NCBI GenBank assembly: GCA_027488845.1
Contig: JAIYBC010000065.1
Coordinates: 1 to 64,000, forward strand
From: Verrucomicrobiales bacterium
GTDB lineage: Bacteria > Verrucomicrobiota > Verrucomicrobiia > Limisphaerales > UBA9464
DNA length: 64,000 bases
Reading direction: 5' to 3'
Made by a program: the position numbers and the translations under genes. Position 1 is the stretch's first letter, and the number at the start of each line of letters is the position of its first letter. The notes beneath the pieces are model-generated. The model worked only from the letters and a program-made list of their open reading frames with translations. It was not told the origin of the DNA and ran no database searches. This document shows, piece after piece, positions 1 to 64,000 of this stretch.

Positions 1-642
1 CACGGGACGACCCGACGCCAGGTGCAGGCGCTCTTCCTGGAGGAGGCGGGCCACCTGCTGGGGCTTCCGCCCACACTCTTCCCCTGCTTCCGGGAGGGAC
101 GACGCACGGTGCACCGCGACAGCTTCGTGGAGGTTGAGAAGGCCTACTACGCCGTGCCGGAGGAGTACATCGGGCACGTCGTATGGGCCCGATGGGATGG
201 GCGCGAGGTGCGGATCTCGACGGAGAAGGGCGAGCAGATCCGGATGCATTGCCGGCTGGAACCGGGCCGCTTCAGCGAGTCCCTGGGAGTCGGCGGCGGG
301 CGTGGAAGCCTCCAGTCCAACCTGGACTACTGGATGGGCCGGGCCGGTGAACTCGGTGAGCCGGTCTCCCGCTGGGCCCAAGGCCTGGTGGAGCACCGGG
401 GACCGGCGTCCATCCGCTCGCTGATGGGGTTGGTGGGGCTCCACGAGCAGCATTCCTTCAAGGCCCTGAACACCGCCTGCGCCACGGCGGTGTCCCGGGG
501 CGCATGGCGGCTGAGCGACGTGCGACAACTGCTGGAGCGCCCCTCCGGGGTGCAGACCCAACTCGACTTCATGGAAGACCATCCCCTGATCCGCAACCTG
601 GCCGAGTACGGCCTGTTCCTCCGCAACCACCGCCAAACATGA
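1..642 (+). CDS. istA: IS21-family transposase IstA, C-terminal part
   Basis: The reading frame is open from the first base of the window, so only the last 213 codons of a DDE transposase are seen; the GTG at 22 is internal, not a start. IstA proteins are usually about 500 residues, and this is the region after the catalytic core: the piece around residues 30-90 (ending near VRISTEKGEQI) resembles the Mu-transposase C-terminal beta-barrel type domain. The stop codon overlaps the istB start in an ATGA arrangement, which implies translational coupling. IstA cuts and joins the element ends and works with the IstB ATPase. There is no sign of decay within the visible part. Confidence 0.9.
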   Translation, partial: HGTTRRQVQALFLEEAGHLLGLPPTLFPCFREGRRTVHRDSFVEVEKAYYAVPEEYIGHVVWARWDGREVRISTEKGEQIRMHCRLEPGRFSESLGVGGGRGSLQSNLDYWMGRAGELGEPVSRWAQGLVEHRGPASIRSLMGLVGLHEQHSFKALNTACATAVSRGAWRLSDVRQLLERPSGVQTQLDFMEDHPLIRNLAEYGLFLRNHRQT

Positions 643-1448
643 ACGACTCCCTGAAGGGTTCGGCCCGCAAGCTGATGCTCACGGGCCTGCTCTCGAGCCT
701 CGAACTGCGTCTCCAAGAGGCGCAGTCCCACCAGCTGACCCATGCCCAGTTCCTCGAACTGCTCCTCCAGGACGAGCTCAACGTCCGGCAGCAACGCCAG
801 ATCGAGCGGCGCATCAAGGCCGCCCAGTTCCGGGAGCGCCGCTGCCTGGAGGACTTCGACTGGAGCTTCAACCCCTCCATCGCACGGTCACTGGTCTATC
901 AGCTGGCGACCGCGCAGTTCGTCCGTCAGCATCGGGACCTGCTGCTCCTGGGACCGCCCGGCGTCGGCAAGAGCCACCTGGCCCAGGCCTTGGGCCACTG
1001 CGCCATCAAGGCCGGCTTCGCCGTCCTCTACGTCTCCATCTTCGACCTGATCCGGGAACTCCAGTCCGACTCCACGGCCCATGAGGCCCAGCGGACCCTG
1101 TCCCGATGGCTCAAGCCGGACCTGCTCATCATCGACGACTTCGGCATCAAGACCCTGCCACCCAAGTCGGGCGAATGCCTCCTGGAGATCATCCTGCGGC
1201 GGCACGAAACACGGTCCACCGTCATGACCTCCAACCGGCCCATCGAGGAATGGGGCAAGCTCCTGCACGACGTCCCGGCCGCCACCGCGATCATCGACCG
1301 CTTCCTCCACCACGCCGAGGTCATCCAGATCACCGGGCGAAGCTTCCGCCTCAACGAGGCGGCCCTCCAGCGCGGGCGAAACCCCGCCGCGACGACGACA
1401 ACGACGGCACCCGCCGAAACCGCCCCACGGGTCGAAACCCAGCCCTGA
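639..1448 (+). CDS. istB: IS21-family helper ATPase IstB
   Basis: This 269-residue AAA+ protein has a Walker A motif GPPGVGKS at residues 105-112 and a Walker B motif LLIIDDFG at 162-169, with the N-terminal helical segment seen in IstB proteins. Length fits the family (about 250-270). The ATG at 639 is chosen because it overlaps the istA stop codon (ATGA); an in-frame upstream start would lie far inside istA. IstB assembles on DNA and helps IstA choose and bend the target. The C-terminal tail (last about 30 residues) is alanine/threonine-rich and probably disordered. Both genes look intact here, so the element may still be active. Confidence 0.95.
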   Translation: MNDSLKGSARKLMLTGLLSSLELRLQEAQSHQLTHAQFLELLLQDELNVRQQRQIERRIKAAQFRERRCLEDFDWSFNPSIARSLVYQLATAQFVRQHRDLLLLGPPGVGKSHLAQALGHCAIKAGFAVLYVSIFDLIRELQSDSTAHEAQRTLSRWLKPDLLIIDDFGIKTLPPKSGECLLEIILRRHETRSTVMTSNRPIEEWGKLLHDVPAATAIIDRFLHHAEVIQITGRSFRLNEAALQRGRNPAATTTTTAPAETAPRVETQP

Positions 1449-1522
1449 GCGGACAGCACCTCGCCCAACTCCCATCCTTGCCTTGAACCTCAAAACCTAG
1501 CCATAAACCAACCCGTTCCGGG

Positions 1523-1604
1523 TGGCTGGTTTTGAATCCTCCACTTTCGACCCCCACTGGCTGGTTTTGAAATCCGACTTTCGACCCTAGGTGGCTGGTT
1601 TTGA
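1523..1604 (+). repeat. Triplicated terminal repeat of the IS21 element
   Basis: The 13-mer TGGCTGGTTTTGA occurs at 1523-1535, 1558-1570 and 1592-1604, so the copies are spaced 35 and 34 bp. Between them ACTTTCGACCC appears at 1543-1553 and 1577-1587. IS21-family ends usually carry several such copies as transposase binding sites. The outermost copy also supplies the last codons and stop of the truncated minus-strand gene beside it. Confidence 0.85.
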
Positions 1605-2717
1605 TACGACCGGTGACACGATCTCCAGCGAGTCTGGGACCCGTCCGAGCTCCGATGGACTGGCAAGCCAGTCGCACATGTCGGCCAACGCGGCGAAGGA
1701 CGGATCCCGGGCGGCAGGCGGGATCAGGTCATCTCGGCCGAGCTCCTTCAGGAACTGCTGGGCGCCGGCCGTCGTCCTCCAGTCGTCGCAGAGCTTCACC
1801 AGACGGCGGAGCCCGGACTTGAGTCCCAGTTTTGCCGCGGTACCGGCAGCCTCAATGCGAACCGTCGGTATCGGACTTCCCTCTGCCGCGGCCAACAGTT
1901 CCGCGCGCCCCGCCCGACCGAGGTGGGCAATCGCGGCAACGGCCTCGAGCTGCTCCTCCCCGTCCGACGGATCGGGATCGCGGATCCACTGCAGGATACG
2001 CCGACGCCCGGAGGGGTTGTCGAACGGATGCCGGAGCCCTGCCTCCTTCCCCGCGGACCGGTTCGCTACCCATAGGAGACTTCGGCCGAAATTCCCGGCT
2101 GGCACCTCCACCGAAACCGCCGAGAACAGGCGTCGGAGCTGTGGATGCCCAGGTCCGTAGTTCGAAAGAACATTCCCCCACTGGTAGGAGTCCGACTCCC
2201 AGCCGCCCCGTGCAACCGACACAATCCTGTCGGTGCCCTCGGCTGTCCCATACCGTGCGAGGATGCCCAGGATCGAGAACACCAAATCCCCGCAATCCTC
2301 TTCCGGTTTCCGGCCCTTCCCGGCGAGCCCGTCGAGGCAGTGCACCAGGAGAGGCAACCCTTCTCCGGTCAAGAAAAGCCCGGCCGGATTCCCCAAGTTG
2401 GACACCTTGCGAAACAACCCCACAGCCGACATGAGGCGACGAAAGGAATCGGTCTTCCGATCCGACTCCAACGCCCGAAGAAGATCGCAGATCGCGACCG
2501 CATCGGTAAGGGAACTCACCTTGTAATCCTTCAGTGGACGGAGAGCGGCTCTCAGATCCCCGGAAGCGAGGCCAACTTCGATCGCTTGGACCAGCGCGGA
2601 AGACTTTCGGGCCGAGTTGGCGCGACCGATGCGAGGTCCCTGCACGACTGGAGTGGACTTCGATCCCTGGATCCTCCCCCCACTCCGGTTTTTGGAAGAG
2701 GACACCTTCTTGGACAT
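1587..2717 (-). CDS. HEAT-like repeat protein with its 3' end replaced by the IS21 end
   Basis: About 376 residues from the ATG at 2717 (MSKKVSSSKN), chosen over an upstream start at 2846 because the extra 43 codons run through a REP-like sequence. The N-terminus is basic and low-complexity; the rest is helical, with HEAT-like units, clearest near VRIEAAGTAAKLG. The ending ALADMCDWLA...LEIVS resembles the penultimate part of a family in which more sequence would be expected after it. Here the last codons (VSKPAT and the stop) are read from the IS repeat at 1592-1604, so I infer loss of the native C-terminus by insertion. Function is unknown; HEAT repeats normally mediate protein contacts. Confidence 0.6.
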   Translation of the reverse strand: MSKKVSSSKNRSGGRIQGSKSTPVVQGPRIGRANSARKSSALVQAIEVGLASGDLRAALRPLKDYKVSSLTDAVAICDLLRALESDRKTDSFRRLMSAVGLFRKVSNLGNPAGLFLTGEGLPLLVHCLDGLAGKGRKPEEDCGDLVFSILGILARYGTAEGTDRIVSVARGGWESDSYQWGNVLSNYGPGHPQLRRLFSAVSVEVPAGNFGRSLLWVANRSAGKEAGLRHPFDNPSGRRRILQWIRDPDPSDGEEQLEAVAAIAHLGRAGRAELLAAAEGSPIPTVRIEAAGTAAKLGLKSGLRRLVKLCDDWRTTAGAQQFLKELGRDDLIPPAARDPSFAALADMCDWLASPSELGRVPDSLEIVSPVVSKPAT

Positions 2718-2772
2718 GGCTGAAACTTGTAACGAACCGCTCGGGCCGTTCAAGCCGAGGCCGTCACTTCCC

Positions 2773-2796
2773 AAGGGGTCAGTCCTCACTTTTGAC
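2773..2796 (+). repeat. REP-like 24-mer, copy 1
   Basis: The 24-base motif beginning AAGGGGTCAGTCCTCA and ending TTTTGAC matches copy 2 (3656-3679) with one difference and copy 3 (inverted, 4669-4692) with two. Copies 1 and 2 are direct repeats around the AT-rich gene at 2900-3520. Confidence 0.75.
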
Positions 2797-2899
2797 ACCG
2801 AGAACTGAGCGCACTGCCGAGGCCCTTCACCCACGCACCTTGCCATTCCGTACTCCGGCAGTCCTCTTCAAGCCTCTCCAGGAACCGCCAAACACCACC

Positions 2900-3520
2900 C
2901 TATTTTGGGGCAATATAAACGAATGAATTCTCCGAAAACGCTCTGTATACACCATCAGACGCAATTTTTTTAACAGCACTTTCGCAACCGAACACAATCC
3001 CATAAACCAGTCCAGCGGACGACCAAAACTGGACCGCTTCGATGATACTCCCATCCGCACACTCAGGCGACTCAGTCACAAATACCAAACAAGATTTCGG
3101 TAGAACATATGAAGGTCGCTCTCTCAACTCTGAAATCTTTTTGAAATAACTATCATCCATTCGCGACTTACGCACATCAACCACAAGATCATGAACCTCG
3201 CTTCGTAAATCAAGCACCCTACTCTCAAGACTTAGAGACCACGCATAAGTCTTGACCCGACTAAATTCAACACAAACAGCAACACCAAAACAACATAGAA
3301 TAAAAGCCGCTACGTCAGAGCCTCTTTCCCTGATTGACGAATTACGCTTAGACCGCGAAGCAATTCGAGAAAAAGTAATCCACACTATAAATACAAAATA
3401 TAAAATTAAAATCTTTGCCGCAAGACTGCAAGATTTAAAGTGAACACAATCCATGCTGTCATTGAGCCCAACCAACAAAGACAACCCAACCCCAACAATT
3501 GGTAATATTAAATAAAACAT
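2900..3520 (-). CDS. Hypothetical membrane protein, AT-rich
   Basis: 206 residues with three hydrophobic segments (about 2-18, 34-52 and 69-86), then a charged, probably coiled segment (about 95-135) and a soluble C-terminal part of about 70 residues. I do not recognise a family. Base composition is very unlike the neighbours: only 15 of 60 bases in 3361-3420 are G or C, and codons end mainly in A or T. The gene lies between two direct REP-like copies. Both facts point to recent acquisition. The ATG at 3518-3520 is the natural start. It could be an immunity-like or phage/island protein, but nothing in the sequence shows that. Confidence 0.65.
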   Translation of the reverse strand: MFYLILPIVGVGLSLLVGLNDSMDCVHFKSCSLAAKILILYFVFIVWITFSRIASRSKRNSSIRERGSDVAAFILCCFGVAVCVEFSRVKTYAWSLSLESRVLDLRSEVHDLVVDVRKSRMDDSYFKKISELRERPSYVLPKSCLVFVTESPECADGSIIEAVQFWSSAGLVYGIVFGCESAVKKIASDGVYRAFSENSFVYIAPK

Positions 3521-3655
3521 GTTGCCTACTCGTGATTACCTAAATCGTTTCTGATTGGAACCCAACTCCACGCGCGAAATTCTGGCGAGTATGCATTCGA
3601 ATTCAACCGACATCCCTCTGGGGCATCTCGGAAACTCCCTCGCAGACAGACGAGA

Positions 3656-3679
3656 AAGGGGTCAGTCCTCATTTTTGAC
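3656..3679 (+). repeat. REP-like 24-mer, copy 2 (overlaps the RAYT stop)
   Basis: Same motif and orientation as copy 1, with one base changed. It contains the last codons and the stop of the RAYT gene at 3662-4636 and forms an inverted pair with copy 3 at 4669-4692 on the other side of that gene. Confidence 0.8.
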
Positions 3680-4636
3680 CCTTTGATCCGGCCGAGACAC
3701 CGGCCTTGACTCGGCGGAGGTGGGAGCGCGCAGCAGGTTGGAGACGTGGGTCCAACTACCCATCTCAAGACGGCGGGCGATCCAGGCCAATGTCCGGGTG
3801 GTCTCCAGCCGGAGCCGCCGGGCCATGAGCACCTTCCCGGGATCGCCCTTCCGGCGCTTCCCAAGTTCCGCATCCGTCCAATGGAGCTTCGCCAATTCCT
3901 CCCGGAGAATGCGCTCCGCCTTGGCTTCGTCGCCCTCGCTCCGCGCGGCTCCCAGGTGATCGGGCCTGAAGCGGGGGAGTTCCCGTTCCAGCAACCGCTC
4001 CTTCAACTCGGCTCCGCCGAAGTACCAGCCGCGCCGAATCTCCTTCCAGGCCTCCGGTCGTTCCAGCCGACGGGATTCGGTCTGCTCCTCGAAGCGACGA
4101 CGCCCCGAACTCCGGGACGGGTCCAGCCGCATCTCGCCATACAGGCGGTCCACCCGAAGCCAAGGCCATCGAGCGGTGGGCGGCTTCAGGTACTCGGCAA
4201 AACTGCTCCAGGGGTAGGCCTTCAGCGGCTCTTCCGGCTTTACCAGGCAGGCGCGGGCGGGATTGAGATGCACGTACTCGCAGACGGTCAGGAAATAGCC
4301 AGGCGACTCCCCATCCACGACCAGCGCCTTGTACCGGCCGCCGAACAGATGGCCCGTGGTCCGATGTCGCCGGTTGAAGCGACCGGTGAAGGTGCCGAGG
4401 AACCACTTCATCCCGGCCACCAGGTTCGGCTTCGGCGTCTCCAGGACGAGGTGGAAATGGTTCCCCATCAGGCACACCGCGTGCACCTCCCAATCCGTCC
4501 TCCGGCACACCTCCCCGAGCGTCTCCAGGAACCGTCGCCGGTCCGTGTCGTCCCGGAAGATCGCCTCCTTCCGGTCCCCTCGGCTCATCACGTGATACAC
4601 CGCCCCCTCAAACTCCATCCTCAATGCCCGGGCCAT
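3662..4636 (-). CDS. REP-associated tyrosine transposase (Y1/HUH family)
   Basis: 324 residues. The N-terminal 150 form a Y1 transposase domain: the HUH motif is H60-F61-H62 in MGNHFHLVLE, and the catalytic tyrosine is most likely Y121 in YVHLNPARA. RAYT proteins nick single-stranded REP DNA and are thought to mobilise REP sequences in trans. The C-terminal half is basic and includes a segment (around residues 245-310) like a DnaA-type or helix-turn-helix DNA-binding region, as in longer RAYTs. The final residues RVKNED and the stop lie inside the REP copy at 3656-3679, and an inverted copy lies 33 bp upstream of the start. The domain looks intact and probably functional. Confidence 0.92.
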   Translation of the reverse strand: MARALRMEFEGAVYHVMSRGDRKEAIFRDDTDRRRFLETLGEVCRRTDWEVHAVCLMGNHFHLVLETPKPNLVAGMKWFLGTFTGRFNRRHRTTGHLFGGRYKALVVDGESPGYFLTVCEYVHLNPARACLVKPEEPLKAYPWSSFAEYLKPPTARWPWLRVDRLYGEMRLDPSRSSGRRRFEEQTESRRLERPEAWKEIRRGWYFGGAELKERLLERELPRFRPDHLGAARSEGDEAKAERILREELAKLHWTDAELGKRRKGDPGKVLMARRLRLETTRTLAWIARRLEMGSWTHVSNLLRAPTSAESRPVSRPDQRVKNED

Positions 4637-4668
4637 GCCGCCAAAACGTCTGGTCTCGCCGAATTCGT

Positions 4669-4692
4669 GTCAATAGTGAGAACTGACCCCTT
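4669..4692 (-). repeat. REP-like 24-mer, copy 3 (inverted)
   Basis: The reverse complement matches copy 1 at 22 of 24 positions. With copy 2 it forms an inverted pair bracketing the RAYT gene. The rest of the 235-bp gap up to 4871 contains a short direct repeat (AAGGGTGCC-like, about 4733-4748) and no convincing gene. Confidence 0.75.
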
Positions 4693-4871
4693 TGGACGGT
4701 GGAGTAGGATGTGGAAGGAGGCTCCACAACCAAGGGTGCCAAGGGTGCAATGAGGGAAGACGTTCACGGATCTGAACGAATGCAGAAGACCTCGGCCACG
4801 ACCGGTACCCAATCGTCGGGACCCGGAATCGTTGGGCGTCGTCGCTCTGCACCACCCGATTGCATTCCGGT

Positions 4872-5447
4872 TCACGGCACCGGCTTGCGGGGCGGGGCGA
4901 ACTTCTCCTGGAGCATCTGGAGCGTGTAGGCGTTGCCCCGGTCGAAGAAGGCCCGCATCTGGACCGACTCGGGTTCGTCGGTGAAGCCAAGGCCTACGAC
5001 GCGCATCCGCGTGCGGTCCTCCGCCGCCGGCTCGAAGTGGATCACGGTCCACATCGACTTCACCGCCTCGGGGAACGGGAAGCCGGTCGGGGCCCGGTCC
5101 ACCCGGATGGACAGCATCCGCTCCGGTTCGAAGGACAGGATGCGGTTCACGATGGTGTTGGTGTCGCCCAACACGCCGTCGGACCGGTAGTTGGCCCGCA
5201 TCTTCCCATCGAGTTTCAGGTCGATGTCCGCCAGCGGGGCCATCCACGAACGCAGCCCGGCGCTCGTGGTGAACGCCTCCCACACCGCCTTCACCGGCGC
5301 TTCGATCAGGCCTTCCGTCACCAGCGGTTCCGCCGCCTGCGATCTCGGCACCGCCGCGGAACCAAGGAACGCCAGGGCCAGAAGGATGCCCACAACGACG
5401 ACGAAGCGGGCGGTGGGGAAGCCTCGTTCGGACGGAATGGCCTTCAT
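4872..5447 (-). CDS. Exported SRPBCC (AHSA1-like) domain protein
   Basis: 191 residues from the ATG at 5447; an upstream in-frame start at 5501 would put extra residues before the signal peptide. Residues 1-39 are a signal peptide (basic start, hydrophobic core VVVVGILLALAFLG, then AAVPRSQAAE). The remainder has the START-like pattern of the Activator of Hsp90 homologue 1 family: the opening EGLIEAPVKAVWEAFT, the TSAGLRSWMAP segment and the long C-terminal helix. These domains bind hydrophobic ligands; export makes an Hsp90 role unlikely. No operon partner: it lies alone between the RAYT region and another minus-strand gene. Confidence 0.8.
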   Translation of the reverse strand: MKAIPSERGFPTARFVVVVGILLALAFLGSAAVPRSQAAEPLVTEGLIEAPVKAVWEAFTTSAGLRSWMAPLADIDLKLDGKMRANYRSDGVLGDTNTIVNRILSFEPERMLSIRVDRAPTGFPFPEAVKSMWTVIHFEPAAEDRTRMRVVGLGFTDEPESVQMRAFFDRGNAYTLQMLQEKFAPPRKPVP

Positions 5448-5538
5448 GCACCCAGCGTGTGGTGCGCCCGGGGAATGTTCAATCGGAGCGGAGGCCGACA
5501 TGGCGAACCTGGAGGCCGACCGACGGCTTCGGTCCGAT

Positions 5539-6204
5539 TCAGAAGGTCCAGCGGTACTTCAATCCCAGGCTGAATCCGCTCTCCTCCTGTTGAAACGGAA
5601 GGCGGACCGCCTCGTAGGTGGCGTCGGGGCGGAAGATTCCCAGACCGGTGTTCCGCTTGAGCCGTGGATCCACCCAACGTTCGAGGAATTCATCCCAGAC
5701 GGTGGCTCCCCGGAAACCGGAGTCCGGCCCCTGAAGGGCAGGCCGTCCGACGGCTTCGTCCACATGCAGGCTTCCCCGTTGCACCCGGGCGAAGAAGTCC
5801 CGCTCCGCCTCGGTCATCTCCCGGGCATCCGGGGTCCTGAGGCCGGTCGACCCCAGGTCTCCCGACGGAATCGGCAAGGCATAGCGGACCCGGAGTTCGG
5901 CCGGCAACGGCGGGAAAATCATCGCGGCGGGATCGATCGGTCCGGAAGGCGCCGGAGGCTTCGGGACCACCACCGTTGAACCGGTCGAATCCGGCGACAC
6001 CGGTCGCGGTGCCGGCTTCGGCCAGAGCACGGCGACAGCGGTCAGGACTCCGGCCACCAAGAGACCGGCGACACTTCGTTGTACCCGGGAAGCCACGTGA
6101 AATCGTTGGAATCCTCCTGCGTCGCCGGCGGCTCGGCCAGACTGAATCCGATCCGAAGCACCCCGGCGTCCGAAACGGCCAGATCGTCCCCAAAACACCG
6201 CCAT
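5539..6204 (-). CDS. Hypothetical protein with one N-terminal membrane segment
   Basis: 221 residues if it starts at 6204; a GTG at 6096 would give a shorter product starting just before the hydrophobic segment VAGLLVAGVLTAVAVLW, which is more like a signal anchor. A proline-rich stretch follows (residues 62-95). The end, SGFSLGLKYRWTF, with alternating hydrophobic residues and a terminal Phe, resembles the last strand of an outer-membrane beta-barrel, but the protein is too short for a full barrel. I do not recognise a family. A competing frame exists on the same strand, so gene status is moderately supported only. Confidence 0.5.
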   Translation of the reverse strand: MAVFWGRSGRFGRRGASDRIQSGRAAGDAGGFQRFHVASRVQRSVAGLLVAGVLTAVAVLWPKPAPRPVSPDSTGSTVVVPKPPAPSGPIDPAAMIFPPLPAELRVRYALPIPSGDLGSTGLRTPDAREMTEAERDFFARVQRGSLHVDEAVGRPALQGPDSGFRGATVWDEFLERWVDPRLKRNTGLGIFRPDATYEAVRLPFQQEESGFSLGLKYRWTF

Positions 6205-6427
6205 CGCCAGGCAGCGTCTTCAGGAATCCGTGAAATCCGTGTCTCCCCCTCCGCAGGTCGACGGATTCGCGGCCGAGCAGGAGTCCCCTGCACATCCAAC
6301 CCGGTTCCATCCCGTTTCGGCTCGGATTCATCCCGCCGAAGACCGGTTTCATCTCAGGCCGAAGGCGCCGCGCCGGGGAATCCGTAATGTGTGGCCATCG
6401 ACCGAACGCGGAATGCGGGAGGTTGAA

Positions 6428-6444
6428 CGAAACAAAACCGAAAC
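6428..6444 (+). promoter_or_regulatory. Direct repeat CGAAAC-N5-CGAAAC before the EF-hand gene
   Basis: CGAAAC occurs at 6428-6433 and 6439-6444, one 11-bp step apart and 27 bp before the EF-hand start at 6471. Half sites spaced 11 bp suit a dimeric regulator bound to one face of the helix. The function is inference; chance is possible. Confidence 0.3.
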
Positions 6445-6470
6445 GTCCGCAACACACACAAAGGAATCCC

Positions 6471-7016
6471 ATGAAGAACATCACCCAGCTCGCCCTGACC
6501 GCCATCGCCACCCTCGCCCTCGGCACCGCCGTGTTGGCCGAAGCCGCTCCCGAAGGCGGCAAGGGCGGACGCGGACGCGGCGGTCGCCCGGGCGGCCCGC
6601 CGTCCCCGGACCGCATCGTCGCCCAGTACGGCCAGATCGCGTCCTACGACACCAACAAGGACGGCAAGCTCGACGACACCGAGAAGAAGGCGATCGCCGA
6701 TGCCATCGCCGCCGGCACCCTGAAGGCTCCGGCCGGCCGCCCCGGCCCTGGCCCCGAGGGCGAGGCCCCGGACGCGAGCAAGGTCGTCGAGCGCATGACC
6801 CGCATGTACCCGAAGATCGCCGCGTTCGACACCAACCACGACGGCGCCCTCGACGACAACGAGGTCGCGGCGCTCAAGACCGCGATGGAGAGCGGCGAAC
6901 TGAAGCCCGAGGGCGGACGCGGCCGGGGTCCGCGCGGTGGCGAAGGTGACGGCGAGGGCAAGGGCGAAGGCCGCGGTCCGAAGGGCCGCAAGGGCCACGG
7001 CGCCCCGCAGGCCTGA
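6471..7016 (+). CDS. Secreted EF-hand calcium-binding protein
   Basis: 181 residues from the ATG at 6471, preceded by AAAGGA 7-12 bp upstream, the best ribosome site in the area; an upstream start at 6387 would bury the signal peptide. Residues 1-25 are a signal peptide (ALTAIATLALGTAVLAEA). Two canonical EF-hand loops follow: DTNKDGKLDDTE at 60-71 and DTNHDGALDDNE at 120-131, both with acidic ligands at positions 1, 3, 5, 9 and 12. They are separated and flanked by Gly/Arg/Pro-rich linkers, including a C-terminal GRGRGPRGGEGDGEG tail. Similar small EF-hand proteins are common in PVC bacteria; the role is unknown. A strong hairpin terminates it, and a LytS/LytR pair follows on the same strand. 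Confidence 0.88.
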   Translation: MKNITQLALTAIATLALGTAVLAEAAPEGGKGGRGRGGRPGGPPSPDRIVAQYGQIASYDTNKDGKLDDTEKKAIADAIAAGTLKAPAGRPGPGPEGEAPDASKVVERMTRMYPKIAAFDTNHDGALDDNEVAALKTAMESGELKPEGGRGRGPRGGEGDGEGKGEGRGPKGRKGHGAPQA

Positions 7017-7046
7017 GGTCTGAACACCGACATCGGATGAACGAAA

Positions 7047-7074
7047 CCGCCGGTCCGGCCTCCCGGACCGGCGG
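7047..7074 (+). terminator. Hairpin terminator after the EF-hand gene
   Basis: A perfect 12-bp stem (CCGCCGGTCCGG at 7047-7058 with its complement at 7063-7074) closes on a 4-base loop and is followed by ACTTGTTTCTCC. The T run is poor but the stem is very stable. It separates the EF-hand gene from the kinase gene starting at 7108. Confidence 0.75.
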
Positions 7075-7107
7075 ACTTGTTTCTCCCCACCGACAGCCTG
7101 TCCCTCC

Positions 7108-8316
7108 ATGCTCCTCCACATGAACGCCGAAGCCGAAGCCGCTCCCGGACCGATGTCCCGGCGTCCGGCCTTGGTCCTGATCCTCGGCACCTGGACCGCC
7201 CTCGTCGTGCTGTTCACCGCGCAATCGGTGCTCCTCGGCGCCGCGTCGTGGGAGGAGGCCCTCCGGTTCTCCCTCCGTCTGGTGTTGCCGTGGATCGTCT
7301 TCGCCCCGGCGGCCGTGCTGCTGGCGTTCCGGCTGCCGTTGGACGGTTCCCATTGGCGCCGGAACCTGCTCGTCCACCTCCTGATGGCCGCGGCCGTCGC
7401 CGGAACCGCCCAGGAACTCTCCGGACCCGGCGGACGGGAAGGCGGCCAACGCGGGGGGCGCATCGCGCGTGAGGCGTTCACCGCCCAGCAACCGCCTCCG
7501 CCCGGCCTCGACGGCCGACCCGGACCGCCGATGCCGCGCCGCGGTCCCGACCGTCCACGCACCGGCCGCGCGCTGCTCGACCTGCTCGTGTACGCCGTCG
7601 TGGTCACCGCCAGCCAGGCCATCACCTGGTCCCGTCGGGCACACGAACGCGAACGCCGCGCCCTCGCCGCCGAGGCGGGATTGGCCAGGGCGCGCCTGAC
7701 GTCCCTGCAATCGCAGCTGAACCCGCATTTCCTCTTCAACGCCCTGAACGGCCTGTCGACGCTGATCCACACCGACCCGGCCGCGGCGGACGCCTTGGTC
7801 GGCCAACTCGGGGACCTGCTCCGGGCCTCGCTCGACACCGCCGCCGAACCGGAGGTGCCGCTGCGTCGGGAGTTGGCGCACCTGGAGAGCTACATCGCCA
7901 TCGAGCGGACCCGTTTCGGCGCACGGCTGCGCTTCGAGACCGAGGTCGATCCGGCCGCGTTGGACGGGCTCGTCCCGACCTTCCTGCTCCAGCCGTTGGT
8001 GGAGAACGCGGTGAAGCACGGCGTGGAACCCGTGCGCGCGGGCGGAACAGTCCGGGTCGTGGCCCGGCGCGACGGGGAGATCCTGCGCATCGAGGTCCGC
8101 GACACGGGTGCCGGGCTCCGTCCCGACGCGGCGTCGAAGGGCCACGGCATCGGCCTCGCGAACACGCGCTCGCGCCTGGCCCAGCTCTATCCGGGACTCC
8201 ACCGCTTCGAGCTGTCCGGCGCTCCCGGCGAGGGATGCACCGCGCGCATCGACCTGCCGTTCCATTCCCGCCCGCTTCCGTCCGCCACAGCCACCACCCC
8301 GAACGACGTCCCATGA
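7108..8316 (+). CDS. LytS/YehU-type sensor histidine kinase
   Basis: 402 residues. Four hydrophobic segments (about 20-42, 58-75, 85-100 and 156-173) are followed by a His_kinase domain with the phospho-acceptor H207 in QLNPHFLFNALNGL, then a HATPase with the N box LVENAVKHG and the G box DTGAG. Between the third and fourth segments is a Gly/Arg/Pro-rich insert (about residues 104-153) that is probably disordered. The ATG at 7108 is chosen; M5 at 7120 is an alternative. It ends with an ATGA overlap onto the LytTR regulator gene, so the two are a translationally coupled pair. The signal is unknown; the secreted EF-hand protein just upstream is a suggestive neighbour. Confidence 0.93.
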   Translation: MLLHMNAEAEAAPGPMSRRPALVLILGTWTALVVLFTAQSVLLGAASWEEALRFSLRLVLPWIVFAPAAVLLAFRLPLDGSHWRRNLLVHLLMAAAVAGTAQELSGPGGREGGQRGGRIAREAFTAQQPPPPGLDGRPGPPMPRRGPDRPRTGRALLDLLVYAVVVTASQAITWSRRAHERERRALAAEAGLARARLTSLQSQLNPHFLFNALNGLSTLIHTDPAAADALVGQLGDLLRASLDTAAEPEVPLRRELAHLESYIAIERTRFGARLRFETEVDPAALDGLVPTFLLQPLVENAVKHGVEPVRAGGTVRVVARRDGEILRIEVRDTGAGLRPDAASKGHGIGLANTRSRLAQLYPGLHRFELSGAPGEGCTARIDLPFHSRPLPSATATTPNDVP

Positions 8317-9131
8317 GGATCCGCGCCCTGCTCGTCGACGACGAACCGCTCGCCCGACAACGTCTCCGGCACCTCGCCGGATCCGAGTCGGACCTCGAGG
8401 TGGTCGGGGAATGCGCCGACGGACTCGAGGCCGTGGAGGCGATCGGCCGCGACGTGCCGGACGTGGTGTTCCTCGACGTGCAGATGCCCGAGGTCGACGG
8501 CTTCGGGGTGTTGGAGCGTCTTCCAAGGAACCGGCTGCCGCTGGTGGTCTTCACCACCGCCTACGACCAGCACGCCGTGCGCGCCTTCGAGGCCCACGCG
8601 TTGGACTACCTGCTCAAGCCGATCCAGCCCGCGCGTTTCAAGGCGGCCGTGCAACGGGTCCGGGAACGCCTGCTCGAACGCCAGGCCGGCGAGACCGCAC
8701 GCGGCCTGCTCGACCTGCTCGCCGCCCGGCAGTCCCCGACGGCGGCATCCGTCCCGCCGGCCGGGCCCGCCGACGCGGCAACGCCCGCTGCCGGCCATCC
8801 GCACCTCACCCGGCTCACCATCCGCACCCAGGACAAGGTGGTCGTGGTGAAGACGGCCGACATCCAGTCCATCGAGTCGGCCGGCAACTACGTCGCCGTC
8901 CACGTCGGCAAGGAGAGCCACATCCTCCGCGAGACGCTGAGCGCCCTGGAGTCGCAGCTGGATCCGGAGAAGTTCCTCCGCATCAGCCGCGCGGCCATCG
9001 TGAACCTCGACCACGTGCGCGAGCTCCAGCCGATGTTCAAGGGCGAGCACACCGTGGTGCTCTCCAACGGCCAGAAGCTCCCGATGACACGCGGCCTGCG
9101 CGAAGTGGAGCAGGCGCTGAAGTACGGTTGA
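8313..9131 (+). CDS. LytTR-family response regulator
   Basis: 272 residues from the ATG at 8313, which overlaps the kinase stop. The receiver domain (1-120) has the acidic pair D9-D10, the phospho-acceptor D55 in VVFLDVQMPEVDG, and the conserved K102. A 45-residue Ala/Pro-rich linker leads to a LytTR DNA-binding domain (about 168-267; IQSIESAGNYVAVH, ISRAAIVNLDHV). LytTR domains bind pairs of short direct repeats upstream of target promoters. It is the partner of the kinase encoded just upstream. The stop codon lies inside a decayed heptamer-like repeat region. Confidence 0.95.
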   Translation: MRIRALLVDDEPLARQRLRHLAGSESDLEVVGECADGLEAVEAIGRDVPDVVFLDVQMPEVDGFGVLERLPRNRLPLVVFTTAYDQHAVRAFEAHALDYLLKPIQPARFKAAVQRVRERLLERQAGETARGLLDLLAARQSPTAASVPPAGPADAATPAAGHPHLTRLTIRTQDKVVVVKTADIQSIESAGNYVAVHVGKESHILRETLSALESQLDPEKFLRISRAAIVNLDHVRELQPMFKGEHTVVLSNGQKLPMTRGLREVEQALKYG

Positions 9132-9196
9132 AGGGTTGGGGAAGCGTTGAAGGGTTAAATGGGTTAAACGGGTTGAAGCGTTGAAGGGTGGAAGCG
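9127..9196 (+). repeat. Imperfect heptamer-like repeat (GTTGAAG / GGTTAAA)
   Basis: Starting within the last codons of the LytTR gene, units such as GTTGAAG and GGGTTAAA recur about seven times with drift. The 193-bp gap up to 9324 otherwise holds ACGGACAACGGACAACGAAC (9216-9235 region), part of which recurs near 55,005, and no gene. Confidence 0.55.
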
Positions 9197-9324
9197 GGAA
9201 TCGACGACGGGCCACGGACAACGGACAACGAACAAATCACAAACCCCTCCGTGTCTCCGCGGCCAATCCCTGCTCCCGACTTCCCGATGGAGGGTCCTGC
9301 GCTTCCTTGGTCTGATGGACCGCC

Positions 9325-10290
9325 ATGAACCGGGTGGACCGCCTGTTGGCGATCATCCTGCACCTGCAGTCCCGACGTGTCGTCACCGCGGAGGAACTCG
9401 CCGGACATTTCGAACTGAGCGTCCGGACCGTCTACCGGGACCTGAACGCACTCGGGGAGGCCGGCGTGCCGATCGTGGCCGAGGCCGGGGTCGGCTACAG
9501 CCTGCTGCGCGGCTACCATCTCCCGCCGGTCATGTTCACCCCGGCCGAGGCGGCGGCCCTCGCCACCGGGGGCGTCCTGGTGGCGGAGATGACCGACGCC
9601 TCCGTCTCCGGCTCCATGCAGTCGGCGTTGCGGAAGATCCGGGCGGTGCTGCCCCGGGACGAACAGGACCGCATCGAACGGATCGGCAGCGGAACCCTGC
9701 TGCTCGAACCCCGCCCCAAGACGCCCGCATCGCCGCATCGGGTGCCGCTGATGGACATCCAGGACGCCCTAGCGCGGCGACGTGTGGTTCGCCTGGGCTA
9801 TCGTTCCGGCGCCTCCGGCGAACACACCCAAAGGGACGTGGAACCGCTGGGGCTCGCCCATTACCTGCAGCACTGGCATCTCATCGCCTGGTGCCGGCTG
9901 CGCCGCGATTTCCGGGACTTCCGCCTCGACCGGATCCAGTCGGCGACGGCGTTGTCCGAGACCTTCGCTCCGCGGGAGGACTTCGATCTCCAGGACCACG
10001 TCCTGCGGATGGAGGATCGTGAGCCCGGGGTCGCCATCCGGATCCGCATCGGCGAGCGCGGCGCCAACCGGGTTCGCCGCGAGTGGTCACTCGGGGTGGT
10101 GTCCGAGGAACCGACTCCCGACGGCGTGGTGTTCACGCTCACGGCCGGCCGCCTCGAATGGTTCGTGAACTGGCTGCTGTCGTTCGGACCCTGGGTCACC
10201 GTGCTGGATCCGCCGGAACTGCGGGACCGCATCGTCGCCGCCGCCCACGCCGCGGCCGCCCACCACGGAGCGCCTCCGAAAGCCTCCTGA
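9325..10290 (+). CDS. YafY-type transcriptional regulator (HTH-11 plus WYL)
   Basis: 321 residues. The N-terminal winged helix-turn-helix (about 5-60) includes TAEELAGHFELSVRTVYRDL and the wing GVPIVAEAGVGYSLLRGY. A WYL domain follows (about 135-225), with the strand HWHLIAWCRLRRDFRDFRLDR corresponding to the ligand-sensing WYL fold, and a WCX-type C-terminal extension (about 235-315). Such regulators bind small ligands or nucleic acids through WYL. The gene ends 104 bp before a VOC-family gene on the same strand, and a perfect inverted repeat overlaps its stop codon, so I infer that it controls the VOC gene and perhaps its own expression. Confidence 0.93.
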   Translation: MNRVDRLLAIILHLQSRRVVTAEELAGHFELSVRTVYRDLNALGEAGVPIVAEAGVGYSLLRGYHLPPVMFTPAEAAALATGGVLVAEMTDASVSGSMQSALRKIRAVLPRDEQDRIERIGSGTLLLEPRPKTPASPHRVPLMDIQDALARRRVVRLGYRSGASGEHTQRDVEPLGLAHYLQHWHLIAWCRLRRDFRDFRLDRIQSATALSETFAPREDFDLQDHVLRMEDREPGVAIRIRIGERGANRVRREWSLGVVSEEPTPDGVVFTLTAGRLEWFVNWLLSFGPWVTVLDPPELRDRIVAAAHAAAAHHGAPPKAS

Positions 10291-10305
10291 CATAGGGTTG
10301 TCAGG
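10286..10305 (+). promoter_or_regulatory. Inverted repeat CCTGACA-N6-TGTCAGG, candidate YafY operator
   Basis: Perfect 7-bp arms at 10286-10292 and 10299-10305 are separated by TAGGGT. The site overlaps the stop of the WYL regulator and lies 89 bp before the VOC start. A symmetric 20-bp site in this place suits binding by a dimeric regulator. A weak hairpin is the alternative, since no T run follows. Confidence 0.5.
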
Positions 10306-10394
10306 TCCGTCCTCCACAGTCTTCCCATCGACCGCCCTGCAGTCCGTGCAGGACCGGACGAACCGTCGGAAACAAGACCCCAAGGCAGCACTCC

Positions 10395-10769
10395 ATGAAC
10401 AAGATCAACGCCGTCAACTGGTTCGAAATCATCGTCACCGACTTCGACCGTGCGAAGAAGTTCTACGAATCCATCCTGGCCACTCCCTTGACCGAGCAGG
10501 CCAACCCGATGGGCCGCATGGCCATGTTCCCCTTCGACATGGAGAAGGGCGTGGGCGGTGCCATCACCCAGATGGAGGGTTTCTCCTCCGGGGCCGGAGG
10601 CACGGTGGTGTACCTGAACGTCGAGGGCGACCTGGACGGCGTCATCGCCCGTACCCCCGCCGCGGGCGGCCGGATCCTGCGACCGAAGTTCCCCATCGGT
10701 CCGTGGGGATCCATCGCCATCCTCCAGGACACGGAAGGCAACGTCTTCGGAGTCCATTCGCTGACCTGA
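10395..10769 (+). CDS. VOC-family (glyoxalase/bleomycin-resistance fold) protein
   Basis: 124 residues, one VOC domain made of two beta-alpha-beta-beta-beta units: VNWFEIIVTDFDRAKKFYESI opens the first and GGTVVYLNVEGDLDGVIART the second. It ends with the usual DTEGNVFGVHS strand. VOC proteins bind a metal and catalyse diverse reactions or sequester compounds; this short group is mostly uncharacterised. AAGGCAG lies 9-15 bp before the ATG at 10395 and may serve as a ribosome site. It follows a YafY regulator, a pairing seen repeatedly in bacteria, so regulated expression is likely. The substrate cannot be told from sequence. Confidence 0.88.
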   Translation: MNKINAVNWFEIIVTDFDRAKKFYESILATPLTEQANPMGRMAMFPFDMEKGVGGAITQMEGFSSGAGGTVVYLNVEGDLDGVIARTPAAGGRILRPKFPIGPWGSIAILQDTEGNVFGVHSLT

Positions 10770-10960
10770 GCCGAATCCCTCGCATCGGAGCGGAGGCGGA
10801 CCTCACGCACGACGCCAAACCTGTGGAATCGAGGTTGAACCCGGAGCCGAACCGGCCGCCGGACGGTGACCGCCTCCACCGCGGGAAACCGCTCGGTTCC
10901 CCTCTGGTTCCGCCACGGCTTCGCGGATCTGCGTGACGGTCCGCTCCGCGGGGTTCCGGT

Positions 10961-12484
10961 TCAGGCCGCCTTGGCTGCGGGAAGTCGGACGGTGAACTTG
11001 GAACCGACGCCGGGTGCGCTTTCGACCGAGATCCGGCCCTGATGGGCCTCCACGATGGCCCGGCAGATCGCCAGGCCGAGTCCGCTGTGTCCCTCGGCGC
11101 GACGGCGTGCGCGGTCGGCGCGGAAGAAGCGGTCGAAGACGTGGGGAAGATCCTCGGCGGCGATGCCGATGCCGGAGTCCTGCACGACGAGCAGGCAGCC
11201 GTCCTCGGAGGCCGCGGTGCGGACCTTCACGATGCCGCCGGACGGCGTGTACTGGATGGCGTTGGCGACCAGGTTGGTGACCACCTGCCCGAGCCGTTCG
11301 GCGTCGCCATACACGCGGGCGGCAACGGTGTGCACCTCGAGTTGGAGCCCTTTCCCGACGGCGAGGGGCCGAAGGGCCTCGGCCAGCGCGCCGGCGACCT
11401 CACCCACGTCCACCGGAAGTGTGGAAGCGAGGCCATCGCCTTCGTCCAGGCGGGCGAGTTGCAGGAGGGAATCGGTGAGCCGGCGCATCTGCTGGGCGGT
11501 GGCGAGGGTGGCGTGGAGGGTTTCGCGGTATTCCTCCGGCGAACGGTCGCGCGAAAGGGCGGACTGCGCCTCGACCAGCAGCACCGCGAGCGGGGTGCGC
11601 AGCTCGTGCGCGGCGTCGTCGGTGAACCGGCGTTGCCGGACGAAGGCGGCCTCGAGCCGGTCGAACGTCGCATTGAGCACGCCCGCGAGCCGGCCCACCT
11701 CGCTGTCGGGTTCGGTGGTGGCGATGCGTTCGGAAAGGGCCCCGCCGGAGATGCGTTCGGCGGCGGCACGGATCTCCTCGACCGGACGCAGCGCACGGGT
11801 GGAGAGCCACCAGCCTCCTCCGAGTCCGAGCGCGAGGACCGCGGCTCCGACACCGGCGAGGTTCCAACCCAGTCTCCGCTGGGCCCGCTTCAGCGGTTGA
11901 AGCGACCGTCCGGCCAACACGCAGTCGCCGAGCTCGGTGAACTGGTAGCACTCGAGCAGGCCGTCCCGGTCGCGGAAGTGCATCTGCGTGCTCCGTCCCG
12001 GCCGACTCGGGATCGGGAGGTCGGGAGGCCCCGCTTCGGTCCGCCGGAGCAGCACCCCTTCCCGGGACCAGACGGCGGCATGTCCCCCGGGCGGACCGCC
12101 GGCCATGGCCTCCTCGAACGCGCCTTCGGGGATCCGCGCCTTCGGGGGTCCGGAACGGGACATCCCGGTTCCATCGGGCGGAGGGCCCATCGGACGCGGA
12201 CGGTCCCCATCTCCACGAACAACCGGACCGGGCATGCGGCGGCCCTCGCGGGCCTCTTCCCCGGCCGGTCCACCCATGGATCGGAGTCCGCCGGGAGACG
12301 GGCCGGCGCCGCCGCGGACCGCGAGGTTCAAGGCGGCCACGCGACGTTCCAGGTCCTCCTCCAGCTGTCCGCGCTGCGTCACGCCCTGGAGCTGATGGAC
12401 CATCAGGCCGAACCCGGCGAGCACGCCGACCAGCAGGAATCCAAGCCAGAGCTGCAACCGCCAGCGGATGGAGCGGATCACCAT
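10961..12484 (-). CDS. Sensor histidine kinase, QseC/CusS type
   Basis: 507 residues. TM1 at about 12-30 and TM2 at about 205-226 enclose a periplasmic part that contains an unusual Gly/Pro/Arg-rich stretch (about 57-120). A HAMP domain (about 227-280), a HisKA domain with H293 in DDAAHELRTPLAV, and a HATPase domain (N box NLVANAIQYT, G1 DSGIGI, G2 GHSGLGLAI) follow. The gene starts 4 bp after the stop of the OmpR-type regulator gene upstream (12489-13142), so the two form an operon read leftward. Domain order matches QseC/PmrB/CusS kinases, which sense cations or small molecules. The 191 bp between this gene and the VOC gene hold nothing I recognise. Confidence 0.95.
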   Translation of the reverse strand: MVIRSIRWRLQLWLGFLLVGVLAGFGLMVHQLQGVTQRGQLEEDLERRVAALNLAVRGGAGPSPGGLRSMGGPAGEEAREGRRMPGPVVRGDGDRPRPMGPPPDGTGMSRSGPPKARIPEGAFEEAMAGGPPGGHAAVWSREGVLLRRTEAGPPDLPIPSRPGRSTQMHFRDRDGLLECYQFTELGDCVLAGRSLQPLKRAQRRLGWNLAGVGAAVLALGLGGGWWLSTRALRPVEEIRAAAERISGGALSERIATTEPDSEVGRLAGVLNATFDRLEAAFVRQRRFTDDAAHELRTPLAVLLVEAQSALSRDRSPEEYRETLHATLATAQQMRRLTDSLLQLARLDEGDGLASTLPVDVGEVAGALAEALRPLAVGKGLQLEVHTVAARVYGDAERLGQVVTNLVANAIQYTPSGGIVKVRTAASEDGCLLVVQDSGIGIAAEDLPHVFDRFFRADRARRRAEGHSGLGLAICRAIVEAHQGRISVESAPGVGSKFTVRLPAAKAA

Positions 12485-12488
12485 GGCC

Positions 12489-13142
12489 TCAACGTTCGAT
12501 GCAGTAGCCCAGGCCCCGGCGGGTCACGATGAGGTCGTGGCCGAGCTTCTTGCGGATGTTGAACACATGGACGTCGAGCAGGTTGGAGAGGCTGTCGTCG
12601 TTCTCGTCGAAGAGGTGTTCGAACAGCTCGGTGCGGGTGACGACCTCGCGACGGTGCAGGGCGAGGTACTCGAGGATGGAGTATTCGCGGGCGGTCAGCA
12701 CCACCGGGACTCCGGCACGTGTGACGGAACGGGCCCGGGTGTCGACGCGGACGTCGCCCAGCTCGATGTCGGGACGCGCCGTCCCCGCGGCACGCCGGAT
12801 CAGCGCCCGCACCCGGGCGAGCAGCTCGTCGAGGTCGAACGGCTTGCCGAGGTAGTCGTCCGCCCCGCCGTCCAGCCCACGCACGCGGTCCGACGCCGCG
12901 TCGAGCGCGGTCAACATGAGGACCGGCGTGGCCTTGGTCTTCCGCAGCTCGCGCAAGACCGTCCACCCGTCCCGTCCCGGGAGCATCACGTCGAGCAGGA
13001 CCACGTTGTAGTCGTTCTGTTCCGCCTTGTGCAGCCCGTCGTCCCCGGCCGCGGCGACATCCACCGCATAGCCCTCCTCGCGCAACGCCTTGGCCAACGT
13101 CGTGCGCAGGCGGTCTTCGTCCTCGATCAACAGGATCCTCAT
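12489..13142 (-). CDS. OmpR-family response regulator, QseB/PmrA/CusR-like
   Basis: 217 residues. The receiver (1-118) has the acidic E7-D8 pocket, phospho-acceptor D51 in NVVLLDVMLPGRDG and the conserved lysine in LGKPFDLDELLARV. The C-terminal winged helix (about 125-217) carries the OmpR pattern LTAREYSILEYLALHRREVVTR and ends GYCIER. It is upstream of and nearly contiguous with its kinase. A CTTAA-N6-CTTAA box, the binding pattern known for PmrA and QseB proteins, lies 85 bp upstream of its start, in the region shared with a divergent gene. Autoregulation is therefore likely. Confidence 0.95.
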   Translation of the reverse strand: MRILLIEDEDRLRTTLAKALREEGYAVDVAAAGDDGLHKAEQNDYNVVLLDVMLPGRDGWTVLRELRKTKATPVLMLTALDAASDRVRGLDGGADDYLGKPFDLDELLARVRALIRRAAGTARPDIELGDVRVDTRARSVTRAGVPVVLTAREYSILEYLALHRREVVTRTELFEHLFDENDDSLSNLLDVHVFNIRKKLGHDLIVTRRGLGYCIER

Positions 13143-13226
13143 GGGAGTCGGCCCCCGGTTTCGCGGGATGCGGAAGGAGCCTCCCGCAACGTGGATGAAG
13201 ATGGGATGAAGCGGGACATGGGCCGG

Positions 13227-13242
13227 CTTAACGGAGGCTTAA
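13227..13242 (-). promoter_or_regulatory. CTTAA-N6-CTTAA box, candidate PmrA/QseB-type binding site
   Basis: CTTAA at 13227-13231 and 13238-13242 are direct repeats 11 bp apart; the longer form GGCTTAA is also exact in both. This matches the half-site pattern established for PmrA/BasR and QseB. It is in the 154-bp gap between the regulator gene (start 13142, leftward) and the dioxygenase gene (start 13297, rightward), so it could act on either. The motif reads CTTAA on the plus strand. Confidence 0.55.
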
Positions 13243-13296
13243 ACGCCCTCGGAGTAGCGTGACGCCGACCAACGGATCATCAACACCGACCACACC

Positions 13297-14337
13297 ATGA
13301 AGACCAGTCCCAAACCTTCGGAACCCCAGTCCTTCAACATCCCCTGCGACCGCCGCCGCTTCTTCCGGAGCATGGCGATCGCCTCGGCCGGCTTCACGCT
13401 GCCCGGGTTCCTCGCCGAGGCCGTCGCCGCGACGCCGATCGTCACCCAGGGTCCGTACTATCCGCTCGCCGACGACATCCCCTTGGACAAGGACAACGAC
13501 CTCGTCCAGCTGGACGACCGGCTCACCGTGGCCAACGGGGTCGTCACCCACATCACCGGACGCGTCCTCGACGCGAACGGGAATCCGGTGAGGAACGCGC
13601 TGGTCGAGCTTTGGCACGCCGACCGGGAGGGCGACTACCTGTACTCGTCGGGGAGCGGGAGGAACGCGGCGTGCGACGCGAACTTCGCCGGGTTCGGGCA
13701 GTTCCTGACCGGTTCGTCGGGACGCTTCCGCTTCCGCACGATCAAGGCCGGCCTCTACGTCGGCCGCACCCGCCACTACCACTGGGGCGTCACCCTTCCG
13801 GGACGCACGACCCGCTCGACGTCGCAGACGGGCTGGAACGAGGTGGCCTACGGGCTGACCGGCGCCGCCTGGGGCACCCAGAACTCCAACGACAACGTCT
13901 TCTCCTCGGTCCCCGCGGCGCAGCGGGCGTCCCTGCTGCTCGACTTCACCGCGGTCCCCGGCACGACGACCGGAGAGGTCCAGGCGGAGTGGGACTTCGT
14001 CAGCGGCTTCACCCCGACCGAGCCGACCTATCCGGGTGGAGGCAGGCTGACGGTGGCCGGCACGCCGGTGGCGGGGCCGGTCGGTAGCGACCCGCGGTAC
14101 CGGATCACGGTGCCGGCCTACGCGGGCTACACCTACGAGGTCTACGGCAACCCGACCTTGGCCGACCTCGGATGGCGGGCGTTGCCGTTCTCCTTGAGTG
14201 CGACCGGGTCGATCGACCGCCACAAGCACACGGCGACGGCGGAAGGTTCCCTGAGCCTCTTCGTCGGGGACGCGGCCGAGCGTGGCTTCTACCAGGTCAG
14301 CTTCCGCGTGCCCGGGGCGAACACCGGCACGCCGTGA
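13297..14337 (+). CDS. Tat-exported intradiol ring-cleavage dioxygenase
   Basis: 346 residues. Residues 1-45 are a twin-arginine signal (RRRFFRSMAIASAGFTLPG). The domain that follows has all four ferric-iron ligands expected for the catechol/protocatechuate dioxygenase family: Y114 in the DREGDYLY segment, Y154 in IKAGLYVGR, and H160 and H162 in RTRHYHWGV. These enzymes open the ring of catechols between the hydroxyls. Export suggests action on catecholic material outside the cytoplasm. A C-terminal part of about 100 residues (from residue 240) is extra and looks like a beta-sandwich sorting or binding module. It is divergent from the QseB-like pair and may be its target. Confidence 0.85.
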   Translation: MKTSPKPSEPQSFNIPCDRRRFFRSMAIASAGFTLPGFLAEAVAATPIVTQGPYYPLADDIPLDKDNDLVQLDDRLTVANGVVTHITGRVLDANGNPVRNALVELWHADREGDYLYSSGSGRNAACDANFAGFGQFLTGSSGRFRFRTIKAGLYVGRTRHYHWGVTLPGRTTRSTSQTGWNEVAYGLTGAAWGTQNSNDNVFSSVPAAQRASLLLDFTAVPGTTTGEVQAEWDFVSGFTPTEPTYPGGGRLTVAGTPVAGPVGSDPRYRITVPAYAGYTYEVYGNPTLADLGWRALPFSLSATGSIDRHKHTATAEGSLSLFVGDAAERGFYQVSFRVPGANTGTP

Positions 14338-14340
14338 GGT

Positions 14341-15045
14341 TCACGGTTCCTTCCGTCGGACGGCGGACGGCGACGCGTCCGCCGGGACGAACTCGAACCA
14401 GGCGAAGTTGTTGCCCTTGCCGTAGCGGAAGGTGAGCACCTGCAGGCCGGCCTCCGGAAACGCGATGGTCCCGATCTCCGCGAGATTCCAATGGTGGTAG
14501 GAGGGCGTCGCCTCCGGGAGACGGCACGTGGCCGCGGGCCGGCCGTTGACCTCGAACTCCACGCGGTTGGTCTGGTACGCGTAGAGCGCCCGGATCCGGT
14601 GGGTGCCGGCCCGTTCGACGCGGACCGTGTACCGGCACCATTCGCCGTCCTCGGTCCAGCCGATGTAGTGCTGGTTGATGGGCGGGGCGACGCGGTTGGT
14701 GTGGTTCAGGTCGGCCCAGTCCTTCACGAACGACAGGTCCACCCCTTCGCCTTCCCGGAAGTGCCAGACGTAGTCGCCGGCATGGGCCCGCCGGTGGCCG
14801 GACTCGCGGTTCAACTTGCCGCTGCCGTTGTTGGGCGCGTCCGTGTCGTGGTAGGCGACCCCTTCGCCGCCGAGATCGTACAGGGCGCATTGGACCAGTC
14901 CCGGGATCACCGGCGGATCGGCCTTGTGGAAGGGATCCGAGAACGGACGTCCCGCGTAGTCGGCCGGAACCTCGGCGAAGGCCACGAGATTCCAGGAAAG
15001 CAGGGTCGCCGCGGCGAACCGGGACGATGCGAACGGCTGGGGCAT
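14341..15045 (-). CDS. Secreted protein with a carbohydrate-binding-module-like beta-sandwich
   Basis: 234 residues from the ATG at 15045; longer in-frame starts at 15117 and 15267 would precede the signal peptide (FAAATLLSWNLVAFAE). The mature part reads like a CBM6/CBM35 domain: YDLGGEGVAYHDTD, then the strand pairs DGEWCRYTVRVERAGTHRIR and the closing YGKGNNFAWFEFVPA, as found in PVC exported glycoside hydrolases. No catalytic domain is attached. It is likely to bind polysaccharide at the cell surface. Its stop is 3 bp from the dioxygenase stop (convergent), and its start is 121 bp from the divergent adenine deaminase gene. Confidence 0.72.
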   Translation of the reverse strand: MPQPFASSRFAAATLLSWNLVAFAEVPADYAGRPFSDPFHKADPPVIPGLVQCALYDLGGEGVAYHDTDAPNNGSGKLNRESGHRRAHAGDYVWHFREGEGVDLSFVKDWADLNHTNRVAPPINQHYIGWTEDGEWCRYTVRVERAGTHRIRALYAYQTNRVEFEVNGRPAATCRLPEATPSYHHWNLAEIGTIAFPEAGLQVLTFRYGKGNNFAWFEFVPADASPSAVRRKEP

Positions 15046-15166
15046 GCCGGCACCTTCCTGCGTCGACGAACCGGAGACCAGCCCGGAGGCGGGAATGGCG
15101 ACGGCTTGAACCGACATCGCGCCGGAGGCAGTTTCGTCCCACGGACCTCCCCGGCCGTCCTGCACC

Positions 15167-16969
15167 ATGCAACCGCTGACCCGCTTCTCCGTCGCCCCGC
15201 TCCACACGCTCACCCGACAGCTCGCCGCCGTGGCCATGGGCCGGCTGGCGCCGGACCGTGTGCTCACGGGTGCCCGGATCCTGTCGACCTACACGGAGCG
15301 GATCCTCGAGGGCCGCGAGGTGTGGATCAGCGGGGGCCGCATCGCGGCGGTGAAGCCGGCCGGCACCTGCCCACGGGATTCGGGCGCGGTCTTCACCGAC
15401 GTCCGGGGCGGCCTTCTCGCACCGGGCCTGGTGGACCCGCACATACACATCGAGTCCTCGATGATGACCGCCTGCGCGTACGCCGAGGCGGCGTTGCTGA
15501 GCGGCGTGACCACGATCTTCTGCGACAGCCACGAGATCGGGAACGTCTGCGACGCGGCCGGCGTGGAATGGATGCTGGAGGACGCGCGGCGTGCGCCGTT
15601 GAACATCTTCCTCACCGTCCCGAGCACCGTTCCCGCGACCGGACCGCGGTTCGAGACCGCCGGCGGCGACCTGACCGCGGAGAAGATCGGCGAACTGTTC
15701 GACCGCTGGCCCGAGGCGGCGGCCCTCGGCGAGAAGATGGACTTCGTCCACGTCGCGATGGGCGACGAACGCAGCCACGCGATCCTCGCCGCGGCACTGA
15801 AGCGCGGGAAGCCGGTCTGCGGACACATCTACGGACGCGAGTTCGTGGCCGCCGGCGCGGCCAGCGGCATCACCGACACCCACGAGTCGATCGATCCGGA
15901 GATCGCGTCGGACTTCCTGGAGGCGGGCCTGTGGATCTTCCTCCGTGGCGGCAACCCGGCCACGCCGTGGCATTCCCTGCCGCTGGCCATCCAGGCGGTG
16001 ACCCGTGCCGGGGCGAATCCCAAGCGCGTCTGCGTCTGCACCGACGACCGGGACGCGGACGACCTGTTCCTCTTCGGCCTCGACTGGGTCGTGCGCGAGG
16101 CGGTGAAGGCCGGCGTGACGCCGCTCACGGCCTGGAGCATGGGCTCGCTGCATCCGGCCACGCGCTACGGCATGGACGGCGAGTTCGGAGCGCTGGGCCA
16201 CGGACGCAGGGCGGACATCGTGCTGCTGGACGACGCCCTGAAGCCGCGTTCGACCTGGTACGGAGGCGTTCCGGTGGTCGACGAGGGACGGATCACGCCG
16301 GTCCTCGAGGCGGCGTTGTCCGACCGCTACCGCTACCCGGCCGCGGCCTACCGGACGGTCCATTTCCGTGACGATGTCCCGCTGATCCCGGCCCTGCCGC
16401 CGGGACCGTGCAGCGCCAACATCCTGCGGGTCGCCCTACCCGGCATCATCACCTTCCACGACAAGGCGCCGTTCGAGCCCGCGGCCACCTGGAAGGAAAC
16501 CCTCGCCGCCCGTCCGGACCTCTGCTTCGTCACCGTGGTCGAACGCCACGGGAAGAACGGCGGCGTGGGCCACGGCCTGCTGAAGGACTTCGGACTCGCC
16601 GCCGGCGCGGTGGCCAGCACGGTCGGGCACGACGCGCACAACCTGATCGTGGCCGGCCGCGACGAGGCCGACATGCGCCTCGCGGTGGAGACGCTGAAGC
16701 GCTGCCAGGGCGGCGTGTGTGTCGTCCGTGACGGCCGGGTCGTGGCGCTGGTCGAGATGCCGGTCGCGGGACTGCTCTCCGACAAGCGGGCCGGGGACGT
16801 CGCCGAGGAGACGGTCGCCCTGAAGAAGGCGTGGAACGACGCGGGCTGCACCCTGCCCTACATGGGATTCAACCTCCTGCCGCTCTCGGTGATCCCGGAG
16901 GTGCGCATCACCGACAAGGGACTCGTCACCGTGCCCGGCATGGAGATCGTCCCGCTGTTCCAGGCGTGA
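15167..16969 (+). CDS. ade: Adenine deaminase
   Basis: 600 residues, an amidohydrolase-fold enzyme that converts adenine to hypoxanthine and ammonia in purine salvage. The metal-binding motif is [11 protein letters not shown] (D90, H92, H94), followed by the family signature [17 protein letters not shown] and the later [16 protein letters not shown]. The adenine deaminase C-terminal domain (about 420-590) is present with [20 protein letters not shown] and [13 protein letters not shown]. Length is close to the usual 550-600. The start at 15167 is the first in-frame ATG; the N-terminus before [15 protein letters not shown] is about 35 residues, slightly long. It stands alone; the gene downstream converges on it. 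Confidence 0.95.
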
Positions 16970-17026
16970 GGGCCGCCCCTCGGGCCGGAGCCGAGGTGAC
17001 ACGTCCGACGGGATTCCGACCGGCGA

Positions 17027-17953
17027 TCAGCGCCGGGCCTTCTGTGCCTTCTTCGGAAGCTTCGGGCGGCTGGCGATGCCGTCGTGGATGACCTTGAGCA
17101 CGGCCTTGCGTTCGGCGCCGGAAAGCGGGAGGCGCGGGGCGCGGACCCATTCCTTGCCGAGCCCGGTTTCCTGCACGGCCAGCTTGATGTACTGGACGAA
17201 CTTCGGGTGGGTGTCGAGGTGGAGCAGCGGGGTGAACCAGCGGTACAGTTCCCGGGCCTCGTCCCAGGCGCCCTTCCGGGTGAGCTCCCAGAAATGCTGG
17301 TTCTCGTCGGGGAACGCGATGCCGGAGCCGGCCACCCATCCGTCGATGCCGAGGATGGAGGCCTCGAGCGCCAGGTCGTCGACGCCGGTGAAGATCGCAT
17401 AGCGCCCGCCGACGACGTTGTGCAGGTCGGTGATGCGGCGGACGTTCCCGGAGCTTTCCTTGAGCGCGACGAAGTTCTTCTCCGAGGCCAGCTTGGCGAA
17501 CAGCTCGGGGGTGATGTCGTGGCCGTAGCTGATCGGGTTGTTGTAGATCATGATCGGCAGCCCGGTGGACCGCGCGACGCTCCGGAAATGGTGCAGGGAC
17601 TCCGCGGGATCCGGGGACTTGTAGATCATGGGCGGCATGAGCATCACGCCGTCGACGCCGAGCTTCTCCAGGTCGCGGGTGTAGCGCACCGCCTCGGCGA
17701 GGCTGGATTCGGCGACGCCGCTGAGCACCTTCACACGGCCTCCGACCACGCCGAGCATGGCCTCCATGACCTCGCGCTTCTCGGCGGCGGTCATCGACTG
17801 GTTCTCACCCAGCGATCCGAGGAACACGAGGCCGGAGACGCCGCTGCGGATGAGGACGTCCACATGGGCGGCGGTTCCCTCGAGGTCGAGCGAACCGTCC
17901 TTGTGCAACTGCGTGGTGATGGCGGGGAAGACACCGGACCAAAACGGCTTCAT
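17027..17953 (-). CDS. DapA/N-acetylneuraminate-lyase-family aldolase or lyase
   Basis: 308 residues from the ATG at 17953. The TIM barrel carries the Schiff-base lysine K165 in FVALKESSGN, the active-site tyrosine Y137 in PIMIYNNP, and GSLGEN at 46-51 in place of the usual GTTGE loop. This family includes 4-hydroxy-tetrahydrodipicolinate synthase, sialic-acid lyase and hydroxyproline or sugar-acid lyases. The final residues RPKLPKKAQKARR form a basic tail. The sequence alone does not fix the substrate; it is not beside lysine biosynthesis genes, so a catabolic lyase is more likely than DapA. Confidence 0.88.
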   Translation of the reverse strand: MKPFWSGVFPAITTQLHKDGSLDLEGTAAHVDVLIRSGVSGLVFLGSLGENQSMTAAEKREVMEAMLGVVGGRVKVLSGVAESSLAEAVRYTRDLEKLGVDGVMLMPPMIYKSPDPAESLHHFRSVARSTGLPIMIYNNPISYGHDITPELFAKLASEKNFVALKESSGNVRRITDLHNVVGGRYAIFTGVDDLALEASILGIDGWVAGSGIAFPDENQHFWELTRKGAWDEARELYRWFTPLLHLDTHPKFVQYIKLAVQETGLGKEWVRAPRLPLSGAERKAVLKVIHDGIASRPKLPKKAQKARR

Positions 17954-18050
17954 GGGAGTCCGAGCATCCCGGGGAACCTCCGCCACGGCTTGGCCCGGGG
18001 AGCCTTGGCCGGTGTCGCGCACGGCACAGAGGGCGGCTGCCGCCGCGGTT

Positions 18051-18512
18051 TCAGCGCCACCGCGGCAGGAAGGCGGGCACGCGGTTCCGATACGCCTCGT
18101 AGCCCGGATGGAGGCGGATGAGACGGTCCTCCTCGGAGCGGGCCTTGGCCTGGAGCAGGACCAGCAGGAGCAACGAGGCGGCGCCCGACGCGGGCGAAAG
18201 CCAGCACGACGTCCAGCCCGCGGACAGCCAGAGGAGCGACGCGTAGAGCGGATGGCGCACTCGGGCATAGATCCCTTCCTGGACCAGCGGCGCACCGGGC
18301 AGGGGCTCGGGCAGCGCCGAGCGCGCGGCACCGAGATGGCGGACGCCGAGGATCCCGATCCAGGCGCCCAGGAACACGAAGGGAATCCCGACGAGGACCG
18401 AGGGCCATCCGGCCCTGCCCCACCGAGGTCCGGCCACGAGGATCGCGATCATCAGCGCCGACTGGGCGACCACCCAACCGCCGCCGCGGGCGAGGAAGCC
18501 GGACGGGCTCAC
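18051..18512 (-). CDS. Small membrane methyltransferase (isoprenylcysteine O-methyltransferase-like)
   Basis: 153 residues from a GTG at 18512 that overlaps the stop of the DUF3472 gene (GTGA), implying coupled translation. Four hydrophobic segments are seen, and the C-terminal half holds the family's cofactor-binding pattern: GIYARVRHPLYASLLW, then the glutamate pair in ARSEEDRLIRLHPGYEAYRNRV. This is the ICMT/PEMT-like superfamily, which methylates lipids or lipid-linked groups using S-adenosylmethionine. Eukaryote-style prenyl-protein substrates are unlikely here. Substrate unknown. Confidence 0.85.
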   Translation of the reverse strand: MSPSGFLARGGGWVVAQSALMIAILVAGPRWGRAGWPSVLVGIPFVFLGAWIGILGVRHLGAARSALPEPLPGAPLVQEGIYARVRHPLYASLLWLSAGWTSCWLSPASGAASLLLLVLLQAKARSEEDRLIRLHPGYEAYRNRVPAFLPRWR

Positions 18513-19345
18513 TGCGGGAACGGCACCGGAGGATCGAGCGGGATCACCGTCCGCAGCGGATTCGAGGCCCGGATGGCGCCGCCCGTGGCCAGGTACCAGC
18601 CGTCGCCGTCGCGGCCGGCGTCGATGTTGTCCTTCGACTCCCATTCCGCGCCGGAGCCGGTGAACCGGGCGCGTCGAAGGCTGACCCAGTCGCCGCCGAC
18701 GCTGCGGACCCAGGCGTTGCGGAACCGGGCGCGACGGGTCTCGTCCACGCTGGCGCCGTCGCGGCGGAAGTCCTCGACGAAGGAGTAGAGCCCGGAGAGC
18801 GGCTTGCCGCCGGTGCGGGTGCGGAACGTGGCCAGCTTCCACCAGTCGCCGCGGTCCTCGCGCCAGATCCACGCGGTGTAGGCGGTCTTGTTGGTCTGCA
18901 CCTCGCCGCGCAGGACGAACCGGTTGGTCTGCCCGATCTTCCAGGCGAACGGCGCCATGCACTGTCCCCCGGTGCCCTCGCCGCCAAACCGCTTGATCCG
19001 GACGCCTTCACCCTCGTGGAGCAGTTCCACGCGGTCCTCGGTCTTCACCGCCTTGGGGTCGTCGCCCGTGGTCGGGTCCCAGACCGAGAAGATCACCACG
19101 GTGTTCGTGGAGGAATTCAGCTGCTGGATGCCGAAGTACCCGGTGTTCCAGCCGCAGGCCATGAAGTACGAGCCGTTGACCGACTTCTCCACGACCATCT
19201 CGTTGGCGAACCACTCGGAATCCGGCGCCGGGTATCCCAGGTGCACGGAACGCGCCGCGCGGAACCGCTTCGGTGGCGCCTCGTCGCCGGCGCGGGCGAC
19301 GATGGGGCCGAGGAGCAACGACAGGACGAGGCACAGCCGGATCAT
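18509..19345 (-). CDS. Secreted DUF3472-family protein
   Basis: 278 residues from the ATG at 19345; the upstream start at 19408 adds 21 residues before the signal peptide (LCLVLSLLLGPIVARA). The mature part has the pattern of DUF3472: NEMVVEKSVNGSYFMACGWNTGYFGIQ, then SVWDPTTGDDP and GEGVRIKRFGGEGTGGQC. The fold is probably a lectin-like beta-sandwich, and proteins of this kind are widespread in Bacteroidota and PVC bacteria, often near glycan genes. Function is not established. It ends in a GTGA overlap with the small methyltransferase gene. Confidence 0.85.
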   Translation of the reverse strand: MIRLCLVLSLLLGPIVARAGDEAPPKRFRAARSVHLGYPAPDSEWFANEMVVEKSVNGSYFMACGWNTGYFGIQQLNSSTNTVVIFSVWDPTTGDDPKAVKTEDRVELLHEGEGVRIKRFGGEGTGGQCMAPFAWKIGQTNRFVLRGEVQTNKTAYTAWIWREDRGDWWKLATFRTRTGGKPLSGLYSFVEDFRRDGASVDETRRARFRNAWVRSVGGDWVSLRRARFTGSGAEWESKDNIDAGRDGDGWYLATGGAIRASNPLRTVIPLDPPVPFPQ

Positions 19346-19404
19346 GCGTCCAAGGCTAGCGCGGACCGGGTGTCGGGAAAATGGTTTCGCCGGGAATCGG
19401 CGGG

Positions 19405-19770
19405 TCAACCCATCGCCGCCAACTCGGCCGCCGTCGCCGCGAGCGACCGGCGGCAGCGTTCGAACTCCTCGCGCAACTGCCGGAGGAACAGCGCCTGCGA
19501 ATCCAACTCGCCGGTGGCGAAGCTGTGTTCGAGGCGGTTGGCGACCGACTCCATCCCGGAGAGCCCGAAGATGGAGGAGCTGCCCTTGAGCGAATGGGAC
19601 GCACGCTTCAACGAGGGCTGGTCGCCCGCCTCCAGGAACCGGGCGATATCGGCGAGCCGGTTGGGCGTGTCGGCCAGGTAGGACTCGAGCAGCTCCGCGA
19701 CCCCGTCGGGACCGATTTCCTCGGCGAGCTGACGGCAGGTCTCCTTCATGCTGGCTGGATCGAATTCCAT
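19405..19770 (-). CDS. Histidine phosphotransfer (Hpt) domain protein
   Basis: 121 residues from the ATG at 19770; an in-frame ATG at 19875 would add 35 residues without recognisable structure. The protein is a single four-helix Hpt domain with the phospho-acceptor H59 in RASHSLKGSSSIFG. Hpt proteins relay phosphate between hybrid kinases and response regulators. No hybrid kinase lies beside it, so its partners are elsewhere. Upstream is a divergent secreted hydrolase gene with 294 bp between, in which I see no clear regulatory site. Confidence 0.88.
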   Translation of the reverse strand: MEFDPASMKETCRQLAEEIGPDGVAELLESYLADTPNRLADIARFLEAGDQPSLKRASHSLKGSSSIFGLSGMESVANRLEHSFATGELDSQALFLRQLREEFERCRRSLAATAAELAAMG

Positions 19771-20064
19771 GGCGGCGTCCCCCGCAACAAACCGGGACGG
19801 ATCCAAGGACGTCAAGTCCCCTCGCAGAGGAACCACGGGATCCGTTGCAGAAGGAGTGAGGACACGATCATGCATGGTTTGGAGGCCGGTCGACCCGGCG
19901 GACCTCCGAGGGATCGGACGAAGGCGACGTTTCCTTGAGCCGGCAGGACATCCCAGGCCTGCCGGCCGATCCGACGGCGCGAGGCCGGATGCGGCCACCC
20001 ACGGGGCCGTGACCGTGATGAACGCTTGAGCGTCGGGGCTTCCGGCCGTTTGCTTGGCGCACCC

Positions 20065-22095
20065 ATGAAGCCCCCCGTCCCGTGGCTGTTCCCGTGTGCA
20101 CTGCTCCTCCCGGCGCTGTTCCAGGTCCTTGCCGACGGCCCCGCGGACAACCGTCCCGAGAACGTCCGACCGGTCCCGCCGCCGGGAATCGCCGTCCCCG
20201 ACGCGACGCGTCGGGAACTCGCCGAGGGCGTGGTCCGGCTGGGCAAGGCCTTGGAGGAGATGACGAAGGCGGCCTCCCCGGGCGCGTCGGGCAAGGCACG
20301 ACTCGCGGACGTCGCGATCTTCCACAAGGCGGTGGACTGGGCGCTGCGCCACGACGAGTTCTTCCGGACGAACGAATTCCGCGCGGCCAATGTGCTGCTC
20401 GAGGAGGGGACGCGGAGACTCGAGGCCCTGCGCGCCGGCAACGCACCCTGGACCACCACCAACGGATTGGTGGTGGCGGGTTATGTCTCGCGCATCGACG
20501 GATCGGTCCAACCCTACGGACTGGTCATCCCCAGCTCGTGGAAGCTGGATTCCGGCAGGCGCTGGCGGCTGGACACCTGGTTCCATGGGCGCGGGGAGCA
20601 GCTGAGCGAGCTGGCGTTCCTGGCGGACAGGATGCGCAACCCCGGCGAGTTCACCCCGCCCGACACGTTCGTGCTGCACCTCTATGGCCGCTACTGCAAC
20701 GGAAGCCGGTTCGCCGGTGAGACCGACTTCTGGGAGGCATTGGCGGATGTCCGGACACGTTATGCGATCGACGAAGACAGGCTGGTGGTCCGCGGTTTCT
20801 CCCTGGGAGGGGCCTCGGCCTGGCATGTCGGCGTCCACCACGCCGGACGCTGGGCGGCGGTGGCGCCCGGGGCGGGATTCAGCGAGACAGCGGAGTTCCT
20901 GAAGGTCTTCCAGAGGGAGAAGCTCGCGCCGGCATGGTGGGAGCAGAAGCTCTGGCGGCTGCACGATGCGACGGCCAACGCGCTGAACCTCTCGATGGTA
21001 CCGACGGTCGCCTACAGCGGCCATGACGACAGCCAGATCCAGGCCGCCGATGCGATGCGCGAGGCGTTGGCCGGCGAAGGGATGGAGCTGGCGCACATCG
21101 TCGGTCCGAAGACCGGCCACAAATACGAGCCGGGGGCCAAGGCGGAACTCAACCGCCGCATCGACGCCATCGCCGCCATCGGCCGGAAGCGCGTTCCCCC
21201 GCAGGTCCGCTTCGTGACCCACTCGCTCCGGTACAACGAGATGGCCTGGATCACTGTGGACTCCATGCTGGAGCACTGGGAGCCGGCACGCGTGGCAGCC
21301 TCCCTGCACGTCGCCCCGGGAAGCGCCGACATCTCCGCCACGACGACCAACGTGGCCGGACTGAGCTTCGTCTTCGAGGCGGGCGACGCGCCGATGGATG
21401 TGACCCGGCCCGTGACCGTGGTCATCGATGGACAGGCGATCACCACCGATCCGCCGAAGACCGACCGCTCCTGGCGGATGGCGTTCCATCGGGAGGGCGG
21501 CGAATGGATCGCCGGTCCTGCCTCGGTGGCCGGGCTGCGCAAGCGCCACGGACTCCAGGGACCGATCGACGACGCCTTCATGGATTCGTTCCTCATGGTC
21601 CTTCCCGGTGGGACCCCGATGAACCCCGAGGTGGGCCGTTGGGTGGCCTCCGAGAGCACTCGGGCGATCCGCGAATGGCGGCGTCACTACCGCGGTGACG
21701 CCCGGCAGCGCCTCGACAAGGAGGTGACCGAGGACGACATCCGCGACCACAACCTCGTGCTCTGGGGGGATCCTGCGAGCAACGCCCTGCTGGCCAGGAT
21801 CGCCGATCGGCTTCCGATCCGGTGGGACAACGGGAAGGTTTCCGTCGGGACGAGAACCTATTCGGCATCCGGGCATGTGCCGGTGATGGTGTACCCGAAT
21901 CCGCTGAACCCGACCCGCTACGTGGTCATCAACAGCGGGTTCACGTTCCGGGAGTACGACTACCTCAACAACGCCCGTCAGACCCCGAAACTGCCGGATT
22001 GGGCGATCATCGGGTTCGAGACGCCGCCCGGTTCGCGGACTCCCGGCGCCATCGAGGACGCCGGGTTCTTCGACGAGCGTTGGCGCCTGAAATGA
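20065..22095 (+). CDS. Secreted alpha/beta-hydrolase (prolyl-oligopeptidase-like)
   Basis: 676 residues from the ATG at 20065, chosen so that the signal peptide (PWLFPCALLLPALFQVLADG) is at the N-terminus. The nucleophile is S246 in VVRGFSLGGAS, and the likely catalytic histidine is H352 in GPKTGHKYEP, with D321 or D322 in YSGHDDSQ as the acid. Residues 150-375 form the hydrolase domain; the N-terminal 140 residues are helical and the C-terminal 300 are a mixed domain ending in an FREYDYLNNARQ segment. Peptidase or esterase activity is possible; the family assignment does not separate them. Not in an operon. Confidence 0.8.
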   Translation: MKPPVPWLFPCALLLPALFQVLADGPADNRPENVRPVPPPGIAVPDATRRELAEGVVRLGKALEEMTKAASPGASGKARLADVAIFHKAVDWALRHDEFFRTNEFRAANVLLEEGTRRLEALRAGNAPWTTTNGLVVAGYVSRIDGSVQPYGLVIPSSWKLDSGRRWRLDTWFHGRGEQLSELAFLADRMRNPGEFTPPDTFVLHLYGRYCNGSRFAGETDFWEALADVRTRYAIDEDRLVVRGFSLGGASAWHVGVHHAGRWAAVAPGAGFSETAEFLKVFQREKLAPAWWEQKLWRLHDATANALNLSMVPTVAYSGHDDSQIQAADAMREALAGEGMELAHIVGPKTGHKYEPGAKAELNRRIDAIAAIGRKRVPPQVRFVTHSLRYNEMAWITVDSMLEHWEPARVAASLHVAPGSADISATTTNVAGLSFVFEAGDAPMDVTRPVTVVIDGQAITTDPPKTDRSWRMAFHREGGEWIAGPASVAGLRKRHGLQGPIDDAFMDSFLMVLPGGTPMNPEVGRWVASESTRAIREWRRHYRGDARQRLDKEVTEDDIRDHNLVLWGDPASNALLARIADRLPIRWDNGKVSVGTRTYSASGHVPVMVYPNPLNPTRYVVINSGFTFREYDYLNNARQTPKLPDWAIIGFETPPGSRTPGAIEDAGFFDERWRLK

Positions 22096-22223
22096 ATCCG
22101 CCGCGGCCGGGATCGGGATCTCCCCGCGAACGCCGGTGTTCACTTCGAACCAAGCGACCGCGACGGCGTTCGGGCCCCTGCTTCCAAGGAAGTGGATGAT
22201 GGTCACCCCGGATCGCCGCACCC

Positions 22224-22260
22224 GAGGATGAAGCGGCACTCAACGGGGCGCTTCATCCTC
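22224..22260 (+). terminator. 12-bp hairpin between convergent genes
   Basis: GAGGATGAAGCG (22224-22235) and its exact complement (22249-22260) enclose a 13-base loop. On the plus strand CTCTTTG follows, so it may end transcription of the secreted hydrolase gene. Its right arm is also the last codons of the minus-strand response regulator (KEEDEAPR), whose stop lies in the loop. Confidence 0.5.
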
Positions 22261-22896
22261 CTCTTTGCCGATGATATCGCCCGGAAGCTGACCGCGGGTC
22301 ACCAGGTCGTGCAGGTCACGGCGGATGCTTCGGCGATCGACCCCAAACTCCTGCGCCAGCTGGGTGATGTTGGGTCGGGCAGTCACGGACCGGAGGCGGT
22401 TGATCAAGGCGTGCTGTCGGGCGAGGCGTTCGGTGAAGAGACGTTCGCGTTCACCGGTTTCGATCAGTTCCGCCCGTTCCAGGGAACGGAGAGCCGCCAC
22501 CGCCTCACCCAGGCCGCAGTCCTCCAGGGCCGTCTTCGCCGTCCGTTCGAGAAGATCCAGATCCACCGGCTTCTCGATGACATAATGGGCGGCCCCGGGT
22601 CCGCTCAAGGCACGGATCTGATCGGCGATCGCCAAGGTCCCGCTGACGATGATGACCGGGACATGGGCGGCGAGGCGTTTGATGTCCGGCAACAGGCCCA
22701 GGCCCTGGTCGCCGCTCTCCAGGATGTGGTCGAGGAGGATGAGCGCCGGCGTCCGGCGTTCCAGGTGCTTGAGGGCCTCATCCCCGTTGCGGGCGACGTC
22801 GAAGGTGCAATTCGAGAGACCCTGCTGGTACAGCCGGGCTTGGACGGGGTCATCCTCGATGATCAGCACATGGGCACGAACCTGTTGGTTGTTCAT
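22240..22896 (-). CDS. Response regulator with a CitB/DeoR-like helix-turn-helix
   Basis: 218 residues from the ATG at 22896, which overlaps the stop of the kinase gene upstream (ATGA). The receiver (1-125) has D15-D16, phospho-acceptor D56 in ALILLDHILESGDQG, S85 in VIIVSGT and K109 in VIEKPVDLDLL. A helical linker (128-172) leads to a winged-helix segment (about 174-203, ITQLAQEFGVDRRSIRRDLHDL) of the DeoR/HTH-11 kind rather than the OmpR, NarL or Fis kinds. The overall plan resembles CitB/DcuR regulators. It is the partner of the kinase at 22893-24698. Confidence 0.88.
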   Translation of the reverse strand: MNNQQVRAHVLIIEDDPVQARLYQQGLSNCTFDVARNGDEALKHLERRTPALILLDHILESGDQGLGLLPDIKRLAAHVPVIIVSGTLAIADQIRALSGPGAAHYVIEKPVDLDLLERTAKTALEDCGLGEAVAALRSLERAELIETGERERLFTERLARQHALINRLRSVTARPNITQLAQEFGVDRRSIRRDLHDLVTRGQLPGDIIGKEEDEAPR

Positions 22897-24698
22897 GGGG
22901 TCGGTGGTTTGGGTTGAACGGGTGAAGTTGGTGACGGTGGCGGCTGGGTTTCCGAGGATTTCTCGGACGACGACGGACCTGCGCCCGTCGCCGAGACCGG
23001 AAGATAAAGCAGGAACTCGGTCCCCAAACCCGGCGCCGTGTGGACCCCCAGACCGAGTCCTTCCTCCGTGACGATGCGCCAGACCGTGGCCAGCCCCAAT
23101 CCCGTTCCCCGCTGGTTGCCCAGGTTCTTGGTGGTGAAGAACGGTTCGAAGATCCGCGGAAGGATGTCCGAGGAGATTCCGGGGCCGGAATCCCCGATCC
23201 TCAGCTCGATCCAAGGCCCAGGCCGGGCCGGTGTGATGGTGAAGGACGGAACCGTCTCGACGACCTCCGCGCACAGCGACAACCGCCCCCTTCCTCCCAT
23301 GGCCTCCGACGCGTTCACGAGGAGGTTCAAGAGGATCTGCTCCAGACGGCCGCGGGAGATCCCTTGCAGGACCAGATCCTTGGAAACCCGGGCCTCCAGC
23401 TCGATCCCGCCCAGGAACTGGCGACGCAGCAGGTTGAGCGTCTCGTCCACGATCTCGGCGATGCGGTTCGGCGCTCCACCGGGGCGCCCATCCCGGCTGT
23501 AGCCCAGGATGCTTCGGACCACGGAACGGCCCTGGTCCACGGCCTGGGCGATGTTGGTGAGGTGTTCCCGCGCCGGAGCGGTGACCGGAAGGGAGCGCTC
23601 CACCAGCTGGCGGGACATCTGGATCACCGAAAGGAGGTTGTTGAAGTCGTGGGCCACGCCGGCGGCAAGAGTACCCAGAGCCCGCATCTTGTCGGCATGG
23701 GCGACACGCTCCCGGGCCTGCTCCAAAGCTTCCGCCTGCGCCGCGGCGGCCTTCTGGGCCTCGAGATACCGTCGATAGACCAGGTGCTGATGGGTGATCA
23801 CCGCCGAGGTGACCGCCAGGACCAGAAAGGATCCGAGGGCCAGCCTGAACGGTCGGAGCCAAGAGCCGGGATCCCTGGGGGTCTTCGGCGGCACGGACGG
23901 ATCCGCATCGGCCCAGTCCAGGTCGAGCAACGCCAAGCCGGCCCGCAGGGCGGGGATGTGCCAAAGCTCGATCACCCGCTGCTGTGGACCCGAGGCGCCG
24001 GCAATCCAGCCGGAATCGGCGATCCAGGTTCCGTCAGCGCTCCACGCCACGGTCTCGACCTGCAACTGTGACCGGCCGCGCAGTTCGATCACCAAGGCGT
24101 TGGAGACGTTGTCCTGGATCTCCAGCTTTCCCGTCTCCGTCACACGCGCCTGCAGGCGGCTGCCCGCCACACGCCCGACCACCGGCGGCTCAAGAACCCG
24201 TTCCATGCCCGCGGAGAGCCGGGGCGGTCGTTGGGGCTCGCCCAGGTTCCACACCACGTTCCGTGCGTCGATCTGCGCGATGAGACGCGAACCATCCGCG
24301 CTGAAGTTGAATCGCAGCGGGCCACGCTGGAGGCCGGCCGGGAAGATCAGGACGCGATAGGGAACCGCCGGTTCCTCCCGTCGGGCCGGATACTGGAGCA
24401 GGCAATCCAACCATGCCTGGCGGAGGACGTGGTCCGACCGGATGAGCCGCGCCTGGCCCAACCGCTCCCGCGCCGACTGGAACCAACCGGGTTCCCCACG
24501 TTCCCGCAGTGTCCGTGACTCCTCGATCCATTGATGCCAACGGGACTTCGCCAACTCCGCACGGACCTGTTCCAACCGCCGGCCAGCCTGCAGGGAGATC
24601 AGTCCCAGGACCAGGACCAGGAGGATCAGCACCCCATGCAGCCAACGCGTGCGCGCCATGGCACGCCGAACCGCCTCGTTGGTTGCGGATATCTCCAT
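22893..24698 (-). CDS. Membrane sensor histidine kinase (NtrB-like core)
   Basis: 601 residues from the ATG at 24698. TM1 (about 20-38) and TM2 (about 262-282) enclose a periplasmic part of about 220 residues with beta-rich, WD-like strands (NFSADGSRLIAQIDARNVVWN; VAWSADGTWIADSG), which may be a partial propeller. A coiled segment leads to HisKA with H350 in LAAGVAHDFNNLLSVI and a HATPase domain (NLLVNASEA, GDSGPGIS, PFFTTKNLGNQRGTGLGL). The C-terminal tail is proline/serine-rich. It overlaps its regulator gene by ATGA. The signal is unknown. Confidence 0.92.
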   Translation of the reverse strand: MEISATNEAVRRAMARTRWLHGVLILLVLVLGLISLQAGRRLEQVRAELAKSRWHQWIEESRTLRERGEPGWFQSARERLGQARLIRSDHVLRQAWLDCLLQYPARREEPAVPYRVLIFPAGLQRGPLRFNFSADGSRLIAQIDARNVVWNLGEPQRPPRLSAGMERVLEPPVVGRVAGSRLQARVTETGKLEIQDNVSNALVIELRGRSQLQVETVAWSADGTWIADSGWIAGASGPQQRVIELWHIPALRAGLALLDLDWADADPSVPPKTPRDPGSWLRPFRLALGSFLVLAVTSAVITHQHLVYRRYLEAQKAAAAQAEALEQARERVAHADKMRALGTLAAGVAHDFNNLLSVIQMSRQLVERSLPVTAPAREHLTNIAQAVDQGRSVVRSILGYSRDGRPGGAPNRIAEIVDETLNLLRRQFLGGIELEARVSKDLVLQGISRGRLEQILLNLLVNASEAMGGRGRLSLCAEVVETVPSFTITPARPGPWIELRIGDSGPGISSDILPRIFEPFFTTKNLGNQRGTGLGLATVWRIVTEEGLGLGVHTAPGLGTEFLLYLPVSATGAGPSSSEKSSETQPPPSPTSPVQPKPPTP

Positions 24699-24872
24699 GG
24701 TCCAAACGCCTAAACTCCCGAGAGAATCTGCAAACGAACGAGTGGGCAAGTGGCGCCCACCCAAACTTTCCGAGTTCGGTCGATGCTTGGGAATCGTCGT
24801 CCGGCCCTCGGCCGAACCGGATGTGGGAAAGGCCGGAGATCGGGACGTAAACCCATGACCATGAGTCGTTTG

Positions 24873-24887
24873 GGTTGGAGTCCAACC
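24873..24887. promoter_or_regulatory. 15-bp palindrome in the divergent kinase intergenic region
   Basis: GGTTGGA-G-TCCAACC is a perfect palindrome with a single central base. It lies in the 389-bp gap between the divergent starts at 24698 and 25088. A second inverted repeat (GTGGGC at 24742-24747 and GCCCAC at 24755-24760) is closer to the leftward gene. No other gene is visible in the gap. Operator function is inference. Confidence 0.35.
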
Positions 24888-25087
24888 TTTCCTTCCAGCG
24901 GCGAGCCGGAATCCCGTTTCGCCCAGGCCGATTCCACGACGACGCCCTCCAGTCCGCGTCTTGCCGCAGCCCCATCCCGTTTTTGGGCAGCACCTTAAGG
25001 TTACGGTCGAGAATGCCGAAGTCCCAGTATGCGTCCGAAGCGGCACATCTCCACCCGCGCCCATGCAAGGGCCGTGCATCCAACCGG

Positions 25088-28000
25088 ATGAGCGTGGCTC
25101 CACTCCATCCCGATGAGTCGGCCCGCCTGGAGGCATTGCTGTCCCTGCAGCTCCTGGACACCGCACCGGAATCCGCCTTCGACGACCTCGCACGCATCGC
25201 CGCAGGCGTCTGCGGAACCCCCGTCGCCCTCATCAGCCTGGTCGACCGCGAACGCCAATGGTTCAAGGCCCGCATCGGTCTCGACGCCACTGAGACCCAT
25301 CGGGACCAGTCCTTCTGTGCCCATGCCATCCTCGGCGAATCCGCCCTGGTCGTCCCGGATGCGAGCGAGGACGTGCGGTTCCAGGACAACCCGCTGGTGA
25401 CCGGGGAACCGCGGATCCGCTTCTACGCCGGGACTCCCCTGCGGCTCGGCAACGGGCTGCCCCTCGGCAGCCTCTGCGTGATCGACCGGGTACCCCGTCG
25501 GCTCGAGCGTTGGCAACTGGAGGCCCTGGACGCCCTGGGACGCCAGGTGTCGGCCCTGCTCGTCGCGCGGCGCCAGGCCAAGGAACAGGAGCAGCTGGTC
25601 CGCCTCCTCGCCCAAAGCCAGGCCTGGCACAAGACCCTCGGCGATTCGGCCCCGATCGGGATTTTCCACACCGACACCTCGGGGCGCTGCCTCTACGTCA
25701 ACTCCCGGTGGTGCGAGATCTTCGGCATCTCCGCCGCCGATGCACTCGGGGAGGGCTGGAAGGTCGGCCTGCATCCCGAGGACCGCGAGGCCGTCTTCGA
25801 GGAATGGCAGCGGACCGCCGGGATCGGCCTCGAGTTCGACGCCATGTTCCGGACCGTCAGGACGGACGGCGACGTCCGGCGGGTCCGCTCGCGGAGCCGT
25901 CCGATGCGCCTCGAGTCCGGCGAGATCGCCGGGCATGTGGGCTGCGTCGAGGACATCACCGATCCGGAGCGCAACCGGCGTCAACGCGACCGGTTCTTCA
26001 ACCTCGCGCAGGATCCGCTCTGCATCGCGGGGCAGGACGGGTTCCTCAAGGCGGTCAATCCCGCCTGGAGCCGGACCCTGGGCTGGACGGAGGCGGAGCT
26101 TCTTCGGCGGCCTTGGAGGGAATGGATCCACCCGGACGACCTGAACGCCACCGAGGAGGCGCTGGGAGGCCTGGACCCATCGGGAACCGCGGTGCATTTC
26201 GAGAACCGCTTCCGCTGCCGCGACGGTTCCTTCCGGCGGTTCTCGTGGAACGCGTCGATCATGCCCGAGGACGGCACGCTCTTCGCCGTGGTCCGCGACA
26301 TCACCGATCAGCGTGAGGCCGAGGACCGCGAACGCGAGGCCCTCAGCCGCCACCGGGCCCTCTTCGAGACCGCGTCCGACTCGATGCTCATCCTCGAGGC
26401 CGAGGGGATGCGGGCGGGCGTGATCGTGGACGCCAACCCCGCGGCCGCCCAGCAGCATGGCCTCCTCCGGGAGGAGCTGGTGGGACGCCGCTACCGGGAG
26501 CTCTTCGCGGAACCGGACCGGCGGATCGCGGACAACCGCGTCAAGTCGATGGCTTCCGGCGATGCGGTCCCACCGGGAGTCGAGCACCGCCGCAAGGACG
26601 GCACCCACTTCCAACTCGAGGAGTCCGCCGACCGCTTCCTCGCCCGTGGACGTCCCCACATCCTCGTCGTGGGACGGGACGTCACCGCCCGGCTGAAGGC
26701 CGAGAAGGCCCTGCTGCGCCAGCAGGCGGACCTCCGCCGCGCTCAGAAGCAGGCCCGCCTCGGATCCTGGCGATGGGACCGTGCCTCCGGATACCTCGAG
26801 GTCACCGAAGAGGTCCGTGGAATCCTTCGGCTCGCCGAGGACGCCCCCTCCCCGGCCTGCCCCGGACTGCAGCGCCACCTCACCGCGGAGAGCGCACCAC
26901 GCCTCGACGAGGCGGTCCGTCAGTCGCTGCGCCACGGCACCTCCTTCAACCTGGACCTCGCCATCCGTCGGGCCGACGGCGCAGCGGGCTTTGTCACGGT
27001 CTTCGGCGAGGTGGAACGCGACGGCATCGACATGATCTCCGGGCTGGTCGGCACCGTGCAGGACATCACCGACCGGAAGCTCGCGGAGAACGCGCTCCGG
27101 GCGAGCGAGGAGCGCTGGAGCTTCGCGCTCGAGGGGGCCGGCGACGGCGTCTGGGACTGGGACTGCCGCAATGGCCGGGTGAACTACTCCCGCCGCTGGA
27201 AGGAGATGCTCGGATACTCCGAGCACGAGGTCGGAAGCACCTTCGAGGAATGGACACGGCGGGTGCATCCGGAGGACCTCGCCGCCGCCCGGCAGTCCCT
27301 CCAGCTTCACCTCGACGGCCGCACCGCCGTGTATGTCACGGAACACCGCATGCGCTGCCGCGACGGCGGGTGGAAGTGGATCCTCGCCCGCGGCATGATC
27401 ATGCAGCGGGACGCCAACGGGGAACCGTTGCGGGTCCTCGGAACCCATTCCGACATCACCCAGCGGAAGGCCATCGAGGCGGCCGCCCGGCGCGACGCGC
27501 TGCTCCTCGCCGAATCGCAGTCCCTCGCCAGGGTCGGCGGATGGGAGTTGGACCTCGAGACGGAGATCCTCTACTGGACCCACCAGACCCACCGGATCTT
27601 CGACACCGAACCCGACCTGCACATCCCAACCCTCGAGGACACGCTGGGCCGGTTCACTCCGGAGTCGCGCGCCGCGATGGAATCGGCGGTCGGGAAGGCC
27701 ATCGGGGCCGGAGGCACCTTCGACCTCGTCGTGGACGTCCTCAACGGCGGCGGGTCCCAGATCCAGGTCCAGGTGAGCGGCAGCGTCGTGCAACGGGACG
27801 GGAAGCCTGTGAAGCTGGTCGGAGCGTTCCAGGACATCACGGTCCGCCGTCGTTCCGAGGCCGAACGGATCCGCCTGGGCGCCCTCAGCCATGCGGTCGT
27901 GCGCGGCGCAGCCCATGCCATCATCGCCAGCGACATCGACGGCACCATCACCGTCTTCAACCCGGCCGCGGAACGGCTCACCGGGTTCGCCGCGGCGGAT

Positions 28001-29035
28001 CTCGTCGGCCGGAAGGACCCCTCGGTCTTCCACGATCCGGAGGAGATGTCCGCCCGGGCCGCGGATCTGGGGAAGGCGCTCGGCCGGACGGTCCAGCCGG
28101 GCTTCGAGGTGTTCGTCTCCGGGATCGGCCCGGAAGGCATCGTCGAGTCGGAATGGACCTACGTCCGCAAGGATTCCGCCCGCGTGCCGGTCTGGTTGGG
28201 TGTCTCGAGGTTGGAAGGACCGAACGGCGAATGCATCGGCTACCTCGGCATCGCCAGCGACCTGTCGGAGCGCAAGCGGGTCGAGGAGCACCTGCGTCAG
28301 GCGAAGGAGGCCGCCGAGGAGGCGAACCGCGCGAAGAGCGAGTTCCTGGCGATGATGAGCCACGAGATCCGGACCCCGATGAACGGCGTCCTCGGGTTCG
28401 TGGAACTGCTCAAGACCACGGACCCCTCCGAGGAGCAGTCCTCCTACATCTCCACGATCGAGACCTCCGGGGTGGCCCTGCTCTCGCTCATCAACGACAT
28501 CCTCGACCTGTCCAAGATCGAGGCCGGCAGGATGGAGGTGGAGCGGGTCCCCTTCGACCTCCACGCGATACTGCAGGAGACCGCGCAGATCCTCGGCCCG
28601 CGGGCCGTGGCCAAGGGCCTCGAGATCCGGACCGAATACGCCCCCGAGGCCACCCGACGCCTGATCGGCGACCCCGCCCGGGTACGGCAGGTGCTGCTGA
28701 ACCTCGCCGGGAACGCGGTCAAGTTCACCACGACCGGCCATGTCGCGCTCACGGTGAGACGCGTCGACGCCGTGAACCTCCGGGTGTCCGTCGCCGACAC
28801 CGGTCCCGGCATCCCCGAGGACCGGCTGCACCGACTCTTCCAGAAGTTCTCGCAGGTGGATTCCTCCACCAATCGCAAGTTCGGCGGAACCGGACTCGGA
28901 CTCGCCATCAGCAAGCAGCTGGTGGAGCTGATGGGCGGCCGCGCGGGAGTCGACAGCCGCGTCGGGAACGGCTCGACCTTCTGGTTCGAGCTGCCGGTCA
29001 TCCGCCCCATGGCCCGGAAACCTGCCGTCGCCTGA
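25088..29035 (+). CDS. GAF and multi-PAS sensor histidine kinase
   Basis: 1315 residues from the ATG at 25088; the open frame extends upstream but without a credible start. A GAF domain comes first (about 5-170, with LIDRERQWFKAR-like and QSFCAHAIL segments). I count seven PAS repeats of about 125 residues between residues 176 and 1065, each ending in a DIT- or D(V/L)-type strand such as VEDITD, VRDITD, VGRDVT, VQDITD, HSDITQ, FQDITV and ASDLSE. HisKA has H1092 in MMSHEIRTPMNG, and the HATPase has NLAGNAVKF, DTGPGIP and FGGTGLGLAIS. It has no membrane segment and no receiver, and no regulator gene is adjacent, so it is a cytoplasmic orphan kinase. The PAS number is a visual count and could be off by one. 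Confidence 0.93.
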   Translation: MSVAPLHPDESARLEALLSLQLLDTAPESAFDDLARIAAGVCGTPVALISLVDRERQWFKARIGLDATETHRDQSFCAHAILGESALVVPDASEDVRFQDNPLVTGEPRIRFYAGTPLRLGNGLPLGSLCVIDRVPRRLERWQLEALDALGRQVSALLVARRQAKEQEQLVRLLAQSQAWHKTLGDSAPIGIFHTDTSGRCLYVNSRWCEIFGISAADALGEGWKVGLHPEDREAVFEEWQRTAGIGLEFDAMFRTVRTDGDVRRVRSRSRPMRLESGEIAGHVGCVEDITDPERNRRQRDRFFNLAQDPLCIAGQDGFLKAVNPAWSRTLGWTEAELLRRPWREWIHPDDLNATEEALGGLDPSGTAVHFENRFRCRDGSFRRFSWNASIMPEDGTLFAVVRDITDQREAEDREREALSRHRALFETASDSMLILEAEGMRAGVIVDANPAAAQQHGLLREELVGRRYRELFAEPDRRIADNRVKSMASGDAVPPGVEHRRKDGTHFQLEESADRFLARGRPHILVVGRDVTARLKAEKALLRQQADLRRAQKQARLGSWRWDRASGYLEVTEEVRGILRLAEDAPSPACPGLQRHLTAESAPRLDEAVRQSLRHGTSFNLDLAIRRADGAAGFVTVFGEVERDGIDMISGLVGTVQDITDRKLAENALRASEERWSFALEGAGDGVWDWDCRNGRVNYSRRWKEMLGYSEHEVGSTFEEWTRRVHPEDLAAARQSLQLHLDGRTAVYVTEHRMRCRDGGWKWILARGMIMQRDANGEPLRVLGTHSDITQRKAIEAAARRDALLLAESQSLARVGGWELDLETEILYWTHQTHRIFDTEPDLHIPTLEDTLGRFTPESRAAMESAVGKAIGAGGTFDLVVDVLNGGGSQIQVQVSGSVVQRDGKPVKLVGAFQDITVRRRSEAERIRLGALSHAVVRGAAHAIIASDIDGTITVFNPAAERLTGFAAADLVGRKDPSVFHDPEEMSARAADLGKALGRTVQPGFEVFVSGIGPEGIVESEWTYVRKDSARVPVWLGVSRLEGPNGECIGYLGIASDLSERKRVEEHLRQAKEAAEEANRAKSEFLAMMSHEIRTPMNGVLGFVELLKTTDPSEEQSSYISTIETSGVALLSLINDILDLSKIEAGRMEVERVPFDLHAILQETAQILGPRAVAKGLEIRTEYAPEATRRLIGDPARVRQVLLNLAGNAVKFTTTGHVALTVRRVDAVNLRVSVADTGPGIPEDRLHRLFQKFSQVDSSTNRKFGGTGLGLAISKQLVELMGGRAGVDSRVGNGSTFWFELPVIRPMARKPAVA

Positions 29036-29111
29036 GGACGTCGTCGCAGCGCCGGCAGGCCCCGACGACTTCCCTCTGGCACGCCGGCCCGCGTGCCGCT
29101 ACGTCCTCCGC

Positions 29112-29915
29112 GTGCGCAACGGCCAGGATCGATGGTCCATCCGACTCCGGGCGTTCCGGGACGGCCTGGCAGCCCCTTGGAACGGCTTCCGCCTGCTCCG
29201 CGGGCGGCGCCCGTTGTGGCGCTTCGCCTTCCTTCCCATCGCGTTCAACCTGCTGCTCACGGCCGTGCTGATCGGCGGCATCGTCGGTTCGGCGGTTCTT
29301 CTCGCGGGTGGCGGAGGCGTCGGACTGCTGGTGGCGATCGCCTTCGTCGTGATCGGGATCGCCACCGTCGCCGCCTCCTGGTTCCTCTTCCAGGCCGCCC
29401 TCTGCGGGTTCTTCTACGCCCGGCTCGCACGCGCCGTCGAACTGCAGCTCGGCACCCGCCCGGAGGACCTCCGCGAACTCCCGGTCCGCCGCGAGATCAT
29501 CGACGGCATCCGCTCCTTCGGCCGCCTCGTGCTGATGAAGTGCCTCGTGCTGCCCCTTTTCCTCGTGCCCCTCGTCGGGGGACCCCTCGCCCTCGCCGCC
29601 GGCGCGGTCGTCGACGCCTGGTTCTTCGGCCGGGAGTTCTTCCAGATCCCCCTCGCGGTGCGCGGACAGGACCGCGACGCGCTCAAGGCCTTCACACGGC
29701 GTCACCGCGCCACGACCTTGGGCCTCGGACTGGCCACCCTCCTGATCAGCCTCGTCCCCATCCTCAGCTCCGTGCTGCTCACCACCTCCGTGGTCGGCGC
29801 GGTGCTGCTCCGCCGCCGCCTCTCCGGCGAACCCCTCGGCGCCCCACCCGTCCTCGGCGTCATCGCACCAGGCGCCGAAGCCATTCCGGACGCAGATGCC
29901 GGCCCAGGTCGCTGA
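29112..29915 (+). CDS. EI24/CysZ-type integral membrane protein
   Basis: 267 residues from a GTG at 29112. Four to five hydrophobic segments are visible (about 38-60, 68-97, 140-170 and 205-235), and the opening (GLAAPWNGFRLLRGRRPLWRFAFLP) and middle (RSFGRLVLMKCLVLPLFLVPLVGGP) fit the EI24 domain, which includes the sulfate transporter CysZ. Specific sulfate transport is not shown. Its last 56 bp overlap, in antisense, the end of the DUF3298 gene. A 7-bp inverted repeat (29078-29084 with 29091-29097) lies just before the start. Confidence 0.82.
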   Translation: MRNGQDRWSIRLRAFRDGLAAPWNGFRLLRGRRPLWRFAFLPIAFNLLLTAVLIGGIVGSAVLLAGGGGVGLLVAIAFVVIGIATVAASWFLFQAALCGFFYARLARAVELQLGTRPEDLRELPVRREIIDGIRSFGRLVLMKCLVLPLFLVPLVGGPLALAAGAVVDAWFFGREFFQIPLAVRGQDRDALKAFTRRHRATTLGLGLATLLISLVPILSSVLLTTSVVGAVLLRRRLSGEPLGAPPVLGVIAPGAEAIPDADAGPGR

Positions 29916-30951
29916 ACGGGACGTGGACGGTGAATCCCCCTTGGGCGCCGCTGCCCGCCTCGTACGGGTCGAACTGGAGCTGCAGGCCCGTCGCCGACAA
30001 CGTGAAACGCTGCTGCTCCAACGGAGCCGGCAGGTTCGGTTTCCCCTCCGCGTCGGTCTCCGCCGTCGCTTCATCGGGCCAGGTTGCGCCGAGGCGCCGC
30101 AACTCGACCGCACATGCCGTCCGCAGGTACCGGATCCAGGCTCCGTCTTCGCGGAACAGTTCCTCGAGCTTCAGCGGACGCACCTTCCCGTCGTCCCGGA
30201 TCCGGTTCCAGGCCACGTACCGGGTCCAGTTCCCGTTGCCTCCCCGGTACGGGTAGGTCTCGACCAGGACGCTGACGAGGTCGGCTTCGAGCCGTCGCAG
30301 GCGCGGGGTGGCGAGGTACTCCCATTCGTTGCCGGAGAAGCCCGGGTTCCGGATTCCGTCCCAGGCTTCCGACAGACCGCCCATGGCTCCACGGCGTTCC
30401 GCATGGACCGATGCCTTCAGCGAGTTCCAGAGGTCCGCGGAACCTCCGGAGCCGGACGACGCGGGATACGGGAACCGGAACGTGGAACGGTGCCCGTAGG
30501 ACCCGATCCGCAGGGACATCTTCGCCCGGCTTTCCCGGACACAGCCGAGGCGCTGGAACATCTCGGGGACACGACGTGCGCCCGTCGAGTCCACCCTTTC
30601 GACCCGGAGGTCTCCGTCGGTTCGGTCCCCATGCACCCACAGCCGCGCCACGCCGACGGGTTCGTCCTCGCCCTCCACCCAACGGTGCACCACGAGCAGC
30701 GCATTCCTGCGGTCGAGCCGGATGCCGGAGACGCTGTCGCCGGCGTCGGATTCCTCCCGGTTCAACACGCCCCGAAGCACCCCGTCCTCCTCCCAGAATC
30801 CCAACGCCACCGGTCCGGTGTCCGGCCAGGAACCCGCAAAGAATCCACCGCCCAACACCGGATCCGCGTTTCGTCGCCAAAGAGCCAGCGCCGCCGCCAC
30901 GGCCGCCGCGGCCAAGGCACAGCGGACCGCGAACGTCCGCGACCAGGACAT
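29860..30951 (-). CDS. DUF3298 (RsiV-like) domain protein, membrane-anchored
   Basis: 363 residues. An N-terminal hydrophobic segment (about 8-24, VRCALAAAAVAAALALW) is a signal anchor. The C-terminal third carries the DUF3298 pattern: LEELFREDGAWIRYL, then FTLSATGLQLQFDPYEAGSGAQG and the closing VHVPFSDLGRHLRPEW. DUF3298 occurs in RsiV anti-sigma factors and many exported proteins. The ATG shares one base with the recB stop (TGATG), so it is the last gene of the recC-recB transcript. A role linked to RecBC is not known; the coupling may be incidental. Its end overlaps the convergent EI24 gene by 56 bp. Confidence 0.8.
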   Translation of the reverse strand: MSWSRTFAVRCALAAAAVAAALALWRRNADPVLGGGFFAGSWPDTGPVALGFWEEDGVLRGVLNREESDAGDSVSGIRLDRRNALLVVHRWVEGEDEPVGVARLWVHGDRTDGDLRVERVDSTGARRVPEMFQRLGCVRESRAKMSLRIGSYGHRSTFRFPYPASSGSGGSADLWNSLKASVHAERRGAMGGLSEAWDGIRNPGFSGNEWEYLATPRLRRLEADLVSVLVETYPYRGGNGNWTRYVAWNRIRDDGKVRPLKLEELFREDGAWIRYLRTACAVELRRLGATWPDEATAETDAEGKPNLPAPLEQQRFTLSATGLQLQFDPYEAGSGAQGGFTVHVPFSDLGRHLRPEWLRRLVR

Positions 30952-33900
30952 CAGGAGTCCCTCCGGTCGTCGACCAGGCGCGAGGAAAGCTCCCGGAGGA
31001 ATTCCGGGCTGGGGCGGTCATGGAACACGCCGCGGCCGGGATGCTCCGGATCCGTCCCGCGCACGAACAGGTACCACGCGCCACCGAGATGCCGGGCCGG
31101 GTCGTAACCGGGCATGCGCGCCGCGAGATGACGGTCCAGCGCCAGGAGGTAGAGGTGGTACTGCAGCAGGTACTGCGAACCCAGCATCGCCTCGAAGACC
31201 GCCTTCGGGGTGTAGTCCTCGGGACGCGGCCCGAGCACGTTCGACTTCCAGTCCACCACGTGGAACCGGCCGTCCTGGCGGAACACGAGGTCGATCTTGC
31301 CCGTGAGGTAGCCGCGCACCGGCTCGAATCCGAGTCGGGAAAGGGCCTCGGGCCACCGCTTCCAGTCGCCCGGACGTCCATGCCGCGCCGCCACCTCCGC
31401 GAGGTCCGCCGGGACGATCCGACGCAGCGGGAGATGGAACGGCACCTCGCAGCGCCAGCCCGACATCGGCACGTCCGACAACCGGAACGGACTTCCGTCG
31501 GTCCCGGCCAAGGGCGCCGCCAAGGTCCGGCGGATCTGCCCGACGACCCGCGGCACAAGCCCGGGGATCTTGTAGCCGCCGATCTCCAGGCGTTCGGCCA
31601 CGAGGCCTTCCAGCCCGGCCTCCGGATCCGCGAGTCCCGGAAGCCGTTCGAGGATCGCATGGAGCACCTCTCCCGCCGCCGTGCCGCGGAACGGGTCGGG
31701 CATGGGAAGGCTTTCCGCCACGGGCTCGGCGGCGACGGGCAAGGTCTCCGGCTCCGTGTCCGCCTCCGGAAGTTCCCGCGCATTCCCGGTCAGCGAGGAG
31801 TAGCTCGCCACCCGCCAGTCCGACGCGATGCTCCCGCGGAAGGCCCGCGGCACCGGTTGGAAGGCGCGATCGGTCGGCGGCAGTTCCGCGGGGCCGGACC
31901 CACCGGCCGACGTCAGCTCCGTCAACGCCACGGATCCCGCCGTGAGGGACCCCATCCAATCCTCCAGCTCCCCGCGCAGGTCGGCGAATTCCTTCCCGGG
32001 CTTCAGTCGTTCCTTCAACCGCTCCGCGACCTCGCGCAGCGGGATTCGGTCCGCGTCCGCCGGCGGATGCAGCAGCCAGCCGAGCGCCGACCCCTCGGAG
32101 CCGCCGTTCCTCCGCGGCACCGCCCCCCACACGACATGGCACCGGTTCCGGGCGCGGGTCAGGGCGACGTAGATCAGGCGCAGCCGTTCCGCGACGCCTT
32201 CGCCGTCCGCGATCTCCTTCGCCCGCTCGTACGCCTCGCCGGCGCCGGACACGTCGACGTGCAGGCGCCGTTCGTCGTCGGGATCATGGAACGCCACCGG
32301 CGCGCCCGTCTTCCTGCGGACCGAGTTGGGCTCCCACAGGAAAGGACAGAACACCACGGGGTACTCGAGCCCCTTGCTCGCGTGGATGGTCACCAGCCGC
32401 ACCGCGTCGTCGTCGCGGTCCAGGCGCAGCAGGTGCTCGTCGTCCGGGGAACCGTCGGCGTCCGCGAGATGCCGCTCGAACCAGTCCAGGAGCGCCTGCG
32501 GTCCCAGCCGGTCCGCGGTGGCCGCGCGCTGGAGGATCTCCGCCAGCTGGGCGAGGTTCGTGAAGCGCCGTTCACCGTCGGGCAGCGGCAGCAGCCGGTC
32601 GCGGAGGTCGGAACCCGAGACGAACGCCTCCCACGCGGCTAGGAAGCCCAGTCTCCGCCAACGCTCCCCGTGCTCGGCGAAGGCCGCGACCATCCGGCTC
32701 CATCGCGCCGGATGGCGTCCGGCGTCGTCCAGCCCGCGGGCACTCCAGCCGACCAGGACGCCCGCCGCGGCGGCCCGCAGTTCCCGCTCGGTGGCGCCGA
32801 CGACGAGCGCGCGCATCCAGAGGCGCAGCTGCGCCGCCTCGGACGTGCCGAAGATCCGCTCCTGGGTCTGGCGCACCGTCGCGATTCCCCGCGCGCGCAG
32901 GGCCTCCTCCACCAGCACCGCCTCGCCGTGGCGGACCACCAGCACCGCGACGTCCCGGGGACGCAGCCGCACGAACCCGCCTCCGGGCTGGGCGAATCCC
33001 GTGCGGGGATCCCAGAGCATCCGCGCGATCCGGTCGGCCACCTTCTCCGCCACCGCGGACGCCTGCGCCGCCTTCACCGTCTCGCCCGGCCCGGGTTCCC
33101 ACCAGTCGACCTGGAGCGGAGGACGCCGGATGCCGGCCTCCTCGAACGGGTTGCGGTCCGCGGGACCGCGCGCCTCGACGGGTTCGAATCCGATCGCCGG
33201 CAACACGAACGGGTTCGCACCGGGCCTGCCGAAGACCGCGTTCACCGCGTCGACGAGCCGCGATTCCGACCGGTAGTTCGCCGGCAGGGTGTACCGCCTC
33301 GAGACCAGCCCCGCGGCGTCGAGGTAGGCGAAGACGTCCGCGCCGCGGAAGCTGTAGATCGCCTGCTTCGGATCGCCCACCAGGCACAGCAGATGCCTCG
33401 TCGTCCCGTCCGCGAACAGCCGCCGGAACAGCGAGAACTGCACCGGGTCGGTGTCCTGGAACTCGTCGATCAACGCGGCCCGCATGCGGCGGCGGACCGA
33501 GTCCACCAGGCCGGGGCCATGGGAACCCTCCAGGGCCTCCGACAGCCGTTGGCGCAGGTCCGAGAAGGTCAGGCGGCGGCGCCGCTCCAGGGCTTCGGAA
33601 AGCCCGCGCCGGAAGCCCCCAACGAACTCCGCCCTCAACGCGGCCGCCCACACCCGGAGGACCTCCTCGTCGACCGCGGTGCCGTCGCCGGCCTCCCGCT
33701 CCGCCGCCAGCCGGGCCGAAACGGCGCCGGACTCGAAGTCGGGGTCGACCGTGAACTCCGCGAGGTTCTGCAACGCCCGCGCCAGGTCGCGCAGGGACTC
33801 CACCGTCACCCCCGCGGAACCCGCCATCCGCGCCCGCACGGCGCCCGACGGCCCGTAGAACCGACGACGCCAGAAGTCGTCCACCCAGCGGTTCCGTTCC

Positions 33901-34358
33901 TCGGCCACGTCCGCGGCGAACTCCGCGTCGAACAGCGTCCGCGTCTCGAACGCGTGCTCCTGCAGGACACGCTGGCAGAAGCTGTCGATGGTGCAGACCG
34001 GTGCCTGCTCGAAGGTCTCCAGCGCGGAGGCCAACCGCGCCCCCACCACCGTCCGGTCGGTCCGCGCGAGGATCGCCGACACCAGCGCGGCCTCGCCCGA
34101 CGTCGGCATCGGGCGTCCGGCGGCGGATCGCTGCGCCAACGCCAGCAGGTTCCGGATCCGGCCCCGCAGTTCCGCCGTGGCCGCACGCGTGAACGTCACC
34201 ACCAGGATCTCCTCGACCCGCAGGCCGGCCTCGGCCACCAGCCGCAGGTAGATCCCGGCGATCGCGTAGGTCTTGCCGGTTCCGGCGCTGGCCTCGAGCA
34301 GCGTGATGCCCGGCTCCAGCGGCGTCTCCAGGAGGTCGAAACGGCGGCTCGCGATCAT
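30951..34358 (-). CDS. recB: Exodeoxyribonuclease V beta subunit (RecB)
   Basis: 1135 residues from the ATG at 34358, which overlaps the recC stop (ATGA). The UvrD-family helicase core begins with Walker A ASAGTGKT (23-30); other helicase motifs include DEFQDTDPVQF, LVGDPKQAIYSFRGAD and RLVTIHASKGLEYPVVF. The C-terminal RecB nuclease domain has DLVFRQDGRFHVVDWKSN at about 1023-1040, with the catalytic aspartates and lysine of the PD-(D/E)xK type. RecB unwinds and degrades double-strand DNA ends and loads RecA after Chi. Length fits the family. Downstream is DUF3298, not recD. Confidence 0.95.
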   Translation of the reverse strand: MIASRRFDLLETPLEPGITLLEASAGTGKTYAIAGIYLRLVAEAGLRVEEILVVTFTRAATAELRGRIRNLLALAQRSAAGRPMPTSGEAALVSAILARTDRTVVGARLASALETFEQAPVCTIDSFCQRVLQEHAFETRTLFDAEFAADVAEERNRWVDDFWRRRFYGPSGAVRARMAGSAGVTVESLRDLARALQNLAEFTVDPDFESGAVSARLAAEREAGDGTAVDEEVLRVWAAALRAEFVGGFRRGLSEALERRRRLTFSDLRQRLSEALEGSHGPGLVDSVRRRMRAALIDEFQDTDPVQFSLFRRLFADGTTRHLLCLVGDPKQAIYSFRGADVFAYLDAAGLVSRRYTLPANYRSESRLVDAVNAVFGRPGANPFVLPAIGFEPVEARGPADRNPFEEAGIRRPPLQVDWWEPGPGETVKAAQASAVAEKVADRIARMLWDPRTGFAQPGGGFVRLRPRDVAVLVVRHGEAVLVEEALRARGIATVRQTQERIFGTSEAAQLRLWMRALVVGATERELRAAAAGVLVGWSARGLDDAGRHPARWSRMVAAFAEHGERWRRLGFLAAWEAFVSGSDLRDRLLPLPDGERRFTNLAQLAEILQRAATADRLGPQALLDWFERHLADADGSPDDEHLLRLDRDDDAVRLVTIHASKGLEYPVVFCPFLWEPNSVRRKTGAPVAFHDPDDERRLHVDVSGAGEAYERAKEIADGEGVAERLRLIYVALTRARNRCHVVWGAVPRRNGGSEGSALGWLLHPPADADRIPLREVAERLKERLKPGKEFADLRGELEDWMGSLTAGSVALTELTSAGGSGPAELPPTDRAFQPVPRAFRGSIASDWRVASYSSLTGNARELPEADTEPETLPVAAEPVAESLPMPDPFRGTAAGEVLHAILERLPGLADPEAGLEGLVAERLEIGGYKIPGLVPRVVGQIRRTLAAPLAGTDGSPFRLSDVPMSGWRCEVPFHLPLRRIVPADLAEVAARHGRPGDWKRWPEALSRLGFEPVRGYLTGKIDLVFRQDGRFHVVDWKSNVLGPRPEDYTPKAVFEAMLGSQYLLQYHLYLLALDRHLAARMPGYDPARHLGGAWYLFVRGTDPEHPGRGVFHDRPSPEFLRELSSRLVDDRRDS

Positions 34359-37300
34359 GGGGCGCCCCCTCCTGCAGGGGCCTTGCGGACACCCTTCGAC
34401 GCCCGTTTCGGCTTCGATTCGCCGGCGGACCGCAACAAGGGCAGGAAACGCTCCACCGAGATCCGCTCGAACTCCCGGTCGAATGGATCCTCGCCGAGCC
34501 GCGAGAAGCAGAGCGCGCAGGCCGGATCGCCGCCCTCGCCGCGCATCCGATCGCTTCCGTCCCAGGCCTCGCGGGCCACACGCAACGCCGACTCCCGACG
34601 CCACGCCTCCGGGGCCGCCGGATCCGCCGCCTCGGCGACGACCCCGACGTACGCCAGGCCGCATTCCGGCAACACGGGGACGACCCGGCGCCGTGACTCC
34701 TCCATCAGGTCCATCCAGGCCGCCAACTCGGCCCGCGGGTCCGCGGGAGCCCGCAGCTCCAGCCGTTTCGGCTCGTCCTTCTCGAGGTGGATCCACCGGC
34801 CGACCACCGACGCGGGACCGCCGGGGGTCGCATCGAGGTCCGCGACACGGCACGCCAACACGTCGATCCACAACGCCAAGAGGTCCCGTGCACGCACGCG
34901 GGCCGGACGGTGCCGGAGCGGGCCGCCGGTGGCGTCGACCGAAACCCGGCCCACCAGCATCCGCTCCCCGACGCGGAGACGGAGGACCCTTTCCCGCGGC
35001 TCCCCATCGCCGCGGGCCTCGCCGACCGCCACGGCGAAGCGCCGCATGAGGGACGTCTCCTCCTTCCACGCCAGCATCCCGGTCTCACCCAACGGCAGTT
35101 GGCCGGTCTCCTTCCACGGTGCCGGATCCGGATCCGGACCGCTTGGTCCACCGAGGAAGTGTTCCACCAGTCCCGTCCTCAGACCGTGGCGTCCGAGGCC
35201 CTCCAACGCGAAGGGTTCCCGCACGGCCAGGACCTCGTCGTCCTTCGGAAGCCGCAGGCCCAGCCGGCGCTCCAGGAACCACCGCGCCGGATTGGACGCG
35301 AACGCCTGGAGGTCCTCGAGCAGCACGACATCCGGCTCGGACGTCCCGGTCGCGGTTCCGTTCCCCCGGCCTTCGGCGGCCGGCTCCAGCGGTTCCTCGC
35401 AGAAGCGGGGCGGAAGCCGGCGCGGCCCGGACAGCAGGCGGGCCGCACGGGCCGCACCCGCGGAATGGGTGAACCGGCGCGGGTCGCCGACGAAGTGGTC
35501 CGCGCTCCACGGATGCAGCCGGTGCCGCACCACGAGCCCCTTCGCGACGTCGTCGCCCCAGCGTTCCGCGAGGGTGTCGAGGAGGTCCGCCACCACGACC
35601 GACGGCGGCGCCTCGGTGCCGTCGCGGACCGACAGCCCGGGATGGCTCAGGTACAGCCGCTCGCGGGCCGACAGCACGGTCTCCAGGAACAGGTAACGGT
35701 CGTCCTCGCCGCGCGAGGCGTCGCCCGGCGCCGGGTTCCGCGCCATCAGGTCGAACTCGGGCACCGGACGCCGACGCGGGAAGCTGTCGTCGGAAAGCCC
35801 CAGCACGCACAGCACCCGCGCGGGCACGCTCCGCATGGGTTGGAAGGCGCAGAAGGTCACGCCGCCGGAGAGGAACCCGCCGCCGGTGGACGCGGATTCC
35901 AGGCGCGTCCGCAGCGCCTCGGCCACGACGGCGACCGAGACGGATCCCGTCTGACCGGCCGCCGCCAGTCCACCCAGGGCCTCGCGGACCACGGCGAGGT
36001 CGTCCACCGGGTCCTGCCCGCAGTCGAAGAACGCGCCCAGCGTCCCATGCAGCTCGACCGACCATTCCCCGATGGGACGCGGCGTGTCCCAACGGCGCAG
36101 GCACCCGGTCAACGCCTCGACGAACTCCGCCAGCGCCCCGGCCAGTTCGGCTCGCTGGCCGGACACCGCCGGCATCGGCGCGATCCCCGAAACGAGCAGT
36201 CCGCCGTCCGCAGGGCTTCCACCGGTCTCCATCGCATGCCCGAGCACCAGTCGGTCCACGGCGCGCCGCCACGTGCCGACCGCGTCGTCGCCCAGGCCGG
36301 CGGCGGACCGCGCGGTGGCATCGAGACCCCACCAGGCCGGCGCCGAGCGCATCCACTCCCGAACCGCGCCGAGCTGCTCGGGCGCGATCCCGAACCGCCG
36401 CATCACCGCCGGTTCCTCCAGGAGCGTCAGCACCGGTTCCGACTCGAGCCGGGAGCCGTGGAGGCCGAGCAGGCCGAGGAACGCCCCGGCGATCCGGGAC
36501 GCCGAGCGCCGCGACCGGTCGGACACCGACCACGGGATGCGCGGACCTCCCGCGGACTCCGCGCCGAAGACCGCCGGCAGCAGCGGCGCGTAGTCCTCGA
36601 TGCGCGGCGTCAGGACGAGGACCTCCCGCGGCTCGACGCCTTCCCCGAACCAAACCAGCAGGTGCTCGCGGAGGACCTGCAGCTCGCGGAGCGGGCCGTG
36701 CGTGACATGCACCTGGATCGAGGCGGACGGCGACGGCTCCTCCGCGGTGCCGCCGGGGACCTCGCCCGGTTCCGGGAAACGCAGCAGCCCGCGCTGGAGG
36801 TCTGCCAGCATCGATGCGCCGGACGGTTCCTCGAAGGCCGACTCCCCTCCCGGGTTCCAGTCGAAGTCCAGGATCCGACGCTGGAACTCCCGCCCCGGAC
36901 GTCCCCAGGCACGCAGCAACCGATGGCCGCGTTCCGCCTCGAGGCCTTCGTCCGCACCGCCGCCCATGGCCAGTTCACGCCGGGTCGGGATCTCGCCCCA
37001 GTAGTCGGCGCAGGGTTCCAGGCGGTGGAAGTCGACCTCGATGGAACCCGCCAAGGCGTCGAGCAACGCGAGGTGGAACGGCGAGAGCGTCGATATCCCA
37101 AACACCGCGAGCCGCCGGGGCAACCCCGTCAGGCGAATTCCAGGCTCCCGCAGGCGCCGGAGGATCTCCCGTCCCAACCGGGCGGGATGCCACGGCCTCC
37201 GGTCCCCGCAGAGGCGTCGCCAGAGCGCGGCCTGCCATACGGCATCCGGCCCGGTCGGCAACGGGGGACCCGATTCCACGGCCGCGGCGCCGTCCTCCCA

Positions 37301-37759
37301 CGCCAGCAGCCAGCCCGGGCGGTAGACGAGGTAGTCGTCGAAGAGACGCGCCACGCGGTCGGCGAGCTGGAACCGGCGGAGACCGGAGGGATCCTCGGCG
37401 AGGTAGCCCTGCACGGGACCCCACGGGAAGCCGCCCTCGAGCATCACGGCGTCCAGTTCGGCGAGGATCCGCCAGACGAGATGCTCCGGTTCGAAGGTGC
37501 GGTCGGCCGGGGCGTCGGGCACCACGGCGGCCGCCACCTCGTTGAGGAGGTGCCGCGGAAACGGGAACCGGCAGCCGAACGAGACGCCATTGCGGTCGGC
37601 GAGGCGCTGTTCCAGCCACGTCGCCATGCCGCGGCTCTGGACGACGATCACCTCGCCCTCGAGCGGATCGTCCACCCCCGACGCCAACCGCTCCGCCAGG
37701 AGGTCCGCCAACCGCTCCAGGCGGTTGCCGGCGACAAACTGGACGGGACGTTCAGCCAT
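34355..37759 (-). CDS. recC: Exodeoxyribonuclease V gamma subunit (RecC)
   Basis: 1134 residues from the ATG at 37759; the open frame further upstream has no family features. The N-terminus has the RecC pattern: VIVVQSRGMATWLEQRLADRNGV, FPFPRHLLNEV and ARLFDDYLVYRPGWL. Later segments such as IPWSVSDRS and GVTFCAFQPMRSVPARVLCVLGLSDDSFPR are typical of RecC, which recognises Chi and holds RecB and RecD together. The protein has no helicase motifs, as expected. It is the first gene of the recC-recB operon. Its start faces a divergent small gene at 37893. Confidence 0.95.
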   Translation of the reverse strand: MAERPVQFVAGNRLERLADLLAERLASGVDDPLEGEVIVVQSRGMATWLEQRLADRNGVSFGCRFPFPRHLLNEVAAAVVPDAPADRTFEPEHLVWRILAELDAVMLEGGFPWGPVQGYLAEDPSGLRRFQLADRVARLFDDYLVYRPGWLLAWEDGAAAVESGPPLPTGPDAVWQAALWRRLCGDRRPWHPARLGREILRRLREPGIRLTGLPRRLAVFGISTLSPFHLALLDALAGSIEVDFHRLEPCADYWGEIPTRRELAMGGGADEGLEAERGHRLLRAWGRPGREFQRRILDFDWNPGGESAFEEPSGASMLADLQRGLLRFPEPGEVPGGTAEEPSPSASIQVHVTHGPLRELQVLREHLLVWFGEGVEPREVLVLTPRIEDYAPLLPAVFGAESAGGPRIPWSVSDRSRRSASRIAGAFLGLLGLHGSRLESEPVLTLLEEPAVMRRFGIAPEQLGAVREWMRSAPAWWGLDATARSAAGLGDDAVGTWRRAVDRLVLGHAMETGGSPADGGLLVSGIAPMPAVSGQRAELAGALAEFVEALTGCLRRWDTPRPIGEWSVELHGTLGAFFDCGQDPVDDLAVVREALGGLAAAGQTGSVSVAVVAEALRTRLESASTGGGFLSGGVTFCAFQPMRSVPARVLCVLGLSDDSFPRRRPVPEFDLMARNPAPGDASRGEDDRYLFLETVLSARERLYLSHPGLSVRDGTEAPPSVVVADLLDTLAERWGDDVAKGLVVRHRLHPWSADHFVGDPRRFTHSAGAARAARLLSGPRRLPPRFCEEPLEPAAEGRGNGTATGTSEPDVVLLEDLQAFASNPARWFLERRLGLRLPKDDEVLAVREPFALEGLGRHGLRTGLVEHFLGGPSGPDPDPAPWKETGQLPLGETGMLAWKEETSLMRRFAVAVGEARGDGEPRERVLRLRVGERMLVGRVSVDATGGPLRHRPARVRARDLLALWIDVLACRVADLDATPGGPASVVGRWIHLEKDEPKRLELRAPADPRAELAAWMDLMEESRRRVVPVLPECGLAYVGVVAEAADPAAPEAWRRESALRVAREAWDGSDRMRGEGGDPACALCFSRLGEDPFDREFERISVERFLPLLRSAGESKPKRASKGVRKAPAGGGAP

Positions 37760-37892
37760 GCGAGGCGCCCCTTCTAGTCCGACGAAGCCTTCCGGGCCAG
37801 CCCGCTGCCACGGACGGCTGCCGACGGGACCCGGATCTCCATCGGATGCGGGTTGAAATCCTGGGCCGTTGCCGGTTGCCTTCTCCATTCCC

Positions 37893-38321
37893 ATGGGTTT
37901 CTTCGACATCGTGTTTGGACGTCCGCGCACACCGGAATCGCCGGAACGCAACGATCCTGAGTTCGGCATCGGCGTCTACGAGGAAGGCTGCTGGACCTTC
38001 ATGACCGAAGGCCCGGAAAACGGCCTCATCGTGATGGTGGAGGGACCCGTCGACGGACCGGGCCCCGCCCAGCGCCGCCTCTTCCGCAAGCTGATGGCCG
38101 ACCTGGCCACGCTCGAGGCCAAGGGCCGTCAACGGATCCTGTCGGAAGCCGGTCCCGAAACCACGCTCCCGCCCCTGCACGCCGCCGTGCTCCGGCTCGG
38201 CTCGGAGAAGCTCTCGTCGCGGGACGAATTCCAACTCGAACTGACCGACTCGCAGTCGATGGTCCTGCATCGCATCCGCTTCGTGGAAGGTGTTCCGGTC
38301 GACTGCGGGATCGTCGACTGA
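37893..38321 (+). CDS. Hypothetical protein, 142 residues
   Basis: The ATG at 37893 (MGFFDIVFGRP) is preferred over one at 37869. I do not recognise a family. The protein is soluble, acidic and without repeats, with a beta-rich start (GIGVYEEGCWTFMTEGPENGLIVMVEG) and an amphipathic helix in the middle. The opening MGFFDIVFG resembles small cytoplasmic PVC proteins that begin with MGFF or MGLF, but that is not a family assignment. It is followed after 24 bp by the VOC gene on the same strand, so the two may be cotranscribed. Confidence 0.65.
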   Translation: MGFFDIVFGRPRTPESPERNDPEFGIGVYEEGCWTFMTEGPENGLIVMVEGPVDGPGPAQRRLFRKLMADLATLEAKGRQRILSEAGPETTLPPLHAAVLRLGSEKLSSRDEFQLELTDSQSMVLHRIRFVEGVPVDCGIVD

Positions 38322-38345
38322 CGTCCCACAGGGCAGGAATTGGCC

Positions 38346-38747
38346 ATGGACCTGCGACGCATCCACCACGCGGCGATCATCTGCTCGGACTACGAGGTCT
38401 CGCGGCGGTTCTACGTCGACCTGCTCGGACTCCGGGTCGTGGCCGAGAACCACCGCGTCGCACGCCGGTCCCACAAGCTCGACCTGGAACTTCCCGACGG
38501 TTCCCGCATCGAGCTCTTCTCGTTTCCCGACCCGCCCGCCCGTCCTTCCTGGCCCGAGGCCCGGGGCCTGCGCCACCTGGCCTTCGAGGTGGACGACATC
38601 CCATCCGCGAAGGTGGAACTGGAGGCCCAGGGGATCGCCGTCGAACCGATCCGCATCGATGAGCACACGGGGCGCCGCTTCACCTTCTTCGCCGACCCGG
38701 ACGGACTGCCGCTGGAGCTCTACGAGTCCGCAGCGGAAGGCCGCTGA
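38346..38747 (+). CDS. YaeR/GloA2-like VOC-family protein
   Basis: 133 residues, one glyoxalase-fold domain. The start at 38346 (MDLRRIHHAAIICSDYEVS) is supported by AGGGCAGGA 9-17 bp upstream. The conserved metal-ligand positions of the group are visible: the H of IHHAAI, the E of RIELFSFP, the H of LRHLAFEVDD and the E of LPLELYE. These small proteins resemble lactoylglutathione lyases but E. coli YaeR has no proven activity. Probably cotranscribed with the hypothetical gene before it. Confidence 0.88.
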   Translation: MDLRRIHHAAIICSDYEVSRRFYVDLLGLRVVAENHRVARRSHKLDLELPDGSRIELFSFPDPPARPSWPEARGLRHLAFEVDDIPSAKVELEAQGIAVEPIRIDEHTGRRFTFFADPDGLPLELYESAAEGR

Positions 38748-38811
38748 AGCCGACCGCCGGATGGGGTTGCCGATGCGGCTTCGCCTGCCGATCCGCTCCG
38801 TTTCGTTCCGT

Positions 38812-40125
38812 TCAGGACGCCGGCTCCGCCGACTTGCGGAAGAGGCGCGGCAGGAAACGGCGCAGCGCGAGGGCGGATCCGGTCCAGACCAGGACCACGC
38901 CGCCGACGCATCCGAGGAAGGCGACGGCCTGGCCGAGGATGCCGCCGGCCTCGCCGGTGTGGATCCGTTGGTTCATGGCGCGCAGCCGCGATCTCCAACC
39001 GCCCGTCGCCGGCGTCTCGGCCAGGCGCTGCCCGGTGTAGGGGTCGAGGCGCCAGGTGTCGTCGGGCAACAGCGCGGAACCGGAAGAACGGACGTTCGCA
39101 ATCACGGCACGGCCCGCTCCACCGCCACCACCAACACCGCCTCCGCCTCCGGGGCCGCGCTCGGCCTCCCGCTCCCTTCCGGGACCGCCCTCGCGACCAC
39201 CCCGCCCACCGCGCTCCCCGCGTTCGCGACCGCCGCCGAGGCGGAGCGTGATCTCCCGCCAGCCCGGCGCCGCCCGTTGGACCGACTCCAGCAGGCCCTG
39301 GGGTGCGAGCGGACGGGCTCCTTCGGAGGGCGGCGCCACGACATCGCCGCCCGGACCTTCCCGGCGCGGGGCCGCGCCGCCGTAGAGGACGTCGCCGAAC
39401 CCGCGGAACGCGATCGACATCCCCGTGAGCGCCATGATCGCGATGGGGACGGCGCACCACACCCCGACCGCGTTGTGCCAGTTCCAGTCACGGGCCTTCG
39501 ACCCGAGGCCCCATCTCGGCCAAAGCACCGCACGGAACGCCGTCCAGGTGAGGCGCCGGGGGAACCAGAGGAAAAGGCCCGAGAGGCTGAGCACGAGGAA
39601 CACCGATGCGGAGGCACCCATCACCGTCGAGGTGATCCGGCGCGGCGTCCATCCGGCCGGCCGGTCCGGGCCGCCTTCACGGGATCCGCCGCCGGGTGCG
39701 CCTTCCTGCCGCGGCGGGTCCTCGGCGCCGAGCCAACGGTGGCAGTTCTCCATCCAGCGCATCGCGGCCCGGACACGGCCGGCCGGCAGTTCCACCAGGT
39801 CCCCCCGATACGGGTCCACGGCGATCCGGCGCATGCGTTCCAGCTCGACCACCCATGGACGTGCCGGATCCGCGGACACCGTGACGGACTGCGGCCGCAC
39901 ACCCGGATGGGCCTCGGCCACCTTCGCCAACAGCACCTCCAACGGCCGGGGCTTCGCATCCGCGGTCCCCGGGGCCGAAAGCGGCGCCGGCGATTCGTCC
40001 CAGGCGATCCATTGGCGACGGAAGGCCATGGAGGCGCCGGTGATCACGGTGATGAGGATGAGTCCGCCTGCCAGGAGGCCGAGGACGAGGTGCGCCCAGA
40101 ACAGGACGCGTCGGATCGGGTTCAT
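38812..40125 (-). CDS. PepSY-associated membrane protein of iron uptake type
   Basis: 437 residues with four hydrophobic segments (about 10-32, 165-187, 225-245 and 400-420). The opening RRVLFWAHLVLGLLAGGLILI and the LEVLLAKVAEAHPGV segment match the PepSY-TM family, whose members sit with siderophore receptors and reduce ferric-siderophore or support uptake. PepSY-type segments recur before the last helix (DDTWRLDPYTGQRLA). A Gly/Arg/Glu-rich run (about 298-340) interrupts the periplasmic domain. The gene follows piuC after 7 bp, in an operon with the TonB-dependent receptor. Confidence 0.88.
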   Translation of the reverse strand: MNPIRRVLFWAHLVLGLLAGGLILITVITGASMAFRRQWIAWDESPAPLSAPGTADAKPRPLEVLLAKVAEAHPGVRPQSVTVSADPARPWVVELERMRRIAVDPYRGDLVELPAGRVRAAMRWMENCHRWLGAEDPPRQEGAPGGGSREGGPDRPAGWTPRRITSTVMGASASVFLVLSLSGLFLWFPRRLTWTAFRAVLWPRWGLGSKARDWNWHNAVGVWCAVPIAIMALTGMSIAFRGFGDVLYGGAAPRREGPGGDVVAPPSEGARPLAPQGLLESVQRAAPGWREITLRLGGGRERGERGGRGGREGGPGREREAERGPGGGGGVGGGGGAGRAVIANVRSSGSALLPDDTWRLDPYTGQRLAETPATGGWRSRLRAMNQRIHTGEAGGILGQAVAFLGCVGGVVLVWTGSALALRRFLPRLFRKSAEPAS

Positions 40126-40132
40126 GCGGCGT

Positions 40133-40810
40133 TCAGAGTTCGGCCCAGGTGCGGATCAGGTTGTGATAGACGCCGGTCAACTGGACCACCGAGGGGTGTC
40201 CGGGCTGTTCGGCGCCGAGGCGTTGGATGGCGATGTCCATGTCGAAGAGCATTGCGCGGTGGTGGTTGTCGCGGACGAGGCTTTGCAGCCAGAAGAATGA
40301 ACAGAGACGGGCCCCGCGGGTTACGGGGGTCACGTGATGCAGGCTGGTGGAGGGATAGAGGATCATCGAGCCGGCGGGCAGCTTCACCGACTTGGCGCCG
40401 TAGGTGTCCTCGATCACCAGTTCGCCGCCGTCGTATTCCTCCGGTCCGGCGAGGAAGAGCGTGCACGAGAGATCGGTCCGGAGCCGTGTCCCGTCCGGCA
40501 GTTGTCGGATCGAACCGTCCACGTGCGTCCCGAACTGCTGTCCGCCGGCATAGCGGTTGAACATCGGGGGCAGGATCCGGTGCGGAAGGGCCGCGGCGAT
40601 GAACAGCGGGTTGCGGCCGAGGGCGCGCAGGATCGTCGGGCCGGCCTCCTGCGCGGCGGGATGCCCGGCCGGGATCTGCTGGTTGTCCTTCACCCGCGCG
40701 CCCTGGTGGCCGGCGGTGATCCGTCCGTCCGCCCACTCGGCGGACTCGACGCGTCTCCGCACCTGGGCCAGTTCGTCGGCGGTGAGCACCTCTGGAATCT
40801 CGAGGATCAT
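40133..40810 (-). CDS. piuC: PiuC-type Fe(II)/2-oxoglutarate dioxygenase
   Basis: 225 residues. Iron ligands H96 and D98 sit in [10 protein letters not shown] and the distal histidine H159 in [11 protein letters not shown], with the 2-oxoglutarate arginine following in RGAR (166-168). The rest matches PKHD-type hydroxylases (YbiX/PiuC) with [11 protein letters not shown] and [24 protein letters not shown]. Members are iron-regulated neighbours of siderophore receptors and their substrate is not known. Here it lies 19 bp downstream of the receptor gene and 7 bp upstream of the PepSY gene. Confidence 0.93.
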
Positions 40811-40829
40811 GGATGGAGGAGGTCGGAGG

Positions 40830-43115
40830 TCAGAAGGCGAGGTTGGCGGTGAGGAGGAACGAGCGCGGTGTGCCGCGGTAGTAGCGGCCGCCGTTGTTGT
40901 TCAGGCGGAAGTAGAACTCGTCGGCCACGTTGTACACGTTGAGACGGACGTTGAGATTCCGGCTGAACTCGTAGGTGGCCATCGTGTTGAACACCCAGTA
41001 GCCCTGGGCCTCGGGAAGCGCGGTGGACGACGCGGGAACCGGCGCGCCCGAGGTGCTGCGCAGCACGGAGTCGGAGTAGTTCATCCCGCCGCCCAACGTC
41101 AGGCCGAACGGGAAACGGAAGGTGGTCCAGAGGTTCGCCGAGACCCGCGGCGTGAACCGCAGGACCGCGCCGTTGTTGGCCGTGCCCGAGGTGCCGCTCG
41201 GGGCGGTGAAGCGGCTGTCGATGTAGCCGACGCCGCCGAACACGGTCCACGCGTCGGTGACGCGGCCCGAGACGTTGAACTCGACGCCCTCGACGACGTT
41301 CTCCTGGTCCTGGACCAGCTCCAGGGTGTTGAGGTCCTGGGTGAGGTTGTTGCGGTTTTCGGAGCGGTAGAACGAGAGCCCGGTGCCAAGTCGCCGTCCG
41401 AACAGCTCCCACTTCACGCCCGCCTCGTAGTTCCGGTTCTCCACCGGATCGAACAGGGCGGCGTTGTTCAGGCTGTTCGTCGCCGAGCTCAGCGTGAAGG
41501 CGGTGCCCGGAGGCACGAGGGAGTTCGCCATCGCCACGTAGAGGCTTCCCGCCTCCGCCGGCTTGAAGACCAGTCCGGTCTTCCAGCTGAGCATCGTCCC
41601 GCCCGCGGAAAGCGCCGTCGGCGTCCGGGCCGCAGGGTCGGCCGATCCCGCCAGCGTCTCCGACTCCACCGAGTAGCCCTCGAAACGCAGGCTGCCGTTC
41701 AGCAGGAACCGTCTCCCCAGCTTCACGGTGTCGAAGACGTAGCCCGCGGCCGTGTCCAACGTGCCGTCGGAAAAGGGTCCGTTCGCCGCCTGGAACGGGA
41801 CCTGGGCCGCGGTCGACAACCGGTACGGATCCGGGTCCGTGATCGACGTGCCCGGGCCGTTCACCGCGGTCCACGTGGGCACTTCCTGGAACTCGCGGCT
41901 GAAGTCGGCGCCGGCGACGAGCGCATGCTCCACCGGCCCCGTGTCGAACTTCGCCGAGGCGCTGAGCTGGTCCGACAGGATCGAGTTCGAGGCCTGGCTG
42001 CGGATGCGCCGCGGGGTGGCGACACCGGTCGCCGGGTTGTACATCGCGGCGCCGCCGTTCTGGAAATAGGTGGTCAGCGCGTCCCGGTCGGTGCGGTTCC
42101 AGGTGAACTGGTTCCGCAGCGTCAGCCCTTCCGAGACGTCGTGTTCCAAACGCAGCTGCGCGGTCCGCTGACGGACCTTCTCGAAGTCCTCACGCGCGAG
42201 GCCGTACCAGTTGTCCTGGTCCACCGCCGGCGTCGGAGGGGTGGTGGGGATCGCCCCCGGCAACGCGGCCACGGGCAGGCCGGAGTCCGGGATGTTGTCC
42301 TGGTCGCCGAACGAGCCCTGCAGGATCACGCGGGTCGGGGTGCCCAATCCCAACGCCACCGAGGGCGACGCGCCCCACGAGCGGTTCCGCAGGTGGTCCC
42401 GGCCCGGAACGCCGCCTTCCTGGAGAAGCCCGTTCAGACGGAACGCGGTTCCCTGCAGCCAACCTCCCTTGGAACCCAGCGGCAGGGCGCGGTTCAGGTC
42501 GCCCGTGAAACGCTTCTGCTCCGCCGTCCCGTAGGCGACCGAGGCATCGAGGAAGTCCTCACGCCGCGGCGCCTTGGTGACCATGTTCACGTAGCCCGAA
42601 CTCCCACCGCGCCCGGTGTCGGCCCCGGCCGGACCCTTCGCGATCTCCACCTGCTCCAGGTTGTACGTGTCGCGCGAGACCGCGCCGAGGTTCCGGACGC
42701 CGTCCACGAACAGCGATCCCGTGGCGTCGAAGCCGCGCAGGAAGAACGAGTCGCCCGAGGCGACGTTGCCGCCCTCGCCCGCCGCGAAGGTGATGCCGGG
42801 GGTGTTCCTCAGCACGTCGCCGAGGTTCATCGCCCCCTGCTGCGCGTACACCTCGTGCGGCACCACCACGAGCGTCTGCGGCGTGTCCAACACCGGCTGC
42901 ACGAACTTCGGCGAGGACATCCGCGGCGACGCCGACGCGGTGACCACCGTGCGCCCGAGCGACGTCGGAGCATTGGTCGACGAGGAGTCCGGGGAACCGA
43001 CCGGCTCCGTGGCCGCGTCGGCGACGAGGCCGCCCGAGACCAGCGCGGCGGTGAGACGGAAGGCGTGGCCCCGGAGCGAGGCCACCGGGGTTCGGAAACG
43101 GGAGTCGAGGTACAT
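40830..43115 (-). CDS. TonB-dependent siderophore receptor
   Basis: 761 residues from the ATG at 43115 ([10 protein letters not shown]), followed by a signal peptide ([16 protein letters not shown]). The plug domain (about 60-175) has [28 protein letters not shown] and [18 protein letters not shown], typical of Fiu/FhuE/PiuA-like siderophore receptors. The remaining sequence is a 22-strand barrel ending [11 protein letters not shown] and [11 protein letters not shown], with the terminal Phe recognised by the BAM machine. Import of a ferric siderophore, energised by TonB, is the expected role. It is the first gene of a three-gene operon with piuC and PepSY. I saw no Fur-box match in the 214 bp upstream, but the site may be diverged. 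Confidence 0.93.
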
Positions 43116-43329
43116 CGTCGTGGTTCGTGGTGTCGCGGGGCACGCCCCGGACGACGGCGCAGTGGATACCGGCTGCGACACGGCGCCGCTCCCGACCGCT
43201 TGCGGATTCCTGCCGGCGCCTTGCGATGGGCCGGATCGGCCGCGTCCGGCCCCGGCGTGGCACCGCTTCACGGCCTCCGCCCCGGGACCGCTGTTCCATT
43301 TTCCGCAGGGAGCCGTTCTCATTCCGCCC

Positions 43330-44844
43330 GTGACCACCGCCCGATTCGTCCTCGCCGCCGCGCTGACCCTGGGACTGCTTGAGGCGGCCGACCGACCGCA
43401 GTACGGCGAGGCGTGGTCGCGCAACATGACCTCGTCGGAACACGGTCTGCCGGCGGACTTCGACCCCGTCACGCGACGCGGGATCCGGTGGTCCGTCCCG
43501 CTCGGGGCGCCCGGGTCCGAATCCCATTCCACGCCGGTCGTGTCCGGTGGACGCGTCTACATCGGGACCAACAACGAGGCCCCGCGCGACCCGCGGAGGA
43601 CCGGCGACCGCGGGATCTTCCTGTGCCTTTCCGAGAAGACCGGCGAGCTGCTCTGGCAGCTGGTGGTGCCGAAGCGGGAGGAGGACATCTACCACGACTG
43701 GCCGAAGACCGGCATGAGTTCGCCGGGGACCGTCGAGGGTGACCGCGTCTACCTGGTGGACAACCGCGGCGTGGTGCTGTGCCTCGACGCCAAGGGCCTC
43801 GCCGACGGCAACCAGGGCGTCACCAACGAGTCGGCCTACTGCACGCCGAAGACCACCAACGGGGTCCCGGCCATGCCGGAGATCCCGCTCGGGCCGCTCG
43901 ACGCCGACATCCTCTGGTCCTTCGACCTGACCCGCGAGGTGGGCATCTGGTCCCACGACGCCGCGCACAGCTCGATCCTCGTGGACGGCGACCACCTCTA
44001 CCTCAACACCGGCAACGGCGTGGACAACACCCACCGCCGCATCCGGCGTCCCGACGCCCCGAGCCTGGTGGTGCTCGACAAGCGCACCGGACGCCTGTTG
44101 GCGCAGGACGGACTCGGCATCGGGCCACGCATCTTCCACTGCACCTGGTCCTCGCCCGCGATGGCCCGGATCGACGGCCGGCGGCGGATCGTCTTCGCCG
44201 GCGGCGACGGCGTGCTCTACGGATTCGAGCCGTTCAAGGCACGGCGCGGTGCCACGGGCGTCGCGCGGCTCGATGAGGTCTGGCGCTTCGACTTCGATCC
44301 CGAGGCGCCGAAGTCGGACGTGGCCTCGTACCTCAACAACCGGCGCACCAGCCCGAGCAACATCTACGGCATGCCGGTCGTCGACGGCGACCGCATCTAC
44401 GTGGCCGGCGGCGGCGACTGGTTCTGGGGCAAGAACGAGGCCTGGGTGAAGTGCCTGCGCGCCGGCGGCAAGGGCGACACCACCGCGACCTCCCTCGTCT
44501 GGTCGCACCCCATCGGCCGACACACCATGAGCACGCCGGCGGTCGCCGGAGGGATGGTCTTCGCCGCGGATTCCATGCGGACCTTCCACTGCATCGACGC
44601 CGCCACGGGCGAGGGACTCTGGACCCACGAGCTGGACGGCGAGGTCTGGGCCTCGGCGTTGGTCGCCGACGGCAAGGTCTACATCGGCACCCGGCGCGGC
44701 GGGTTCTACGTGTTCGCCCTGTCGAAGGAGAAGCGGCTTCTGGGACAGGTCCGACTCGACGCCCCGATCAGCGCCACCCCGGTGGCCGCGAACCGGGTGC
44801 TCTACGTCGGCACCGGCCGCACCCTGTACGCCGTGGCGAAGTAG
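43330..44844 (+). CDS. Secreted PQQ-like beta-propeller protein
   Basis: 504 residues from a GTG at 43330, chosen because it puts a signal peptide (TTARFVLAAALTLGLLEA) at the N-terminus; an ATG at 43426 would lack it. PQQ-like blades are visible: SHSTPVVSGGRVYIGTNN, SEKTGELLWQL, VDGDHLYLNTGNG, MSTPAVAGGMVFAADS and DAATGEGLWTHELDGEVWAS. The last blades carry the AxDxxTGxxxW-like pattern. PVC bacteria encode many such exported propellers; no alcohol dehydrogenase domain or PQQ site is seen. Divergent from the siderophore receptor gene. A heptamer array follows its stop. Confidence 0.88.
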   Translation: MTTARFVLAAALTLGLLEAADRPQYGEAWSRNMTSSEHGLPADFDPVTRRGIRWSVPLGAPGSESHSTPVVSGGRVYIGTNNEAPRDPRRTGDRGIFLCLSEKTGELLWQLVVPKREEDIYHDWPKTGMSSPGTVEGDRVYLVDNRGVVLCLDAKGLADGNQGVTNESAYCTPKTTNGVPAMPEIPLGPLDADILWSFDLTREVGIWSHDAAHSSILVDGDHLYLNTGNGVDNTHRRIRRPDAPSLVVLDKRTGRLLAQDGLGIGPRIFHCTWSSPAMARIDGRRRIVFAGGDGVLYGFEPFKARRGATGVARLDEVWRFDFDPEAPKSDVASYLNNRRTSPSNIYGMPVVDGDRIYVAGGGDWFWGKNEAWVKCLRAGGKGDTTATSLVWSHPIGRHTMSTPAVAGGMVFAADSMRTFHCIDAATGEGLWTHELDGEVWASALVADGKVYIGTRRGGFYVFALSKEKRLLGQVRLDAPISATPVAANRVLYVGTGRTLYAVAK

Positions 44845-44851
44845 CTTCGGG

Positions 44852-44893
44852 GATTCTCGATTCCTGATTCCTGATTCCTGATTCCTTATTCCT
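44852..44893 (+). repeat. Heptamer tandem array, six units of GATTCCT
   Basis: Units start at 44852, 44859, 44866, 44873, 44880 and 44887; four are exactly GATTCCT and the first (GATTCTC) and last (TATTCCT) differ. The array begins 7 bp after the stop of the propeller gene. It is the left part of a 394-bp gene-free stretch (44845-45238); the rest holds the nonamer repeat below and G-rich sequence before the sigma-factor gene. Confidence 0.85.
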
Positions 44894-44956
44894 CCGATTT
44901 CCGGCAGATCGACTCGCACCGGAGTGCGAACCGGACGGTTTTTCGATTATCCACGC

Positions 44957-44992
44957 CATCCGTCCCATCCGCCCCATCCGTCCCATCCCCAG
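44957..44992 (+). repeat. Nonamer tandem repeat CATCCGTCC
   Basis: Three adjacent 9-bp units (CATCCGTCC, CATCCGCCC, CATCCGTCC) plus a partial fourth, in the same gap as the GATTCCT array. Nothing else in the gap looks functional to me. Confidence 0.7.
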
Positions 44993-45238
44993 GATCCCGC
45001 CCCTCCGGACCCATGCGATTTCCCGTAAGGAACCCCGGGCCGGGTGCGACCCACCGGGGATGAAACTCATGGAAAGGCTGCTGCCCAACCGCCGGCGGAT
45101 GGCTCGGTCCGGAGGGCATGGACCTGGGCTGCGGGGCGGCTTGCATTCCGCACGGATCCGGGTTGGGTACGGGGATCGGCCCGGGATCGGATCGGAGACG
45201 GGCGGTCCGGGTCCCGCCGCAACCCGATTCGGAACCCG

Positions 45239-45871
45239 ATGAACCCACCTGAATCCGTCCGGGACCCCGGCTCCACCGGGGGCGTCCTCGATCCGGAGCG
45301 CTGGATCGAGGAGCATGGCGACTACCTCTTCCACTACGCGATCTCACGGCTGAGGGATCCGCAGCGGGCGGAGGACCTGGTGCAGGAGGCGTTGCTCGCC
45401 GCATGGAAGGGCTCCGAACGCTACCGGGGCGGGTCCACCGAGCGGACATGGCTGACCGGGATCCTTCGCAACAAGATCCTCGACCACTTCCGCAAGGCGA
45501 GCCGCGAGACCAGCTTCACCGACCTCGAATTCTACGCCGGCGAGGAGGAGTCGGCGTTCGAGAACCCGGAGTTCCCGGGCCACTGGAACCGGGCTTCCGC
45601 TCCGCGGGAATGGGAGGGGATGGGTGAGGCCCTCGACCGGGACGAGTTCTGGAAGGTGTTCCGCGGCTGTTGCGGAAAGCTCCCGGAGCGCATCGCCTGC
45701 GCCTTCTGGCTGCGGGAAGTGGACGACCTCCCGACCCGCGAGATCTGCGACCGGCTCGCCATCTCCGAGGGCAACCTGTGGGTCATGCTGCACCGCGCGC
45801 GCATGGCCCTCCGCCAATGTCTGGAATCCAACTGGTTCGAGGCCGGTGAAACCGGCGCCGGCACACGATGA
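45239..45871 (+). CDS. ECF-type sigma-70 factor
   Basis: 210 residues from the ATG at 45239, the last start before the region-2 domain. Region 2 has HYAISRLRDPQRAEDLVQEA and TWLTGILRNKILDHFRK; region 4 has LPERIACAFWLREVDDLPT and ICDRLAISEGNLWVMLHRAR. An acidic linker of about 45 residues (AGEEESAFENPEFPG region) separates them. It directs RNA polymerase to a small regulon. The stop overlaps the ATG of an anti-sigma-like gene (ATGA), a common sigma/anti-sigma layout. The upstream 110 bp are G-rich, with GGGATCGG-like repeats, and no promoter is obvious. Confidence 0.92.
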   Translation: MNPPESVRDPGSTGGVLDPERWIEEHGDYLFHYAISRLRDPQRAEDLVQEALLAAWKGSERYRGGSTERTWLTGILRNKILDHFRKASRETSFTDLEFYAGEEESAFENPEFPGHWNRASAPREWEGMGEALDRDEFWKVFRGCCGKLPERIACAFWLREVDDLPTREICDRLAISEGNLWVMLHRARMALRQCLESNWFEAGETGAGTR

Positions 45872-46197
45872 AAAAGACCCTGCTTCAAAGGCTCAGACGG
45901 CGCTGGATCCTGCTCCTCGCCGCCCTCACCCCACCCTGCCGCAGGATCGTGGTGCTCGGCTCCCGACGCCTCGATGCGCCTCAGGGCGCCATCGCCAAGC
46001 TCCAGGTCCGGATCCACGTCGGCATCTGCACCGCCTGCCGACGCTACCTCGACCAGATCGCCCTGGTGCACGAGGCCGCGCGGAGGAGCGGCGACCGTCC
46101 GGATGCCCTGCAGGGCGTTTCCCCGCGGTCCCGGCTCCCGGCGGCGGCCCGGGAACGGATCCGGGAACGGATCCGTTGCGAACGCTCCCGCGCCTGA
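45868..46197 (+). CDS. Small zinc-finger anti-sigma-like protein
   Basis: 109 residues. The zf-HC2 zinc ligands are visible: C24 in TPPCRR, H50 in RIHVGIC, C54 and C57 in CTACRRYL. A hydrophobic stretch at the N-terminus (WILLLAALTPP) is short and probably part of the fold rather than a membrane segment, so this is likely a cytoplasmic anti-sigma domain. The C-terminal third is Arg-rich. The start overlaps the sigma-factor stop, so I infer it controls that sigma factor. Redox or metal sensing through the Cys pair is possible. Confidence 0.8.
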   Translation: MKKTLLQRLRRRWILLLAALTPPCRRIVVLGSRRLDAPQGAIAKLQVRIHVGICTACRRYLDQIALVHEAARRSGDRPDALQGVSPRSRLPAAARERIRERIRCERSRA

Positions 46198-46221
46198 GGA
46201 TCCTCGGCCGCTTGCCCGCCC

Positions 46222-46473
46222 ATGCCTCCCAGGAAAGAGACCCCGAAGGAACACGTCGAACTCCACCGCGACGGCAGCATCCGGGCGCGGGGCCCGATCC
46301 TGGACGGTGTCCCGACCGGGTACTGGGAGTGGTTCCGGCTCGACGGCACCCGCCTGCGTTCGGGCAGCTTCGAGGCGGGTGAACAGGTCGGAGAGTGGAC
46401 CACCTACGACCGGCGCGGCGAGGTCTACAAGGTCACGCTCATGAAGCCGAAGTGGCCCCGCACCACGGGCTGA
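46222..46473 (+). CDS. YwqK/MORN-like small protein
   Basis: 83 residues with three repeats of the YwqK kind: [43 protein letters not shown] and [15 protein letters not shown]. Such repeats occur in toxin-antitoxin-associated and surface proteins. No signal peptide is present. It starts 24 bp after the anti-sigma gene and may share its transcript. Confidence 0.7.
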
Positions 46474-46602
46474 GTCCCACGGTCGCTGCGCTCCGACAGG
46501 CCGGAGGTCGAACCGGGGACCACACGCCGCGGACGACTCCCCCAACTGCGTCCTTTCCCCAGGCCCGGCGACGTCCTAGAAAACGGCATCCACCTGTGAT
46601 GT

Positions 46603-46619
46603 CCCGGAACGTTTCCGGG
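46603..46619 (+). promoter_or_regulatory. Inverted repeat CCCGGAA-CGT-TTCCGGG before the aldehyde dehydrogenase
   Basis: Perfect 7-bp arms with a 3-bp centre, 36 bp upstream of the ATG at 46656. Its position suits an operator at the promoter. No cognate regulator can be named. Confidence 0.35.
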
Positions 46620-46655
46620 GCGCCGTCGTTTACCGTCGCGTCATCCCGTCCCCCG

Positions 46656-48170
46656 ATGAAGACCGCCAAGTCCCCCGCCAAGTCCCCCGCGAAATCCAAG
46701 CCGGCCGCGAAGGCCTCCACGAAGACCCGTCCCATGCTGATCAACGGCAAGTGGGTGCAGGCCCTCGGGGGCGGATCGTTCCCGACGTTCAACCCGGCCA
46801 CCGGCGAACCGATCGCCAACGTCGCCGCCGGCGAGAAGGCCGACGTCGACCTCGCCGTCGCCGCCGCGCGGGCGGCCTTCGAGACCGGGCCGTGGTCCCG
46901 GCTCACCGCCTCCGAACGCGGCCGCCTGCTGCTGAAGCTCGCCGACCTGCTGGAGAAGAACCTCGAGGAGTTCGCCCGGCTCGAGTCGCTCGACAACGGC
47001 AAGCCCCTCGGCGTCGCCCGCGTCGCCGACGTGCCCCTCGCCATCGACCTCTTCCGCTACATGGCCGGATGGGCCACCAAGATCCACGGACGCACCTTCC
47101 CGATCTCCGTTCCCTACGCCCCGGGCGCACGTTTCCACGCCTTCACCCAGCGCGAGGCGGTCGGAGTCGTCGGACAGATCATCCCCTGGAACTTCCCGCT
47201 GCTCATGGCCGCCTGGAAACTCGGCCCTGCGCTCGCCACCGGTTGCACGGTCGTGCTCAAGCCCGCCGAACAGACACCGCTCTCGGCCCTGCGCCTCGGC
47301 GAGCTCATCCAGGAGGCGGGTTTCCCCGACGGCGTCGTGAACATCGTCACCGGATACGGTGAGACCGCCGGCGCCGCCCTCGCCGGCCACCCGGGCATCG
47401 ACAAGGTCGCCTTCACCGGATCCACCGAGGTCGGCAAGATCATCGTCCGCGCCGCGGCCAACGACCTGAAGAAGGTCTCCCTCGAGCTTGGAGGCAAGTC
47501 GCCCAACATCATCCTCGACGACGCCGACCTCGCCACCGCCATCCCGGGCGCCGCCAGCGCGATCTTCTTCAACCACGGCCAATGCTGCTGCGCCGGCTCC
47601 CGGCTCTACGTGCACAAGAAGCACTTCGACAAGGTCGTCGAGGGCGTCGCCGCCGCGGCCAAGAAGATCAAGGTCGGCCCCGGCCACCTGCCGGACACCG
47701 AGATGGGCCCGCTCGTCTCCGAGGAGCAGCTCGCCCGCGTGCTCGGCTTCCTCGAGTCCGGCAAGGCACAGGGCGCCAAGCCGCTCGCCGGCGGGACCCG
47801 CGCCGGGGACAAGGGCTACTTCGTCCAGCCCACCGTGCTCGTGAACACCAAGCCCGGCATGAAGGTCGTCGAGGAGGAGATCTTCGGCCCTGTCGTCTGC
47901 GCCATCCCGTTCACCGACGTCGACGAGGTGGTCGCCGCCGCGAACAACAACGTCTACGGCCTCGCCGCCGCCGTCTGGACCTCCAACGTCTCGCGCGCCC
48001 ACACCATCGCCTCCGCCCTGCGCGCCGGCACCGTCTGGGTCAACTGCTACAACATCTTCGACGCGGCGCTGCCCTTCGGCGGGTACAAGCAGTCCGGATG
48101 GGGCCGCGAGATGGGCGAGGAGGCCCTCGCGCTCTACACCGAGACCAAGGCGGTCTGCATCCGGCTCTGA
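46656..48170 (+). CDS. Aldehyde dehydrogenase (ALDH superfamily)
   Basis: 504 residues from the ATG at 46656. The active-site triplet CCC is at 310-312 in [10 protein letters not shown], where the middle C311 corresponds to the ALDH nucleophile, with E277 in [10 protein letters not shown] as general base and FTGSTEVGK as the cofactor loop. [20 protein letters not shown] and the closing [22 protein letters not shown] fit the NAD(P)-dependent class 1/2 group. The first about 25 residues are a lysine/proline/serine/alanine tail ([19 protein letters not shown]) before the catalytic fold, which is unusual for the family. An inverted repeat lies upstream and a strong hairpin ends the gene. Substrate unknown. 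Confidence 0.95.
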
Positions 48171-48258
48171 GCCGACCGTTCCCGGGAAGTGTGGTCGGAT
48201 CCCGCACGGGAACGCCGAGGCGTCGGGCGACGCTCCGACCCAGGCGCCTACGCCGCCA

Positions 48259-48287
48259 CCCCCCGCACCCCATCGGTGTGCGGGGGG
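48259..48287 (+). terminator. Hairpin terminator after the aldehyde dehydrogenase
   Basis: A 10-bp stem (CCCCCCGCAC at 48259-48268 with GTGCGGGGGG at 48278-48287) closes on a 9-base loop and is followed by CTTCTTCT. It lies 89 bp after the stop. Confidence 0.8.
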
Positions 48288-48369
48288 CTTCTTCTGGGCG
48301 TCCCGGGTTCCCGCGTTGCGGACGCAACGTCTTCCATGGAAGGTCTCCCGTCCGTCCCCGACCCGACCG

Positions 48370-51339
48370 ATGCCGTCCCCGCTCCACAACCGGATCCGCG
48401 CCTGGACGTTGCTTCCGCTCCTCTTCGTCCTGTCCGCAGCCGCCGCGGAGGCTCCCGTCGGATTGAGGCAGAAGCTGTGGACGATCGACGACGGCCTGCC
48501 GAACAACAACGTCAACAGCCTCGCGCTGACCGAGGACGGCTACCTGTGGGTGGGCACGATCAACGGCCTCGCGCGCTTCGACGGCCAGCGCTTCGAGGTC
48601 TTCGACGTCCGCCGCGTCCCCTCCTTCTCCACCAGCGACATCGTCTCCTTCCTGCCGACCCGCAGGAACGGGCTCCTCTTCCTCGCCCGCACCGGGTTGT
48701 GGATCCAGCGGCTGGACGACGGTTCCTTCGTTCCCCGGTTCGACCTGGTGAACATCGGCGCCTGGATGGAGGACGACGCCGGACGCAACTGGGTGGTCCG
48801 CGACGGCGGGCGTCTCCAGGAGATCCTCCCGGGCGGCTTCGGTCCCCCGGCACCCGAACCCAGGATCGGCAGCCTGCCGGTCTTCGCCGCGGGCCGCCCC
48901 GGCCCCACCGTGTTCCGTGACGGACGCTGGTCGGAACTCCGCAACGGCCATTGGGTCGAGGTGGAGGACCTTCCCACCCTGCCCCAACACAGGAACAGCT
49001 GGCAGGTCCAACGCAAGTCCTCCGGCTCCTGGTTCATGCTGGACCAGGCCGTCTGTCGCGTCGTGGACGGAAGCTCTCCGCTCCTGACCTTCCGGCAGCC
49101 GGGGGTGACCGACCAGGTCGCGATGCTGGCCGAGTGCCCGAACGGCGACGCCTGCGTCACGGTGTACGGTGGACGGGCATTCATCCTCGACGGAAAGACC
49201 GGCAAGTCGGAGTCCGTCCGCGACCCGGAGGGCAAACCCGTCGCCGACGCCTCATCCATGCTGATGGACAAGGACGGCAACCTCTGGATCGGCACCTATG
49301 CCCGAGGCCTGATCCGGCTGAGTCCGAACCCCTTCACCACCCGGGGTTTGGCGGACGGGTTCCCGAGCGAGCATCTCACCACGGTCTCCACCCGGCGCGA
49401 GGGAGGCCTGTGGCTGGGAAGCCGGGAAGGGCTCGTCTGGTCCTGGGACGGACGCGATGCGGTCCGTGTCCGGGAGCAGAAGCCGGGGCCGACGGTGATC
49501 TCGCTCCATGAGGACCGCTCCGGGACGCTCTGGATCGGCCAGGAGCTGCCGGGCATCCAGCGGAGGACCCATGGAAGCCACGAGGCAGGTTGGACCCCGC
49601 CGGGCTTGGCACCGAAGGAGGTCGAATGGCCCGCCTGCTACCTGGAGACCGGTTCCGGGGACTTCTGGATCGGGGCCGCCAACCGGGTGCTTCAGCGGCG
49701 CGGCACCGAGTGGACCAGCCATCGGAATGCCGACGGCCTGGTGGAATCGGGCTTCCTCTGCCTTGCGGAAGACGCACGTGGAAGGATCTGGGGCGGGAGC
49801 TACACAGGCCTGAACATGCTGGAGGACGGCCGTTGGAGCTCCTGGCTGCACGGGACGAACACGTTGCCCTACGGCGCCTACTCCCTGCTCGCCGACCCCG
49901 ACGGATCGGTCTGGATCGGCACCAAGGGCAACCAGCTGAACCGGATCCGCGACGGCCGTATCCTCGGATTCCCGCTCAACGAGGATCCCGCCGACAACGC
50001 CGTCTGCGGCATGGTCGCCGACGACCTCGGCAATCTCTGGTTGGCCACCCTCAAGGGCATCCTGCGGGTGCGGCGGGATGCGTTCGAGGACTGCGTGGCC
50101 GGGCGGCAACGCCATCTCGATGCGGACCGCTTCGGCCTCGAGGACGGCCTCTCGGGACGCGAGTCCCATGGACCGGCGCATCCGGCCATCCTGCGCGACG
50201 GGGAGGGAAGGATCCACTGTGCCACGCTCCGTGGACTCGTTTCGTTTCAACCCTCGGAGGTGCAGACCCGGCTGGAGCCGGCCATCGTCCACATCGAGGA
50301 GGTCCAACTGGACCGTCGGCCCGTGGAGGTCATGCCCGGCAAGCCGGTCGCGGTACCTGCGGGAACCGACCAGATCCTGGTCCGCTACACCGGTGTCCAG
50401 CTGAGCCAACCGGAGAAGCTGCGGTTCCGGTACCGGCTCGAGGGCGTCGACCCGGAATGGGTGGAGTCGGACCGCCGACGCTCCGCCTACTATCCACGGC
50501 TCCGCCCCGGGAACCACAGGCTTCGCGTCCAGGCCATGGGGCCTGATCGAGTATGGCATGAGGCCCGTCATCCGCTTGCGCTCCGGGTGGACTCCTACTT
50601 CTGGGAGACCCGCACCTTCATGGCGGCGGCGACGGCCGGGGGGATCCTCGTCGTCGCCTGGATCGTGCGCCTGGTCTCGACCCGCCGGTTCGCCCTGAAA
50701 CTGGCCGCGGCGGAACGCCAGGCGGCGGTCGAACGCGAACGGGCGCGCATCTCGCGCGACATGCACGACGACCTCGGCGCACGGCTCACCAAGATCGCCT
50801 TCTTCAGCGAACTGGCGGACCGGAACCAGGGGACCCCGGTCGCCCTGGAACACCTGCGGTCCGTCGCCCGCATGTCCCGGGAAGCCGCCCGCGCCCTCAA
50901 CGAGATGGTCTGGGCGGTGAAGCCCTCCAACGACTCGCTCTCCAACCTCGCCGGCTACCTCTGCCAGTACGCCACCGAGTACCTCGAGGAGACCCCGATG
51001 CGCCTGCGCCTGGACCTGCCGGTCTCCGTCCCTGCCCACCCGGTCGCCGCGGAGACGCGACACCAGGTGTTCCTCGTGGTGAAGGAGGCGCTCAACAACG
51101 TCGTGAAGCACGCCGAGGCCACCGAAGTCCTGCTTCGCCTCGTCCACGGCCCACGCACGTTCACCATCACCGTCGCCGACAACGGCCGCGGCCTGCCGCC
51201 GGAACCGGAACGGCGTCCCGGCAACGGCCTCGGGAACATGGCCCGCCGCGTCGAACAGCTCGGCGGCGGATTCCGGATCGGCCCACGCGCGGGCGGCGGC
51301 ACCGAGGTCGTCATCCAAGTGCCGATCGGCACCGGTTGA
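48370..51339 (+). CDS. Two-component-propeller sensor histidine kinase (NarX-type core)
   Basis: 989 residues from the ATG at 48370; the upstream start at 48316 would displace the signal sequence (LLPLLFVLSAAAAEA). A periplasmic region follows with Reg_prop blades (for example YLWVGTINGLARFDG and NLWIGTYARGLIRLS, GSVWIGTKGNQLNRI) and then a Y_Y_Y domain ending in the LRPGNHRLRVQAMG segment. A membrane segment is at about 745-765. The kinase core is HisKA_3 with H799 in RISRDMHDDLGARLTKI and a compact HATPase (NNVVKHAEATE, DNGRGLP, GNGLGNMARRV). It lies 76 bp before its NarL-type regulator gene. Such kinases often sense glycans in Bacteroidota; the ligand here is unknown. Confidence 0.95.
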   Translation: MPSPLHNRIRAWTLLPLLFVLSAAAAEAPVGLRQKLWTIDDGLPNNNVNSLALTEDGYLWVGTINGLARFDGQRFEVFDVRRVPSFSTSDIVSFLPTRRNGLLFLARTGLWIQRLDDGSFVPRFDLVNIGAWMEDDAGRNWVVRDGGRLQEILPGGFGPPAPEPRIGSLPVFAAGRPGPTVFRDGRWSELRNGHWVEVEDLPTLPQHRNSWQVQRKSSGSWFMLDQAVCRVVDGSSPLLTFRQPGVTDQVAMLAECPNGDACVTVYGGRAFILDGKTGKSESVRDPEGKPVADASSMLMDKDGNLWIGTYARGLIRLSPNPFTTRGLADGFPSEHLTTVSTRREGGLWLGSREGLVWSWDGRDAVRVREQKPGPTVISLHEDRSGTLWIGQELPGIQRRTHGSHEAGWTPPGLAPKEVEWPACYLETGSGDFWIGAANRVLQRRGTEWTSHRNADGLVESGFLCLAEDARGRIWGGSYTGLNMLEDGRWSSWLHGTNTLPYGAYSLLADPDGSVWIGTKGNQLNRIRDGRILGFPLNEDPADNAVCGMVADDLGNLWLATLKGILRVRRDAFEDCVAGRQRHLDADRFGLEDGLSGRESHGPAHPAILRDGEGRIHCATLRGLVSFQPSEVQTRLEPAIVHIEEVQLDRRPVEVMPGKPVAVPAGTDQILVRYTGVQLSQPEKLRFRYRLEGVDPEWVESDRRRSAYYPRLRPGNHRLRVQAMGPDRVWHEARHPLALRVDSYFWETRTFMAAATAGGILVVAWIVRLVSTRRFALKLAAAERQAAVERERARISRDMHDDLGARLTKIAFFSELADRNQGTPVALEHLRSVARMSREAARALNEMVWAVKPSNDSLSNLAGYLCQYATEYLEETPMRLRLDLPVSVPAHPVAAETRHQVFLVVKEALNNVVKHAEATEVLLRLVHGPRTFTITVADNGRGLPPEPERRPGNGLGNMARRVEQLGGGFRIGPRAGGGTEVVIQVPIGTG

Positions 51340-51415
51340 GGGATTCCGGCGGCGTCCGTTAACCCGTTTGGGCGATTGCCGGGACGGCTCCCTGCCGGGA
51401 GCCTCGGCCCAGCAC

Positions 51416-52042
51416 ATGAACATCCGCGTCGCCATCGTCGAGGACGATCCGGACATCCGGCAGAGCCTCTCCCTGCTCGTCCGGGGCACCCCGGGCTATG
51501 AGCTGTGCGGCGCGTTCGAGAGCGCCGAGGCCGCCCTCGAAGGTTTGCCGGGCGTCCGACCGGAGGTCGTCCTCATGGACATCAACCTCCCCGGCCGGTC
51601 GGGGATCGAATGCGTCCGCCAGCTGAAGGCCGGACGGCCCGGGATCCAGGTGGTGATGCTGACGGTCTTCGACGACAGCGAGGACCTCTTCAATTCCCTT
51701 TCCGCCGGGGCCAGCGGCTACCTGCTCAAACGCACCCCACCCGCCCGCATCCTCGAGGCCATCGCCGAGGTCCACCGCGGCGGCGCGCCGATGTCGCCGC
51801 AGATCGCCCGGATGGTGGTGGAGAAGTTCTTCCCGGCGGACGTGGCCCGCCCCCGCAAGGTGGAGCTGAGCGGACGCGAGGAGGAGGTCCTCCAGCTGCT
51901 CTCCCAAGGTTACCGCTACAAGGAGATCGCCGCCGCGCTCGGCCTTGCCGTGGACACCGTGCACAGCCACCTGCGCCGCATCTACGAGAAGCTCCACGTC
52001 ACCTCCCGCACCGAGGCGGTGGTGAAGTTCCTCCAGCGCTGA
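51416..52042 (+). CDS. NarL/FixJ-family response regulator
   Basis: 208 residues from the ATG at 51416. The receiver (1-118) has E9-D10-D11, phospho-acceptor D55 in VVLMDINLPGRSG and the lysine of GYLLKRTPP. The C-terminal LuxR-type helix-turn-helix (about 145-205) reads LSGREEEVLQLLSQGYRYKEIAAALGL followed by HSHLRRIYEKLHV. It pairs with the propeller kinase just upstream. A large secreted metalloprotease gene begins 89 bp downstream and may be a target or simply a neighbour. Confidence 0.95.
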   Translation: MNIRVAIVEDDPDIRQSLSLLVRGTPGYELCGAFESAEAALEGLPGVRPEVVLMDINLPGRSGIECVRQLKAGRPGIQVVMLTVFDDSEDLFNSLSAGASGYLLKRTPPARILEAIAEVHRGGAPMSPQIARMVVEKFFPADVARPRKVELSGREEEVLQLLSQGYRYKEIAAALGLAVDTVHSHLRRIYEKLHVTSRTEAVVKFLQR

Positions 52043-52131
52043 ACCTCCTGGCCGGGAAGCGCTGGCGTGTCCCCGGTCCCGGTGTCATTGTCGCCCGCCC
52101 GCCGTCCCAAACGGGAGGGCGATGGCCGCGC

Positions 52132-54792
52132 ATGACTCCCCCCAGTGCCTCCCCGATCCGGGCCTTCCGGTCCGGCCTCCTCCACCTCCTCCCCGCCCTC
52201 GGACTGCTGCTCGCCACGGCACCGGTCCCGGTTGCGGCCCAGTCGGCCAAGAAGCCCGCCCTGGAAATCACCATCGGCGCCAACAACACCCTGGTGATCC
52301 CCCGCTCCGCCTTGGGCAAGGAGCACCTGATGTCGGCCTCGCGGATCCCCCAGACCGTCGCCGCCACCTCCACCGGCCTGTCCGGCCGCGTCGTGCGGTT
52401 CGAGCTGTTCCACGACGGCGTGGATCTCTACGAGGCCACCGACGGCCTCGTGGTGACCAAGGACCTCCCGGCCCGCCGGCTGTTGACCACCTTCCCGATC
52501 GTCGAGCAGGACGGCAACAAGGTGGTCATCGACTTCAACAAGGGCATGCGCCGCCTCTACACCGAGATGTGGATCGGCGGCCGGAACTTCAACTCGTCGG
52601 CCCGCGACGAGAGCCTGGAGATCCCGCAGTCGCGCGTGTTCCTCGCCGAGAAGAACGGGGACCAGCTGACCATCCGCCAGAGCGTCCAGGTCCGCGACCG
52701 CGAGTCCCAGTCGAACCTCGAGCAGCAGTTCGAGGTCCGGTACTTCTTCACCCCGTACTCCGCCGGCACCTACAAGGGCAAGGAGGCCCCCGCGTCCGAC
52801 CTGCGCTACTCGCGGTTCTTCGAGAGCCAGGCCCGGCTGGAGGAGACCACCGGACGTCCGTCGCCGCAGATGGCCCGCTTCGACATCTCGAAGCCGGTCG
52901 TCTTCCACTTCAGCGCGAACACGCCCGCCGAATACGTCGAGGCCGTGAAGGACGGCATCCTCTACTGGAACCGCGCCTTCGGCACCAACGTCGTCCGCGC
53001 CGAGAAGGCCCCCGAGGGCGTCACCGCCCCCGATCCCCGCTACAACATCGTCCAGTGGGTCCCGTGGGACAGCGCCGGCTTCGCCTACGCCGACATCCTG
53101 CTGGACCCGCGCAGCGGCGAGTCGCAGCACGGCCAGGCCTTCATGACCTCGGTGTTCGGCATCAGCGGCAAGTCCCGCGCCCGCACCCTGCTCCGCGCCA
53201 TGCGCGAGATGGCCGGCGACAGGAAGTCCTCCACGATCCCGGGTTCCCAGGGCGAGGCCGCCCAGGGCTTCCCCTGGATGACCGCCAACGGCCTGTGCCA
53301 GATCCAGGCGCCGGAGTTCGCCCTGCAGTACGCCCAGGGCCTCGAGGACCTGCTGTCCAAGGAAGGCCTCACCGACGAGGCCACGCTGCGCACCTCGCAG
53401 GACTACGTCCGCCAGGTGGTCGCCCACGAGGTCGGGCACGTCCTCGGCCTGCGCCACAACTTCGCCGGCAGCGTCGCCGCCACGCTCAACCGCCTGGAGC
53501 TCGACGAGTGGTTCCAGTCCTACGTCACCAACGGCGTGCTCGACTCCTACACCAACCGCTACGCCACCTCCTCCATCATGGAGTACCCGGTGTTCAAGTC
53601 GTCCGTGCAGGCCGGCTGGATCATCCGCACCCAGAAGACCCCGCTGCCCCACGACCGTGCGGCGATCCAGTGGGGCTACCTCGGCGGCACCGAGCCGCGC
53701 GACAAGAAGCTGCTCTTCGGCACCGACGACCAGGTCGGCGTCTGGGGCGACCTCCAGCGCTTCGACTTCGGGGTGGAGCCGGTCATCGGCGCCTACGGCC
53801 AGCTCGCCGAGGACATCCGCCTCCTTCCGAACAGCCTCGTCGAGACCTTCATCGGCGCGAAGGCGCCGCGGGATCCGCGCGACGCCGTCCCGGTGGCCGA
53901 GGTGAACCTCTCGCCCGACCGCGCCGCCGCGCGCCTCGCGGCCTCGTTCGCCGACATGCTCGGCTGGTTCCGCGCCGGCGCCCGCTCGATCCGCATCGAG
54001 AACCAGTTCGACTTCATCGGGGAGCTGAACGAGAAGGACCGCGCCAAGGCCCACTGGAAGGACCTCAACGACCAGTTCGAACGTCTCGGCGGCGTGGACC
54101 GCGCCCTCTTCGCCTTCCTCCCGCTCGACCTGAAGCTCGAGCTGAAGGACGCGCCCAAGGGCGTCAACACCGCCGAGAAGGTCTCCGCCTCCGCCCTGCA
54201 GGCGCGGTTGAAGAAGCTCCTGGAGACGCCCGCCTACACCAACTTCGTCGGCCTCGACGAGAAGAAGTACGCGTTCACGCCCGAGGAGAAGGAGATCATC
54301 CTCAAGCGTGGTGAGAAGTACTTCGCCGAGCTCGAGACCGAGCTGGTGAAGCAGGTGTGCCAACGCCTGGAGAACGCGCCGCGCGACCTCGCCCTCACCG
54401 CGGTCGAGACCCTCGAGGAGGGGGACATCACCGCGAAGCTCGAGCAGCGCATCGGCGACGTCGCCCGGCTGGTGTTGACCGCCAAGGACGAGTCCCGCCG
54501 CATCAAGGGCAAGGTCGACAAGGGCTTCGTCGAGGTCGTGGACTTCCGCTACGACGCGCCGACCCGCCTCGCCGCGGCCAAGATGCTCAACGACAAGACC
54601 GGCTCCTACCGTGGCTGGTCCATCGACGCCAAGGGCGACCTCAACAAGGCGCTCAAGGACGAGGTGGAAGGCGCCCTGAACATCGCCAACTTCAAGGAAT
54701 TCAAGGAGTCCATGCTCTCCCGCACGCTGCGCGAGTGGTACCTGCGCCAGCAGGACGTCCTGCAGCTCCTGCCTCCCAAGCCCGGGAAGTAG
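52132..54792 (+). CDS. Large secreted zinc metalloprotease (metzincin, DUF4953/DUF5117-like)
   Basis: 886 residues from the ATG at 52132, with a signal peptide (GLLHLLPALGLLLATAPVPVAAQ). The zinc motif HEVGHVLGLRH lies at 432-442, giving H432, E433, H436 and H442, and the Met-turn follows in SSIMEYPVF; both mark a metzincin. The N-terminal 200 residues resemble the DUF5117 region of large bacterial proteases (TTFPIVEQDGNKVVIDFNKG), and the protease core resembles DUF4953. The C-terminal 250 residues are mostly helical. Codon use is strikingly biased to C-ending codons, suggesting high expression. It lies after the propeller kinase/regulator pair and ends in a hairpin terminator. Confidence 0.9.
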   Translation: MTPPSASPIRAFRSGLLHLLPALGLLLATAPVPVAAQSAKKPALEITIGANNTLVIPRSALGKEHLMSASRIPQTVAATSTGLSGRVVRFELFHDGVDLYEATDGLVVTKDLPARRLLTTFPIVEQDGNKVVIDFNKGMRRLYTEMWIGGRNFNSSARDESLEIPQSRVFLAEKNGDQLTIRQSVQVRDRESQSNLEQQFEVRYFFTPYSAGTYKGKEAPASDLRYSRFFESQARLEETTGRPSPQMARFDISKPVVFHFSANTPAEYVEAVKDGILYWNRAFGTNVVRAEKAPEGVTAPDPRYNIVQWVPWDSAGFAYADILLDPRSGESQHGQAFMTSVFGISGKSRARTLLRAMREMAGDRKSSTIPGSQGEAAQGFPWMTANGLCQIQAPEFALQYAQGLEDLLSKEGLTDEATLRTSQDYVRQVVAHEVGHVLGLRHNFAGSVAATLNRLELDEWFQSYVTNGVLDSYTNRYATSSIMEYPVFKSSVQAGWIIRTQKTPLPHDRAAIQWGYLGGTEPRDKKLLFGTDDQVGVWGDLQRFDFGVEPVIGAYGQLAEDIRLLPNSLVETFIGAKAPRDPRDAVPVAEVNLSPDRAAARLAASFADMLGWFRAGARSIRIENQFDFIGELNEKDRAKAHWKDLNDQFERLGGVDRALFAFLPLDLKLELKDAPKGVNTAEKVSASALQARLKKLLETPAYTNFVGLDEKKYAFTPEEKEIILKRGEKYFAELETELVKQVCQRLENAPRDLALTAVETLEEGDITAKLEQRIGDVARLVLTAKDESRRIKGKVDKGFVEVVDFRYDAPTRLAAAKMLNDKTGSYRGWSIDAKGDLNKALKDEVEGALNIANFKEFKESMLSRTLREWYLRQQDVLQLLPPKPGK

Positions 54793-54829
54793 GCCTCCCC
54801 GTCCGACGGACCTTCCGTCGTTCGAACAA

Positions 54830-54855
54830 GACCCTCGGCAGCGATGCCGGGGGTC
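54830..54855 (+). terminator. Hairpin terminator after the metalloprotease
   Basis: GACCCTCGGC (54830-54839) pairs with GCCGGGGGTC (54846-54855), one G-T wobble, 6-base loop, then TTCTCATTC. A smaller hairpin CGACGG-N5-CCGTCG lies just before it. Confidence 0.75.
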
Positions 54856-54931
54856 TTCTCATTCCCGGGGAGATCGGCAGGTCCCACCAAGGATCCGAAG
54901 GATCCGCGGATCGGGGAATCCACGGAGGACA

Positions 54932-55016
54932 TTCTCCCGCGGAGACGCGGAGACGCGGATGGCCGTCTCAACCCACGGCGCGGCGTCGCCAACGGGCAAC
55001 TGACAACGAACAACGG
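54932..55016 (+). repeat. Intergenic mosaic of short repeats
   Basis: CGCGGAGA occurs twice in tandem (54938 onward, ending CGCGG at 54958), and TGACAACGAACAACGG at 55001-55016 shares GACAACGAACAA with 9224-9235. The gap 54793-55048 holds no gene apart from the terminator. Confidence 0.45.
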
Positions 55017-55048
55017 ACTCCGCGGCCCAGGTGGCCGCGGCTACCGTT

Positions 55049-55726
55049 TCAATGACACACCAAGCCATTGGCACCGGAGGCCGGACTCAAGTACGGGATG
55101 CCCAAAGCCAGGCCGCGCAGCACGAGCATCGCGCCCGTGACCGCCACGCCGGCCGGGATGAAGCGTTGCAGCCGCAGCCGCCACACGAAGGGCATCCGTC
55201 CGCCGGCCAAGGTGATGGCCAACATCAACGGCAGCGTTCCCAGTCCGAACGCCAGGTTCCAGGCGGCGCCGACGAGCGGCGACCCGGTTGCCGCCGCGGA
55301 AGCCGAGGCCACGTAGACGAGGCCGCAGGGAAGCAGCCCGTTGAGCGATCCCAACAACACCCGCGACCCGAGTGTTCCCCGGCCCAACAGGCGGCCGAAC
55401 GCGGACTTCAGGAATCCGACCGCACGCAGCAGCAGCCCGGTGGGGGAACGGCGGGTGCTGGCCACCAGGCCGGCGAGGATCAGCACCCCGGCGGTGAGGG
55501 AGAGCCAGCGCTGGAATCCGGCGATGGCCAGTCCACGTCCGAAGAGGCCGAAGAGCGCACCGAGGACGGTGTAGGTGCCGATGCGGCCGAGGTTGTAGAG
55601 CAGGCGTCCCGTCGCCGGATGGGAACCGCCGCCGGAGGCGGAGACGGCGACCGCCAACGGCCCGCACATCCCGGCGCAGTGGAGGCTTCCCAGCAGACCG
55701 AGCAGGAATGGGGTGGCGTATTCCAT
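55049..55726 (-). CDS. Sulfite exporter TauE/SafE-family membrane protein of the cbb3 cluster
   Basis: 225 residues from the ATG at 55726, giving six to seven hydrophobic segments. The signature GSLHCAGMCGPLAVAV is that of the SafE-like proteins found with cbb3 oxidase genes, where they are linked to copper supply or cytochrome maturation; sulfite export is not implied. NGLLPCGLVYVASASA is the second conserved segment. It is the last gene of the cluster, 22 bp after ccoH. Further in-frame sequence upstream would overlap ccoH and is not used. Confidence 0.88.
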   Translation of the reverse strand: MEYATPFLLGLLGSLHCAGMCGPLAVAVSASGGGSHPATGRLLYNLGRIGTYTVLGALFGLFGRGLAIAGFQRWLSLTAGVLILAGLVASTRRSPTGLLLRAVGFLKSAFGRLLGRGTLGSRVLLGSLNGLLPCGLVYVASASAAATGSPLVGAAWNLAFGLGTLPLMLAITLAGGRMPFVWRLRLQRFIPAGVAVTGAMLVLRGLALGIPYLSPASGANGLVCH

Positions 55727-55748
55727 GGCTCCGTTCCCCCTGCGGGAA

Positions 55749-56228
55749 TCAGGACTGGGGCGCTCCGACGACGACGTCGCGATCCGTGTAGAACTCGTCC
55801 GCACCGACGGTCCAGCGCACCCGCACCTTCCAGAGCCCGTCGCGCAGGCCGGCGGCGTCCACGCGCTGGACACCATCCAAGCCGGCGGTGAGCGGCATCC
55901 GCTGGTCGAGCCGTGAGTCCGAGGGACGATACAGCTCGATGCTGCCGGTGGCCCCGCGGCCCGCGTGGGCCGAAGGCAGGGCGATCACCAGGGAACGTCC
56001 GCCGGTGGCGTCGGAAATTCCGATCCGTGCGGGCAGGGCCGCGCTCCGGCTCACGCGGTCCATCTGGCTCTGATGACGCAGTTCCTCCTCGTAGTAGTCG
56101 GCGCGGACCAGGTCCTGGCGTTGCCCGATGGCGAAGACCGCCCAGCAGACCATCGCGCTGATGAACACCGCGAAGTAGGCGACGATGGCGTAGGGCCACG
56201 GATTGCGGCGGATTTCCTGGAGGTTCAT
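55749..56228 (-). CDS. ccoH: Cbb3 oxidase assembly protein CcoH (FixH)
   Basis: 159 residues. One membrane segment (about 12-34, YAIVAYFAVFISAMVCWAVF) is followed by the FixH motif DLVRADYYEEELRHQSQMDR and a periplasmic beta-domain. CcoH is needed for stable assembly of the cbb3 complex. It lies between ccoG and the SafE gene in the usual order, 40 bp after ccoG. Confidence 0.92.
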   Translation of the reverse strand: MNLQEIRRNPWPYAIVAYFAVFISAMVCWAVFAIGQRQDLVRADYYEEELRHQSQMDRVSRSAALPARIGISDATGGRSLVIALPSAHAGRGATGSIELYRPSDSRLDQRMPLTAGLDGVQRVDAAGLRDGLWKVRVRWTVGADEFYTDRDVVVGAPQS

Positions 56229-56268
56229 GGAGGTGGGAAAGGTTGGGGAAGTCCCGGTGCAGGCGGGC

Positions 56269-57750
56269 TCAATCGTCGTTGCGGGGACCGACGAACGTCG
56301 TGCCGAGGCCTTCGAGTCTCTTGCCGCCCGAGAAGACGCCGACCTTGATCCGCGTGGCGGATCCGGTGAGCACGGACTTGGGCAGGTAGACCATGACCGA
56401 TGTCTGCACGAAGGACTCCTTCGGTGCGACGAGCGGATTGGCGCCCATCACACGGATCTTGCCCTCCACCCCCTCAAGGACGAACTCCACCGGGATGTCG
56501 TGGTGGGCCTTGTTGATGACCTTCACCGAATAGACGTTGCCGATCGTGCCGTCGGGTCCGGGTTGGTAGAGGGCGCCCTGGGCGCGGAGGAAGGTGGTCT
56601 CCACCGGGGCCCGGGTGAGGACGAGCGTGAGGAACAGGGTCACCAACGCACCGAGCACGACCGCGTACATCAGCATGCGCTTGGTGAACCGCTGGGGCTC
56701 CCCCTTCTCCACGCTGTTCTGGGACGCGAAGCGGATCAGGCCGTGCGGGCGGCCGACGCGGTCCATGATCTGGTCGCAGGCGTCGATGCAGGCCGTGCAG
56801 TTGACGCACTCCATCTGGGTCCCGTCCCGGATGTCGATGCCGGTCGGGCAGACCGCCACACACTGGCGGCAGTTGACGCAGTCGCCGTGGCCCTGGGCGG
56901 CCCGTTCCGAAACCGACTCGCCCTTGCGCCACGGGGCGCGGGACTCGCCACGTTTGCGGTCGTACATCACCAGCATCGTGTTCTCGTCGAGGGCCGCCGA
57001 CTGGAAGCGGCCATAGGGGCAGATGAAGGTGCAGGCCTGCTCGCGGAACCGCGCGAAGATCGCGTAGAACAGCAGCGAGAACAGGATCATGAACGTGAGG
57101 CCGGTGACGTGGTTGCGGGGGTCGTCCAACTGGATCCTCAACAACTGGTCGCTGCCCACGATGTAGGCGAAGAGGGTGTTGCCCACGATGAAGGAGACGC
57201 CGAAGAAGACGGCGTGCTTGAAGAGGCGACGGGCGATCTTGCGCGCCGTCCACGGCGCCTCCGACAGCGCCTTCTGTTCGGCGGAGTCCCCGTCGATGAG
57301 GTACTCCAGCTTCCGGAACACCATCTCCATCATGATGGTCTGGGGACACGCCCATCCGCACCAGAGCCGGCCGAAGGCGGTGGTGAAGACAATGATGCCG
57401 GTGATGAAGACGAGCATCGCCACGGCGAAGAGGATGGAGTCCTGCGGCCAGAACATCTGGCCGAGGATCGAGAACTTACGCTCCACGATGTTGATCATCA
57501 GGAGGGGGTTGCCTTGGATGCGGATCCAGGGGCCGGCGAACATGACCACGATGAGGACGGCGGCGAACCAGGCGCGGCGCGTGTGCCAGGTTCCGGAGGG
57601 CTTCTTCGGATAGAGCCAACGGCGGCGTCCCTGCTGGTCGGCGGTCGCGAGGTGGTCGCGGTAATCCTTCCAGTTGACGGGTTGCGACACGCCACGGGGA
57701 TCCGGGGCCTCCGCGGTGGAGGCCCGGCCTTCTGAGGATTCGTCATTCAT
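56269..57750 (-). CDS. ccoG: Cytochrome c oxidase accessory protein CcoG (FixG/RdxA-like)
   Basis: 493 residues. Membrane segments lie near 50-68, 95-115, 155-175, 200-220 and 345-365. The ferredoxin part carries cysteine clusters in CVNCRQCVAVCPTGIDIRDG and CVNCTACIDACDQIMD for two [4Fe-4S] clusters, and FREQACTFICPYGRFQ and CGWACPQTIMMEMVFRK are further conserved CcoG segments. A periplasmic Ig-like domain ends the protein. CcoG acts as a cupric reductase that supplies Cu(I) to the oxidase. It lies 64 bp after ccoP. Confidence 0.95.
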   Translation of the reverse strand: MNDESSEGRASTAEAPDPRGVSQPVNWKDYRDHLATADQQGRRRWLYPKKPSGTWHTRRAWFAAVLIVVMFAGPWIRIQGNPLLMINIVERKFSILGQMFWPQDSILFAVAMLVFITGIIVFTTAFGRLWCGWACPQTIMMEMVFRKLEYLIDGDSAEQKALSEAPWTARKIARRLFKHAVFFGVSFIVGNTLFAYIVGSDQLLRIQLDDPRNHVTGLTFMILFSLLFYAIFARFREQACTFICPYGRFQSAALDENTMLVMYDRKRGESRAPWRKGESVSERAAQGHGDCVNCRQCVAVCPTGIDIRDGTQMECVNCTACIDACDQIMDRVGRPHGLIRFASQNSVEKGEPQRFTKRMLMYAVVLGALVTLFLTLVLTRAPVETTFLRAQGALYQPGPDGTIGNVYSVKVINKAHHDIPVEFVLEGVEGKIRVMGANPLVAPKESFVQTSVMVYLPKSVLTGSATRIKVGVFSGGKRLEGLGTTFVGPRNDD

Positions 57751-57814
57751 CGGAGGAGGGGCCCCGCCGCCCGCCCGAGGGCGACCCGGCGGGGCCGTTC
57801 ATCTGCGGGAACCG

Positions 57815-58399
57815 CTATTCGAAATCCATCTGGACCGGCGCGGGCGCCTTGTCCTCGGACGGCTTGGGATCGACGGGGTTGGAACCCCGGAGCGTGTAGA
57901 TGTAGCTGGCCACGGCCTGGATCTCGCTGGGCTTCAGGACGCCCCGCCAGGTGAGCATGCCCTTCTCGGGCACGCCGGTGACGATGATCTTCACCGTGTC
58001 CACGTAGTTGGATCCGTGGATCCAGTAGGTGTCGCAGAGGTTGGGTCCGACGAGCCCGCCGCCGTCGGGCCGGTGGCACGGGGCACAGAGGGTCTGGTAG
58101 GTCTGCAGGCCGTTGGTCAGCACCTGCGGGTCGGCGCTCGGCTTGAGCGAGGCGAGCTCCGACTCGAACCGTGCCAATGCCGCGTTCTTGATGGCGTCGC
58201 CGGCCTTGGCCTCGGCGGCGTACTCCTCGGCCTGCAGCGGGCCCATCTTGAGCACGTGGTAGTAGCCCATGTAGGCGAAGGCGATGGCGATGCAGATGTA
58301 GAAGAGCCACACCCACCAACTGGGCAGGTTGTTGTCGAGCTCCTTGATGCCGTCGGCGTCGTGGTCGAGCAGCAGCGGGTCCTTCGGTTCCTCATTCAT
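57815..58399 (-). CDS. ccoP: Cbb3 oxidase subunit III, CcoP (single haem)
   Basis: 194 residues. The CcoP N-terminal segment is clear (DHDADGIKELDNNLPSWWVW, then a membrane helix at about 28-50). Only one CxxCH motif is present (C105-A-P-C108-H109 in TLCAPCHRPDGGG), whereas the usual CcoP of about 300 residues has two cytochrome c domains. The axial Met is probably in PEKGMLTWRG. The gene overlaps ccoQ by 8 bp. It carries electrons from soluble cytochrome c to CcoO. The shortness is not a truncation at a visible lesion. Confidence 0.92.
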   Translation of the reverse strand: MNEEPKDPLLLDHDADGIKELDNNLPSWWVWLFYICIAIAFAYMGYYHVLKMGPLQAEEYAAEAKAGDAIKNAALARFESELASLKPSADPQVLTNGLQTYQTLCAPCHRPDGGGLVGPNLCDTYWIHGSNYVDTVKIIVTGVPEKGMLTWRGVLKPSEIQAVASYIYTLRGSNPVDPKPSEDKAPAPVQMDFE

Positions 58400-58595
58400 G
58401 GTTGGTTCCTCCGTTGGCGGGCTTGATGACGGTGTCCTCGTCGTGCAGGGGCATCTCCCCCATCGTGGCGAGGAAGGCGGCGCGGTGGGCGAAGGCCCAC
58501 AGCATGGCCCCGGTGAACACCGTGAAGAAGAGGCAGATGGAGACGACTCCGTAGAGTCCCACGCCCCCGATGTCGTTGAGCACGTTCTTGATCAT
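58392..58595 (-). CDS. ccoQ: CcoQ-like small cbb3 subunit
   Basis: 67 residues with one membrane segment (about 12-34, GLYGVVSICLFFTVFTGAMLWAF) and a charged tail MPLHDEDTVIKPANGG. Size, position between ccoNO and ccoP, and the overlap with ccoP fit CcoQ (FixQ), which stabilises the complex. Sequence similarity in this family is always low, so the call rests mostly on context. Confidence 0.82.
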   Translation of the reverse strand: MIKNVLNDIGGVGLYGVVSICLFFTVFTGAMLWAFAHRAAFLATMGEMPLHDEDTVIKPANGGTNHE

Positions 58596-58604
58596 GGGAT
58601 GGGT

Positions 58605-60752
58605 TCAGTTGCTGGCGGTTGCGGTGGCGGGCGCGGCGGACTTGATGTCGGTGCCGAGCCGTTGCAGGTAGGCGATGAGGGCGATGATCTCGCGGTCGGG
58701 CTTGGCCTTGACGCCACCCACCCCGAGGTTGGCCACGACCCTTGCGGCCTGGGCCTGGAGGTCGGCGACCGCCGTCGACTCGAATCCCTGCGGATAGGGC
58801 ACTCCGACCTTGCGCAGGGCCGAGATCCGCGGGGCCACCGAGTTGGTGTCGAGGGTCTGGGTGAGCAGCCAGGAATAGCGCGGCATCATGGAACCCGGCG
58901 AGGTCGTGGTCGGCTGGTCCATGTGGTTGTAGTGCCACGCGTCCGGGTACTTGCCGCCGATGCGGTGCAGGTCCGGGCCGGTGCGCTTGGAACCCCAGAG
59001 GAACGGGTGGTCGTTCACGAACTCGCCCGCCTTGGAGTACTCGCCGTACCGCTCGGTCTCCGAACGGAACGGACGGACCATCTGCGAATGGCACCCCACG
59101 CAGCCCTCGCGGATGTAGATGTCGCGGCCCAGGACCTCGAGCGGGGTGTAGGGCTTGACGCTGGCGATCGTCGGGACGTTCTCCTTGATCAGGAACATCG
59201 GGATCAGCTCGACCAGTCCGCCGATCGCGACGGCGACGAGGGCGAGGACGGTCATGGTGAGCGGGCGTGCCTCCAGCCAGCGGTGGCCCCAGGCGAAGCG
59301 GCCCGGGTTGCCGTGGTGCTCCTCCTTGGCGTCGACCGCCACCTGGACCTCGGTCTCGGCCTCGAAGCTGCCGGACTTGGCGGTCTTCCACAGGTTGTAG
59401 GCCATGAGGATGGCGCCGACGATGTAGAGCGTGCCGCCGATCGCACGGAGGCGGAACATCGGGAACAGCTGGAGGACGGTCTCGAGGAAGTTCGGGTACT
59501 GGAGGAAGCCGTCGGCGTTGAACTGCTTCCACATGAGACCCTGGGTGATGCCGCTCCAGTACATCGGGACGACGTAGAACATCATGCCGAGCAGCGAGAC
59601 CCAGAAGTGCCAGTTGGCGAGCTTCACCGAGTACAGCGGGGTGCGGTAGAGGCGCGGGAAGAGGTAGTAGAGCACCGAGAAGGTGAGGAACCCGTTCCAT
59701 CCGAGGGCGCCGGTGTGGACGTGGGCGATGGTCCAGTCGGTGAAGTGGGAGAGCGAGTTGACGCTCTTGATGGAGAGCATCGGGCCCTCGAGGGTGGCCA
59801 TGCCGTAGGCGGTCACGGCGACGACCATGAACTTGAGCATGGGATCCTGGCGGACCTTGTCCCAGGCGCCGCGCAGGGTGAGCAGGCCGTTGAGCATGCC
59901 GCCCCAGGAGGGGGCGATGAGCATGATCGAGAACACCATGCCCAGCGACTGGGCCCAGTCGGGCAGCGAGGAATAGAGCAGGTGGTGCGGGCCGGCCCAG
60001 ATGTAGATGAAGATCAGGCCCCAGAAGTGGATGATCGAAAGCCGGTAGGAGAACACCGGGCGGTTCGCGGCCTTGGGCAGGAAGTAGTACATCAGGCCCA
60101 GGTAGGGCGTGGTGAGGAAGAACGCGACGGCGTTGTGCCCGTACCACCACTGGACCAGGGCGTCCTGCACGCCGGCGTAGATCGAGTAGCTCTTGAAGGC
60201 GCCCGCGGGCATCGCGAGCGAGTTGACGATGTGCAGCAGCGCGACCGTGACGGCGGTGGCGATGTAGAACCAGATCGCGACGTAGATGTGCTTCTCACGG
60301 CGCTTCACGATCGTGCCGAGGAGGTTCACCGTGAAGCAGACCCAGACGACTGCGATGGCGATGTCGATCGGCCATTCCAGCTCCGCGTACTCCTTGCTGC
60401 TGGTGAGGCCCAGCGGGAGGGTGATCGCGGCGGAGACGATGATCGCCTGCCAGCCCCAGAAGTTGATCCAGCTCAGCGCGTCGCTGAACATGCGCGCCTT
60501 GCAGAGGCGCTGGAGGCTGTAATAGATGCCCATGAACACGCCGTTGCCGACGAAGGCGAAGATGACGGCGTTCGTGTGCAGCGGGCGGAGGCGACCGAAG
60601 GTCGTGTACTGCAGGTTCAGGTTCAGGTCCGGGAAGAACAGCTGGCAGGCGATGAGGAGGCCGGCCGCGAAGCCGACGAGTCCCCAGATCACCGTCGCTA
60701 TCGCGAAGGCCCGGACGATCCGGTTGTCGTATTTGAATGTTTCCGTGGTCAT
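58605..60752 (-). CDS. ccoNO: Fused cbb3 oxidase subunits I and II (CcoN-CcoO)
   Basis: 715 residues from the ATG at 60752 (MTTETFKYDNR). Residues 1-about 480 are CcoN, the haem-copper subunit with 12 or so helices; histidine ligands are visible in LRPLHTNAVIFAF, WWYGHNAVAFFL, AGPHHLLYSS and FTDWTIAHVHTGALGWNG. A linker (about 480-505) and one helix lead to CcoO with a monohaem motif EGCVGCHSQM at C551, C554 and H555. Such fusions occur in several phyla outside Proteobacteria. The enzyme reduces oxygen to water with high affinity and pumps protons. The ccoQ gene follows after 9 bp and ccoS precedes it by 37 bp. Confidence 0.95.
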   Translation of the reverse strand: MTTETFKYDNRIVRAFAIATVIWGLVGFAAGLLIACQLFFPDLNLNLQYTTFGRLRPLHTNAVIFAFVGNGVFMGIYYSLQRLCKARMFSDALSWINFWGWQAIIVSAAITLPLGLTSSKEYAELEWPIDIAIAVVWVCFTVNLLGTIVKRREKHIYVAIWFYIATAVTVALLHIVNSLAMPAGAFKSYSIYAGVQDALVQWWYGHNAVAFFLTTPYLGLMYYFLPKAANRPVFSYRLSIIHFWGLIFIYIWAGPHHLLYSSLPDWAQSLGMVFSIMLIAPSWGGMLNGLLTLRGAWDKVRQDPMLKFMVVAVTAYGMATLEGPMLSIKSVNSLSHFTDWTIAHVHTGALGWNGFLTFSVLYYLFPRLYRTPLYSVKLANWHFWVSLLGMMFYVVPMYWSGITQGLMWKQFNADGFLQYPNFLETVLQLFPMFRLRAIGGTLYIVGAILMAYNLWKTAKSGSFEAETEVQVAVDAKEEHHGNPGRFAWGHRWLEARPLTMTVLALVAVAIGGLVELIPMFLIKENVPTIASVKPYTPLEVLGRDIYIREGCVGCHSQMVRPFRSETERYGEYSKAGEFVNDHPFLWGSKRTGPDLHRIGGKYPDAWHYNHMDQPTTTSPGSMMPRYSWLLTQTLDTNSVAPRISALRKVGVPYPQGFESTAVADLQAQAARVVANLGVGGVKAKPDREIIALIAYLQRLGTDIKSAAPATATASN

Positions 60753-60789
60753 GGATGTGCGCTCGTTCGTGGTTTCAAGTCGTTGGTCG

Positions 60790-61065
60790 TCACCGCATCC
60801 GCGTCGCGCCCTTGGCGCCGGTTTCCGCGGCCGCTGCCGCACGGGGTTCATCTTCCCCGTCGCCGGTCGTGCGGCTCCCCGCGCCTTGCCGTTGGGTCCC
60901 CCGGATTTGCGCGCCCACGGCAACCGAGGCGTCGTCGGACAGGATGCGCATCGACGGCGTGCAGGTGTCCTCGAACTGCCCCGACCGCACCGCCCAGAAG
61001 AAGGCGGCGAGGAACGCGGCGGCGAAGAGGACGCTCAGCGGGATGAGGAGGAAGATGACGCTCAT
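60790..61065 (-). CDS. ccoS: Cbb3 oxidase maturation protein CcoS
   Basis: 91 residues from the ATG at 61065, overlapping the ccoI stop (ATGA). One membrane segment (about 3-25, VIFLLIPLSVLFAAAFLAAFFWAV) is followed by the CcoS signature RSGQFEDTCTPSMRIL. The last 40 residues are a low-complexity Gly/Ala/Arg tail, making it longer than the usual 50-70. CcoS is needed for cofactor insertion into the oxidase. Confidence 0.92.
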   Translation of the reverse strand: MSVIFLLIPLSVLFAAAFLAAFFWAVRSGQFEDTCTPSMRILSDDASVAVGAQIRGTQRQGAGSRTTGDGEDEPRAAAAAETGAKGATRMR

Positions 61066-63575
61066 GGACGGCTTTCGGTGGAATGGGTTCCGGGACGGAG
61101 CGCCCGTCCCGCATGGCGGGTGGCGAGGCAGGCGAAGGCGACGACGGTGATCGAGCTCAGCGGCATCAGCACGGCGCACACGATCGGGGAAAGGAGTCCC
61201 GCGGCCGCAATCGCGAGGCCGACGAGGTTGTAGAGGCCGGACAGCAGGAATCCGGCGCGGACCAGCGCAACCGACCGACGCGCGAAGGCGAGGATGCCGG
61301 GAAGGCGCGGGACCATGTCGGCCGCCAGGATGATGTCGCTGGCCGGCGAGAACGCGCCGACCTCCTCCACCACCGCGGCTCCCACGTCCGCCTGCCTCAA
61401 CGCTCCGGCGTCGTTGAGTCCGTCGCCGACCATCAGGACGGTCTCGCCCCGTTCCTGGCGCGCGCGGACGAAGTCCAGCTTGTCCTGAGGCCCCTGGCCG
61501 AAGCGGAGTTCCGCCTGCTCGCCGAGCAGTCCACGGAAGCGAGCCCGTTCCCCGTCGTGGTCGCCGCTGAGCAACGCGATGCGGTGGCTTCCCGCGAGCC
61601 CCGCGGGAAGGCGGTCGACGTCCGCCCGGACTCCGCCGGAGACGCGGAAGCGCCCGAGGACGCTGCCTTCCACCGAAGCCATCACCGTCGCCCCGTCGGC
61701 CGGGCCATTCACCCCGGCCGGGATCCCGGCGCCGTTCTGCGCCATCCACGAGGCCGAGCCGAGCGCGACGGTTTGACCATCGACCTCCGCGGCGACGCCC
61801 CGGCCGGGCACTTCCCGGAATGCGGTGACGGACTCGGACACCGCGGGACGGACACCGGGCCGGGCCGAGAGCCACGACGCGATGCGGACCGAGAGCGGAT
61901 GGGTCGAGGCACGGGCCACCGCGGCGAGACGGGCCGCGTCGTCATCGGAGAGCGTCGTGCCCTCCCACTCCACCCGGGCACCGCCGGGCGTGGTGAGCGT
62001 GCCGGTCTTGTCGAAGACCACCGTGTCCACCCGGGCGAGGATCTCGGCGACGTGGGGGTTCTTGAGGTACACGCCCACCCGTCCGAGCACCCGTTGGGCG
62101 GTACCCAGGGTGAACGGCGCGGCGAGGGCCAAGGCGCAGGGGCAGGCGACGATGAGCACCGAGGTGAAGGCCTTGAAGCCGCGGGAGGCGTCGCCGGCGG
62201 CGATCCAGCCCAGCGCCGAGGCGACGGCGATGGCGAGGATGATCCAGGTGAACCGGCGGCTGTAGGCGTTGGTGATGCGGTCGATGCCCTCGCCGCGGTC
62301 CTTGCGGAACGCGTCCTGGTTCCAAAGCGAGGTCAGGTAGCTCTGGGAGACCGGCTTGACGGTGGCGACCTCGATCAGGCCAGCGGCCTGGCGTCCGCCC
62401 GCGTGGATGAGGTCGCCGACCCCGCGCGTCACCGGCTGGGATTCGCCGGTCACGAAGGCGTAGTCGATGAGGGCTTCGCCGCGGACCAGGCGGGCGTCGG
62501 CGGGAACCAGTTCGCCGTGTCGCAGCACCAGCGTGTCGCCGACGGCAAGCTGGGAGAGCGCAACCCGCTCCTCGCCGGCCACACCGCGACGCGTCACGGC
62601 CAACGGGAAGAAGGAGCGGTAGTCGCGGTCGAAGGCGAGCCGGTCGTAGGACTTGCGCTGGAAGACCTGTCCGCAGAGGAGGAAGAACAGCAGCCCGGCC
62701 ATCGAGTCGAAGTAGCCGTCACCGCGCCCCGTGATCACCTCGTAGGCGCTCTGTCCGAAGATGGCGAGCAGGCCCGCGGCAATGGGGATCTCGATCACCG
62801 CGGCGCGGGCGCGAAGGCCGTTCCAGGCCGCCTGCCAGTAGCCGAGGGCGCTGTAGAGAAGCACCGGGAGCGCGAGGACCAGCTGGATCTTGCCGGTCAT
62901 CGCGCGGAAGGCCGGTCCGTGGACGCTGTCGAGTCCGAGATAGGCGGCGATCGCGAAGAGCATCGAGTTGCCGAAGGCGAATCCGGCCACGCCGAGCTGC
63001 AGCCACAGCCGGCGGGAGATCCCGGAGGCGGGCTTCGCGTCGAGGTCCGAGGACTTCAGGTCGGGCTCGTAGCCGAGAGAAGCCATCAACGAAACCACCT
63101 CGGAAAGCCGGATGGACGGCGTCTCGAACGTGATGGAGACCTCGCGGCGCAGGAAGTTCACCCGCGACTGGCCGATGCCGGACCGCAGCCGGAAGAGGTT
63201 CTCGAGAAGCCAGATGCACGCGGTGCAGTGGATCGCGGGAACCCGGAAGGAGACCCGTGTCTGGCGGGCGTCCGAGAAGTCCACGATCCGTTCCCGCACC
63301 TCGGGCACGTCCAGGAAGTCGAAGCGGTCCGCCGGACCCGGGTTCCCTCCCCGCACGCCATCGGTCCCGCCCATCCGGTAGAGATCCTCCATGCCCCCGG
63401 CCTTGAGGATCTCGAAGACGGCGACACAGCCCTGGCAGCAGAAGTCCCGTTCGTCCCGGCTGAGCCGCGTCGTCCCACAGGGGCTGCCGCAGTGGTGGCA
63501 GGAGGCCACGGACGGAGCGGCGGCGCCGGGGGCGGTTTCGGGGACGGACGGGTTCTTGGGGGCACGGGTGCTCAC
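61062..63575 (-). CDS. ccoI: Copper-transporting P-type ATPase CcoI (FixI-like)
   Basis: 837 residues from a GTG at 63575. An N-terminal Cys-rich metal-binding segment (C26, C29, C33, then C46, C47 and C50 in FCCQGC) is followed by an HMA domain with C117-x-x-C120 in IHCTACIW. The P1B-type ATPase core has eight helices with the transport motif CPC in VACPCALALAAPF, phosphorylation D in VFDKTGTLTT, and GDGLNDAGAL near the end. CcoI delivers copper for the oxidase active site. It is the first gene of the cbb3 cluster here. I saw no FNR-type TTGAT-N4-ATCAA box in the 170 bp upstream. Confidence 0.94.
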   Translation of the reverse strand: MSTRAPKNPSVPETAPGAAAPSVASCHHCGSPCGTTRLSRDERDFCCQGCVAVFEILKAGGMEDLYRMGGTDGVRGGNPGPADRFDFLDVPEVRERIVDFSDARQTRVSFRVPAIHCTACIWLLENLFRLRSGIGQSRVNFLRREVSITFETPSIRLSEVVSLMASLGYEPDLKSSDLDAKPASGISRRLWLQLGVAGFAFGNSMLFAIAAYLGLDSVHGPAFRAMTGKIQLVLALPVLLYSALGYWQAAWNGLRARAAVIEIPIAAGLLAIFGQSAYEVITGRGDGYFDSMAGLLFFLLCGQVFQRKSYDRLAFDRDYRSFFPLAVTRRGVAGEERVALSQLAVGDTLVLRHGELVPADARLVRGEALIDYAFVTGESQPVTRGVGDLIHAGGRQAAGLIEVATVKPVSQSYLTSLWNQDAFRKDRGEGIDRITNAYSRRFTWIILAIAVASALGWIAAGDASRGFKAFTSVLIVACPCALALAAPFTLGTAQRVLGRVGVYLKNPHVAEILARVDTVVFDKTGTLTTPGGARVEWEGTTLSDDDAARLAAVARASTHPLSVRIASWLSARPGVRPAVSESVTAFREVPGRGVAAEVDGQTVALGSASWMAQNGAGIPAGVNGPADGATVMASVEGSVLGRFRVSGGVRADVDRLPAGLAGSHRIALLSGDHDGERARFRGLLGEQAELRFGQGPQDKLDFVRARQERGETVLMVGDGLNDAGALRQADVGAAVVEEVGAFSPASDIILAADMVPRLPGILAFARRSVALVRAGFLLSGLYNLVGLAIAAAGLLSPIVCAVLMPLSSITVVAFACLATRHAGRALRPGTHSTESRP

Positions 63576-63745
63576 GACGCGGCCCGAACATTGCCGGGGA
63601 GGCGCGGAGCTACTTCGCGGAAATTGCCACGGTGGAGACGCCGTTTGTTGCAGGATTCCCGCGGCCGGTGCTGTACCGGCGTTTCAAAGGGGACCGTGCG
63701 CCTATTGGAAAGGCGGCAGAACTAACGGAGCAGCCCATCGAGGCC

Positions 63746-64000
63746 TCATTCGCCCGGGCTGCCTGGAACCGCGGGTTCGGATCCGGGCTCACGGAAGTTG
63801 GCGACGCGCAGACGGGTCGGGCGCATCGACTCGACATGGGTGTCGTAGAAGAGGGCGTTCATCACGCCGCCATGCCGGGTGGGGTAGTGGGAGTCGTTCG
63901 TGAAGGGGACCCAAGGCGGACGCGGGACGCGGGGAACCCGGCTGTCGGAGCATCCGGGGCTCCGCCGGTGGTCCCAGACGACGATCCGATCGGACGGCTG
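63746..64000 (-). CDS. Prepilin-like H-X9-DG family protein, C-terminal part
   Basis: The frame is open to the right edge, so only the last 84 residues are seen; the start lies outside. RHGGVMNALFYDTHVESM near the C-terminus corresponds to the processing-associated H-X9-DG signature of PVC prepilin-like (DUF1559-related) proteins, but the usual DG is DT here. PVC genomes have many copies of this family, with an N-terminal pilin-type helix and a globular domain. The 170 bp between this stop and ccoI hold no convincing gene. Confidence 0.75.
   Translation of the reverse strand, partial: QPSDRIVVWDHRRSPGCSDSRVPRVPRPPWVPFTNDSHYPTRHGGVMNALFYDTHVESMRPTRLRVANFREPGSEPAVPGSPGE

Follow-up and report, generated by a model that had tools for sequence, protein, structure and literature searches.

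Two PmrA-type boxes form a probable bidirectional promoter between an OmpR-family regulator gene and an exported dioxygenase gene in a Verrucomicrobiales bacterium

The 154-bp intergenic region (13143-13296) that separates a response regulator gene from a divergently oriented dioxygenase gene is very probably a bidirectional promoter that is run by the adjacent regulator via two boxes, and that would belong to a regulon for metal or oxidative functions outside the cytoplasm. The locus lies in a stretch of 64,000 nucleotides of Verrucomicrobiales DNA, hereafter called the window (Table 1). Based on the DNA features described below, the presence of a PmrA/QseB-type operator at this location is well supported.

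Table 1. Features of the regulator-dioxygenase locus, with positions numbered along the window.
Feature	Position	Strand	Remarks
Sensor histidine kinase of the two-component system	10961..12484	-	HAMP, HisKA and HATPase_c above Pfam cut-offs
OmpR-family response regulator with PmrA-like recognition helix SNLLDVHVFNIRKKLG	12489..13142	-	PF00072 and PF00486 above cut-offs
-10-like hexamer GAGGCT of the regulator promoter, 11 bp past the regulator-facing box	13178..13183	-	GACACT in G005, with A2 and T6 kept
Regulator-facing box CTTCAT-CCCAT-CTTCAT	13195..13211	-	0 mismatches to YTTMAK-N5-YTTMAK
Dioxygenase-facing box CTTAAC-GGAGG-CTTAAA	13227..13243	+	Pattern match; unchanged in G005
-10-like hexamer TAGCGT, 11 bp past the dioxygenase-facing box	13255..13260	+	Unchanged in G005
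Intradiol ring-cleavage dioxygenase with twin-arginine export signal	13297..14337	+	PF00775, 64.7 bits (cut-off 27.3)

We propose that the regulator, presumably in phosphorylated form, occupies the two back-to-back boxes as two dimers, with a head-to-tail pair on each box as is the case for PmrA. A weak -10 element would follow each box after 11 bp, and the box would cover the place of a -35 element, such that each promoter would consist of a -10 element without a -35 element. Because a box stands in place of the -35 element at this distance from the -10 element, the bound regulator is predicted to recruit RNA polymerase, and we infer activation rather than repression. One direction would serve the regulator's own operon (autoregulation), and the other a divergent exported protein, here the Tat-exported intradiol dioxygenase, which may have been recruited into an existing regulon in the lineage of the window.

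The regulator consists of a receiver domain and a winged-helix DNA-binding domain (PF00072, 100.3 bits against a cut-off of 30.2; PF00486, 72.3 bits against 26.2), and both domains assign it to the OmpR/PhoB response regulators. Its gene is followed by the kinase gene. The best-scoring family models of this system are those of the heavy-metal subfamilies, although both scores fall below their cut-offs (218.9 bits against 279.2 for the CopR/CusR/SilR regulator model TIGR01387; 270 bits against 292.55 for the kinase model TIGR01386). A sequence-only reading of the window had placed the regulator in the PmrA/QseB family. This resemblance holds for the recognition helix but does not extend to the families proper, given scores of 202 bits against a cut-off of 330 for the PmrA (BasR) equivalog NF007928 and 160.3 bits against 345 for the QseB equivalog NF007663.

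The dioxygenase carries the twin-arginine motif DRRRFF (identified by eye), in agreement with the Tat export that had been assigned to it. The two tyrosines and two histidines expected as iron ligands can be recognized by eye within GDY, GLY and RHYH, although structure alignment did not place all of them. These residues and the PF00775 match establish the protein as an intradiol dioxygenase, and the nearest solved structures are protocatechuate 3,4-dioxygenase beta chains.

The feature originally reported for the intergenic region is a pair of GGCTTAA repeats (13225-13231 and 13236-13242) with a period of 11 bp, which creates the arrangement CTTAA-N6-CTTAA at 13227-13242. This arrangement is indeed present, and is the sole match on either strand of the 64-kb window when up to one mismatch is allowed, compared to a mean of 0.02 matches for 100 dinucleotide shuffles (two of which contain a match). 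The sequence-only reading did not include the regulator-facing box, which has the same geometry, or the two -10-like hexamers, in which the two most conserved positions of a -10 element are occupied by A and T. Both boxes are direct repeats of the form YTTMAK-N5-YTTMAK with an 11-bp period.

The 6-bp half-sites and 5-bp gap bear out the earlier comparison with the PmrA/BasR pattern as described in PMC3973317 and PMC10927774. The two window sites and most of the orthologous promoters have the geometry and TTMA cores of the PmrA-type sequence YTTAAK-N5-YTTAAK, with the limits that the half-sites also allow CTTCAT and that the dioxygenase-facing site is one to two mismatches off. Specifically, the latter differs from YTTAAK-N5-YTTAAK at one position when read on the minus strand (TTTAAG-CCTCC-GTTAAG) and at two on the plus strand (CTTAAC-GGAGG-CTTAAA); its TTAA cores are perfect, while the sixth base of the half-sites is degenerate and accounts for both plus-strand mismatches. 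We also considered whether the plus-strand box and a minus-strand TTMAKCC array form four half-sites of one operator. This arrangement was rejected because its trailing base does not fit and because two boxes in back-to-back orientation are seen in the orthologs.

A protein search of 59 related genomes, including the genome of the window, found the regulator family in 43 of them at E <= 1e-40, and 20 further regulator loci (62-98 % identity) were taken with their flanks. Seventeen non-redundant orthologous promoters were kept after leaving out the near-duplicates L125, L135, L136 and L141. We define a composite site as a box with no more than one mismatch and, at +11, a -10 element with A and T at positions 2 and 6. 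Such sites face the regulator in 12 of the 17 promoters, the divergent gene in 10, and both in 7; the window's own dioxygenase-facing box, with its two mismatches, is not counted among the 10. Absence of the box from orthologous intergenic regions had been named beforehand as a result that would overturn its proposed role, and because the box is kept at these loci, the proposal withstands this test. Regulator-facing composite sites are lacking at 3 of 21 loci (L136, L138 and L140), and the latter two end at contig edges.

The corresponding means for 300 dinucleotide shuffles of the 17 promoters are 0.02 (regulator), 0.02 (divergent gene) and 0 (both), with a maximum of 1, a comparison that is flattering because the half-site alphabet was widened (M at position 4) after these promoters had been inspected. 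Profiles of gap and offset are less exposed to this choice. When gaps of 0 to 10 were scanned, a gap of 5 yielded boxes in 13 promoters on the regulator strand and 11 on the divergent strand, compared to 0-5 at the ten other gaps. Likewise, among -10 offsets from 0 to 30, 22 of 26 boxes have the element at +11, and every other offset accounts for 0-3.

The closest comparison is with G005, where, in what is a small sample, the intergenic region differs by 8 substitutions in 154 bp, none of which falls in the four half-sites or in TAGCGT. Within the same small sample, 4 of the 11 spacer bases before TAGCGT differ with the spacing unaltered, and two changes convert GAGGCT to GACACT. The place and orientation of the dioxygenase-facing box match those of the divergent boxes of the orthologs. 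The window's own genome (G000) also encodes a paralogous system with 65 % identity (contig C36, 240263-240333; L142, L246 and L247). There, two identical back-to-back boxes ATTCATCCTGGCTTCAG lie between the regulator gene and a divergent YHYH-PBP gene, both with a -10 element at +11.

Searches that ignored the -10 element provide a separate view of its spacing. The pattern CTTMATNNNNNCTTMAGG gave 19 matches in 17 genomes versus 7 for the reversed control, and CTTMAYNNNNNSTTAAKG gave 21 matches in 5 genomes versus 8. These pattern-only boxes occupy 28 distinct places, 23 of which have a -10 element at +11. Seven of the 28 are promoters already in the ortholog set, and the spacing is found at 17 of the other 21. 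A stricter pattern, CTTCAYNNNNNCTTAAGG, was searched in 188 genomes of the class, comprising 33 from the order of the window and 155 others. Within the order, there were 17 matches versus 5 for the control, 16 of them with the -10 element at +11; in the remainder of the class, there were 11 matches versus 35 (counted by eye), and the spacing was present in 3 of the 11. These counts and the -10 spacing indicate that the module is a feature of the order and not of the class as a whole. Twenty previously unexamined genomes of the order contributed 14 matches, 13 with the -10 element at +11.

In the window's own genome, YTTMAK-N5-YTTMAK alone is not enriched (7 matches versus 8 for the reversed control), and a looser pattern gives 25 matches versus 18, making whole-genome counts of boxes uninformative. 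Because the bare pattern is not enriched in this genome, function is argued from where the boxes lie, from the presence of a second box, and from conservation and the distance to the -10 elements. Five of the 25 looser matches have a -10 element at +11, and four of these five are accounted for by the two known divergent loci together with a third regulator gene. Among the 7 matches, those with a meaningful location are at the window, at this third regulator gene (C10), and at a YHYH gene that lies on the same contig at a distance of 74 kb; the box of this YHYH gene has no -10 element at +11.

Genes following the 21 CTTMAYNNNNNSTTAAKG matches encode YHYH proteins (5), regulators (3), EF-hand proteins (2), di-haem peroxidases (2), multicopper oxidases (2), receiver-only proteins (2, by eye), an MbnP-peroxidase fusion (1), a Planctomycete-type cytochrome (1), a dioxygenase (1) and an exported-looking protein (1), and one match has no sensible target. 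The multicopper oxidases are from G055 and G051, the MbnP domain is fused to a di-haem peroxidase in G037, and further boxed di-haem peroxidases occur in G055 and G050. Translations downstream of the order's CTTCAYNNNNNCTTAAGG matches, judged by eye, comprise regulators (6), YHYH proteins (4), EF-hand proteins (3), peroxidases (2), a receiver-only protein (1) and one case without a target. PmrA (BasR) is paired with the iron-sensing kinase PmrB and controls genes of lipopolysaccharide modification; no lipopolysaccharide gene was found among the boxed genes examined here, which cover part of the regulon. On contig C99 of G051 (L126), several Tat-type dioxygenase genes and a di-haem peroxidase gene are clustered with the regulator gene, a further OmpR-type regulator gene, and boxed genes for a multicopper oxidase and a YHYH protein.

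The recognition helix of the regulator resembles that of PmrA, with partial agreement at the DNA-contacting positions. In a docking model of Klebsiella PmrA, Lys153, Thr187, Asn188, His193 and His195 contact bases, and Asn196 and Glu199 are further likely specificity residues, according to PMC3973317. The window regulator carries Arg, Ser, Asn, His, Phe, Asn and Lys at these seven positions; three are identical (Asn188, His193 and Asn196), two are conservative replacements (of Lys153 and Thr187), and two are different. His193 is present in all 18 of the regulators L001-L018, and both this residue and the composite site are absent for all 10 of the less related OmpR-type regulators L021-L030 from the same genomes. 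The exceptions are L019 and L020, relatives with 52-53 % identity that carry the box with Thr193. Similarly, the C10 regulator of the window's own genome (54 % identical) has the same box and Thr at position 193, and thus more than one regulator may use the box.

Outside the order, a perfect same-strand box precedes 7 of 79 regulator genes (38-54 % identity) compared to 0.04 for shuffles. Six of these are alphaproteobacterial and one is labelled Acidimicrobiales, and none has a -10 element at +11, which suggests that the box type is old and that the promoter spacing is the order's own. The alphaproteobacterial examples (L094, L096, L099, L104, L113 and L121) have a perfect CTTAAG-N5-CTTAAG located 53-66 bp before the regulator start.

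The divergent gene at orthologous regulator loci differs between genomes, and mostly encodes an exported protein. YHYH proteins, alone or with a PBP domain, occupy this position at L127, L130, L137, L142 and L144. Planctomycete-type cytochromes are found at L128 (by Pfam) and L132, L133 and L135 (by resemblance), and EF-hand proteins at L131 (by Pfam) and L129, L136 and L141 (by resemblance). Single examples are a sulfatase-modifying/Ig protein (L126), a beta-lactamase-like protein (L134) and a DUF2961 protein (L139). No clear divergent target is seen at L138, L140 and L143, and an intradiol dioxygenase is found only in the window and G005.

Several of these promoters may produce leaderless transcripts. 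The first ATG begins at +6 in 7 of 15 divergent composite sites, which would place the transcription start at, or close to, the start codon. An ATG exactly 6 nt past the -10 hexamer is seen for the divergent genes of L127, L130 and L142, and for the boxed genes of L261, L264, L270, L273 and L287. At L129, L131, L136 and L141, the ATG at +6 opens a frame of 31-45 codons between the divergent box and the EF-hand gene. This short frame is similar in L129, L136 and L141, which are from one genus, and possibly encodes a leader peptide.

Among 29 judged YHYH loci (L189 was left out), a box is present at 6 of 13 in genomes whose regulator has at least 60 % identity, counting a partial box in G023, and at 1 of 16 in genomes without such a regulator. 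YHYH genes of several regulator-bearing genomes, G019, G026 and G032 among them, have no box. The boxed YHYH protein from the window's own genome yielded a predicted structure with a mean pLDDT of 42.8 (12-sequence alignment), and no solved structural relative was found. We also found no description of the box or of YHYH function in the open-licence literature, which is weak evidence of absence.

The boxed YHYH, EF-hand, di-haem peroxidase, MbnP and multicopper oxidase genes of related genomes make an extracytoplasmic metal or oxidative regulon the best reading. Such targets suggest that the metal may be copper, which the multicopper oxidases and MbnP make the most plausible single candidate. 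We tentatively extend this reading, as something that might be true but that we do not expect, to a PmrA-like regulon that is widespread in one order and serves extracytoplasmic copper or oxidative chemistry through multicopper oxidase, MbnP with di-haem peroxidase, YHYH, EF-hand and exported dioxygenase proteins. It would use the fixed module CTTMAT-N5-CTTAAG-N11-nAnnnT, often in leaderless form, and a swappable bidirectional cassette beside the regulator.

A more specific possibility, which we regard as rather doubtful, is a copper-responsive system, in which copper, or oxidation driven by it, is detected by the kinase outside the cytoplasm. Copper would then be oxidized and bound by products of the regulon (multicopper oxidase, YHYH, and MbnP together with its di-haem partner), and the intradiol dioxygenase would remove copper-reducing catechols. 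The boxed oxidase and MbnP genes argue for this model, as do the heavy-metal affinities of the regulator and kinase, even though both are under cut-off. According to PMC9426971, the reduction of Cu2+ by catechols yields Cu+, which is more toxic and is countered by the oxidase CueO, and a link between copper and the dioxygenase is conceivable for this reason; MbnP/MbnH are discussed in a copper context, without direct data, in PMC3621798. However, the boxed genes examined include no copper exporter or chaperone, the sensor domains in an alignment of 17 kinases exhibit no conserved Met/His/Cys cluster by eye and no clear ligand site, and EF-hand proteins are no argument for copper. Moreover, the boxed genes seen in the window's own genome are limited to regulators, two YHYH proteins and the dioxygenase.

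Two narrower alternatives concern the dioxygenase itself. It is unlikely that only the regulator-facing box functions, next to a constitutive dioxygenase gene whose own box has decayed or is a TTAA repeat that arose by chance. The two mismatches on the dioxygenase strand would fit this explanation, as would the four closest dioxygenases (60-70 % identity; G025, G029, G036 and G051), which have no box within 350 bp. However, the dioxygenase-facing box and its -10 element, exactly at +11, are unchanged in G005 despite the altered spacer (in that small sample), and orthologous divergent boxes share its location and orientation. Upstream of the G025 dioxygenase (L154), several copies of a different repeat, GTTTAC, are present in place of the box.

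Slightly less probable still is a catechol-sensing two-component system that drives an exported ring-cleavage enzyme. A dioxygenase gene does lie beside the box in G000 and G005, another is boxed in trans in G042, and dioxygenase genes flank the regulator's cluster on both sides in G051. However, G042 is the only case among 20 dioxygenase loci examined in other genomes (20 of 46 rows), and the four closest relatives without a box include two from genomes that have the regulator (G025 and G051) in addition to two from genomes without a regulator of at least 60 % identity (G029 and G036). We rejected a catechol-specific regulon as the main reading because most dioxygenases examined lack the box, and orthologous regulator genes mostly stand opposite genes for other exported proteins. 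Thus, of the earlier proposal that the box ties this system to catechol or extracytoplasmic metal metabolism, the catechol part finds little agreement with these data, whereas the metal part fits the boxed multicopper oxidase, MbnP and di-haem peroxidase genes. Finally, a chance repeat without function, as might be imagined from the lack of enrichment in the window's own genome, is highly improbable given the conservation and spacing statistics for the 17 promoters and the fresh genomes.

Under the bidirectional-promoter model that we favor, a lone repeat becomes part of a testable regulon in bacteria with few known operators, and the YHYH family, so far unstudied, acquires a regulatory setting alongside copper and haem proteins. 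The type of switch is known, and its gene set seems to be undescribed.

A similar promoter architecture is that of the Pho box, where the OmpR-family activator PhoB acts on direct repeats with an 11-bp period that end approximately 10-11 bp before the -10 element and replace the -35 element. The repeat period, the distance to the -10 element and the replacement of the -35 element are shared with the promoters proposed herein, whereas the half-site sequence and the regulon are different. CopR/CusR represents the best family score of the regulator, and the kinase is likewise closest to heavy-metal proteins, but the score is under the cut-off and both the recognition helix and the box are of the PmrA type. 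For QseB, the sequence-only reading had named a box with N6 spacing. A CTTAA-type direct repeat is common to both systems, but the targets differ and the family score is far from the QseB cut-off; a site in Glaesserella is CTTAA-N4-CTTAG (PMC10714720).

PmrA/BasR resembles the present system in its box and recognition helix. Its box has YTTAAK half-sites in Salmonella and the form TTTAAG-N5-TTTAAG in Acinetobacter (PMC10927774), and the Klebsiella half-sites CTTAAT/CCTAAG are 6 bp long with a 5-bp gap (PMC3973317). The direct repeat of 6-bp half-sites with a 5-bp gap and three recognition-helix residues (Asn188, His193 and Asn196) are the same. In contrast, His195 is replaced by Phe and Glu199 by Lys, C is allowed at half-site position 4 (CTTCAT), the family score is under the cut-off, and the targets seen here are exported YHYH, EF-hand, haem and copper proteins. 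PmrA-type DNA recognition thus appears here with different target genes, far from its known lipopolysaccharide regulon.
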